Below, in pieces: positions 1 through 37,393 of a stretch of 37,393 bases of DNA (position 1 is its first letter; every line of letters starts with the position of its first letter). The DNA lies in NCBI GenBank assembly GCA_017448455.1, contig JAFSLL010000273.1:1-37393 (forward strand). The letters run 5' to 3'. The notes under the pieces are model-generated. The model saw nothing but the letters and a program-made list of their open reading frames with translations, was not told where the DNA came from and searched no databases. Origin of the DNA: Oscillospiraceae bacterium (GTDB lineage Bacteria > Bacillota > Clostridia > Oscillospirales > Oscillospiraceae). Both the position numbers and the translations under genes were made by a program.

Positions 1-6
1 CAAACT

Positions 7-828
7 TCACGGTGCATCCTCCCTGTGCTTCAGATCCCACCGAGCAATGTTCCACGCTGCGCCGAGATAAATGATCTGACAGGCGAAATACATCCATAAC
101 ATCAGAAGAATCAGAGAAGCCAGAGAGCCGTATACCAGGGGATATCTGGAAGAAACGGCAATAAAGGCAGAGAAGAGGAAGCTCATCCCCACCAGCGCAA
201 GCGTTGCCATGATCGCGCCTGGCCAGGTTGAAAAGCTTCGTCCCTTCAGACGGGATATTCTGTATACTCCCCAGATCGCAAGAAAGAGCAGCGCGGAAAG
301 CATCAGATATTTGATCTGCTGCCAGCCGGAACGGATGTCAAGGAACGGAACATAGCGGTTCAGGATATCCATCAGATCACGGCTTGTAAACATGACAAGA
401 ATGGCAAAATAGCTTGTAAACAGAAAAATCAGCGCCATAACCAGACTGATTATTATTCTTCGCGCTCCGGTATAACGGACTCTCCCCTGCATCAGGCCAA
501 TCCCGACCTGCATACTTCTTACCGCAGCAGACGCATAGGTCAGCATAATCACCATCCCGGCTATGAGCATAGCAGTGCTGTGATTTCTCTCTACATAGGA
601 GAGAAAACTGCGGACTGTCCTTATTGTCTCAGCGCTGAGAATCCCTTCCGCAAAAGACAGGATCGACAGCGCCGATGAGTAGTTGTATCCAAGCAGCGTA
701 TAAAGACAGATTATGAGCGGGAAAAAGGTCATTGTCAAATAGTAGCACAGTGCGGCAGCTGCCATCGGCACCTGCGCTGAGTTATAATAATAAAAAACCC
801 TTTTCCCCACATAGATAGCCTTTTTCAT
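7..828 (-). CDS. YihY/BrkB-family inner membrane protein
   Basis: This 273-residue integral membrane protein belongs to the YihY/BrkB family, once misnamed RNase BN, whose function is unclear. The family look comes from the N-terminal stretch AAALCYYLTMTFFPLII near residues 24-40 and the C-terminal YGSLASLILLMLWMYFA segment, with about six hydrophobic helices in total. Length is close to the usual 270-300 residues. The ATG at 828 lies just below the palindrome that follows ftsZ, so the gene is probably transcribed separately or by read-through; I see no clear promoter in the short gap. The family call is firm; no substrate or role can be assigned. Confidence 0.85.
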   Translation of the reverse strand: MKKAIYVGKRVFYYYNSAQVPMAAAALCYYLTMTFFPLIICLYTLLGYNYSSALSILSFAEGILSAETIRTVRSFLSYVERNHSTAMLIAGMVIMLTYASAAVRSMQVGIGLMQGRVRYTGARRIIISLVMALIFLFTSYFAILVMFTSRDLMDILNRYVPFLDIRSGWQQIKYLMLSALLFLAIWGVYRISRLKGRSFSTWPGAIMATLALVGMSFLFSAFIAVSSRYPLVYGSLASLILLMLWMYFACQIIYLGAAWNIARWDLKHREDAP

Positions 829-852
829 GACTGCGATCTCCGTTTGAAAGAG

Positions 853-878
853 GAAAGCCCCTCCGCGGAGGGGCTTTC
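853..878 (-). terminator. Hairpin terminator after ftsZ
   Basis: A perfect 26-bp palindrome, with arms GAAAGCCCCTCC and its complement, sits 36 bp after the ftsZ stop. On the minus strand it is followed by the pyrimidine run CTCTTTC rather than a clean U tract. It probably ends the ftsZ transcript, perhaps incompletely, since yihY begins only 25 bp further on. Confidence 0.7.
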
Positions 879-913
879 GGTGTTTGCAAGTATCAGCCTC
901 TCATCGAGGGGGC

Positions 914-2116
914 TTACTTGGTATTAAAGATCTTGAAAATATTGTCAAAGGGGTCTTCCGCAGGCTCTTCCGGAGAAGGTTCAGCCGGTGCCGGAGCAGG
1001 CGCAGCGTTGGGTACAACAGGAGCCATTGCCGGTGCAGCCTGGAACACAGGCGGAACGGACGGTTCAGCTGCTGCCGGCGCCGCCGGAGCAGGCTTCTCT
1101 GCGGGAACACTCACGGGAGTCACCCTCACGGGCTGGGCTTTGGCGGATCCGGCAGATGCTTTCTCCTCAAAGCCGGTTGCAATGACCGTTACACGGATTT
1201 CATCCTGCATGCTTTCATCAAAGCTCGCGCCAAAGATAATATTCGCATCCGGATGCGCAGCCTCCTGTACCAGATCGGCAGCAGCTTCAACGTCTTCCAG
1301 ACCCATATCCGAAGACCCGGTGATATTAATGAGCACGCCATGAGCTCCGTTAATGGAAGTCTCCATCAGCGGGCTTGCGACAGCAATGCGGGCGGCTTCT
1401 TCCGCCTTGCCCTTGCCTGCTGCATGGCCGACGCCCATGTGCGCGAAACCGGCATCCTTCATGATGCAGGTGACATCGGCAAAGTCCAGATTGATAAAGC
1501 CCGTGTTCTTAATGAGGTCCGCAATGCTGGTCACCGCCTGACGCAGAACATCGTCGGCAATCTCAAAAGCGTTTGCCAGCGTGACCTTCTGATCAGTCGC
1601 GTATTTCAGACGGTCATTGGGAATGATAAGAAGGGAATCGACCTTCCCGAGAAGCTCCCGAATGCCGTCGTTTGCCTGATCCATACGCCGCTTCCCCTCA
1701 AACTTGAAGGGCTTGGTTACTACACCGACTGTCAGAATACCGGCGTCCTTCGCAATATCCGCAACCGTCGGCGCCGCGCCTGTGCCTGTTCCGCCGCCCA
1801 TACCGGCAGTGATGAACACCATATCCGTGTCCTCGAGCGCGGCAGTAATCGCGTTGCGGCTCTCTTCCGCGGCACGCTTGCCGATCGTCGGATCTGAGCC
1901 TGCGCCCTGACCGTGGGTGATCTTCTCACCGATCTGAATCTTCAGGTCCGCATTGGAGACGGACAGAGCCTGTTTATCCGTATTGACCGCAATGAATTCG
2001 ACACCCTGCGTGCCATCCTTTACCATGCGGTTAACAACATTGTTGCCGGCACCACCGACACCAACAACTTTTATTGTAACAACATTTTCGGGACCCGCTT
2101 CGGCTATGAAATCCAT
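914..2116 (-). CDS. ftsZ: Cell division protein FtsZ
   Basis: FtsZ is the tubulin-like GTPase that forms the cytokinetic Z ring. The 400-residue product has the N-terminal nucleotide-binding GVGGAGNN (residues 19-26), the tubulin signature GGGTGTG (107-113), the T7-loop region and a complete C-terminal domain. A Pro/Ala-rich disordered linker of about 60 residues follows from about residue 325, then a terminal peptide ending DPFDNIFKIFNTK. That tail differs from the common D-I-P-x-F-L form that binds FtsA, ZipA and SepF. The ATG at 2116 has AGGAGG eight bases upstream. The gene has its own promoter and is last in the dcw cluster, before a hairpin. No ftsA is adjacent. Confidence 0.98.
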   Translation of the reverse strand: MDFIAEAGPENVVTIKVVGVGGAGNNVVNRMVKDGTQGVEFIAVNTDKQALSVSNADLKIQIGEKITHGQGAGSDPTIGKRAAEESRNAITAALEDTDMVFITAGMGGGTGTGAAPTVADIAKDAGILTVGVVTKPFKFEGKRRMDQANDGIRELLGKVDSLLIIPNDRLKYATDQKVTLANAFEIADDVLRQAVTSIADLIKNTGFINLDFADVTCIMKDAGFAHMGVGHAAGKGKAEEAARIAVASPLMETSINGAHGVLINITGSSDMGLEDVEAAADLVQEAAHPDANIIFGASFDESMQDEIRVTVIATGFEEKASAGSAKAQPVRVTPVSVPAEKPAPAAPAAAEPSVPPVFQAAPAMAPVVPNAAPAPAPAEPSPEEPAEDPFDNIFKIFNTK

Positions 2117-2181
2117 ATTTCGTGCCTCCTGTCTGAATCAATAACGCCACAGAGACGTAACTTTTTGTTTCTGTGTCCCCT

Positions 2182-2210
2182 ATAATATTACATTTTTCCG
2201 TTCAGGTCAA
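2182..2210 (-). promoter_or_regulatory. Predicted sigma-70 (SigA) promoter of ftsZ
   Basis: On the minus strand a TTGACC -35 (2205-2210) is followed after exactly 17 bp by a TATTAT -10 (2182-2187). This puts the transcript start near 2175 and gives ftsZ a leader of about 60 nt. The region is AT-rich, unlike the surrounding coding DNA. Confidence 0.75.
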
Positions 2211-2272
2211 TAGTTTTTTTCATTTCCGGGCAACTTTTTTGTTTCCAAATTGTAATTATTGGCGGTAACAAT

Positions 2273-2314
2273 GATTCTCTTCCCTTCTGCGCGAGCATGA
2301 TCGGGAAGAGAATC
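2273..2314 (-). other. Long hairpin between ftsQ and ftsZ
   Basis: Perfect 12-bp arms GATTCTCTTCCC (2273-2284) and GGGAAGAGAATC (2303-2314) enclose an 18-nt loop. The hairpin begins 36 bp after the ftsQ stop and lies upstream of the ftsZ promoter. On the minus strand only ATTGTTACC follows, so it is a poor classical terminator. It may instead weaken read-through or protect the ftsQ mRNA 3' end. Confidence 0.5.
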
Positions 2315-2349
2315 CGGCTCTTACGGTGCCAGCAGCATGTCAAACCAAT

Positions 2350-3147
2350 TCAGTTCGGACTGAAGTAAGCACGCTGCCCGTCAGCGAGATTGATAACCCC
2401 TGCATCGCCCTCTTTCAAAGTGTCCAGAACACCGGCAAGCATCGCAAATTTTTTCTGGACTTCCGAGTAGCGTCCCAGTACAACGGTGAATCTCCCGTTT
2501 AAAACAAGCTCCGGACTGTTGGCAGACTCAAAGTCCACACGGTCGACATCCGCTATCATGTTGCGTCCGTCGATCTGCAGCAGGATTTCGTTCAGATAAT
2601 TTACAGGGTCCTCTTCCCCGTTGGCAGTTGTCAGGCGCTCTCCGATAAACAGAGTCCCCGGATTGAAATTTACAATCGGCACTAACTGATCTGTTTCTCC
2701 CTGTGCAGCCTTACCGAGGATTTTACAGTTGTGATCCATCGTCCATTCTTCGTCGCCGAGGATCAGATACGCCAACGCCGTGCTCTCCTGTACAGAAATA
2801 GTAATCCGGTTTGGCAGGGCACGGTGCAGGCTGACTTCTTCAATGTAGGGCAGCTTTGAAAAAACGCGGCTGATTGCCGCGAAACGATCAAAGAAAAAGA
2901 GATTATCTCCTTCTTCGATATCGATGGCTCGGATGATCTCTTCATCGGTATAGTGTACATTCCCTTCCACGCGGATGTCCTCCACACGGAAGAAAAGACT
3001 CAGGATAAAAACAGACGCGACGATAACAAGCACGAAAATCAGCGGCTGGCTGAAGCCTCTTCTGCGCCGTGCGCGTAGATATTCCTCCTGCGCTTCATCT
3101 GTGAAAGCAGATAAGTTCAGGCGTTCTTTCCAGTTTTTCGATGCCAT
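2350..3147 (-). CDS. ftsQ: Cell division protein FtsQ/DivIB
   Basis: This bitopic divisome protein links FtsL/FtsB-type partners to septal peptidoglycan synthesis. The 265 residues show a charged cytoplasmic tail (RARRRRG near 26-32), one membrane helix (about 34-54), and an extracytoplasmic POTRA domain starting FRVEDIRVEGNVHYTDEEII, followed by a FtsQ-type beta region. The ATG at 3147 has GGAGG five bases upstream. murG is the upstream neighbour but a terminator lies between them, and a promoter within that terminator probably starts the ftsQ mRNA. A hairpin follows before ftsZ. It could equally be named divIB by Gram-positive convention. Confidence 0.9.
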   Translation of the reverse strand: MASKNWKERLNLSAFTDEAQEEYLRARRRRGFSQPLIFVLVIVASVFILSLFFRVEDIRVEGNVHYTDEEIIRAIDIEEGDNLFFFDRFAAISRVFSKLPYIEEVSLHRALPNRITISVQESTALAYLILGDEEWTMDHNCKILGKAAQGETDQLVPIVNFNPGTLFIGERLTTANGEEDPVNYLNEILLQIDGRNMIADVDRVDFESANSPELVLNGRFTVVLGRYSEVQKKFAMLAGVLDTLKEGDAGVINLADGQRAYFSPN

Positions 3148-3162
3148 GCGCGCCTCCGGGTG

Positions 3163-3200
3163 AAAAAATCAGAACAGACCGTCTCAACAGCGGTCTGTTC
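3163..3200 (-). terminator. Intrinsic terminator after murG
   Basis: Arms GAACAGACCG (3172-3181) and CGGTCTGTTC (3191-3200) form a 10-bp stem with a 9-nt loop, followed on the minus strand by a TTTTTT run. It ends the mraZ-murG transcript just 15 bp before the ftsQ start codon. The upstream arm overlaps the predicted ftsQ transcript start. Confidence 0.8.
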
Positions 3201-3229
3201 ATTATAGCATATGTTATCCGGAAGGAAAA
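3201..3229 (-). promoter_or_regulatory. Predicted extended -10 promoter of ftsQ
   Basis: On the minus strand TGCTATAAT, a perfect extended -10 (3201-3209), is preceded by a weak TTTTCC (3224-3229) at 17 bp spacing. The expected start, near 3194, falls inside the first arm of the terminator. RNA from this promoter would lack the first several bases of that arm and could not form the full hairpin. Confidence 0.6.
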
Positions 3230-3256
3230 GGGATTTTTTATTCCGAGGCCCTGTAT

Positions 3257-4387
3257 TTATGATCCGGACTTCCTTGCATAGTCCAGAACCGCATCCACAA
3301 TTCTGTCCAGGGAATCCTCCACGGTAAGGGTTTTCATGGCTCCCGCCATTTCATTCAGTTTCGCAGGGTCCTGCAGCAGGGAGTGAATTTCACTCAGGAA
3401 ATCCGCCTCATTGAACTCCCCTTCCAACAGCACACGAGCACCGCCTGCATGTTCAACGAGCCGCGCGTTTTTTTCCTGATGGTGATTGGTAACATTGGGA
3501 GACGGAACAATCAGCGCCGGTTTGCCAATGCTGCTGAGTTCGGAGAGTGTGGATGCTCCGGCCCTGCATAGCACCAGATCCGCGGCACACAGAACCCGTT
3601 CCGCGTCAAAAATGTATTCGCGGATTTCCGCATTGCAGTCCTGCGGCTTCACGCCTGCCGCTTCAAGGCTTTCCATCACCTTCCGATAGTAATAGTGCCC
3701 TGTCGCGTGAATCATGGCAAATTCATGCTGGCCCTTCATCTGCGGCAGCATGCGTGTTACGATTTCATTCATATGTCCTGAGCCAAGAGAACCCCACATT
3801 GAGACTACAAGCGGCAGGTCAGGATCGATCCCGAGTTCCTCTCTGGCAGTCTCCCGGGTATAGCGACAGAATTTACCTCGAACCGGTGTGCCCGTAACGC
3901 GCAGATCTTTCGCGTTGGGATAGTATACACTGCTCTCCTCATAGCCGAGCAAAACACAGCTCACATGTCCGGTGAGCATTTTCGTCGTCAACCCGGGAAC
4001 CGCGTTGCTCTCGTGAATCAAAGTTGGAATCCCAAGCTTTGCCGCTTCATGGAGCACCGGATAACAGACATAACCGCCTGTCCCCAGAACCGCGTCCGGC
4101 CGATACTCTTTCAGGATTCGCCGTGCCTCATGGCCGGAATCAATCACGTTCTTCAGAGAATCCAGGTTATGTCGAAGATCACTCATTCGATGACCACGGC
4201 TGATATTGGTCACCCGAAGAGGACGGATCTCAAACCCGTCTCTGGGAACGAGTTCCATCTCCATTTTTCCCTCTGCGCCGATAAACAGAATCTCGCAGTC
4301 GTCAAGAAGTTCCCGCAGTCGCTGAGCCACAGCGATTGCGGGATTGATATGTCCTGCGGTTCCGCCGCAGGTCAGAACAAATTTCAT
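3257..4387 (-). CDS. murG: UDP-GlcNAc:lipid I N-acetylglucosaminyltransferase
   Basis: MurG transfers GlcNAc from UDP-GlcNAc to lipid I to form lipid II on the inner membrane face. The 376-residue protein has the acceptor-side glycine loop GGTAGHINPA near residues 8-17, the second loop region around SMWGSLGSGHMNE, and the UDP-GlcNAc site RAGASTLSELSSIGKPALIVPSP in the C-terminal half. Length is normal for this GT28 family. The ATG at 4387 follows the mraY stop by 21 bp and has GAGG upstream. It is the last gene of the mraZ-rsmH-murE-mraY-murG run, followed by an intrinsic terminator. The usual neighbours ftsW, murD and murC are missing. Confidence 0.97.
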   Translation of the reverse strand: MKFVLTCGGTAGHINPAIAVAQRLRELLDDCEILFIGAEGKMEMELVPRDGFEIRPLRVTNISRGHRMSDLRHNLDSLKNVIDSGHEARRILKEYRPDAVLGTGGYVCYPVLHEAAKLGIPTLIHESNAVPGLTTKMLTGHVSCVLLGYEESSVYYPNAKDLRVTGTPVRGKFCRYTRETAREELGIDPDLPLVVSMWGSLGSGHMNEIVTRMLPQMKGQHEFAMIHATGHYYYRKVMESLEAAGVKPQDCNAEIREYIFDAERVLCAADLVLCRAGASTLSELSSIGKPALIVPSPNVTNHHQEKNARLVEHAGGARVLLEGEFNEADFLSEIHSLLQDPAKLNEMAGAMKTLTVEDSLDRIVDAVLDYARKSGS

Positions 4388-4408
4388 TTTCGTTCCTCGT
4401 AAAGCCTG

Positions 4409-5416
4409 TCAGAATCTGTCATAAACCGTCAGGAAAGAAAGCACCATGCAAATCAAAGACACGCAGGTATAGAGAACAAAGAGCTCCTTTTCCTTCCATT
4501 TCCTTCCGGTCCATCCGCCCAGCTCAAGGTGGTGATGGAACGGAGCCATGCGGAACACCCGCTTCCCGTGAGAAAGTTTAAAATAGCCAACCTGAATGAT
4601 ATCCGAGAGCGTTTCAATGATAAACATCACACACAGAGGGATCAAAATCAGCGGCATGTCATAGGCAAACGCCAGCGCTGCTATTGCTCCGCCGATAAAA
4701 AGGCTCCCGGTATCGCCCATAAACACGCGGGCGGGGTTGTAATTATACATCAGAAAGCCCATCAGTCCGCCGACCATCGCCGAAGCAAAAATGCCCAACT
4801 GAAGATATTCCTGTCCCCAGGCGAATGTGATCAGGACAAAGAACAGGAATACAGGAATTGAGGTGCCTGTCGCCAGTCCGTCAATACCGTCCGTAATATT
4901 TACCGCATTGACGGTACCGACTATTACGAAAACAGCAAACACATAATAAAGCCACTGCGGCATATTGACGACTCTTCCGGAAACAGGGAGATACAAAACC
5001 GTATGCAGAAACCCGAGTTTTTTCATCAGAAAGAGGAATATCAGCGCCGCGACAACCTGAAGAAGAAATTTTGCCCTGGCAGACAATCCCAGGTTCTGCT
5101 TTTTCCGGATCTTCTGCCAATCATCCAGCAAACCGATTGCTCCGAATACCATCGCAAAGAGAAGGACAAAAATGTGTTCAAAATGCCCCTGAAGCATCCC
5201 GGGGAACCCAAGTGTCAGGCAAACAAGGGTCGCTGCGAGGATGAACATCACGCCTCCCATTGTCGGAGTGCCCTTCTTCGGTTCATGCCAACCCGGCCCA
5301 TCTTTCTTAATCTGCTGTCCCGCCTTCTCTTTTACCAGCCAGGGAATATATTCTTTTCCGAACGCGGTGGCAAACAGGAACGCGATTGCAAACGCGCAGA
5401 GCATCTTCAGTGTCAT
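4409..5416 (-). CDS. mraY: Phospho-N-acetylmuramoyl-pentapeptide transferase
   Basis: MraY attaches phospho-MurNAc-pentapeptide to undecaprenyl phosphate to make lipid I. The 335-residue polytopic protein shows the conserved KKGTPTMGGVMF near residues 47-58, the catalytic Asp region GLLDDWQK, the NAVNITDGIDGLATG motif, and the HHHLE histidine motif near residue 290. About ten hydrophobic segments are visible. The ATG at 5416 overlaps the murE stop as ATGA, indicating translational coupling. In many Clostridia murF lies between murE and mraY; here it does not. Confidence 0.97.
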   Translation of the reverse strand: MTLKMLCAFAIAFLFATAFGKEYIPWLVKEKAGQQIKKDGPGWHEPKKGTPTMGGVMFILAATLVCLTLGFPGMLQGHFEHIFVLLFAMVFGAIGLLDDWQKIRKKQNLGLSARAKFLLQVVAALIFLFLMKKLGFLHTVLYLPVSGRVVNMPQWLYYVFAVFVIVGTVNAVNITDGIDGLATGTSIPVFLFFVLITFAWGQEYLQLGIFASAMVGGLMGFLMYNYNPARVFMGDTGSLFIGGAIAALAFAYDMPLILIPLCVMFIIETLSDIIQVGYFKLSHGKRVFRMAPFHHHLELGGWTGRKWKEKELFVLYTCVSLICMVLSFLTVYDRF

Positions 5417-6873
5417 CGGCTCTCCACTGCCTTTCCTTTACTCAGGTATTGCGCAACGATTTCTCGTTCATCCATGTGTCTTTTCTCATGCCCGACAATC
5501 TGGTAATCCTCGTGGCCCTTTCCGGCAAGAAGGATAACATCCCCCTTCTGTGCCAGATCAATTGCCCGATGAATCGCTTCTGTCCGATCGCAGATCCGCT
5601 CATACGGGGTTTCCATTCCGACAAGTCCTTTTTCTATCTCGTCAAGAATCGCCTCCGGATCTTCCGTGCGCGGATTATCACTGGTGATAATAACCAGATC
5701 CGCAAGGCTTCCCGCAATATGCCCCATGATCGGACGCTTGACCCGGTCGCGGTCACCGCCGCAGCCGAAGAGGCAGATCAGACGTCCTTTCGCTGCCGGT
5801 CGAAGGCTCTTCAGTACTTTTTCCAAAGCATCCGGTTTGTGGGAATAATCAATCAGGATACTGTAGTCTCCATCCGTCGGGACAGTCTCCAGGCGGCCGG
5901 CAACACCCTTTGCCGCAGCGAGGATTTCAGCGCAGCGTGCAGGAGCAATGCCTTCCAGACAAGCAGACGCCATCACTGCCAGCGCATTATAAACAGAAAA
6001 GCTGCCAGGAATCCCCAGCTCTGTCGGTACGCGGTTGTTTTCAAACACAGCATCGAAGTATACTCGATCAGACATGAGCACCTGATTCTCTGCACGAAGC
6101 CAGGCTTCTTCATTCGTACCAAAACGCAGCACAGGACACTCCGCCCTGCTAACCATATAGTCTGCCCAATCATCATCCGAGTTTATACAGGCCCAGTCAC
6201 ACTGCGCAAACAAGCGCTGCTTCGCGGCAGCGTAATGCTCCATATCTCCGTGAAAATCCAGATGATCCTGTGAGAGATTGGTATAAACTGCCGTATGAAA
6301 CCGAACACCTGCAACCCGATCCAGTTCCAGCGCATGTGACGATACTTCCATCACCACATGCGTACATCCTTCATCCGCCATACGGCGGAACAGTTTCTGC
6401 AGTTCATAGCTTTCCGGTGTCGTGTGGTCTGCCGGCAGAACGGTATCTCCGATACAGATACCGTTTGTACCGATCAGTCCAACCTTAGCGGACAGTCCCT
6501 GTTCCAGAACCTGTCTCAGCAGAATGCTGACACTGGTTTTACCGCTTGTTCCCGTAATGCCGATCATCCGCATAGATGAAGCGGGATTTCCGTAAAAGGC
6601 GCAGCTGCTCAAGGAAAGGCCGAGTCGTGAGTCCTTCACCCGCACATAAGGGATGTCTTCCATCGGCACTGTTTCACACAGAACAGCAGCTGCATGCTTC
6701 TCATGCGCATACGGAATAAAGCGATGACCATCGGTTTCAAAGCCGCGTATCGCGACGAATAAATCTCCCGCTTCCGTCTTCCGGGAGTCATAACTGATTC
6801 CGGATATTTCCAGGTCAGGATCTGCGGTCATCTCCAGAATCTCGAGATCCCCGATCAGTTCTTTCAGTTTCAT
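5413..6873 (-). CDS. murE: UDP-MurNAc-tripeptide synthetase, probably meso-DAP-adding
   Basis: MurE adds the third residue to UDP-MurNAc-L-Ala-D-Glu in the cytoplasm. The ATG at 6873 gives a 486-residue protein beginning MKLKELIGDLEI, the usual MurE start; the frame stays open further upstream, but only inside rsmH. The ATP loop GITGTSGKTS, the HTTPES region and the C-terminal SDNPRTEDP are present. DNPR is the accepted marker for meso-diaminopimelate rather than lysine as substrate, so the wall is probably DAP-type. The start lies two bases after the rsmH stop and the end overlaps mraY. ftsL and a division PBP, usual between rsmH and murE, are absent. Confidence 0.96.
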   Translation of the reverse strand: MKLKELIGDLEILEMTADPDLEISGISYDSRKTEAGDLFVAIRGFETDGHRFIPYAHEKHAAAVLCETVPMEDIPYVRVKDSRLGLSLSSCAFYGNPASSMRMIGITGTSGKTSVSILLRQVLEQGLSAKVGLIGTNGICIGDTVLPADHTTPESYELQKLFRRMADEGCTHVVMEVSSHALELDRVAGVRFHTAVYTNLSQDHLDFHGDMEHYAAAKQRLFAQCDWACINSDDDWADYMVSRAECPVLRFGTNEEAWLRAENQVLMSDRVYFDAVFENNRVPTELGIPGSFSVYNALAVMASACLEGIAPARCAEILAAAKGVAGRLETVPTDGDYSILIDYSHKPDALEKVLKSLRPAAKGRLICLFGCGGDRDRVKRPIMGHIAGSLADLVIITSDNPRTEDPEAILDEIEKGLVGMETPYERICDRTEAIHRAIDLAQKGDVILLAGKGHEDYQIVGHEKRHMDEREIVAQYLSKGKAVESR

Positions 6874-6875
6874 TT

Positions 6876-7805
6876 CTATACTCTTTCCGCAACACGGAGC
6901 CTGGCGCTTCGTGCGCGCGGGTTTACCGCACATTCTTCCGGTGTCGGCATTATCGGTTTGCGTGTAACGCTGCGCAGCGTCTGCTGAAAACCGCAAGTGC
7001 AGACCGGTGCCTCCCTCGGACAGATGCAGCCATGTTCACACTGTGCAATAGCCTGCTTGACGATCCTGTCTTCCAGAGAATGGAAAGAGATCACACACAG
7101 TCTGCCGCCCGGTTTCAGTCTGTTGGGGGCGGAGCGCATCATCTGCTCAACTTCCTTCAATTCATCATTGACTTCGATTCGAATCGCCTGGAAACTGCGC
7201 TTCGCAGGATGCTGCTTCTCCCGCAGTGCCGCGGCAGGCATCGCTGAACGGATCAGCTCCGCCAGCTGCAGCGTCGTTTCGATCGGAGTCAGCGCTCTCT
7301 CCCTGACAAGAACGGAAGCAATCCTTCTCGCATAACGCTCTTCTCCATAGGTGAAAAGAATTCTGCTCAACTCCGCTTCCTCATAGCGGTTGACAACATC
7401 CCATGCGGTTTTCCCGCCACTTCGGTCCATCCGCATATCCAAAGGGGCATCCATACGGTAAGAAAAACCTCTCTCCGCCTCGTCAAGCTGCGGAGATGAT
7501 ACACCGAGGTCAAACAGCATTCCGTCCAGCTGCTCGATTCCCAGCGCATCCAGAATCTCGTCCAGGTGTCCGAAGCTGCCGTGAACAAGCCGAACCCGAT
7601 CACCAAAGCAGGCGAGTCTTTCTCCTGCCCGGGCAATCGCCGTGTCATCCCGGTCAATACCGATCAGCAGTCCCCTGTCAAGCCTCTCAGCGATTTTCGC
7701 AGAGTGTCCGCCGAGTCCGAGTGTTCCATCCAAATAAATACCCTCAGGCTTGATGTTCAATTCCCGGATGCACTCGTCCAACAGGACAGAGACATGTTCC
7801 GGCAT
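6876..7805 (-). CDS. rsmH: 16S rRNA (cytosine-1402-N4)-methyltransferase
   Basis: RsmH (MraW) methylates N4 of C1402 in the ribosomal P site using S-adenosylmethionine. The 309-residue protein begins MPEHVSVLLDECI, has the SAM-binding DGTLGLGGHS near residues 26-35, the LFDLGVSSPQLD motif, and the C-terminal CVISFHSLEDRIVK. All are typical, as is the length. The ATG at 7805 overlaps the mraZ stop as TGATG, so the two are translationally coupled. It is the second gene of the dcw cluster. Confidence 0.97.
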   Translation of the reverse strand: MPEHVSVLLDECIRELNIKPEGIYLDGTLGLGGHSAKIAERLDRGLLIGIDRDDTAIARAGERLACFGDRVRLVHGSFGHLDEILDALGIEQLDGMLFDLGVSSPQLDEAERGFSYRMDAPLDMRMDRSGGKTAWDVVNRYEEAELSRILFTYGEERYARRIASVLVRERALTPIETTLQLAELIRSAMPAAALREKQHPAKRSFQAIRIEVNDELKEVEQMMRSAPNRLKPGGRLCVISFHSLEDRIVKQAIAQCEHGCICPREAPVCTCGFQQTLRSVTRKPIMPTPEECAVNPRARSARLRVAERV

Positions 7806-8221
7806 CAGAATTCCAACTCCTCCATGACAGCCGCGATATTCTCAGGCGAAGTTTCTACTTCAAATACCTGCTGCCATGCGTCACTGTCCCAGAACTCGGC
7901 ATGGTTATTGCAGCCGACAACCGTCACATTTTTACTGAAGCCGGCCCAATCCCGCAGATTCTGCGGCAGAAGGATCCTTCCCTGCGCATCCAGTTCGCAG
8001 CGTACCGCATGTGCGAACAGCGGACGCATCTTCCTCTGCCGAATATACGGGAGCGCATTGACCTTTTCGGTCAGGTGATCCCAGTTTTCAGCGCTGTAGG
8101 CGCTGAGGCAGCGATCCATGGAAAGCGTGACATAAACCACCTGTCCCAGCTCATCCCGAAGCTTGGCAGGAATAAAGATACGGCCCTTATTATCTATCGC
8201 ATGCTGGTATTCGCCCGTCAT
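7805..8221 (-). CDS. mraZ: Transcriptional regulator MraZ
   Basis: MraZ is a ring-forming DNA-binding protein with two SpoVT/AbrB-like domains that controls its own dcw operon. The ATG at 8221 gives 138 residues starting MTGEYQHAIDNKGRIFIPAK, matching the family N terminus; a GTG three codons upstream at 8230 lacks a usable ribosome site. The second domain contains LDAQGRILLPQNLRDWAG. The gene opens the cluster and is preceded by four GTGG boxes at exact 10-bp spacing next to its promoter, so autoregulation is very likely. Confidence 0.95.
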   Translation of the reverse strand: MTGEYQHAIDNKGRIFIPAKLRDELGQVVYVTLSMDRCLSAYSAENWDHLTEKVNALPYIRQRKMRPLFAHAVRCELDAQGRILLPQNLRDWAGFSKNVTVVGCNNHAEFWDSDAWQQVFEVETSPENIAAVMEELEF

Positions 8222-8248
8222 TGCTGTCACCCTTCCCGATTAATGTAA

Positions 8249-8282
8249 CCACTTTTCACCACTTTAAACCACTTTGCTCCAC
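8249..8282 (-). promoter_or_regulatory. MraZ operator: four 10-bp-phased GTGG boxes
   Basis: On the minus strand GTGG occurs at 8279-8282, 8269-8272, 8259-8262 and 8249-8252, exactly 10 bp apart, and two copies read AAAGTGGT. Known MraZ operators are short tandem direct repeats of this sort at 10-bp pitch, including AAAGTGG-type boxes in mollicutes. They lie just downstream of the -10, where binding would block transcription start. Confidence 0.85.
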
Positions 8283-8283
8283 C

Positions 8284-8312
8284 ATTATAGGTTAGCCTGT
8301 GAGAAATTGCAA
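8284..8312 (-). promoter_or_regulatory. Predicted promoter of the mraZ operon
   Basis: TTGCAA (8307-8312), a 17-bp spacer and a perfect TATAAT (8284-8289) on the minus strand. The first GTGG box begins one base after the -10. The 5' leader to the mraZ ATG would be about 55 nt. Confidence 0.8.
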
Positions 8313-8411
8313 GCGCTTCTTACAACAAATTTTCATTTCGTCATTTTGCGCAAAAAAGGATGCCTGAAATTGGGTGCTCTTTGAACTTGAGCGTCTGTGT
8401 CCATCATGACA

Positions 8412-8435
8412 TAAAAAAACCGCCCTTACGGGCGG
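8412..8435 (-). terminator. Intrinsic terminator of the uvrC-rsmD-coaD operon
   Basis: A CCGCCC/GGGCGG stem with a 4-nt loop (8420-8435) is followed on the minus strand by seven T. It lies 24 bp after the stop of the coiled-coil gene. The remaining 8313-8411 stretch holds nothing I can assign. Confidence 0.85.
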
Positions 8436-8458
8436 CTGTCGGTGCGAGTGTGCTCATC

Positions 8459-9013
8459 TTATTGAAGCGTAATGAAATTGTTCTCATCCCGTTCCCTTTC
8501 CCGGCGGGAAGGAGCAGGCTCTACTGTCGGAGAGGGGGCCGCTGTGCGGCCGGTATTCGCGCTTCGTACCGCGCTGTGCGCAGTCTGGATGGTTTCAAGA
8601 GAATTGCGCAGGCTTTCCTCCGCCTGGCGCATTACATCATCCACATAGGCGCCGGCGACGCGCCGAAGCTCCGCACTTTTGGCCTCAGCGGAAGAAATCA
8701 TCTCTGCACTTTTGGTTCTGGCGATTCTGATAATCTCCTGTTCTTCAACCAGGGAACGCGCTCTCTCTTCGGAACTCTTTCGAAGGGCTTCCGCTTCTTT
8801 TTTTGCATTGCCGATAAACTCGTCCCTTGCGGAGACAAGGCGTTTCGCTTCTGCAAGGGAGGATGGCATGGTTGCCTTGATCTCGTTGATGATGTCCAGA
8901 GCTTTCTCTCGTTCAATGATGCATTTATCATTTCCAAGAGGGACGCCCCATGCTTCCGAGATCATGCTGTAAAGGCTGTCCAGCAGTTCGATGACATCTC
9001 CATGCTCCATCAT
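8459..9013 (-). CDS. Coiled-coil protein of the coaD neighbourhood, function unknown
   Basis: This 184-residue acidic, helical protein has a long Ala/Glu/Lys/Arg-rich central coiled coil (about residues 55-155, with AEAKRLVSARDEF and AKKEAEALRKSSEERA) and a disordered Pro/Arg-rich tail. Similar proteins beside coaD in Clostridia are often labelled 'ATPase' or 'ATP synthase B subunit-like'. No membrane segment or ATP-binding motif is visible, so I do not accept those names. The ATG at 9013 overlaps the coaD stop as ATGA and has GGAGG five bases upstream; the next codon is also ATG, with eight-base spacing. A DivIVA-like or scaffold role is possible but unsupported. Confidence 0.75.
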   Translation of the reverse strand: MMEHGDVIELLDSLYSMISEAWGVPLGNDKCIIEREKALDIINEIKATMPSSLAEAKRLVSARDEFIGNAKKEAEALRKSSEERARSLVEEQEIIRIARTKSAEMISSAEAKSAELRRVAGAYVDDVMRQAEESLRNSLETIQTAHSAVRSANTGRTAAPSPTVEPAPSRRERERDENNFITLQ

Positions 9014-9519
9014 CTTTTCCTCCATTGCTTTGCTTTTTCTTCAATCTCCGAAATCAGTTCCTCCGGTACAAGGCCGGAAAGATCTGCCCCATATGTTGCC
9101 ATCTCTCTCACCACCGAAGATGACAGAAAGGTATACTTTTCGCTGGCGGTCAGGAACATGGTCTCCAGTTCCGGATTGATCTTCTTGTTGATCAGATTCA
9201 TCTGAAACTCATAGTCAAAGTCAGAAGCCGCCCGCAGCCCCTTAACAATCACAGCGCCCTGATACCGTCTGGCATACTCCGCCAGGAGAACCGATGCCGT
9301 CTCAACGCGTACATTCTGATAGCGCACAACTGCCCGGCGGACCATCCCTACGCGTTCTTCGATCGTAAACATGGGCGAGGTTTTTGTCGCATTCAGCATC
9401 ACGCAGACAATAACCTCATCGAAAATCTTTGCGCTGCGCCGGATGATGTTCAAGTGTCCCAGCGTGATCGGATCAAAGCTTCCAGGGCAAATCGCAATTC
9501 TTTTCTCTGTCGTGTTCAT
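9010..9519 (-). CDS. coaD: Phosphopantetheine adenylyltransferase
   Basis: CoaD transfers AMP from ATP to 4'-phosphopantetheine, the penultimate step of coenzyme A synthesis. The 169-residue protein has the nucleotidyltransferase motif GSFDPITLGHL near residues 13-23, the KGLRAASDFDYE substrate region, and the FLSSSVVRE motif near residue 130, all diagnostic for bacterial PPAT. Length is normal. The ATG overlaps the rsmD stop as ATGA, and its own stop overlaps the next gene, so it is the third gene of a coupled four-gene operon. rsmD-coaD pairing is common in Gram-positive genomes. Confidence 0.96.
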   Translation of the reverse strand: MNTTEKRIAICPGSFDPITLGHLNIIRRSAKIFDEVIVCVMLNATKTSPMFTIEERVGMVRRAVVRYQNVRVETASVLLAEYARRYQGAVIVKGLRAASDFDYEFQMNLINKKINPELETMFLTASEKYTFLSSSVVREMATYGADLSGLVPEELISEIEEKAKQWRKR

Positions 9520-10058
9520 AGGCTGGCATCCTTTGTATAAATGCAGAGCTTCATTGTTCCATATATGCGCTCGCGCTGTTTCCGATAAGGCGGCCGCATC
9601 TCAGGAAGCTCGGTCCCTGCGCGTGCTTCACAGATTATTATACCACCTTCAGACAAGTTGTCAACGGCATTTATCCGTTCCAGAACCTGCCCGTACAGCC
9701 CGGAGTCGTAAGGCGGATCCACAATAATCAGATCGAACTTCTCTCCACGGCCGAGGTACGCCAACGCATCAGAATGTATGATCTGTGCATCAAAAGAGCA
9801 CAGTTTCAGATTCTCCCGGATCAGAGCAACAGATGCCCGACTTGTATCGACGAAAACCGCTTCCCTCGCTCCTCGGCTGAGCGCCTCAATTCCAAGCTGA
9901 CCGGTGCCGCCAAAGAGATCCAGCACTCGCCTTCCCTCCACATCGCCCTGCAGCATGTTGAACATCGCCTGCTTGACCTGGTCGGCAGTCGGCCGTACGG
10001 TGTCGTCCGCTGGACTCTTCAGTTTCCGTCCGCGGGCAATGCCGGTGGTAACTCGCAT
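9516..10058 (-). CDS. rsmD: 16S rRNA (guanine-966-N2)-methyltransferase
   Basis: RsmD methylates N2 of G966 in 16S rRNA. The 180-residue protein starts MRVTTGIARGRKL, has RPTADQVKQAMFNML, the SAM-binding loop VLDLFGGTGQLGIEALSRGA (about 45-64) and the catalytic DPPYD motif near residue 114. The start at 10058 lies inside the last 40 bp of uvrC, a longer overlap than the others here, but the N terminus matches the family so the start is sound. coaD follows with a 4-bp overlap. Confidence 0.95.
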   Translation of the reverse strand: MRVTTGIARGRKLKSPADDTVRPTADQVKQAMFNMLQGDVEGRRVLDLFGGTGQLGIEALSRGAREAVFVDTSRASVALIRENLKLCSFDAQIIHSDALAYLGRGEKFDLIIVDPPYDSGLYGQVLERINAVDNLSEGGIIICEARAGTELPEMRPPYRKQRERIYGTMKLCIYTKDASL

Positions 10059-11884
10059 TCTTTCTCTTCCTCCTGTTCCGGGTGAAATGCCCGGTAGACC
10101 GCCTCCGACGCATTCCGTGGGAGCACGACATCCAATTCTTCCAGGCTCGCTTCCCGGATTGCTTTGAGTGTACGAAAATGATGAAGCAGTTCGTTCTTAC
10201 GCTTTGGTCCGATCCCGTTGATACGGTCCAGAACGGAAGCGTAGCTTTCATTTCTCAGCTTTTTCTGATAAGAAATCGCACTGTTATGGGTTTCCTCCTG
10301 AATATTTCCGATCAGAGAGAATACCGCCTGATTCCCGCTGATCCCGATCTCCTCCCCCGACGCGGTGATCAGCGCGCGGGTCCTGTGTCGGTCATCTTTC
10401 ACCATGCCAAAGCAAGGGATTTGAAGGCTCCGTTCCTGAAGAGCCCGAATGGCGGTTGCTGTGTGAGCTGCCCCGCCATCGATCAGGAGCAGATCCGGGA
10501 GCGGGGAAAACTTCTGATCACCGTCCAGATATCGCTGGAAGCGTCTGCTGACTGCCTGATACATGCTTGCGTAGTCGTCCTGCAGCTCCTGATCCCGCAT
10601 CCGGAATCTGCGGTAATCCTTCTTCAAAGGTTTTCCATCCTGAAACACGGTCATGCCTGCGACAATCCCACTGCTGCCAAGGTTTGAAATATCAAAAGCC
10701 TCAATACGGCGCGGGAGGGACTCAAGCTTTAACGCCTTCTGCAGCCACTCCAGCGTCTTGCTTCGGCGCTGTTCGGCGCTTGTCTGCCGCAGTATTTCCT
10801 CCTGCGCATTGAGCTGCGCCCTTTCGATCTGCCGCATGCGATCTCCGCGCTGAGGAATCTCAATTCTGACACGGTGTCCCGCCTGCTCGCCGATCAGTTT
10901 TTCCAGATCTTCCCTGCCGTCAATCTCGCAGGGCAGGAGGATGGTGGCGGGCTGGGTGTTTCCATCTGCTAGATAATACTGACGTATCAGCTCCGCTACC
11001 GCTTCGCTGTCTTCTTCCAGCGGTTCCTCCAGCATCTCCGCATCCTTCCCAACCAGATCACCGCCGACAAAGTGCAGGACTGTAAAACAGCTCCATGCGC
11101 CTCTGCGGAAGCCGACCGCGTCGGTGTCCGCGAACGCAGTGGCGATCACGCGTTGGCGGTTCTGCAATCCCTCGATTGCGCGGATACGGTCTCGGAGTTC
11201 CGCAGCACGCTCAAAGCGCAGCGTCTCCGCCGCACCTTCCATTTCCGTCCTCAGTTCGGTGATCAGTTCTTCACTCTTCCCATCAAGGATTCTTGCCGCC
11301 TGTTCGACGCGAATGCGGTAATCCGCCTCATCAGAGCCCGGAAGACACCATCCGGCACACTTCTGCATATGGTAATTCAGGCAGGGGCGGTCCTTCCCGA
11401 TATCCCGCGGGAAGACCCGCGAGCAATCTGGAAGCAGCAGCGCTTTGTTTATCGCGTCAATGATCTCACGGGTGCGGGACCTGCCGCCGAACGGGCCATA
11501 GTATTCCGCGCCATCCTTCTGCGCGCGCGCAGCAATTTCCATACGCGGGTAAGGTCGGTGTCGGTCCATCCTGATAAAAGGGTATCCTTTATCATCTTTC
11601 AACAGAATGTTGTAGTGCGGCTTATGCCGCTTGATCAGGGAGTTTTCCAGGACCAGCGCCTCAAATTCGCTGTTTGCCACGATCACCTGGAAATCCGCCA
11701 CTTTATCCACCATGGCGGCAACCTTCGGAAGATGGTCACCGTGGAAATAACTGCTGACACGGTTTTTCAGCTTTTTTGCTTTCCCGACATAGATGACTTC
11801 TCCCTTCTCATCCAACATGATATACACGCCGGGAAGCAGGGGCAGTTTATTCGCTTTTTCAAGAAGTTCGTGAACTCTGTCCAT
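10019..11884 (-). CDS. uvrC: Excinuclease ABC subunit C
   Basis: UvrC makes the dual incisions in nucleotide excision repair after loading by UvrA/UvrB. The 621 residues show the GIY-YIG nuclease (LPGVYIMLDEKGEVIYVGKA, about 16-35), the UVR domain (near 200-235), the RNase H-like nuclease (IEAFDISNLGSSGIVAGMTVF and LLLIDGGAAH), and a C-terminal helix-hairpin-helix (LDRINGIGPKRKNELLHHF). The ATG at 11884 has AAGGTGA upstream. The gene follows the HPr terminator and leads an operon with rsmD, coaD and the coiled-coil gene. A separate promoter is expected but I could not identify one. Confidence 0.98.
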   Translation of the reverse strand: MDRVHELLEKANKLPLLPGVYIMLDEKGEVIYVGKAKKLKNRVSSYFHGDHLPKVAAMVDKVADFQVIVANSEFEALVLENSLIKRHKPHYNILLKDDKGYPFIRMDRHRPYPRMEIAARAQKDGAEYYGPFGGRSRTREIIDAINKALLLPDCSRVFPRDIGKDRPCLNYHMQKCAGWCLPGSDEADYRIRVEQAARILDGKSEELITELRTEMEGAAETLRFERAAELRDRIRAIEGLQNRQRVIATAFADTDAVGFRRGAWSCFTVLHFVGGDLVGKDAEMLEEPLEEDSEAVAELIRQYYLADGNTQPATILLPCEIDGREDLEKLIGEQAGHRVRIEIPQRGDRMRQIERAQLNAQEEILRQTSAEQRRSKTLEWLQKALKLESLPRRIEAFDISNLGSSGIVAGMTVFQDGKPLKKDYRRFRMRDQELQDDYASMYQAVSRRFQRYLDGDQKFSPLPDLLLIDGGAAHTATAIRALQERSLQIPCFGMVKDDRHRTRALITASGEEIGISGNQAVFSLIGNIQEETHNSAISYQKKLRNESYASVLDRINGIGPKRKNELLHHFRTLKAIREASLEELDVVLPRNASEAVYRAFHPEQEEEKECELPPALPADGN

Positions 11885-11904
11885 AAAGACTCACCTTGTG
11901 AAAA

Positions 11905-11945
11905 CGGTAAAACAAAACTGCCCTTGCGCTCCCGCAACGGCAGTT
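11905..11945 (-). terminator. Terminator after the HPr gene
   Basis: Arms AACTGCC-TTGCG (11916-11928) and CGCAA-GGCAGTT (11933-11945) pair with one C/C mismatch around a 4-nt loop. The minus-strand sequence after the stem is TTGTTTTACCGTTTT, a broken U tract. It begins about 30 bp after the HPr stop and precedes uvrC. Confidence 0.7.
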
Positions 11946-11975
11946 CTGTACTTTATGATGCCAGATGGAGGCAGA

Positions 11976-12239
11976 TCACTCAGAAAAATCGGAATCAATC
12001 AATGCGGCAAGCGTTTCAATCGCTTCATTCTCGTCCGCACCGTCGGCGATAATCTTGATCTCTGTTCCCTTAACAATCCCCAGGGAGAGGACACCCAGAA
12101 GACTCTTGGCATTCACCCTTCTCTCTTCCTTCTCTACCCAAATGCTGCTCTTGAACTCGTTAGCCTTCTGAATAAAGAAAGTTGCGGGTCTTGCATGAAG
12201 ACCTACCTGGTTGTTGATAACTACCTCTTTGCTGATCAT
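11976..12239 (-). CDS. ptsH: HPr-family phosphocarrier protein
   Basis: HPr carries phosphate from enzyme I to sugar-specific EII proteins and, in Bacillota, signals carbon catabolite repression. With the ATG at 12239, which has GGAG eight bases upstream, the 87-residue protein has the catalytic GLHARPA with His15 and the regulatory NAKSLLGVLSLGI with Ser46. Both phosphorylation sites are therefore present, which argues against Crh, where His15 is lost. A GTG three codons upstream is less likely. It is monocistronic, with its own predicted promoter and terminator, and no enzyme I gene is adjacent. Confidence 0.9.
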   Translation of the reverse strand: MISKEVVINNQVGLHARPATFFIQKANEFKSSIWVEKEERRVNAKSLLGVLSLGIVKGTEIKIIADGADENEAIETLAALIDSDFSE

Positions 12240-12293
12240 GCACGCCACTCCTTATTTCCAAACAGAATAAACATATAATTGAATGCTGTGAGT

Positions 12294-12322
12294 ACTTTAC
12301 CAAATTTAAGCCCTGACGTCAA
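12294..12322 (-). promoter_or_regulatory. Predicted promoter of the HPr gene
   Basis: TTGACG (12317-12322), 17 bp, then TAAAGT (12294-12299) on the minus strand. It lies in the AT-rich gap between mutS2 and the HPr gene and gives a leader of about 48 nt. Confidence 0.55.
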
Positions 12323-12378
12323 CTGATTTTGATTCTTTCGTTGTTTTGCCTATTTCAGAGGCCCTTCCCGGTTTTATT

Positions 12379-14745
12379 TTATTTCAGTTCGACCACGGTT
12401 ACGCCTGTTTCACCTTCTCCAAAGCGGCCAAGGCGAAAGCTCTTTACCAATTTATTGTGTTTGAGCATCTGCCGGATGGCTTCCCGCAGTGCTCCCGTCC
12501 CTTTTCCATGGATGATGGTAACCGTCTTCAGTTTTGCCATTACTGCACTGTCCAGATAACGTTCCGCCGCAAGAACCGCGTCGATTGATTCCATGCCGCG
12601 CAGGTCAATCTCGGGCGATACATGCATCAGTCTGGTCCCCGCCGCGGCTGAAGCGGGAGCAGTGGTTTTCTTTTCTCTGCTTTCTTCCTCCAGCAGCAGG
12701 AGCTCGTCCTCCCTGGCTGTCACATTCATGATGCCTGCTTTCAGCGCAACGCTCCCATCCTTTGAGACGGAAAGCACCTGGGCTTTTACGCCCATCGTCT
12801 TAATCCGCACCGTATCACCGGCCTGCAGCGGTCTGGCAGACTTCTGTTCCGGCTGCGATGTCTGTTCTGTCTCCCGAAAAGACGCTTCCTTCTCATTCAG
12901 ACGGCGGCGGAGCTCCGTCCTCGCCCGGTTTATCTCATCCGCCTGCTGCTCATCATTGTTTTTGCGGCGCATGTCATCCAGCTCCGCAAATACGCCCTCG
13001 GCAGTCTCTCTTGCCTCATCAAGAATCCGCTGCGCATCCCTGCGTGCCTTGACTTCCGCTTTCTCCAGTCGGACACTGAGTTCAGCCCGCAGAAGAGACG
13101 CCTTCTTTTCTTCTTCTTCCGCCTTTCTCAGATGCTGCGCAGCCTCTGCACGGTCTTTTTCCAGGAGTTGCCGGGTCTGCTCCAACTTTTCAATCGTCGC
13201 TTCAAAGCTGTGCGTTTCCGTTCCAACCCGTGATGCCGCGTCATGGATGATGCTCTCATCCAGGCCAAGACGCCGGGAGATAGCAAAAGCATTGGACTTT
13301 CCGGGGATTCCGACCAGCAGACGGTAAGTCGGACGCAGTGTTTCCACATCAAATTCGCAGGAGGCGTTCTGGACGCCCGGTTCATTGGTGGCGTAAACCT
13401 TCAGCTCCGCGTAGTGCGTGGTCGCCGCAATGGTCGCGCCGCAGCTTCTGGCATACTCGATGATGGAGATTGCCAGGGCAGCCCCTTCTGTCGGATCCGT
13501 TCCCGCGCCGAGTTCATCAAACAGGAGAAGCGAACGTTCTTCGCAGCTGCCGAGAATCTCCACAATATTCTTCATATGTGCGGAAAAAGTGGAGAGGTTC
13601 TGCTCGATGCTCTGCTCATCGCCAATATCCGCAAGAATATGGGAAAACACCGGCAGGGAACTTCCGTCTGACGCCGGAATCTCCAAACCGCACTGGTTCA
13701 TTGAACAGAGAAGACCGATCGTTTTCAGCGCCACTGTTTTGCCGCCTGTGTTCGGTCCTGTGATTACCAGTGTGTCAAACTCCGCTCCCAGGGTCAGGTC
13801 AATCGGGACGGCCTTGGCGGGGTCAAGAAGCGGGTGTCTGGCATGCCGCAGCACGATTCCTTTCTCCGAAGTCTGGGCCGGTACGGCATCCATTCTGTAC
13901 GCAAGCCTGGCCTTGGCAAAAATCAGATCCAGACGCACCAGCAGCATACAGTCTGACGCGAGGTCATCCGCATGCGCGGCGCATTCGGCCGATAACTCCG
14001 CAAGAATGCGTTCTATCTCCAGTTTCTCCTTCGCGGCAAGCTCCCGCAGTTCGTTATTTGCCTTGACCGCTGCCATAGGCTCAATAAACAGCGTCATACC
14101 TGAAGAAGAAATGTCGTGTACAAGTCCCGGTACAGCGTTTTTGTGATCGGCGCGAACCGGCAGTACGTAACGATCCGAACGCATGGTGATGATCGGCTCC
14201 TGCAGCGCTTTGGCATAGGATGGCGACGACAGAATCCTGTTCAGCGCATCCCGTGCCCGTGCGGAAGCTGCCCGCATCTTACGCCGGATATCCGCAAGAT
14301 CCGAAGAGGCGCTGTCCGCGATCTCTTCTTCCGCCGGAATCGCCGTTTCGATCCGTTCCTCCAGGTACTTATTCGCCCGAAGCGCGTGAAAGAGGCTGTC
14401 AATGCTTGTCCTCTCATGCTTTTCATCCGCAAGATAGGCTTTGCAGAGGCGGGCACAGCGGGCAAGCCCCGCGACGTCCAGCAGTTCTCTGGTGTTCAGC
14501 GCACCGCCGAGACGGGCGCGGTCAAGTGCCGGACGGATATCCCGAACTCCTGAAAAAGACGGCGCGCCGCGCAATGTCATCATCCGTGCCGCGTCAGAAG
14601 TCTCCAGAAGTCTGCGCCGAACTTCCTCCATGTCGGAGCTTGGCTGCAGCTCTCTGCAGAGTGCCCTGCCCATCTCCGATTCTGCCTGCCCGGCAAGCAT
14701 TTCCAATACTGCCGGCAGTTCCAATGTGATAAACGATTTTTCCAT
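12379..14745 (-). CDS. mutS2: MutS2 family ATPase/endonuclease
   Basis: MutS2 is a MutS paralogue lacking the mismatch-recognition domain. It is implicated in suppressing recombination and, in Bacillus, in rescue of collided ribosomes. The 788 residues contain the core/lever region, the Walker A loop TGPNTGGKTVALKTIG (about 330-345), the LLFDELGAGTDPTEGAAL Walker B region, a long charged coiled coil (about 510-620), a KOW-like segment (LQAGDTVRIKTMGVKAQV), and a C-terminal Smr nuclease domain with IDLRGM and IIHGKGTG. All domains are complete. recO lies 9 bp upstream, making this probably the last gene of the phoH-ybeY-era-recO run. Confidence 0.97.
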   Translation of the reverse strand: MEKSFITLELPAVLEMLAGQAESEMGRALCRELQPSSDMEEVRRRLLETSDAARMMTLRGAPSFSGVRDIRPALDRARLGGALNTRELLDVAGLARCARLCKAYLADEKHERTSIDSLFHALRANKYLEERIETAIPAEEEIADSASSDLADIRRKMRAASARARDALNRILSSPSYAKALQEPIITMRSDRYVLPVRADHKNAVPGLVHDISSSGMTLFIEPMAAVKANNELRELAAKEKLEIERILAELSAECAAHADDLASDCMLLVRLDLIFAKARLAYRMDAVPAQTSEKGIVLRHARHPLLDPAKAVPIDLTLGAEFDTLVITGPNTGGKTVALKTIGLLCSMNQCGLEIPASDGSSLPVFSHILADIGDEQSIEQNLSTFSAHMKNIVEILGSCEERSLLLFDELGAGTDPTEGAALAISIIEYARSCGATIAATTHYAELKVYATNEPGVQNASCEFDVETLRPTYRLLVGIPGKSNAFAISRRLGLDESIIHDAASRVGTETHSFEATIEKLEQTRQLLEKDRAEAAQHLRKAEEEEKKASLLRAELSVRLEKAEVKARRDAQRILDEARETAEGVFAELDDMRRKNNDEQQADEINRARTELRRRLNEKEASFRETEQTSQPEQKSARPLQAGDTVRIKTMGVKAQVLSVSKDGSVALKAGIMNVTAREDELLLLEEESREKKTTAPASAAAGTRLMHVSPEIDLRGMESIDAVLAAERYLDSAVMAKLKTVTIIHGKGTGALREAIRQMLKHNKLVKSFRLGRFGEGETGVTVVELK

Positions 14746-14753
14746 ACGATTCT

Positions 14754-15509
14754 CTATCCGTAGTTCTGCTCTGTCCGGAGCATATTATAGTAATCAAGCG
14801 TCGGCAGTTTCCGTTCCGCGCAGTGCAGCAGCCAGCGTTCCGCGGCTCGGGCCAGAATACGCATATCCTCTTCCGGAATCCGAAATGCCAGGATTCGCCT
14901 TGCCGGGGCGTGAAGGATATGCCGCAAGGCAGCCAGAGAAAGATCCGTCATCTGCAGCCCGTAGAAGTCTCTTGCACAGCTTCCGCAGAGGAAGGAACCG
15001 TCCTCCGTCAGAAAAACAGGCAAGGGGATCTGCCGGCTGCCACATTTCCGGCAGACTGCGTCCATCGGCGCATACCCCTCCTCGGCCATCAGGCGCAGTT
15101 CAAATGCCGCCTTCACCTTCCGGCAGTCCGCAAGCCCTTCGCTGAGCGCATACAGGCAGTTCAGGCCGAGCTGCATCAGTTCCGGCTCCGGCTGATCTTC
15201 CGTGGAAAACAGCTCCAGGCACTCCGCTATATAACAGCCAAGCGCAAAACGCTCCAGCTCTGTCCGCAGCCCCGGAAAGCCCTCCAGTACGACCCCTTCG
15301 CGCACGCTGAGCCTTCCGCCTTTTTCAAACAGCGTGAGCTCCGAGTAGGTCAGCTGCTGTGTCGCTGCGGCGATTCTGCTTTTTTTACTCAGAGCCCCAT
15401 GCGCGGCCAAAGTTTTCTTTCCCGCCTCCGCAGTGAGCACCGTCAGAATCCGATCCGATTCCCGGAAGCGCGTTTCCCTGAGGACGAGCACTTTCTCCGT
15501 GCGAAACAT
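14754..15509 (-). CDS. recO: DNA repair protein RecO
   Basis: RecO works with RecR to load RecA in recombinational repair. The ATG at 15509, with GGAG seven bases upstream, gives 251 residues starting MFRTEKVLVLRETRFRESDR, the family's N-terminal OB-fold. A zinc finger is visible near residues 148-174: CRKCGS, then CGSC after a gap of about 19 residues. A longer reading frame starting at 15548 lies inside era and is not needed. The gene starts a few bases after the era stop, a common Gram-positive order. Confidence 0.94.
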   Translation of the reverse strand: MFRTEKVLVLRETRFRESDRILTVLTAEAGKKTLAAHGALSKKSRIAAATQQLTYSELTLFEKGGRLSVREGVVLEGFPGLRTELERFALGCYIAECLELFSTEDQPEPELMQLGLNCLYALSEGLADCRKVKAAFELRLMAEEGYAPMDAVCRKCGSRQIPLPVFLTEDGSFLCGSCARDFYGLQMTDLSLAALRHILHAPARRILAFRIPEEDMRILARAAERWLLHCAERKLPTLDYYNMLRTEQNYG

Positions 15510-15513
15510 CGTT

Positions 15514-16398
15514 TTACTCCGTGTATCCGAAGTTTCTAAGCTGGGCAAGAGAATCCCGCCAGCTCTCCTTCACCTTGACCCAGGTTTTCAGGTTCACTTT
15601 TGCACCGAGAAAGGCTTCCATATCCGTCCGCGCAAGTTCACCGACTTTCTTAAGCATTGCGCCTTTCTTTCCGATGATGATTCCCTTGTGACTTTCCTTT
15701 TCACAGTAGATGGTCGCTTCAATATCCGTAATTCCGTTTTCTCTCTCCGAAAAGTGTGAAATCTCTACCGCGGTTCCATGGGGAATTTCCTTTTCCAGAC
15801 AGAGCAGCAGCTTTTCCCGAATCAACTCTGCGCAGATCTGTCGTTCCGGCTGATCGGTAATCATATCCTCCGGGAAGAGGTGCGGTCCTTCTTCCGCATA
15901 CTTCTCCATCTCGCAGAGCAGTTCTTCCAGCCCGTCTCCTGTTTTCGCGGAAACCGGCAGGATTGCATCGAAGCTGTGCCTGGCAGCATATACTGCCATG
16001 ACTTCCAGCAGCTTCTCCTTTTCAACGGTATCAATCTTGTTAATTACCAGAATGGAAGGGAGTCCCTGTTCTTCTATACGGCTGATGAGTGCCTCCTCCT
16101 GCGGTCCTATCGAGGGAATCGGTTCTACCAGCAACAACACACAGTCGACATCCGCGACGCTCTCCTTCACCACATTGACCATATAGTCGCCCAAGCGGGT
16201 CCTCGGCCGATGAAAGCCCGGGGTATCCAGCAGCACCAGCTGCGTTTCACCCCGTTCCACAATCGCTGTAATACGGTTTCGCGTAGTCTGAGGCTTGTTC
16301 GAAACAATGGCAATCTTCTCTCCCACCAATGAATTCGTCAGTGTGGATTTGCCCACGTTCGGTCTGCCGCAAATCGTGATCATCGCATTTTTCATCAT
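15514..16398 (-). CDS. era: GTPase Era
   Basis: Era binds GTP and the 3' end of 16S rRNA and acts as a 30S assembly checkpoint. The protein has G1 GRPNVGKST, G2 region KPQTTRN, G3 DTPGFH, G4 NKID and G5 SAK motifs, and a C-terminal KH domain with the KGIIIGKKGAMLKKVG loop. I favour the ATG at 16398 (294 residues), which has AGGA eight bases upstream and gives MMKNAMITICGRPNVGK; an ATG at 16416 would add six residues. ybeY is immediately upstream and recO downstream. Confidence 0.95.
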   Translation of the reverse strand: MMKNAMITICGRPNVGKSTLTNSLVGEKIAIVSNKPQTTRNRITAIVERGETQLVLLDTPGFHRPRTRLGDYMVNVVKESVADVDCVLLLVEPIPSIGPQEEALISRIEEQGLPSILVINKIDTVEKEKLLEVMAVYAARHSFDAILPVSAKTGDGLEELLCEMEKYAEEGPHLFPEDMITDQPERQICAELIREKLLLCLEKEIPHGTAVEISHFSERENGITDIEATIYCEKESHKGIIIGKKGAMLKKVGELARTDMEAFLGAKVNLKTWVKVKESWRDSLAQLRNFGYTE

Positions 16399-16420
16399 GG
16401 CTTCTTTCCTGTCCATCCGT

Positions 16421-16897
16421 TCACTCGTCTCCCATAATCAGCTTTTCTCTGGACCGCATCTGTGCTTTCTGCTCTCCTTCGTCCAGATGGTCATATCCGA
16501 GCAGGTGCAGCACGGAATGCACGGTCAGATAGCAGATCTCTCTGTTAAATCCATGCCCGTATTCCTCACCCTGTCTCTCACAGGCGGGGAGCGAAATCAT
16601 CATATCGCCCAGCATGACCCTTCCGGTCTCCGGATCGTGCTCGCAGGCTGCTTCTTCAAAAGCGCCGGGTCGAAGTTCGTTCAGTGGGAAGGAGAGCACA
16701 TCCGTCTCCCGGTCCACAGCGCGAAACTCGCGGTTGACTGCACGGATTCCCTCCTCATCGGTCAGCATCACACTGATCAGGCACGGAACACGGATATTCT
16801 CGGCCGTCAGGGCTGCTTCCGCCGCCCTGCGAATCAGGGCAGCCGCGTTTCGATGTCCGAGATTTGGCTTTTCTCTGCTTACTGCGATCTCATGCAT
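16421..16897 (-). CDS. ybeY: Endoribonuclease YbeY
   Basis: YbeY is a metal-dependent protein involved in 16S rRNA 3'-end maturation and ribosome quality control. The family motif HSVLHLLGYDH, containing the three metal-binding histidines, is near residues 125-135 of the 158-residue product, and VLSFP is present further upstream. The ATG at 16897 has GGAGG seven bases upstream; a start at 16915 would place that ribosome site inside the coding region. It overlaps the phoH stop by 8 bp. phoH-ybeY-era is a widely conserved linkage. Confidence 0.95.
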   Translation of the reverse strand: MHEIAVSREKPNLGHRNAAALIRRAAEAALTAENIRVPCLISVMLTDEEGIRAVNREFRAVDRETDVLSFPLNELRPGAFEEAACEHDPETGRVMLGDMMISLPACERQGEEYGHGFNREICYLTVHSVLHLLGYDHLDEGEQKAQMRSREKLIMGDE

Positions 16898-17921
16898 GTC
16901 TGTTCCTCCGCACATTGCGACGCGGCGCAGGCTTCACCGGCTTTTTTTCCGGTGGCGTCGCCGAAGTATTCTTCTTTTCATACACTTCGTACGCTTCGAT
17001 GATTTTCTGTACCAGGCGATGTCGGACAACATCGGCGCCCGTCAGTTTACAGATCGCGATGTCCTCAATGCCATCAAGCACCTTCATTGCGACCTTGAGA
17101 CCGCTGACCTTGTCTTCCGGCAGGTCGATCTGTGTAATATCACCGGTAATGACAACTTTGGATCCGAAGCCGATTCGCGTCAGGAACATTTTCATCTGCT
17201 CCCTCGAAGTGTTCTGTGCCTCATCCAGAATGATAAAGCTGTCATCCAATGTCCGTCCACGCATATAGGCCAGCGGCGCAACCTCAATGTTCCCACGCTC
17301 CAGATACTTCTGATAGGTATCCGGACCAAGCATGTCGAACAGCGCATCATAAAGCGGCCGGAGATAAGGATCCACCTTGCTCTGCAGATCGCCCGGCAGG
17401 AAACCAAGGCGTTCCCCCGCTTCCACAGCAGGTCGGGTCAGAATAATGCGGTTCACTTTCTCCGCGCGAAAAGCCGCCACCGCTTCCGCAACCGCAAGAT
17501 AGGTCTTCCCGGTTCCTGCCGGGCCGATTCCCAGCGTTACGGTATTTTTGGCAATCGCCTCACAGTATTCCCGCTGTCCGATCGTTTTCGGCTTGATCGG
17601 TTTGCCCTTGGCTGTGATGCAGATCACATCCCCGGCAAGTTTCTGAATATCTCCCTCTCTGCCGTCCCGTACCAGCTTCAGGATGTAGCGCACGTTCTGA
17701 GGATCGATGCCTTCTCCGCGTGCAGCGAGGCCGAGCAGCCCATCAATCGCCTTCTCCGCGAGCATCACATTCTCTTCCTCGCCGGTAATGTGGATTCTGT
17801 TTTCCCTGTCCAGAATCTTCACGTTCAGTTCCGTCTCAATCAGTCGGAGATTCTGGTCGAATGATCCGAACACGCTGATTACGTGCTCCATTCTTTCCAC
17901 TTCAATGCTTCTGTCGATCAT
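16890..17921 (-). CDS. phoH: PhoH-like ATPase
   Basis: This 343-residue P-loop ATPase of the PhoH/YbeZ family has an N-terminal KH-like region, Walker A GPAGTGKTYLAV (near 137-148), and Walker B FIILDEAQN followed by the sensor region SKVVITGDITQIDLP. The basic tail ends in Pro/Arg/Lys-rich sequence (KKPVKPAPRRNVRRNRHA). In other bacteria PhoH partners YbeY in RNA processing, consistent with the adjacent overlapping ybeY. The ATG at 17921 has GAGG seven bases upstream. It follows the ChrA-type pair by 26 bp. The exact activity of the family is still debated. Confidence 0.93.
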   Translation of the reverse strand: MIDRSIEVERMEHVISVFGSFDQNLRLIETELNVKILDRENRIHITGEEENVMLAEKAIDGLLGLAARGEGIDPQNVRYILKLVRDGREGDIQKLAGDVICITAKGKPIKPKTIGQREYCEAIAKNTVTLGIGPAGTGKTYLAVAEAVAAFRAEKVNRIILTRPAVEAGERLGFLPGDLQSKVDPYLRPLYDALFDMLGPDTYQKYLERGNIEVAPLAYMRGRTLDDSFIILDEAQNTSREQMKMFLTRIGFGSKVVITGDITQIDLPEDKVSGLKVAMKVLDGIEDIAICKLTGADVVRHRLVQKIIEAYEVYEKKNTSATPPEKKPVKPAPRRNVRRNRHA

Positions 17922-17947
17922 GCGGTTTCCTCAAATCTGTGTCAGAA

Positions 17948-18523
17948 TTAGAATGTAAAAAGGATGCCGACCACGGCGGACGCGGCAATAAATACGATCG
18001 GGTGTAATTTCTGAAACGCCTTGATATATCGGGTCGCTACCAGCAGCAGCGCCGCGAGGAGAATTTCTTTCCCTCTCAGCAGCGCAAGGAACCCTCCTCC
18101 GCTTTGGAATGCATCTGTATTCAGGAAGGTTATGCGCGCAACCAGAAGCCCGGCCGCGGCAATCAATGCGATGGAGCATGGACGCAGTCCGTAGAACGCC
18201 GCGTCCACGGTGGGATTGTCCCGGAAGCGTTTCAGTACCCGGGCGATAATCAGAATAATGATGACTGACGGGCAGATCAGGCCAAGCGTCGCGGTCACGG
18301 CGCCGACCACGCCATGCACGGTAAAGCCGACATAGGTTGCCATATTGATACCGATCGGGCCGGGTGTTGACTCCGACACAGCGATCATATCCGCCAGCAT
18401 CGCTTCATTAAACCAGCCCGTCTTTGCTCCCATGCTGAACAGGAATGGAACTGTCGCCATGCCTCCGCCGATGGCAAAGAGGCCGGTCTTGAAGAATTCC
18501 CAGAAAAGCTGCAGTAAAATCAT
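17948..18523 (-). CDS. Half-size chromate transporter family protein (second subunit)
   Basis: A 191-residue membrane protein with one CHR domain: FFKTGLFAIGGGMATVPFL at the N terminus and SESTPGPIGINMATYVGF near residues 60-77, plus several hydrophobic helices. The ATG at 18523 overlaps the upstream partner's stop as ATGA. Short CHR proteins typically occur as adjacent pairs that act together, the equivalent of one full-length ChrA. Chromate export is the namesake role, but in an anaerobe with no other resistance genes nearby the true anion is uncertain. Confidence 0.88.
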   Translation of the reverse strand: MILLQLFWEFFKTGLFAIGGGMATVPFLFSMGAKTGWFNEAMLADMIAVSESTPGPIGINMATYVGFTVHGVVGAVTATLGLICPSVIIILIIARVLKRFRDNPTVDAAFYGLRPCSIALIAAAGLLVARITFLNTDAFQSGGGFLALLRGKEILLAALLLVATRYIKAFQKLHPIVFIAASAVVGILFTF

Positions 18524-19059
18524 TTCCCGCGCACCCCCCATTTTGTCAGAAGGATTCCTGCCGCGGCGCAGAAAACAACAAAAAGGACCGGCGAGATATC
18601 AAAAAACAGCGACAGCAGGAAAACAATCAGAAACAGCACCATTGCCGCGCGGTCCTTTACCGCACTTTTCCAGAGCTTCAAAACCGTGTTGAAAATCAGC
18701 ACGCACACGCAGACCCGAACAGCCGCAAAAGCACTCTTTACCGCGGGAATATCCGCAAAGTTCGTCAGGATCCCTGCAATGAGCGAGATGATCACCACAG
18801 ACGGGAATACCATCCCAAGCGATGCGACGAAACCACCCAAATCTCCGGCAACCTTATATCCGACAAAAGTAGCGGTATTGATGGCAATTACGCCGGGGGT
18901 GCATTGACCCACGGCGTAATAATCCATCAGTTCCTCACTGCTTGCCCATCCCTGTCTGTCAACGATCTCCCGCTCCAAAATCGGAAGCATCGCGTAACCG
19001 CCCCCGAAGGTCATAGCGCCAACCTTCGCGAAGCTGATGAACAGCGTCAGGAGTTTCAT
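18520..19059 (-). CDS. Half-size chromate transporter family protein (first subunit)
   Basis: This 179-residue CHR-domain membrane protein has the signature FAKVGAMTFGGGYAMLPIL near residues 10-28 and VGQCTPGVIAINTATFVGY near 50-68. It is the partner of the following gene, with which it shares a 4-bp overlap, and its start overlaps the phosphohexomutase stop by 4 bp. These couplings place the transporter pair inside the housekeeping operon rather than in a separate resistance cassette. Two separate half-genes are normal for this family and are not a frameshifted single gene. Confidence 0.88.
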   Translation of the reverse strand: MKLLTLFISFAKVGAMTFGGGYAMLPILEREIVDRQGWASSEELMDYYAVGQCTPGVIAINTATFVGYKVAGDLGGFVASLGMVFPSVVIISLIAGILTNFADIPAVKSAFAAVRVCVCVLIFNTVLKLWKSAVKDRAAMVLFLIVFLLSLFFDISPVLFVVFCAAAGILLTKWGVRGK

Positions 19060-20786
19060 TTTCCGAGTTCCTCCGCATAGGCGTGATAACGGTTGATCTT
19101 ATCGGCGCAGTCCGCCTCGCTCTTGCCGCGTACCAGCAGATAAACCTTGATCTTCGGCTCGGTTCCGGACGGTCTGACAATGAAGATACTGCCTTCAGCG
19201 AGCTCAAAATACAGCACATTGGAACCGTAATACGGCGTCCGGTCCACCTTGCCGAGGCCCATCACATTGATGCTGCCGTCAAGGTAGTCACGTACACGGA
19301 TCACGTCTTCACCGCCGATTTTCTCGGGCGGGTTGCCGCGCAGTTCACGCATGAGCGCCTGCATCTTCTCAAGGCCGTCCACGCCGGGCATGACCAGATT
19401 CAGCGTCCTCTCCATGTACCAGCCGTACTTCTCATACAGCGCATGAATCGCATCAAGTAGGGTCATTCCTTTGGCATGATACCAGGCAGCCATCTCGGCA
19501 ATCAGCATGGAGATGGTAACCGCGTCCTTGTCACGGACATAGTCGCCGACCATGTAGCCATAACTCTCTTCAAACGCGAAGATATAATTGTAGGTTCCGG
19601 CTGCTTCCCAGTCACCGATGCGCTCAGCCATAAACTTGAAGCCGGTGAAGGTGTCCTCGAAGTGGACACCGTTTGCCTCCGCCACGGTCCGCGCCATCGG
19701 CGTGGAAACCAGGCTGTTGAGTGTTGCGGGATTCTCCGGCATGCTGCCGGTCGTCTTTCTCGCCTGGATGATATAATCCAGAAGCAGCACGCCCATCTGG
19801 TTGCCGGTGATGGTGACATATTTGTCGCCCTCGCTGCGCACCATGGTGCCGACACGGTCCGAATCCGGATCCGTACCGATAATCAGGTCGCTGTCAACCT
19901 TTCTGGCAAGATCAACCGCCAGATAGAAGCCTTCCGGATTCTCCGGGTTCGGACTCACGACCGTCGGGAAATTGCCATCTATAATCATCTGCTCGGGAAC
20001 CGGGAAAACATGCTTCATGCCAAGACGCTTCAGCGCTTCCGGAACCAATTTGTGCCCACAGCCGTGGAAGGGAGTATACACGATCCGGAAATCATCCGCA
20101 ACTGCGGCGACAGCCTCCGGGTTAATCGCCTGCTTCATAACTTCCGCCAGGAACGCCTCGTCGGTCTCCTCGCCGATGACGGCGATCTTGCCTGCCTTGA
20201 TGGCTTCCTCATAATCACAGGTTTTGAAACAGGTGAAAATATCCGTCTCCGCCATGCGTTTGGCGATGGTATCCGCATGTTTCGGAGGAAGCTGGGCACC
20301 GTCGGACCAGTAAACCTTATATCCGTTATACTCTTTCGGATTGTGGCTTGCCGTCACATTCAGGCCGGCAGTCGCATTGTAGTACCGCACCGCAAAGCTC
20401 AGTTCCGGCGTCGGACGAAGCGCGTCAAAAATCCGTACATAGATGCCGTTGGCAGCCATTACAGCCGCTGCTTCTTCCGCATATTCCCTGCCGTTGAGGC
20501 GACAGTCATGCGCAATCACAATTCCTTTCTGCATGGCAAGCTCGCCCTCCGCGCAGATGACATCCGCGAAAGCCTGAGTCGCATGCCGGATAATGTGAAT
20601 GTTCATGTTGTGCAGACCGGTTTTCATCGTTCCGCGGAGTCCTGCCGTACCGAATTCCAGCGGCGCAAAGAAACGCTCCCGAATTTCCTTTTCGTCTCCG
20701 GAAATCGCGTTCAGTTCCGCCCACTCCGCCTCGCTGAGCGCGGGGCTGTCCAGCCAGCGCTGATACTCTTCCATGAATGTACGCAT
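19056..20786 (-). CDS. pgcA: Phosphoglucomutase/phosphomannomutase
   Basis: The alpha-D-phosphohexomutase interconverts hexose 1- and 6-phosphates for cell wall and glycogen precursors. From the ATG at 20786, which has AGGAGG six bases upstream, the 576-residue protein shows all four loops: catalytic TASHNP (phosphoserine near 147), metal-binding GTDPDSDRVG, sugar-binding FEESYGY, and phosphate-binding RPSGTEPKIK near the C terminus. An ATG at 20810 overlaps the rlmH stop as ATGA but lacks a ribosome site. Size and motif order fit the Bacillota PgcA type; glucose versus mannose preference cannot be read from sequence. Confidence 0.92.
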   Translation of the reverse strand: MRTFMEEYQRWLDSPALSEAEWAELNAISGDEKEIRERFFAPLEFGTAGLRGTMKTGLHNMNIHIIRHATQAFADVICAEGELAMQKGIVIAHDCRLNGREYAEEAAAVMAANGIYVRIFDALRPTPELSFAVRYYNATAGLNVTASHNPKEYNGYKVYWSDGAQLPPKHADTIAKRMAETDIFTCFKTCDYEEAIKAGKIAVIGEETDEAFLAEVMKQAINPEAVAAVADDFRIVYTPFHGCGHKLVPEALKRLGMKHVFPVPEQMIIDGNFPTVVSPNPENPEGFYLAVDLARKVDSDLIIGTDPDSDRVGTMVRSEGDKYVTITGNQMGVLLLDYIIQARKTTGSMPENPATLNSLVSTPMARTVAEANGVHFEDTFTGFKFMAERIGDWEAAGTYNYIFAFEESYGYMVGDYVRDKDAVTISMLIAEMAAWYHAKGMTLLDAIHALYEKYGWYMERTLNLVMPGVDGLEKMQALMRELRGNPPEKIGGEDVIRVRDYLDGSINVMGLGKVDRTPYYGSNVLYFELAEGSIFIVRPSGTEPKIKVYLLVRGKSEADCADKINRYHAYAEELGK

Positions 20787-20806
20787 TGTCTTCCTCCTGA
20801 GTTTGT

Positions 20807-21289
20807 TCATTTATGATATTTTGTGCCTTCCTTGATCTGAAATCCGCGGTACAGCTGCTCCGCCAGCATGACTCGCGCCAGATGATGGGGGAAGGTCATT
20901 TTTGACATGCTCAAACGTACGTCGGACTTGTTTTTCAGCTCATCAGCCAGTCCGAACGAACCGCCGATGACGAAATTCACGCGGGGGTGCCCGCTGTTTT
21001 CTGCCTCTGTCAGCAGAACGGAGAAGTCTTCGCTGCTCATCAGCCTGCCTTCCACGCAGAGGCAGACAAGCTTCCCGTCTTTCAGCAGTTTTTTTTCAAT
21101 CTCCGATGCTTCCTGCCGCAGCGCTGTCTGAATCTCTGTCTCCGAGGGACGCTCGGAAAGGCGGGTCTCTGACAGTTCAATCAGTTCCAGACGGCAGCAG
21201 GTGCGAAGTCGCTTTTCATACTCTGCAACTGCTTCCTGAAAATAGCGCTCTTTCAGTTTGCCAACACAGATCAGACGGATATGGAGCAT
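20807..21289 (-). CDS. rlmH: 23S rRNA (pseudouridine-1915-N3)-methyltransferase
   Basis: RlmH is a small SPOUT methyltransferase that modifies pseudouridine 1915 in 70S ribosomes. The 160-residue product starts MLHIRLICVGKLKERYF and contains the SAM-knot sequence FVIGGSFGLADELK near 108-121 and the C-terminal LSLSKMTFPHHLARVMLAEQLYRG ending region with the terminal YHK (pieces quoted only to identify the family). Length is the standard 159-160. The ATG overlaps the murA stop as TGATG. Confidence 0.96.
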   Translation of the reverse strand: MLHIRLICVGKLKERYFQEAVAEYEKRLRTCCRLELIELSETRLSERPSETEIQTALRQEASEIEKKLLKDGKLVCLCVEGRLMSSEDFSVLLTEAENSGHPRVNFVIGGSFGLADELKNKSDVRLSMSKMTFPHHLARVMLAEQLYRGFQIKEGTKYHK

Positions 21290-22587
21290 CAGGAAATCTG
21301 AATCAGTCTCGCAGAGGACTCTTCGTCCTCAGAGCGCACCGTAATCTCGGCGCCAAGCGCATTGAGCTTATCCACAAAACGTTCATACCCGCGCTCGATA
21401 AAATGAATATCTTCAATTTCTGTCACGCCGCTGGCAACCATGCCTGCAATCACCATCGCCGCACCGGCACGAAGGTCGCAGGCATGCACCAGCGCACCGC
21501 TGAGCCTGCGTCCGCCCTCTATGACTGCCACACGCCCGTCAACCTGAATCTCTGCGCCCATCTTCCGCAGCTCATTGACATACTTGAAGCGATTGTCATA
21601 GATTCCTTCGGTGATGACGGAAGTCCCATTTGCCAGACAAAGCAGAACACCAAACTGCGGCTGCATATCAGTCGGGAAGCCCGGATACGGCATCGTCTTG
21701 AGGTTAATGCGATTCAGATTGCCGTTGCCTTTGACGAGAACAGCCTCTTCATATTCTTCAACGAAGGTCCCTGTCTCGCGCAGCTTTGCGCTGATGCCCT
21801 CGAGGTGTTTGGGGATGACATTCGTGATCAGGACTTCTCCGCCGGTCGCAGCCGCGGCAACCATATAAGTTCCCGCTTCAATCTGGTCAGGGATAATGGT
21901 GTAGGTCCCGCCGTGAAGTTCTTCAACACCATTTATTTTAATGGTATCCGTGCCGGCACCGCGCACGTCAGCCCCCATTGAGTTGAGGAAGTTGGCGAGA
22001 TCAACGATATGCGGCTCACGCGCAGCATTTTCAATAATCGTTCTGCCTTCCGCCAGCACCGCGGCAAGCATGATGTTCATGGTCGCGCCAACCGACACTT
22101 TGTCCAGATAAATCCGCGCGCCGCGCAGACGGCCTTCTCTTGCATCCGCATAAACATAGCCGCCGCGGACGTTAATCTCCGCGCCGAGTGCGCGCATACC
22201 CTTAATATGCTGGTCAATGGGGCGAACGCCGAAGTTGCAGCCGCCCGGCATCGTGGTCTTGGCCTTGCCGAAACGGCCCAGCATCGCGCCAATCAGATAG
22301 TAAGATGCGCGGATCTTCCGCATCAGGTCATACGGGGCACCCTGACACCGTGCGTCTGTGCAGTCAATCTCAATCGTACTTTTGTTCAGATAGCTGACGC
22401 GGGCACCGAGCTCAGCCAAAATGGTGAGCAGCGTATCCGTATCGCTGATCTGGGGAATATTTTCAATCCGGCAGACACCCCGCACGAGCAGAGAAGCGGG
22501 TATAATCGCAACCGCGGCGTTTTTCGCGCCGCTGATCTCAACTTCGCCCTGCAGTCTTGTACCACCGCGTATAATATACTGATCCAT
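21289..22587 (-). CDS. murA: UDP-N-acetylglucosamine 1-carboxyvinyltransferase
   Basis: MurA transfers enolpyruvate from PEP to UDP-GlcNAc, the first committed step of peptidoglycan synthesis. The ATG at 22587 has AGGAAGG seven bases upstream and gives 432 residues starting MDQYIIRGGTRLQGEV. The substrate motif GAKNAA (20-25) and the catalytic loop PGGCNFGVRP, with the active cysteine at about 117, are intact, so the enzyme should be fosfomycin-sensitive in principle. It heads the murA-rlmH-pgcA-chr-phoH run under a predicted extended -10 promoter. Confidence 0.96.
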   Translation of the reverse strand: MDQYIIRGGTRLQGEVEISGAKNAAVAIIPASLLVRGVCRIENIPQISDTDTLLTILAELGARVSYLNKSTIEIDCTDARCQGAPYDLMRKIRASYYLIGAMLGRFGKAKTTMPGGCNFGVRPIDQHIKGMRALGAEINVRGGYVYADAREGRLRGARIYLDKVSVGATMNIMLAAVLAEGRTIIENAAREPHIVDLANFLNSMGADVRGAGTDTIKINGVEELHGGTYTIIPDQIEAGTYMVAAAATGGEVLITNVIPKHLEGISAKLRETGTFVEEYEEAVLVKGNGNLNRINLKTMPYPGFPTDMQPQFGVLLCLANGTSVITEGIYDNRFKYVNELRKMGAEIQVDGRVAVIEGGRRLSGALVHACDLRAGAAMVIAGMVASGVTEIEDIHFIERGYERFVDKLNALGAEITVRSEDEESSARLIQIS

Positions 22588-22703
22588 GGAACACCTTCCT
22601 GTAAATGGCCGTGTCGCGCAATGCAACACCAGTTTGAGATACTACCATAGAATTGCCCGTTTGGCAAGGAATTTTGCATGAGTCGACATAATGTGGCTTT
22701 TTT

Positions 22704-22732
22704 ATTATAGCACAGCAATACGCCATTTTCCA
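22704..22732 (-). promoter_or_regulatory. Predicted promoter of the murA operon
   Basis: A perfect extended -10 TGCTATAAT (22704-22712) on the minus strand, with TGGAAA (22727-22732) 17 bp upstream as a 4/6 -35. The transcript would start near 22697, leaving a leader of about 110 nt in which I see no riboswitch or strong hairpin. Confidence 0.65.
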
Positions 22733-22749
22733 TAATTATTTCGCGGAAT

Positions 22750-22808
22750 AATCACTTTTTTCGGGAAAAATGTCCGAGAATATCACAATTTTACCGCGAA
22801 AAAGTGAT
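22750..22808. other. Inverted repeat upstream of the murA promoter
   Basis: Exact 10-bp arms ATCACTTTTT (22751-22760) and AAAAAGTGAT (22799-22808) flank a 38-bp AT-rich spacer, with CGCGG (22742-22746) and CCGCG (22794-22798) forming a second, staggered pair. On the plus strand the right arm is followed by six T, but no plus-strand gene ends here. It may be a regulator site or an upstream element of the murA promoter. The rest of the murA-HAD gap holds only the promoter and terminator listed. Confidence 0.4.
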
Positions 22809-22842
22809 GCTTTTTTCTCAAATATTGACAATTCGGTTGCGT

Positions 22843-22886
22843 GGAATAAAACAGGACAGCCGTCACAATCCGCAACAGCTGTCCTG
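22843..22886 (-). terminator. Intrinsic terminator after the HAD hydrolase gene
   Basis: A 9-bp perfect stem CAGGACAGC/GCTGTCCTG (22852-22860, 22878-22886) with a 17-nt loop is followed on the minus strand by TTTTATTCC. It lies 23 bp after the HAD gene stop. Confidence 0.7.
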
Positions 22887-22909
22887 CTCTGTTCTTATTC
22901 TCTTTGATG

Positions 22910-23527
22910 CTACTTCACGGAAACGGGCACACCCGCTTCATTCAGCTTATAACGCATTTCCAACGCGTCGCCATGGAAGACAGCTCCCGGCATCCCGACG
23001 TAGAATGCACCTTCTATATTATTCGTAGCGTCATCGATAAAGAAGCATTCTTCCGCCTTCAGTCCATAGGTCCTGAAAAACAAATGATAGATTTCCGGCT
23101 GGGGTTTGACCAGCTTCACATCTGCCGAAATCAAGGTTCCGTCAAAGAAACGACTTACCGGGACACGCGGCCAATACTCATGCTGGCGGTAACTTGCGTT
23201 GGAAAGAAGGAAGAGCCCATATCCCATCGATTTGAGTTCCTCAACGAGCTCATACATACCGGGGATCTCGATGATCGGCCGGTCCCAATGCGCCACCAGC
23301 AAATCCGCCGTTTCATGCAGGCGTTGAGGCAGTCGTCTGCACATCAGTTTTGTCGCTTCTTCATCCGTCAGCGAGCCGCGGTCCATTCGCGCCCATTCCA
23401 ACGATTGATAGATCTCACGCTTGAGCAATGCCCTGTCCTCTCCGCTGACGCCAACTCTGTCCAGAAACAGGTCGGTATCAAAGCGCAGCAGAACATTTCC
23501 CATATCGAAAACAATATTTTTGATCAT
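22910..23527 (-). CDS. HAD superfamily hydrolase (subfamily IA)
   Basis: A 205-residue haloacid-dehalogenase-type phosphatase. Motif I is FDMGNVLLRFD (near 6-16), the thiol/Ser motif region is LFLLSNAS, the conserved lysine lies in DVKLVKPQPEIY, and the acidic motif IV is FFIDDATNNI. The protein resembles YihX-like sugar phosphatases. The ATG at 23527 is chosen because it places motif I at the expected position; its ribosome site is weak. The gene is monocistronic, with a very good promoter and a terminator, and is divergent from the plus-strand island. The substrate is unknown. Confidence 0.88.
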   Translation of the reverse strand: MIKNIVFDMGNVLLRFDTDLFLDRVGVSGEDRALLKREIYQSLEWARMDRGSLTDEEATKLMCRRLPQRLHETADLLVAHWDRPIIEIPGMYELVEELKSMGYGLFLLSNASYRQHEYWPRVPVSRFFDGTLISADVKLVKPQPEIYHLFFRTYGLKAEECFFIDDATNNIEGAFYVGMPGAVFHGDALEMRYKLNEAGVPVSVK

Positions 23528-23585
23528 GCTGCTATACCCGAATTTTTCCCAAGTAGTAATCCTCACGACCTATTAAAGCCCAATG

Positions 23586-23614
23586 ATTATAGTAGCTTTA
23601 CACCGATACGTCAA
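23586..23614 (-). promoter_or_regulatory. Predicted promoter of the HAD hydrolase gene
   Basis: TTGACG (23609-23614), 17 bp, perfect TATAAT (23586-23591) on the minus strand. The predicted start near 23579 leaves a leader of about 52 nt. Confidence 0.8.
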
Positions 23615-23650
23615 TCAATTCGCATTCACATTTTGGGACATTCATACAAA

Positions 23651-23679
23651 TGCACAAAAAATTTTTGAATCTTTGTGCA
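23651..23679. promoter_or_regulatory. Inverted repeat between divergent promoters
   Basis: TGCACAAA (23651-23658) and TTTGTGCA (23672-23679) are exact 8-bp arms around a 13-nt AT-rich spacer. The site lies between the minus-strand HAD promoter and the plus-strand promoter, 10 bp before the latter's -35. It could be an operator for one or both; no regulator gene is nearby. It does not look like a terminator for any listed gene. Confidence 0.45.
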
Positions 23680-23688
23680 ATTTAATAC

Positions 23689-23717
23689 TTGACTAACCGG
23701 CACTCCTTTTTTTTAAT
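23689..23717 (+). promoter_or_regulatory. Predicted promoter of the plus-strand two-gene operon
   Basis: TTGACT (23689-23694), 17 bp, TTTAAT (23712-23717). The transcript would start near 23724, about 55 nt before the leader ORF and 120 nt before the first long gene. Confidence 0.65.
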
Positions 23718-23778
23718 AAAGTTTATAAAACACTTGGTGAGCAAGTCAAAATAAGCGCCACCGAACCGGAGATCAACC

Positions 23779-23850
23779 ATGAATGTGAGTGAACGTATGA
23801 TACCCCCGCAGTACAGCTTCTTTCCCGTCCTTTCTGGAACTCTGTTATGA
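23779..23850 (+). CDS. Possible 23-codon leader ORF
   Basis: ATG at 23779 has GGAG seven bases upstream, a better ribosome site than the long gene that follows has. It encodes about 23 residues (begins MNVSERMIPPQYSFF, ends GTLL) and stops with TGA at 23848-23850, overlapping the start of the next gene as ATGATG. This arrangement would couple translation of the long gene to the leader. Alternatively the downstream protein once began here and a frameshift separates them; the short ORF could also be chance. Confidence 0.4.
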   Translation: MNVSERMIPPQYSFFPVLSGTLL

Positions 23851-24965
23851 TGATTCGCCCGTATTCTCCAAAGCGCGCGAGGCAGCTGATCGCGGCTTTT
23901 GACGAGACCATACTGGAAACGGAGGAACACTTCCGCGTTCCCGCGGACTGGCTTCGTGCCATTCTCTTCTGTGAAATGACACAGATCGATCTGCTGGATT
24001 ATGTCGCGGATTTTGCCGTCTACCTCTATTCTCTTCACAGACTGCTTCACCGTTTCCTGTTCCGGAAGGAACCTCCCCCTGCCGAATCGCGTTTATGGAG
24101 CAAGAAGGACAGCTCAACCGGCTGGACTCAGATATTCTCCTACGTTGCCATCAACGCCGTAAATTTCGCGCTGGATCACGGCATTGCGGATTATCCTTCT
24201 CTCGGCATGTCGCCTGAACACCTGCTGGATCCCCGGAATCCGGACGACCTCTGGATGGTCTGGCGGCAACTGAACCGTAATCGACGCTTCAACCTGGAAG
24301 CGGCTGCCCTGAATCTGCTCTCTGCCGCTGAAGAAATGAACGGAACTCTGAACTGCGCCGGCTTCTCAGAACAGGAAATCAAGCGGGTTTTCAGCCGGTA
24401 TAACGCGAACACACGGGAAATCACCCCTTACGGAGAACGTGCCTATTCGGTTTATCTGGGATATCGGGTCTCCGGCGGCTTTACAGAGGACGGGTATATC
24501 CGCGACCAGGACTTTTTCTCCTCCGTACGGTACCGCGGCATGCGAGCAGACATCAACGGCTGCGGATGGATTGCGGCGTACAACCTTCGGCACTTTCTCA
24601 GCCATCAGGCAGGCTGGGAAGAGGTTTTGGAGGAAATGGACCGGATGCACACGCTGCGGGTACCCGGCCCCACGCTGATGCGTATAATGCGCGAATACCT
24701 GCGGGAGCACGTGCCGGAGGCAGCAGAGGTCGGAGGCCGGATAGAGGCCGTCAGGGCGGCGGAGAACAGTCGGGCCGGCATCTTCCGCTATCAGGAAGGG
24801 CAGGAACCGCACTTCATCATGTTTTATCGCAGTGGGCCGAATCGCTTCCGCTTTTTTAATGTAGCAGACAGTCTGGAAGATTATGAGACGGACATGGAAC
24901 AGTTTGCCGCAGAGCACTTCCGCCACGGCAATGTGATTGCCTTTACGATTGGAGGAAATGAATGA
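23847..24965 (+). CDS. Hypothetical protein: lysozyme/SLT-like domain plus C39/papain-like domain
   Basis: I do not know a named family for this 372-residue protein. The N-terminal half carries the three signatures of a lytic-transglycosylase/lysozyme fold: a possible catalytic Glu43 in VPADWLRAILFCEM, SSTGWTQIF (89-97) matching the S-x-G-x-x-Q-I motif, and YNAN (185-188) followed by YGER. The C-terminal part has INGCGWIAAYN (Cys239), HFIMFY (His312) and FRFFNVAD (Asn328/Asp331), as expected of a C39 or papain-like cysteine peptidase. No signal peptide or membrane anchor is visible, odd for a wall hydrolase. The start is ATG 23847 or 23850 with a weak ribosome site; the end overlaps the next gene as ATGA. 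Domain calls are inference from motifs. Confidence 0.7.
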   Translation: MMIRPYSPKRARQLIAAFDETILETEEHFRVPADWLRAILFCEMTQIDLLDYVADFAVYLYSLHRLLHRFLFRKEPPPAESRLWSKKDSSTGWTQIFSYVAINAVNFALDHGIADYPSLGMSPEHLLDPRNPDDLWMVWRQLNRNRRFNLEAAALNLLSAAEEMNGTLNCAGFSEQEIKRVFSRYNANTREITPYGERAYSVYLGYRVSGGFTEDGYIRDQDFFSSVRYRGMRADINGCGWIAAYNLRHFLSHQAGWEEVLEEMDRMHTLRVPGPTLMRIMREYLREHVPEAAEVGGRIEAVRAAENSRAGIFRYQEGQEPHFIMFYRSGPNRFRFFNVADSLEDYETDMEQFAAEHFRHGNVIAFTIGGNE

Positions 24966-25546
24966 AAAATGTAGTGACAGTAAGCCGCGAGTACGGCAGC
25001 GGCGGATATGAGATCGGCAGGAGAGTTGCCGAAGAGATGGGCTTTCAGTTCTATGACAAGGAGATCATCGCCCAGCTTGCCGGGGAGATTCTGGTGTCGG
25101 AATCCTTCATTCAGGCAGCGGAGGACAAGCCGCTGCGGCGGAATATTTTCCACGAAGTGTTCCCTGTATTTGTGGGAGGCGTCAACGATGACGCGGACTA
25201 CGTATTCCGGGAACAGGGAAAGTTCATCGTACGTCTGGCGGAGGCAGGCAACTGCGTAATCGCCGGGCGGCGTGCGGATTACTACCTGCGGGACAATCCT
25301 AACGCGCTTCATCTGTTCTTCTACGCAGACAGGGACTACAAAATCGCACGGATCTGTGAGACCGACGGCTGCACGCCGGATGAAGCCGCCGCGCGGATCG
25401 CGGACATGGATAAGCGCCGCAAGACCAGCTACGAGTATGTGACCGGTCGAAAATGGGGAGACCGGCATAATTATGACAGAATGATCTGCACCTCAAGTCT
25501 TGGTGCGGACAAGTGCGTGGAGGAGATTGTGAATCTGCTTAAATAA
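24962..25546 (+). CDS. Cytidylate kinase-like family protein
   Basis: The 194-residue protein matches the cytidylate-kinase-like group common in Clostridia: N-terminal VTVSREYGSGGYEIGRRVAE with a glycine-rich nucleotide loop, FYDKEII near residues 30-36, GRRADYYLRD, and a late DKRRKTSYEYVTGRKWGD segment resembling the lid and substrate region. The genuine cytidylate kinase Cmk has a different loop, so the substrate is not certain. The ATG at 24962 overlaps the upstream stop and GGAGG sits seven bases before it, so it is co-translated with the lysozyme/C39-like protein. A strong terminator follows. Confidence 0.85.
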   Translation: MKNVVTVSREYGSGGYEIGRRVAEEMGFQFYDKEIIAQLAGEILVSESFIQAAEDKPLRRNIFHEVFPVFVGGVNDDADYVFREQGKFIVRLAEAGNCVIAGRRADYYLRDNPNALHLFFYADRDYKIARICETDGCTPDEAAARIADMDKRRKTSYEYVTGRKWGDRHNYDRMICTSSLGADKCVEEIVNLLK

Positions 25547-25560
25547 AGCAAAGGAAGAGA

Positions 25561-25604
25561 ATGAGGCCTGCGGCACAAAGTGCCGCAGGCCTCATTGATT
25601 TTTA
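25561..25604 (+). terminator. Strong terminator between convergent operons
   Basis: A perfect 15-bp stem (25561-25575 with 25581-25595; left arm ATGAGGCCTGCGGCA) and a 5-nt loop are followed on the plus strand by TGATTTTTA. It ends the plus-strand operon. On the minus strand the following sequence is pyrimidine-rich, so it may also stop the hydrogenase transcript after the tandem repeats. Confidence 0.88.
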
Positions 25605-25630
25605 GCGCAGTCTTTTTTGCCTCGGGGCGG

Positions 25631-25844
25631 AATCACATGATGATTGCGTCCTTCCACCTGAAAGTGCTAGGCACTACGGGTTGCGCTTCGCGCTGATTAT
25701 GCCGTCGGGGCTGCCCTCAGGGCGCAATCACATGATGATTGCGTCCTTCCACCTGAAGGTGCTAGGCACTACGGGTTGCGCTTCGCGCTGATTGTGCCGT
25801 CGGGGCTGCCCTCAGGGCGCAATCACATGATGATTGCGTCCTTC
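25631..25844. repeat. 95-bp tandem repeat overlapping the 3' end of mbhN
   Basis: Two full units (25631-25725 and 25726-25820) differ at only two positions (25663/25758 and 25699/25794), and a third partial copy of 24 bp (25821-25844) is the end of mbhN itself, including its stop. Each unit is packed with small inverted repeats: AATCA/TGATT, CACCT/AGGTG, AGTGC/GCACT, GCGC/GCGC and GCCCT/AGGGC. The array lies between the mbhN stop and the terminator, so it should be transcribed as part of the hydrogenase mRNA 3' end. There are no spacers, so it is not a CRISPR array. Confidence 0.9.
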
Positions 25845-26605
25845 GGGCAGGCGCCCTGGCAGGTGCCGCAGGCGACGCAGAGATCTTCGTCGAGGGTCCA
25901 GGTTTTGGCCTTGCGATCGACATTCAGGGCGCCTGCCGGGCAGTTGCGGGCGCAAAGCGTGCAATAAATGCACTTGGAAGGATCCTGTACGGGCTTACCA
26001 TCGTCACGGGGTTTGAGTTCGACGGGCGCTTCTGCCTTGACCGGCTCTTCGGCAGGCTTCTGCTCGGGTTCCGGTACAGGCACTGCAGCGGGAGCTGCAA
26101 CTTCCGCTTTCGGTGCTTCCGTCTGAACAGGAGCTGCCTCAGCGGGTTTCTCTTCCAGCTTGGGCGCTTCTTTCACCGGAGCGGGCTTCGGAGGCGGAGC
26201 TTTTTTGACAGGAGCTTTCTTAATGTAGGTTCCGGAGACGATCAAGGCCTCTTCGCCTTCTTCGAAAGTAGCGGCATGGTAGTAGTCGGCGACCATGTGA
26301 TAGTCGCGGCTCAGCTCGATGGCGCCGTGTGTACAGAAACTGGCACAGTGGGAACAGAAGGTGCAGGAACCGAGGTAGAAGCGGCGGGTGATGCGCTCAC
26401 CCTCCTCACAGGGTTCTGAGGTGTGGCTGATCGCCTGTCCTGCGCATACGCGCTCGCACATATTGCAGTTAATGCAGTTCTCCGGATGGAAGATAATACG
26501 GCCGCGGTAGTTCGGCGCAGCCTCACTCGGCACAACAGGATAGAGCACGGTGCTCGGCTTTGAGAAGAGCTTGGTAACAGCTTCTTTTACAAACGGAAAA
26601 TCCAT
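25823..26605 (-). CDS. mbhN: Hydrogenase ferredoxin-like subunit with extra C-terminal 2[4Fe-4S] domain
   Basis: This NuoI/MbhN-type subunit brings electrons from ferredoxin to the hydrogenase. The normal part (residues 1-120) has two [4Fe-4S] motifs: C44-x2-C47-x2-C50-x3-C54 and C81-x2-C84-x2-C87-x3-C91. A low-complexity Pro/Ala/Lys/Glu/Val linker (about 125-200) then leads to a second bacterial-ferredoxin domain with C212/C215/C218/C222 and C243/C246/C249/C253. The total of 260 residues is much longer than the usual 120-180. The ATG at 26605 overlaps the mbhJ stop. It is the last gene of the operon, and its final 22 bp are duplicated in the downstream repeats. The role of the extra domain, perhaps a tethered electron donor, is inference. 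Confidence 0.92.
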   Translation of the reverse strand: MDFPFVKEAVTKLFSKPSTVLYPVVPSEAAPNYRGRIIFHPENCINCNMCERVCAGQAISHTSEPCEEGERITRRFYLGSCTFCSHCASFCTHGAIELSRDYHMVADYYHAATFEEGEEALIVSGTYIKKAPVKKAPPPKPAPVKEAPKLEEKPAEAAPVQTEAPKAEVAAPAAVPVPEPEQKPAEEPVKAEAPVELKPRDDGKPVQDPSKCIYCTLCARNCPAGALNVDRKAKTWTLDEDLCVACGTCQGACPKDAIIM

Positions 26606-27048
26606 TACTTCTTCGCCTCCCTCTTCTCCATCAGGATTTTGGTTGCGAGGGCAAGTCCGTCGATAACCGCCTCAGGCTTTGGCGCGCATCCGGCGACATC
26701 CACATCGACATGAACGTACTTGGAGAGCGGTCCCGCGACGGAGTAGCTGCCGCGGAAGACATTTCCGCTCTGTGGGCAGGAGCCCATCGTAACGATGCAG
26801 CGCGGTTCAGGCACCTGAGAGATGGCACGCAGAACACGGGGCAGGGACTGCTTCGTGACCGGCCCGGTTACCACAACAATGTCCGCCTGACGGGGAGAGC
26901 CCGCCAGCTTGAAACCGAGACGCTCGGCATCGTAGCGTGGGGTCAGGACGGCGACGAGCTCGATATCACAGCCGTTGCAGGACCCGGCATTGATGTGGAA
27001 GAGCCACGGAGACTTGCCGGCCGATTCCGTGATGAGTTTTTCAAACAT
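26605..27048 (-). CDS. mbhJ: [NiFe] hydrogenase small subunit, group 4
   Basis: The NuoB-like subunit carries the proximal [4Fe-4S] cluster beside the NiFe site. The 147-residue protein has SCNGCDIE (C24, C27), GSCPQSGN (C91) and AGCAPKPEA (C121), the four expected ligands. The ATG at 27048 has AAAGGAG eight bases upstream; the frame stays open into mbhM but only as overlap. It lacks the medial/distal cluster domain of soluble uptake hydrogenases, as normal for group 4. mbhM precedes it by 16 bp and mbhN overlaps its stop. Confidence 0.95.
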   Translation of the reverse strand: MFEKLITESAGKSPWLFHINAGSCNGCDIELVAVLTPRYDAERLGFKLAGSPRQADIVVVTGPVTKQSLPRVLRAISQVPEPRCIVTMGSCPQSGNVFRGSYSVAGPLSKYVHVDVDVAGCAPKPEAVIDGLALATKILMEKREAKK

Positions 27049-27064
27049 ACAGCCGACTCCTTTC

Positions 27065-28084
27065 TCACAGACCGAACCAGGCGAGCACGACGCTGATCGC
27101 GGCGAGGCCGGTGACGACGGTCCAGTAGTATTTGAAGAGCTGCTCAATGCGAAGTCGCGCGGTAACCGCGTGGACAAAGCTGACGCAGACGGCGACCAGT
27201 ACAACGCAGAGCAGGAAGAGAATCACGAGCTCGAGGAGCATCGCAAGAGCACCCGCGAAACCGGGGGTGAGGCCCATCACAAGCCGCTCCACACCGCCGC
27301 CGATACCGCCCAGGAAGAGGGCGATGAAAAGGGTGGTCATGGTGAGAAGCTTAACGGCAGAAGAGAGCTTATAGACGGCGAGAGGTTTGCCGGAATACTC
27401 GGCGAGCATACCTTCGCAGATCTCTGTCTCGGCTTCGGCCGCGTCAAAGGGATGGCTGCCGGTTTCGCCGGGGATGATAAGGAGCATGGCGACGGCTGCC
27501 GGAATCATGCTGACGCGGGTGATGAGGCTGCCGTGCACAATCTGGTAGTTCACGATGTCCGTCAGGCTGAAGCAGAGCCCGGTGCCGATCGCATTGCCGA
27601 CCGTCTTGGCAACGGCAAGAAGAACCAGCACGAACGGCAGCTCCACGGCGAGGATGGTGACCATCTCACGGGAGAGCCCGACCCCCGCATAGGGAGAACC
27701 GGAAGACGCAGCGCCGAGGATGACGGAAAGAGCAGGAATCAGAAGCAGATACAGAATCACAATCACATCCGCCATACCTGAGAAAGCGCTGAAGGAAAAG
27801 ACCGGGATGAAGAGCTGCAGGACCACCTGCGCGGCAAGACCGACAAGGGGCGCAATGAGAAAGACGGTCCTGTTCGCGGCAGCCGGGACAATGGTCTCCT
27901 TGCCGAGAAGCTTGAAGAAGTCGTAGAAGGGCTGCAGGACCGGTGGCCCGACGCGCTTCTGCATCCGGGCGACAAGCTTGCGGTCAATGCCGCACAGGAG
28001 CATGCCGGTCAAAAAGCAGAAGAGGAATCCCGGGAAGATGAGGATGTAGGCCAGATAACGCAGGCCGTCAATAACAATGTTCAT
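27065..28084 (-). CDS. mbhM: Hydrogenase membrane anchor subunit (NuoH-like)
   Basis: This NuoH/HyfC/EchB-type protein anchors the hydrophilic arm and links redox chemistry to ion pumping. The 339 residues form about eight hydrophobic helices and include the family sequence MQKRVGPPVLQPFYDFFKLL (about 41-60) and the loop with HPFDAAEAETEICEG, whose acidic residues are conserved in NuoH homologues. Length is typical. GGGAGG stands before the ATG at 28084. It follows mbhH by 13 bp. Confidence 0.95.
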   Translation of the reverse strand: MNIVIDGLRYLAYILIFPGFLFCFLTGMLLCGIDRKLVARMQKRVGPPVLQPFYDFFKLLGKETIVPAAANRTVFLIAPLVGLAAQVVLQLFIPVFSFSAFSGMADVIVILYLLLIPALSVILGAASSGSPYAGVGLSREMVTILAVELPFVLVLLAVAKTVGNAIGTGLCFSLTDIVNYQIVHGSLITRVSMIPAAVAMLLIIPGETGSHPFDAAEAETEICEGMLAEYSGKPLAVYKLSSAVKLLTMTTLFIALFLGGIGGGVERLVMGLTPGFAGALAMLLELVILFLLCVVLVAVCVSFVHAVTARLRIEQLFKYYWTVVTGLAAISVVLAWFGL

Positions 28085-28097
28085 GTTCCACCCTCCC

Positions 28098-30056
28098 TTA
28101 CAGAATGATCAGCGCATAGAGCATGGCGAGCGCAAGGGCGATCACACCCCAAAGGGCGTAGTCGTTCACAATACCGCTGTGCAGCTCATGCATGAAGCTG
28201 AAGTAATGGCGCCAGTTGTGCTTGAAGCCCCAGAAGAGGTCTTCGCCGCCAACTTGGGAGTAGACGCTCTCTTCGCCGCCGAAGAAGAGCTCGTACTTGC
28301 CCTCGGCCGCATCGCCGGTAGCGAAGTGCGGACCGGTGACTTCCGCCGGTTCTGCCTTTGCCAGAGCGCTGACCCGGTCATACTTGGAGCTGACCGCCAC
28401 AATGGCGACGGCGAGCAGCATGATGAGCAGGAGGCAGAGCCAGGACACAGGACTCCAGATGCCGGCCGCCTGGAAATTGACAGGCAGTGTGTTGACCAGC
28501 CCGTTGGCTTCGGCATAGCCGGTTCCCATCATGGCATTGATATAGTTGTTGGCATTGAGCGCGGCACGTGCGGCAGGCTCGGTCAGATAAGTGTTCACGA
28601 GACCCGGGAAGAGGCCGGTCACAATGCACAGGAGCGCCAGGATGCCCATCGCAAGGCGCATGCCGAAGGATACTTCCTTCACATTCTCATACTCCTTCGG
28701 AAGCTGGCCGAAGAAGACGGACTGGGTAACCTTCACGAAAGAGGCAAGGGTCAGCGTACTTGTCACGAGGGCGACAACGGTCGCAAGCAGGAAGCCGATG
28801 TTGCCGCTCTCGACAGCCTTCTGATAGGCCGCCTGATAGATGAGCCACTTGGAGGCAAAGCCGTTGAAGGGCGGGATTCCGCTGATGGAGAAAGCGCCGA
28901 CAAGGAAGAGAACCGTGGTGTGCGGCATCTTCTTCGACAGACCGCCCAGCTTGCCGAGGTCGGTCGTGCCGGTCTCGTGCAGGACGGCACCGGCACAAAG
29001 GAACAGAAGTCCCTTGAAAAGCGTGTGGTTCATCGCGTGATAGAGGCCGGCAGAGACGCCCAGCGCGGTCGCAAGACCGCAGGCAGTGAGTACATAGCCG
29101 ATCTGGGAAATGGAGTGGAAGGCCAGCAGACGCTTGAAGTCATGCTGTGCCAGCGCCATCGTCACGCAGACGAACATGCTGACCGAGCCGAGGAATACCA
29201 GCCAGAACTGAACAGTGCCGAGGTCCATGGTGCGGAAAAGGATATAGGCAAGGCGGATGATGCCGTAAATACCGCTCTTGGTCAGAACGCCCGAGATGAG
29301 GACGGAAACCGGAGCCGGGGCAGCGCCGTGCGCGTCCGCGGCGAGCGGATGGAAGGGCACGATGAAGGCCTTGGTGCAGAAGCCGATGACCAACAGGGCG
29401 AAGGCTGTGACCGTCGCGGTGTTCAGGTGTCCCGGCAGGAAGGCGGACAGCTGCGCAAAGTTCAGCGTATGCGCCTGCGCGTAGAGAATGATTGTGCCGG
29501 CAAGGATACAGCTGGAACCGATGCTGCCGACGACCAGGTACTTGAACGCTGCTTCGAGAGCGCCGTTGGCGGTGTTGCGGAAGGCCGTCAGGGCTACCGC
29601 GGCAAAGGTCAGAATCTCAATCATGATGAACATGTTGAAGAGGTCGCCCGAAAGGACCAGACCCATGACGCCGCCGGCGAGCATCAGGAAGAGGGTGTAG
29701 TACTGCGGCTCGTTGTCGTCATGGCTCATGTAGCTGTAAGAGTACAGCGCTGCCACGAAGACCGCCGTCGCAATCAGAAGTCCGAAGAACAGGCCAAGGG
29801 AATCCACCTCAAGCGCGATGCCGATGGCATAGCCGCCCGCCGGAACGCGGTTGCCCATCCAGTAGGCAATCACTTCGCCGCGCAGTACGACCGGAGCAAA
29901 GAGCCCGATCAGCAGGCAGAGCGGAAGCGCGGTTGCGAGGAAGGCGATGCCGTTGCGCACCGGGCGGCTCTTCCCGAACATGACAATCAGGAAAGCGCCG
30001 AGGAAGTAGAGCATAATCGCGCAGATCGGAAAATGCTGGTAAGACATCATACTCAT
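28098..30056 (-). CDS. mbhH: Mrp antiporter-like MnhD subunit with MbhI-like C-terminal extension
   Basis: The main proton-pumping antiporter subunit (MrpD/NuoN-like), 652 residues. The conserved TM5 glutamate is in MFIMIEILTF (E147), and K229, H236 and K260 lie in the GFCTKAFIVPFHPLAADAHG-VLTKSG region. The antiporter core ends near residue 500, as in ordinary MnhD. The extra ~140 residues contain one helix (WLCLLLIMLLAVAIVAV), an amphipathic stretch rich in aromatics (FWGFKHNWRHYFSFMHELHS) and a final helix. This matches MbhI of archaeal Mbh, a separate small subunit there, and no separate mbhI is present. The ATG at 30056 overlaps mbhG as ATGA and has AGGAGG upstream. Confidence 0.93.
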   Translation of the reverse strand: MSMMSYQHFPICAIMLYFLGAFLIVMFGKSRPVRNGIAFLATALPLCLLIGLFAPVVLRGEVIAYWMGNRVPAGGYAIGIALEVDSLGLFFGLLIATAVFVAALYSYSYMSHDDNEPQYYTLFLMLAGGVMGLVLSGDLFNMFIMIEILTFAAVALTAFRNTANGALEAAFKYLVVGSIGSSCILAGTIILYAQAHTLNFAQLSAFLPGHLNTATVTAFALLVIGFCTKAFIVPFHPLAADAHGAAPAPVSVLISGVLTKSGIYGIIRLAYILFRTMDLGTVQFWLVFLGSVSMFVCVTMALAQHDFKRLLAFHSISQIGYVLTACGLATALGVSAGLYHAMNHTLFKGLLFLCAGAVLHETGTTDLGKLGGLSKKMPHTTVLFLVGAFSISGIPPFNGFASKWLIYQAAYQKAVESGNIGFLLATVVALVTSTLTLASFVKVTQSVFFGQLPKEYENVKEVSFGMRLAMGILALLCIVTGLFPGLVNTYLTEPAARAALNANNYINAMMGTGYAEANGLVNTLPVNFQAAGIWSPVSWLCLLLIMLLAVAIVAVSSKYDRVSALAKAEPAEVTGPHFATGDAAEGKYELFFGGEESVYSQVGGEDLFWGFKHNWRHYFSFMHELHSGIVNDYALWGVIALALAMLYALIIL

Positions 30057-30403
30057 CCTCTCAGCCTCCTTATCTGACGGGTGTCGGTGGTGCCGTACAT
30101 CTCACGCAGCTTGATGACCAGAGAAAGGCTCATGGCCGTCACGCAGGCGCCAATGACGATGCTGGTGAGGGTGAGCGCCTGCGGAATCGGATCCACAAAG
30201 AAGCTCGCCGGGTTCAGCTCGCCCGCTGTGAACAGCGGCGCGGTACCGCCGGGGTTGAAGCCGACCGTAATGATCAGCAGGTTCACGCCGTAATCTACAA
30301 TGGAAAGACCGATGACCGACTTGAGCAGGTCATGCTTGGTCACAATGCAGTAAAGGCCGAGCGTAATCAGAAAGAATGAGGCCAGATAATTCATCAGTAT
30401 CAT
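30053..30403 (-). CDS. mbhG: MnhC/NuoK-like antiporter subunit
   Basis: A 116-residue protein with three hydrophobic helices, equivalent to MrpC/NuoK. It contains LITLGLYCIVTKHDLLKSVIGLSI and DPIPQALTLTSIVIGACVTA, the P-Q-A-L-x-L-T-x-I-V-I motif being typical. The ATG at 30403 with GAGGTG upstream is preferred over an upstream start that overlaps mbhF. Its stop overlaps mbhH. Confidence 0.93.
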   Translation of the reverse strand: MILMNYLASFFLITLGLYCIVTKHDLLKSVIGLSIVDYGVNLLIITVGFNPGGTAPLFTAGELNPASFFVDPIPQALTLTSIVIGACVTAMSLSLVIKLREMYGTTDTRQIRRLRG

Positions 30404-30413
30404 TTCGTTCACC

Positions 30414-30866
30414 TCAATTCTCAGTATCGCGGTTGACAAGGCCGAGCATCAGAAGCGCAATGGAGCCGATACCGGTCATAACTTTTACGCCGACAGTGAC
30501 GTTCATCCAGAAGATGGTGCCGGAAGAGTACAGATCGCCGATGTTCCCGTGCGTGTAGAGAATATTCTGGCAGAACTGCGCGCCGACGGCAATGCCCATC
30601 ATGGCAAGCGCTACATAAACGACAGAAGCAAGCCCTTCTGTCTCATGCAGGACGTTGAAGCTGACCGCCTTGGCGGTGGTCCGGTAACCGTGGCCGAAGT
30701 AGACCAGCAGAATCGCCCCGACCACCAGCACACCGCCCTGGAAGCCGCCGCCGGGTGACAGGTGTCCGTGCAGGATGATGTAGAACATGTAGACCATGGC
30801 GAAGGGAAGAAGGGCATCTCCGCCGCAGCGCTGAATTACATGTTTGATCTGACGTTTTTCATTCAT
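30414..30866 (-). CDS. mbhF: MnhB-like antiporter subunit
   Basis: The 150-residue protein matches the MnhB domain: four hydrophobic helices and the signature HGHLSPGGGFQGGVLVVGAI (about 34-53), with later YVALAMMGIAVGAQF. The ATG at 30866 follows a strong GGAGGAG. An upstream open stretch coding SSSSAKRQRRRRRR lies in mbhE and is not real. It overlaps the mbhE stop by 8 bp. Confidence 0.93.
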   Translation of the reverse strand: MNEKRQIKHVIQRCGGDALLPFAMVYMFYIILHGHLSPGGGFQGGVLVVGAILLVYFGHGYRTTAKAVSFNVLHETEGLASVVYVALAMMGIAVGAQFCQNILYTHGNIGDLYSSGTIFWMNVTVGVKVMTGIGSIALLMLGLVNRDTEN

Positions 30867-31221
30867 CGCTCTTCTCCTCCTTCTTCTCTGTCTTTTTGCT
30901 GAAGAGGATGACCGCGGAACCGGCAACCGCCGTAATCAGGATAAAGGCCTCGCCCATGGTATCATAGCCACGGAAGTCGAATACGATGGATGTGACATCG
31001 TTGACAGCATGTGCTTTGGCCAGGTTCTGCTGAACAATGACCGCCGCGGCACCGTCAGCCGTGGAGTCGTCATAGGACTCTGGGCTCTGCTGCAGGACGG
31101 AGACAGGCACAGTCGCCTGGCTTCCGTCATAGGTACGGGGCATTACCGACATGCGGAAGGCCGCCGCGCAGCCGACAACCAGGATCACAGCAAGTGAGAC
31201 AAAAGTCAGAAATTTCTTCAT
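30859..31221 (-). CDS. mbhE: MbhE-like membrane subunit
   Basis: A 120-residue protein with an N-terminal helix (FLTFVSLAVILVVGCAAAF), a variable hydrophilic middle, then DFRGYDTMGEAFILITAVAGSAVILF, the conserved R-G-Y/F-D-T-x-G-E motif of MrpA C-terminal/MbhE proteins. A charged KKTEKKEEKSDE tail follows. In archaeal Mbh, MbhD and MbhE together replace the C-terminal part of MrpA/NuoJ. The start overlaps mbhD as ATGA. Confidence 0.88.
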   Translation of the reverse strand: MKKFLTFVSLAVILVVGCAAAFRMSVMPRTYDGSQATVPVSVLQQSPESYDDSTADGAAAVIVQQNLAKAHAVNDVTSIVFDFRGYDTMGEAFILITAVAGSAVILFSKKTEKKEEKSDE

Positions 31222-31472
31222 TTGTCGTCCCCCCCTCTGATCTTATGCAATGCGACAATAAAGATGATCGGGGTCAGCGCCGCGCCGACTGCCGCTTCGG
31301 AAATCGCGACATCGGGGGCATGCATCAGGAGAAAGGCCGCCGCAGTAAAAAGGCCCGTCACGCTCAGCGCGATCACCGCGCTCAGGAGCTTTTCAAAATG
31401 GACGGCCAGAATCGCGGATACAACCAGTCCCAGTACAATCAGAAAGTTCAGGATAACAGGCAGATTACTCAT
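31218..31472 (-). CDS. mbhD: MbhD-like (DUF4040) membrane subunit
   Basis: An 84-residue protein of about three helices. HAPDVAISEAAVGAALTPIIF is the DUF4040 signature, normally found in the C-terminal region of MrpA or in MbhD. The ATG at 31472 with AGGG seven bases upstream is chosen; the longer open frame lies in mbhC. It overlaps both neighbours by a few bases. Confidence 0.9.
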   Translation of the reverse strand: MSNLPVILNFLIVLGLVVSAILAVHFEKLLSAVIALSVTGLFTAAAFLLMHAPDVAISEAAVGAALTPIIFIVALHKIRGGDDK

Positions 31473-31803
31473 CGAAATCCCTCCCCAGATCATCAACTTC
31501 CATTTTCTTCTCCGGCCGGATGCCGTTGCTGTAAGCGCCTTTGGCCAGCACATGGGACCCGAGCGGATTGGTCACGAAGATCAACAGCGCAATCACCGCG
31601 ATTTTGACCGCGGTACCGGCGCTGTGCATGATTACGGCAGCATACAGAATCCCGCCGATCGCTACGCCGAGCATGCCGAGCGTTGCTACGCAGGTGGAGG
31701 CCTGCATACGGCTGAAGGCATCCGGCATCTTCAAAATGCCTATGGTGCCTGCCAGTGCGAAAATCGCACCGATGACCAGAAATACATCAATGACGATCCT
31801 CAT
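31465..31803 (-). CDS. mbhC: MnhG-like antiporter subunit
   Basis: The 112-residue protein shows three helices and the MrpG motif GTIGILKMPDAFSRMQASTC (about 19-38), with VTNPLGSHVLAKGAY later. The ATG at 31803 has GGAGG seven bases upstream and overlaps the end of mbhB by 17 bp. The C-terminal acidic tail EVDDLGRDFDE is typical. Confidence 0.93.
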   Translation of the reverse strand: MRIVIDVFLVIGAIFALAGTIGILKMPDAFSRMQASTCVATLGMLGVAIGGILYAAVIMHSAGTAVKIAVIALLIFVTNPLGSHVLAKGAYSNGIRPEKKMEVDDLGRDFDE

Positions 31804-32065
31804 TGTACAGCCTCCCTTTCTTATCCAGATATCTGCCGACCAGGATGGTGTCGACAATGCCGAAAATGGCACTGACAACCGCGATATCCAGGTAGATTCC
31901 TCTGCCGCTGTAAAGCGCAAACAGAATCATCGCACAGCAGATCAGCGTATCGGCGCTGTCCCCGGCAACCATGCGGTCCGCCGCGGTCGGTCCTTTTGCC
32001 AGCCGATACAGGTTCAGTACAGCCAGAAGGGCAAAGAAGATCGCAAAAATAACCAGATTGCTCAT
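31787..32065 (-). CDS. mbhB: MnhF-like antiporter subunit
   Basis: A 92-residue three-helix protein with the MrpF motif RLAKGPTAADRMVAGDSADT (about 22-41). The ATG at 32065 has AGGAGG eight bases upstream and overlaps the mbhA stop as ATGA; a GTG two codons earlier is too close to that site. Confidence 0.93.
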   Translation of the reverse strand: MSNLVIFAIFFALLAVLNLYRLAKGPTAADRMVAGDSADTLICCAMILFALYSGRGIYLDIAVVSAIFGIVDTILVGRYLDKKGRLYNEDRH

Positions 32066-32583
32066 TCCCACACCCTCCTTAATCCTTTCTCAAGGCTGCC
32101 TTTGATCGCTTCTCCGGCTTTCTCCGGGTCTGTCTCCTTCACGTCGATCCAATGCACATACAGGTAGTTCTGTCCGTCTTCTTCCGCAACTTCCACCGTG
32201 ATGGTGCCCGGGGTCAGCGTAATGGAGTTGGAAAGCGCCGCAAGGCCGTAGTCGCTCTTCAGCGCGGTCGGGATCTTGACGATGCCGGGGTTGATGTCCT
32301 TGCAGCCGTCAAAGCAGATCCTTGCCATGTTGACATTCGCCTTAACCAGCTCTACGACAAAAGTGCCGCACCAGAACCCGATGCAGGAGAAGAATCTGAC
32401 GGGATTGAACAGCCAGCCTGCGTGCTCATGGATGAAGAAGCGGGCGGAAAAGAGCGCAACAGCAATGCTCACCGCTGCACCGACCGCGAGCTCCTGTACC
32501 GTGAAGGACCAGGTCAGCAGGATCCAGAACGCAAAGCAGACGAGAAAAGTCGCGATCACCGCGGAAAATTTCGTCTTTTGCAA
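32062..32583 (-). CDS. mbhA: MnhE-like antiporter subunit
   Basis: The 173-residue protein has two or three N-terminal helices (FLVCFAFWILLTWSF) and a C-terminal soluble domain with SNSITLTPGTITVEV and YVHWIDV, the standard MrpE features. No ATG is available near the N terminus: the best start is TTG at 32583 with AGGAG 11 bases upstream, an unusually long spacing. Translation may be weak relative to its neighbours. A predicted promoter lies 41 bp upstream, so this may begin a sub-operon for the membrane module. Confidence 0.9.
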   Translation of the reverse strand: MQKTKFSAVIATFLVCFAFWILLTWSFTVQELAVGAAVSIAVALFSARFFIHEHAGWLFNPVRFFSCIGFWCGTFVVELVKANVNMARICFDGCKDINPGIVKIPTALKSDYGLAALSNSITLTPGTITVEVAEEDGQNYLYVHWIDVKETDPEKAGEAIKGSLEKGLRRVWE

Positions 32584-32623
32584 GTGAAACCACTCTCCTA
32601 TCTTTCAAAAGTTCAAAGCTCAG

Positions 32624-32652
32624 TGTATACCGTTTGAGAAAACCTGTGTTAA
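32624..32652 (-). promoter_or_regulatory. Possible internal promoter before the antiporter module
   Basis: TTAACA (32647-32652), 17 bp, TATACA (32624-32629) on the minus strand, in the only sizeable gap (83 bp) between hypA and mbhA. The predicted start near 32617 gives a 34-nt leader. The -10 is only a 4/6 match. Confidence 0.45.
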
Positions 32653-32666
32653 TGCTGTAAGGACAG

Positions 32667-33008
32667 CTATTCCACTACCAGGTTTTCGACATAGAATTCT
32701 CTGCCTGCCGTCATCCGGATCGCCGTGCCGCCGCATTGCGGGCAGCAGGCGCTGTGCCGCTCGATCGTCCCCTCGTAGCCGCAGTCGGAACAGGCGAAAA
32801 CGGCGGGGATGGTTTTCATGCACAGTGCGGCATTTTCCGCCGCGGTTCCCTTCGCCACGAGAGGAAAGAACTCCTCAATGCAGCTCGGGATCACACCGGA
32901 GAATTCCCCGATCCGGAGATCGATTTCCAGCACGCGCCGGAAACCGCTTTTCTTCTGCTCGGATGTGACAATGCTGAGAATTCCTTCTGTCAGTGCCAGC
33001 TCGTGCAT
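32667..33008 (-). CDS. hypA: Hydrogenase nickel insertion protein HypA
   Basis: HypA delivers nickel to the large subunit together with HypB. The 113-residue protein begins MHELALTEGIL, with the Ni-binding His2, and has the zinc-binding pairs CSDC (near 72-75) and CPQC (near 89-92). Its ATG overlaps the mbhL stop as TGATG, so it is made immediately after the subunit it serves. HypB is not in this window. Confidence 0.96.
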   Translation of the reverse strand: MHELALTEGILSIVTSEQKKSGFRRVLEIDLRIGEFSGVIPSCIEEFFPLVAKGTAAENAALCMKTIPAVFACSDCGYEGTIERHSACCPQCGGTAIRMTAGREFYVENLVVE

Positions 33009-34090
33009 CAGCGGTCAAGGCAGCTGAAGCAGGGGTCAATGCTGGCGATAATGAGACCCGCGTCCGCAACCGTGTTGTTGCGCAGCATGTGCGGAACCGT
33101 CGGGGTATTCTTGAAGCTCGGCACATGGATGCTGATTCGGTAGTTGTTGAGACTGCCGTCACCGACCAGCATATAGCTCAGCTGTCCGCGCGGCGCCTCG
33201 TGGCGTTTGACGGTCTGACCGGCCTTGATCTTCGGCAGCTTGTTACCGAGGTTAATCGGGCCTTCCGGCAGATTCTCCAGCGCCTGACGGATAATCTTGA
33301 TGCTCTCGTAGCATTCGAGCGCACGTACCACCACGCGGGCAAAGACATCGCCGCTGTCGACAACCGGAATATCGAAGTCAAAGTCGTTGTAGCTGCTGTA
33401 GGGGGAATCACGACGCACATCGATGTCGACACCGGACGCTCTCGCGTGGGGACCGACCGCGCCGAGACGGATCGCGTCATCCCTTGTCAGGATGCCGACG
33501 CCCTTGGTACGCATGGCGATGGTTTTGTCCGTCAGGGCAATCTCCGTAATGCGGTCAAGGGGTCCCTTCAGCTTGTCACAGGCATCCAGAATTTTCCTGC
33601 GCAGATCATCCGACACATCCCGACGCGCGCCGCCGATGGTAACCATGGCATAGTTGACACGGTTTCCGGTCATCTCCTCCAGCAGGTCCATGACCAGCTC
33701 ACGCTCGTCCCAGATGTGCATGAACATGCTGTCATGCCCGATGATGTGACAGGCGATACCAAGCCAGAGGAAATGAGAATGCAGTCTCTCCAGCTCCGCG
33801 GTAATCACACGGATATACTCGCCGCGCTTCGGAACTTCGATCTCGTTCAGATCCTCTACGCACAGCGCGTAGGTAAAGGCGTGGGAATGAGAACAGATTC
33901 CGCAGACACGCTCCACCAGCACCAGCGTCTGGATGGCGTTGCGCTCTGTCGCGAGCTTCTCAATGCCGCGATGGTTGTAACCGACAAAAACCTCCGCATC
34001 CTTAATGACTTCGCCCTCCGTATAGAGCCGCGCATGAATCGGCTCTTCCAGGGCAGGATGGTACGGTCCGATCGGAACAATATAGCTCAT
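33008..34090 (-). CDS. mbhL: [NiFe] hydrogenase large (catalytic) subunit, group 4
   Basis: The NuoD-like subunit binds the NiFe(CN)2CO site. The 360-residue protein has the L1 motif RVCGIC (C63, C66) and the L2 motif DPCFSC (C354, C357), so all four metal-binding cysteines are present; complex I NuoD lacks them. The protein ends DPCFSCLDR. In related subunits that final Arg is the last residue of the mature form and a C-terminal extension beyond it is cut off by an endopeptidase; here there is no extension. Start ATG 34090 overlaps mbhK as ATGA; hypA overlaps the stop. Confidence 0.96.
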   Translation of the reverse strand: MSYIVPIGPYHPALEEPIHARLYTEGEVIKDAEVFVGYNHRGIEKLATERNAIQTLVLVERVCGICSHSHAFTYALCVEDLNEIEVPKRGEYIRVITAELERLHSHFLWLGIACHIIGHDSMFMHIWDERELVMDLLEEMTGNRVNYAMVTIGGARRDVSDDLRRKILDACDKLKGPLDRITEIALTDKTIAMRTKGVGILTRDDAIRLGAVGPHARASGVDIDVRRDSPYSSYNDFDFDIPVVDSGDVFARVVVRALECYESIKIIRQALENLPEGPINLGNKLPKIKAGQTVKRHEAPRGQLSYMLVGDGSLNNYRISIHVPSFKNTPTVPHMLRNNTVADAGLIIASIDPCFSCLDR

Positions 34091-34512
34091 GCTTTCACCT
34101 CGCCTTCCGGTGACTTCGCTGCCCCGAGGTTCTTCTCAACTAGTTCCTTCAGGGGTGTCACCATAATCTGTCCTTTGCCCTGCGTCTCAAGCATGTCTTC
34201 CGGAAGGAAGAGCCGCTTGGACACATCGAGGCCTTCGAAGGTTATGCCGAACAGTTCGTTCAGCTCCCGCTCCGGCCAGGTCGCCGCCTCAGCGTAGATC
34301 TCTCCGATGGAGGGCACAACCGTCTCGCCGACTACGTGATAACTCTCCACGGTCGGGTCAACGGCATAATCCCATGAGATGTCCGTCTGTCCTTCCTTGT
34401 TGATGAGGGCATGGATCATCACAAGATAGTTGCCCGCCTTCCTCATTCTCTCCGCAAGGGGCAGGATTTCATCTTTGCTGATGTCAATCCGCTTGTACTC
34501 CTGCAAGTTCAT
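34087..34512 (-). CDS. mbhK: Hydrogenase 30-kDa (NuoC-like) subunit
   Basis: A 141-residue NuoC/EchD/MbhK-type subunit that pairs with the large subunit. It contains PSIGEIYAEAATWPERELNELFG, the conserved W-x-E-R-E-x-x-E-L-F/Y-G motif, and the LFLPEDM region. The ATG at 34512 is preferred over the GTG one codon upstream; GGAG lies five bases before it. It follows hypE by 86 bp, a gap with a small CAGGC/GCCTG hairpin but no convincing promoter. Confidence 0.93.
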   Translation of the reverse strand: MNLQEYKRIDISKDEILPLAERMRKAGNYLVMIHALINKEGQTDISWDYAVDPTVESYHVVGETVVPSIGEIYAEAATWPERELNELFGITFEGLDVSKRLFLPEDMLETQGKGQIMVTPLKELVEKNLGAAKSPEGEVKA

Positions 34513-34598
34513 CACCTCTCCGATCCTGCGAAATTGATTCTGGCATAGAATGATAAAAGAAATTGTATGAGAACAGGCCTCAGCCTGATTTCTCCAAA

Positions 34599-35603
34599 TT
34601 AACAGATGCGCGGAAGCTGCGCGCCGGCAAGCTTCTGAAGAATCCGCCTACCGCCGAGGCCGGTTCGCATCACAACACGTCCCGCTGCTTCCTCCGTCAC
34701 GGTTCCGATGATCGCGGCGTCCTTCCCTTCCGGAAGCGCTCGCATCCGTTCCAGAAGCGCTTCCGCATCCTCCGCGGCGCACACAGCGGTCAGTTTTCCT
34801 TCGTTTGCGCAGTAGAGCGGTTCCAGGCCGAGCAGATCACAGGCGGAGCGCACCTCCGGCCGAACCGGAATTGCATCCTCCCGGAGCTCGATGCCAAACC
34901 CGCGGCCCTCCGTAAACTCATTGAGGGTGGTGGCAAGTCCGCCGCGCGTGGGATCACGGAGAACTCGAATCTTCGCGCCGCTTTCGAGCATGGCTGCCGT
35001 CAGCCGATTCAGGGCGGCGCAGTCGGAACGGATCTCCCCTTCCATCATACCGCTGCGGGCAAGCATTACGGCTGTGCCGTGATCCCCGACTGTTCCGGAG
35101 ACCAGCACCGCGTCTCCCGGGCGGATGACATTCGGGCCGGGAAGCTCTTTCCGCAGAAAGCCGATGCCGGAAGTGTTGATGTAAAGCTTGTCACCGCGCC
35201 CGCGATCAACCACTTTGGTATCGCCCGTAACGATCTGCACACCCGCTGCTTCCGCTGCCTGCGCCATGGACTGCAGCACTCGGTCAAGCACAGCCATCGG
35301 GAGGCCTTCTTCAATGATCAGCGCGCAGCTCAGGTATTTCGGTTCCGCTCCGCACATGGCAAGGTCATTGACCGTTCCGCAGACAGCCAGCTTTCCGATA
35401 TCTCCTCCGGGGAAAAACAGAGGATCCACCACAAAGCTGTCCGTGGAGAAAGCGAGTTTTGCATCTCCCGGCAAAACCGCCCCGTCCCCAAGAGTCCGCA
35501 GCGCTTCGTTGTCCAGTTTTGGCAATATCTTCTGCTCAATCAGGCGGGCGGTCTTCCTGCCGCCGCTGCCGTAATCAAGCGTTATAATCTCTTCATCCGT
35601 CAT
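34599..35603 (-). CDS. hypE: Hydrogenase maturation protein HypE
   Basis: HypE dehydrates the carbamoyl group placed on its C-terminal cysteine by HypF to thiocyanate, the source of the CN ligands. The 334-residue protein starts MTDEEIITLDYGSGGRKT and ends PRIC, with the catalytic terminal cysteine present. PurM-like ATP-binding features such as LLPGDAKLAFSTDSFVV-type and VSGTVGDHG motifs are visible. The ATG at 35603 is preferred over one at 35636 that overlaps hypD, because the family N terminus fits and a weak GGAAG lies five bases upstream. Confidence 0.95.
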   Translation of the reverse strand: MTDEEIITLDYGSGGRKTARLIEQKILPKLDNEALRTLGDGAVLPGDAKLAFSTDSFVVDPLFFPGGDIGKLAVCGTVNDLAMCGAEPKYLSCALIIEEGLPMAVLDRVLQSMAQAAEAAGVQIVTGDTKVVDRGRGDKLYINTSGIGFLRKELPGPNVIRPGDAVLVSGTVGDHGTAVMLARSGMMEGEIRSDCAALNRLTAAMLESGAKIRVLRDPTRGGLATTLNEFTEGRGFGIELREDAIPVRPEVRSACDLLGLEPLYCANEGKLTAVCAAEDAEALLERMRALPEGKDAAIIGTVTEEAAGRVVMRTGLGGRRILQKLAGAQLPRIC

Positions 35604-35629
35604 ATCGGCTTCCCGGTTTTCACCGGTCC

Positions 35630-36700
35630 TCAGCATTCGTATTTATAAGCCGCGGCACAGGCCCCCTCTGAGGAGACCATGCAGGGTCCCACCGGGTCCT
35701 CCGCCGTACAGGCTTTTCCGAACAGCGGGCATTCCTGCGGCCGGATCTTTCCGGTGATCACATCGCCGCAGCGGCATCCGCTCTGAAGCGCTGTCTTTCG
35801 AGGTTGGATCGAGAAACGCGCCGCCGCGTCATATTCGCGCAGTTCCTCCCGCAGAGCAAACCCACTGCCCGGGATTTCCCCGAGACCGCGCCACCGGGCG
35901 CGTTCCGGGATAAAAGCCTCCCGCATCATCCGCTGTGCCAGTCGGTTTCCTTCCCGGGAAACCGCGCGCGGGTACGCGTTCTGAATGCGGGGTCTCTTCT
36001 CCGCGATCTGCCTGAGCAGCAGATAAACGGCAGCGAGAATCTCTTCCGGTTCAAAGCCCCCGATTACCCCTGGCATTCCGTATTCCTCCGGAAGATAGCG
36101 GAAGCCCTCTTCGCCGATGATCGTCGCGACGTGTCCCGGACAGAGAAAACCGTCAACCGCGAAATCTTCCGTTTGCATCAGCGTGCGAAGCGCGGGCTCC
36201 ACAGCCTTCAGCAGAGATAATACCGTAAAATTGGGAAGTCCCCTCTCCTTTGCGGAGAGCACCGCTGCCGCGGTTCCCGGCGCAGTGGTCTCAAAGCCGA
36301 TTCCGAGGAACACGACCTGCTTTCCCGGCTGCTGCTCGGCAATGCTGACAGCATCCATCGGGGAATAGACAACCCGCACGTCCGCACCGAGCGCTCTCCT
36401 GCGGAGCAGGCTGTCGCCTTTTCTGCTTCCCGGTACGCGCAGCATATCGCCGTAGCTGGTCAGGATTAGGTCTTTCTCCATTGCCAAATCCAGGACAGCG
36501 TCAATATCCTCCTGCGGTGTGACACAGACCGGGCACCCCGGCCCGCTCAGCAAATGGATATGCCCGGGCAGAAGGGAACGGATCCCGGCTTCCGCAATGG
36601 ACATGGTGTGTGTCCCGCAGACTTCCATGATCCGGGTCTCTCCCAAAGGCAGCTCCGCAATCGCGCGCAGCAGCTTCCCGCATCGTTCATCCGAGCGCAT
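35630..36700 (-). CDS. hypD: Hydrogenase maturation protein HypD
   Basis: HypD is the [4Fe-4S] scaffold on which, with HypC, the Fe(CN)2CO unit is assembled. The 356 residues contain EVCGTHTMS (near 25-33), SGPGCPVCVTP (near 52-62), GFETTAP, the FLCPGHVATIIG motif and a cysteine-rich C-terminal region with CRCGDVITGKIRPQECPLFG. The ATG at 36700 has GGAGGAG seven bases upstream and overlaps the end of hypC by 14 bp. All expected cysteine motifs are intact. Confidence 0.96.
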   Translation of the reverse strand: MRSDERCGKLLRAIAELPLGETRIMEVCGTHTMSIAEAGIRSLLPGHIHLLSGPGCPVCVTPQEDIDAVLDLAMEKDLILTSYGDMLRVPGSRKGDSLLRRRALGADVRVVYSPMDAVSIAEQQPGKQVVFLGIGFETTAPGTAAAVLSAKERGLPNFTVLSLLKAVEPALRTLMQTEDFAVDGFLCPGHVATIIGEEGFRYLPEEYGMPGVIGGFEPEEILAAVYLLLRQIAEKRPRIQNAYPRAVSREGNRLAQRMMREAFIPERARWRGLGEIPGSGFALREELREYDAAARFSIQPRKTALQSGCRCGDVITGKIRPQECPLFGKACTAEDPVGPCMVSSEGACAAAYKYEC

Positions 36701-36908
36701 CCGCGAGCTCCTCCCAGGTCTCCAGATCCTCCATGGCCTGTTCCTCAGCCAGACGTTCGATCGCGAAGCCGGCATGAACCATGACATAATCCCCAATCTT
36801 CGGATCCGGGATAAAGTCCACGCGTACCGCGCGGCGCATGCCCAAAGCCTCGCCGACTGCGTCTTTTCCGTTTATTTCAATCAGTTTTAAAGGAACCGCT
36901 AAACACAT
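36687..36908 (-). CDS. hypC: Hydrogenase assembly chaperone HypC
   Basis: HypC carries the iron-cyanide-carbonyl unit from HypD to the large subunit. The 73-residue protein begins MCLAVPLKLIEI, with the essential Cys2, and has the GDYVMVHAGFAIERL motif near 39-53. The ribosome site is only AAGAG. It begins a hypC-hypD-hypE run under a good predicted promoter in the gap after hypF. Confidence 0.96.
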   Translation of the reverse strand: MCLAVPLKLIEINGKDAVGEALGMRRAVRVDFIPDPKIGDYVMVHAGFAIERLAEEQAMEDLETWEELADALG

Positions 36909-36967
36909 AACGACTCTTGAATCCCCATCTGCATATACTGACCCATCGTCAGATAATTATCAGAGAT

Positions 36968-36996
36968 ACTATATACCTTTTTTGCTGTTTTATCAA
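36968..36996 (-). promoter_or_regulatory. Predicted promoter of hypCDE and probably the hydrogenase operon
   Basis: TTGATA (36991-36996), 17 bp, TATAGT (36968-36973) on the minus strand in the very AT-rich 143-bp hypF-hypC gap. The start would be near 36961, at the edge of a perfect 10-bp palindrome GATAATTATC (36952-36961), a possible regulator site. An overlapping TTGACA (36997-37002) would need a 21-bp spacer to TATATA and is less likely. Confidence 0.65.
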
Positions 36997-37051
36997 TGTC
37001 AAAATAATTGAATTACGCTTCTCTAATCCTTACATTTTTTCATGTATTTTT

Positions 37052-37393
37052 TTAATACAACTCGCTTCCGGACGTACGGCTAAGCCGGGCATTCCCGATC
37101 ATCAGCTGTCCCAGGGCAAGTCCTTCATCATTGCAGGATACCCGATGATGGTAAAACGTCTCCAATCCTTCGGCTTCCAGTCTGCGCGGCAGCCGCCGCA
37201 TTACATACTGGTTCTGAAAACTGCCTCCCGAGAGCACGACCTGCCGGATTCCGGTCTCCTTTGCCGCCGCTGCGGCTGTCTGAACCGCCGCTTCGATCAG
37301 GGTGTTCATGAATGCTGCCGCAAGCACTGGGGCACCTGTCCCCGCATCCCGCTGCCGAACCATTTCGCGGATCATCTCACACCAGTCGAAACG
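37052..37393 (-). CDS. hypF: Carbamoyltransferase HypF, C-terminal fragment (cut by window edge)
   Basis: The visible 113 residues are the C terminus of HypF, which makes the carbamoyl group for HypE from carbamoyl phosphate. The frame is open through the window end, with coding sequence before the first in-frame Met. VVLSGGSFQNQYVMRRL and HHRVSCNDEGLALGQ are characteristic of the Kae1-like/YrdC-linked carbamoyltransferase end. The N-terminal acylphosphatase, zinc-finger and YrdC-like domains would lie to the right. The stop at 37052 is followed by an AT-rich gap before hypC. Confidence 0.93.
   Translation of the reverse strand, partial: RFDWCEMIREMVRQRDAGTGAPVLAAAFMNTLIEAAVQTAAAAAKETGIRQVVLSGGSFQNQYVMRRLPRRLEAEGLETFYHHRVSCNDEGLALGQLMIGNARLSRTSGSELY

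Follow-up and report, generated by a model that had tools for sequence, protein, structure and literature searches.

The gene for a 372-residue protein in the window is an in-frame fusion of two accessory genes, here called A and B. The window is the whole stretch of DNA that was analysed, i.e. 37,393 nucleotides of contig JAFSLL010000273.1 from an Oscillospiraceae bacterium (GenBank assembly GCA_017448455.1). The fusion looks real and is a single example in one genome. Within one clade, the two genes occur in separate, coupled and fused states. This Rosetta-stone situation is good evidence for joint action of the halves. The interpretation preferred here, with a probability of roughly 45%, is a leaderless two-domain cell-wall hydrolase, whose activity, target and delivery we infer. 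The analysis also brings out two conserved enzyme-like families for which Pfam has no matching model.

Gene structure of the window

The features that bear on the fusion are:

23847-24965, + strand: fusion reading frame of 372 amino acids with an ATG start, read from the sequence
23847-24470, + strand: domain A, residues 1-208, of a lysozyme/SLT-like family; encoded separately in 18 of the other genus genomes (102 in total)
23973-23975, + strand: codon of Glu43, the proposed acid of domain A; present in 23 of 23 sequences, ends the sole SLT-matching block
24108-24137, + strand: motif II of domain A, D88-S-S-T-G-W-T-Q-I-F97; D88, S90, T91, G92, Q95 and I96 invariant (23/23)
24396-24404, + strand: motif III of domain A, R184-Y185-N186; R184 and Y185 invariant (23/23), N186 in 19 of 19 genus sequences
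24471-24962, + strand: domain B, residues 209-372, of a C39-like cysteine peptidase family; its own gene elsewhere; hhalign E-value of 4e-5 with PF13529
24561-24563, + strand: codon of Cys239, the proposed nucleophile of domain B; invariant (69/69)
24810-24812, + strand: codon of His322, the proposed general base of domain B; invariant (69/69)
24858-24869, + strand: codons of Asn338 to Asp341, candidate third triad member; Asn338 in 69 of 69, Asp341 in at least 90% and aligned with the Asp of C39-like proteins
24951-24965, + strand: GGAGG and ATGA overlap, the likely ribosome-binding site and kinase start within the 3' end of the fusion gene, by direct reading
24962-25546, + strand: cytidylate-kinase-like gene, 194 amino acids; PF13189 at 162.1 bits; no conserved partner of A or B
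25560-25596, no strand assigned: perfect 17-bp hairpin, terminator-like, 3' of the kinase gene
22910-23566, - strand: HAD-family hydrolase gene, divergent in the window; its relatives are found upstream of B, or of the A-B pair, in six related genomes, with one intervening gene in one of them (L042)

Both long reading frames that an earlier note on this DNA had described, together with the ATGA at 24962-24965 that ends the fusion frame and starts the kinase frame, were read in the sequence. Glu43, S89-S-T-G-W-T-Q-I-F97, Y185-N-A-N and Cys239 had been numbered correctly. In the proposed Cys-His-Asn set, Cys239 stands, but the other positions were 10 too low: the histidine is His322 instead of His312, and the Asn and Asp are Asn338 and Asp341 instead of 328 and 331. 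The kinase start is preceded by GGAGG at six bases. Since a terminator-like hairpin follows the kinase gene, the fusion gene and the kinase can be transcribed as a single unit. A promoter scan gave no same-strand site upstream of the fusion gene or the kinase, and no RNA family matched. Between the hairpin and the next gene, which encodes a ferredoxin, a 95-nt unit occurs in about 2.4 head-to-tail copies (25620-25844), and its two full copies are 96% identical.

The fusion protein has no family match in Pfam, NCBIfam or PADLOC. PADLOC and PHROGs yielded nothing convincing; two B members match a phage replication initiation family (best E-value 0.0028). The sequence search of solved structures gave nothing useful (best E-value 0.039). 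Among the literature search results, no title or abstract concerned an A-B fusion. The absence of a signal peptide claimed earlier is supported, as no hydrophobic leader was seen in 19 A and 69 B proteins. The most hydrophobic 15-residue stretch within the first 45 residues averaged at most 1.39 (Kyte-Doolittle) in the A proteins and at most 1.17 in the B proteins, in a scan without positive control that counted from the domain start or the chosen start codon and excluded the longer upstream starts of a few relatives.

Separate, adjacent and fused states of A and B

Searching with the whole protein returned relatives that match one half or the other, and the halves were aligned separately. With half-specific profiles, A was detected in 19 of 102 genomes of the genus, B in 51 and both in 15, with the window included. 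Among these 15, A and B share one frame in the window only; they are adjacent in two genomes (G109 and G131), 42 kb apart in one (G056) and on different contigs in 11. The two-part make-up suggested by the earlier note is supported. In G109 and G131, A precedes B and its stop overlaps the B start by the four bases ATGA.

The gene order in G109 and G131 is HAD, A, B and a glyoxalase-type gene, and that in G110 and G116 is HAD, B and a glyoxalase-type gene, while B of G015 overlaps the same glyoxalase-type gene. In these five relatives the gene overlapping the end of B is of the glyoxalase type, and in the window it is the kinase; the G110 copy is 83-90% identical to those of the other four. Across 131 loci fetched around A or B (1.62 Mb, many being the same place fetched twice), with 20 frames for A and 115 for B, no frame combines the two domains. 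The B profile retrieved 116 relatives from a contig collection, 80 of which were kept; a single-sequence scan of the same collection gave no match. A is present as a separate frame in two of the 80 kept loci, which are the G109 and G131 places. Many loci of the collection are contigs of the genus genomes, and therefore the two sets are not independent. The B relatives in this collection carry labels such as Oscillospiraceae or Ruminococcaceae bacterium, and many come from ruminant gut samples.

Met232, which lies inside B, is the sole in-frame start codon in the stretch from 45 residues before the A/B boundary to 24 residues after it, so that B is not started alone at its usual place. The co-occurrence of A and B (15 genomes with both, 4 with A only, 36 with B only and 47 with neither; Fisher 0.0097) is not separated from clade membership by the FtsZ tree. 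The link between A and B rests on adjacency and fusion.

Domain A

Nineteen residues are invariant in the 19 genus sequences of domain A, and 13 residues (E43, D51, D55, D88, S90, T91, G92, Q95, I96, W139, L142, R184 and Y185) remain invariant across all 23 sequences once four actinobacterial sequences are included. Glu43, Asp88 and Gln95 are the proposed catalytic residues among them. The A profile had no match outside the genus in 290 further genomes sampled from the class. A tblastn search of a plasmid collection gave five actinobacterial records, of which four were used, with two Paenarthrobacter plasmids of one isolate counted once. These four relatives were confirmed by profile, with E-values between 5e-17 and 3e-24 within a small frame set. 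In three of them, A forms the C-terminal part of proteins of 740-752 residues with PG_binding_1 and Rv2525c glycoside-hydrolase-like domains and, by eye, no evident leader; the fourth is annotated as a 228-residue protein. The long proteins, e.g. WP_156250914.1, carry the same A domain by profile (E-value 5e-24, small set) but differ from the window protein in their length of about 750 residues, in having wall-binding domains with A at the end, and in the lack of B.

What follows the actinobacterial A-bearing genes was noted at 3400-5537 (L369), 3547-3927 (L370), 4146-4619 (L371) and 4074-4799 (L372) of the respective loci. By eye, small proteins with membrane-like stretches follow the A gene in three loci, and related proteins (44%) with a Tat-like start follow it in two. 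The downstream proteins that were scanned had no Pfam match. In three genomes (loci L031, L032 and L124), the A gene is preceded by one and the same gene pair, which a clustering placed in fam28 and fam29; by eye, they encode an acyltransferase-like protein and a membrane protein.

The proposal of an SLT/lysozyme fold with three motifs is weakly supported, by the profile match that ends at the first of them. Against SLT profiles, domain A aligned over 27 columns ending at Glu43 with an hhalign E-value of 1.8e-4 and a score of 33.0, which none of 100 shuffles equalled (best 22.3). The rest of A, with the other two motifs, scored 13.7, a value reached by 17 of 60 shuffles, and its best pairing places G-W-T-Q-I on G-L-M-Q-L. 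Adding the actinobacterial rows did not extend the match beyond 28 columns. The comparison used 18 of 19 A rows and, as SLT control set, 8 of 9 matches, the ninth being below the cut-off and containing stops. In Pfam, the A half of the window matched only DUF3939 below the cut-off (E-value 0.25), and SLT_2 matched 3 of 12 A members, also below the cut-off (best 0.024); in one member with known coordinates, this match covers the stretch leading to the Glu.

The SLT match suggests that a helix of domain A ends at Glu43, and a lysozyme-type fold is likely, if weakly supported. As in SLT/GH23 enzymes, a Glu at a putative helix end is followed by G-x-x-Q-I and YN motifs in the same order. Domain A differs from them by the 44 residues between Glu43 and Asp88, by having no Pfam SLT match above the cut-off, and by a similarity that exceeds shuffles over the Glu helix only. 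SLT itself (PF01464) had no match in 25 genus genomes, the window genome included, and matched in 9 of the 15 genomes taken from other parts of the order, in 8 of them above the cut-off.

Domain B

The B alignment comprises the window and 68 of the 80 loci, as two incomplete sequences and 10 near-duplicates were left out. Cys239, His322 and Asn338 are invariant in all 69 sequences, and Asp341 is conserved in at least 90%. Together with the invariance of Glu43, D88, S90, T91, G92, Q95, I96, R184 and Y185 in the 23 A sequences, this shows that the motifs go beyond chance. Compared by hhalign with PF13529 members from relatives, B reached an E-value of 4.1e-5 in an alignment of 113 columns that brings the N-G-C, His and Asn/Asp blocks into register. 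The score of 35.9 was not matched by any of 100 column shuffles (best 18.6), which are a mild control. The C39 control set used 12 of 12 matches, two of them below the cut-off. With three remote B-like proteins, the E-value improved to 2e-6, compared to 0.04 for the SLT control.

No C39 family was among the Pfam matches of 26 B members, and the remote member in L137 had a Pfam C39 match below the cut-off (0.068). The earlier assignment of the second half as C39-like is thus supported at the profile level, with the putative triad in order. The aligned N-G-C, His and Asn/Asp blocks resemble those of Peptidase C39-like (PF13529) and Tox-PLC39 proteins. In contrast to these, the 26 B members lack a Pfam C39 match, and no transporter, delivery domain or immunity gene was seen with B in the window.

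The neighbouring kinase gene

The earlier note had coupled the fusion protein to the kinase in function, which the distribution of the kinase does not support. Its product belongs to the Pfam family Cytidylate_kin2 (PF13189; 162.1 bits, cut-off 28), of which the window genome has five matches, the kinase included. A further 12 genomes of the genus have close orthologues (68-74% identity); where A or B is also present, it lies on a different contig from the orthologue. Up to 1.5 kb on either side, these 12 loci contain no A or B and, by eye, no common neighbour. In G109, G131 and G015, more distant paralogues (33-37%) are located at least 44 kb from A or B on the same contig, and the 131 A or B loci contain a kinase relative once, 5.5 kb from B (L215). 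On this evidence, the kinase is a neighbour of the fusion gene that is co-transcribed at most, and the coupling is local to the window.

Co-occurrence of the kinase with A (10 genomes with both, 9 with A only, 3 with the kinase only and 80 with neither; Fisher 9e-7) was considered as a sign of coupling and rejected. The FtsZ tree leaves too few independent pairs, of which about one agrees, to separate it from clade membership.

Proposed function and alternative explanations

As a cell-wall hydrolase, the fusion protein would cut the glycan strand by domain A with Glu43 and the peptide by domain B with Cys239, His322 and Asn338 or Asp341. Both would act jointly on wall material, in the manner of CwlT or of a two-domain endolysin, though the domains belong to different families. 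Without a leader, the protein would act on release by lysis or by another route. The link to the wall comes from the actinobacterial domain partners of A and the C39-like nature of B. Peptidase_C39-like (PF13529) and DUF1906 (PF08924) both appear on a published list of lysin-associated domains (PMC10541714). Catalytic activity of both domains is likely, given their invariant residues and a window sequence that departs from conserved columns no more than the median sequence does. Counting against a wall hydrolase, the SLT resemblance is one helix long, and B has metabolic neighbours in the clade (HAD, glyoxalase-type, solute ABC transporter), a context that would also suit a cytosolic role.

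The domain order of the window protein, a muramidase-type domain and then a cysteine peptidase domain, is that of CwlT-type hydrolases (PMC12542765, PMC10653849). However, the CwlT of C. difficile has a signal peptide, PF13702 and NlpC/P60, whereas the window protein matches neither family and has no visible leader; PF13702 had no match in the window genome. If A and B cut peptidoglycan, the fusion would be a leaderless CwlT counterpart built from different domains, which raises the question of how a leaderless wall hydrolase reaches its substrate. For the CwlT-type proteins of C. difficile, only the isolated peptidase domains are described as lytic (PMC12542765), and therefore full activity of both window halves is not assured. 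A phage endolysin would be expected to have phage homologues, and neither A nor B gave a confirmed match in viral contigs or phage records. Nor was any holin, phage or export gene noticed as a repeated neighbour of A or B.

The gene context in the window clade favours a cytosolic enzyme, in which A and B would act inside the cell on imported or recycled muropeptides or on other small substrates. YkfC-type enzymes, too, are thought to act inside the cell. In six loci of the clade (L042, L048, L115, L116, L126 and L127), the recurring genes are a solute-binding protein (not seen whole in L126), an ABC ATPase, a permease, a HAD hydrolase, in some cases A, and B, which a glyoxalase-type gene overlaps in five of the six. 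This tightly packed run from HAD to the glyoxalase-type gene near a solute-binding ABC transporter, and the missing leader in the A and B proteins examined, give the cytosolic enzyme some weight. In other clades, however, A and B have different neighbours, as judged by eye, and the peptidoglycan-binding domains on three actinobacterial relatives of A suit a polymer and not fragments, so that this explanation is rather unlikely.

The remote relatives of B, all four of which keep Cys, His and Asn by eye, favour an interbacterial effector module instead. A and B would then be toxin-type domains that became loose from delivered proteins or that are delivered by an unrecognised route. In L135, a DUF4280 (PAAR-like) protein encoded near a Phage_GPD gene has the B-like domain as its C-terminal part. 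Others occur in L136 and in L137, a locus that also holds a ToxN-family gene (PF13958, 139.4 bits). The fourth is the C-terminal part of a Subdoligranulum plasmid protein in L373, linked through L137 only and not reached by the B profile. Downstream of the B-like proteins of L137 and L373 are mutually related proteins (24.6 bits) that are lipoproteins by eye, noted at 969-1412 in L137 and, three in tandem, at 4105-5504 in L373; this has the look of an effector-immunity arrangement. Tox-PLC39 is moreover described as a polymorphic-toxin domain of Firmicutes (PMC3482391). On the other hand, Pfam revealed no delivery domain in the fusion protein, and among the 80 B loci, 35 have a same-strand gene starting less than 400 bases after B, none of which has a lipobox-like start. 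Together with the lack of confirmed matches in viral contigs and phage records, this makes an effector module improbable.

A and B could also be unnamed leaderless wall-attacking modules, present as single genes at many loci and rarely joined as a two-blade lysin that stays in the cytoplasm for programmed lysis of its own cell or for release onto neighbours. This wider scenario is speculative and has a small probability.

A retention of the two folds for binding or regulation and not for catalysis is very doubtful. The lysozyme-like domain of C. difficile CwlT-type proteins is described as having no lytic activity on its own and may restrain the peptidase (PMC12542765), which speaks for such a role. 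However, Glu43 is kept in 23 of 23 sequences and Cys239 and His322 in 69 of 69, and the reading of the earlier note as two inactive folds is likewise made unlikely by the invariant residues.

Authenticity and phylogeny of the locus

The site of the fusion is the one where relatives carry B, between a murA-like gene and the ferredoxin gene of a hydrogenase-type cluster. To the left of the HAD gene lies a gene that matches PF00275 (363 bits) and is read here as murA-like; L043 (G028) and L048 (G041) have genes with 87-88% identity to it, next to B or in its vicinity. To the right of the kinase, the ferredoxin gene (4Fe-4S families) has a counterpart beyond B in L048, 73% identical over 71 residues, and further counterparts in the B regions of L115, L116 and L127. 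The A/B junction is in frame and lies between the two conserved cores. The shared flanks and this junction argue against a chimeric contig. An assembly or sequencing artefact, for which the occurrence in one metagenome-type genome (3.5 Mb in 308 contigs, estimated at 91.85% complete with 7.29% contamination) could speak, is highly improbable given the in-frame junction between conserved cores, the same A-B gene order in two relatives and the match of both flanks to B loci of relatives.

In the FtsZ tree, which covers 97 of the 102 genomes, the window falls into a supported clade of ten (100/99) with G109, G131, G110, G116, G015, G041, G028, G053 and G010. The A and B trees show no supported grouping of the window halves with G109 and G131, and descent of the fusion from that very A-B pair is therefore not established. 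The end branches of the window halves are long, at 0.72 for A (median 0.3) and 0.93 for B (median 0.22). Nevertheless, of the highly conserved columns, the window departs at only one of 36 in B and one of 38 in A, like the median sequence, which indicates that the protein changed fast where change was tolerated.
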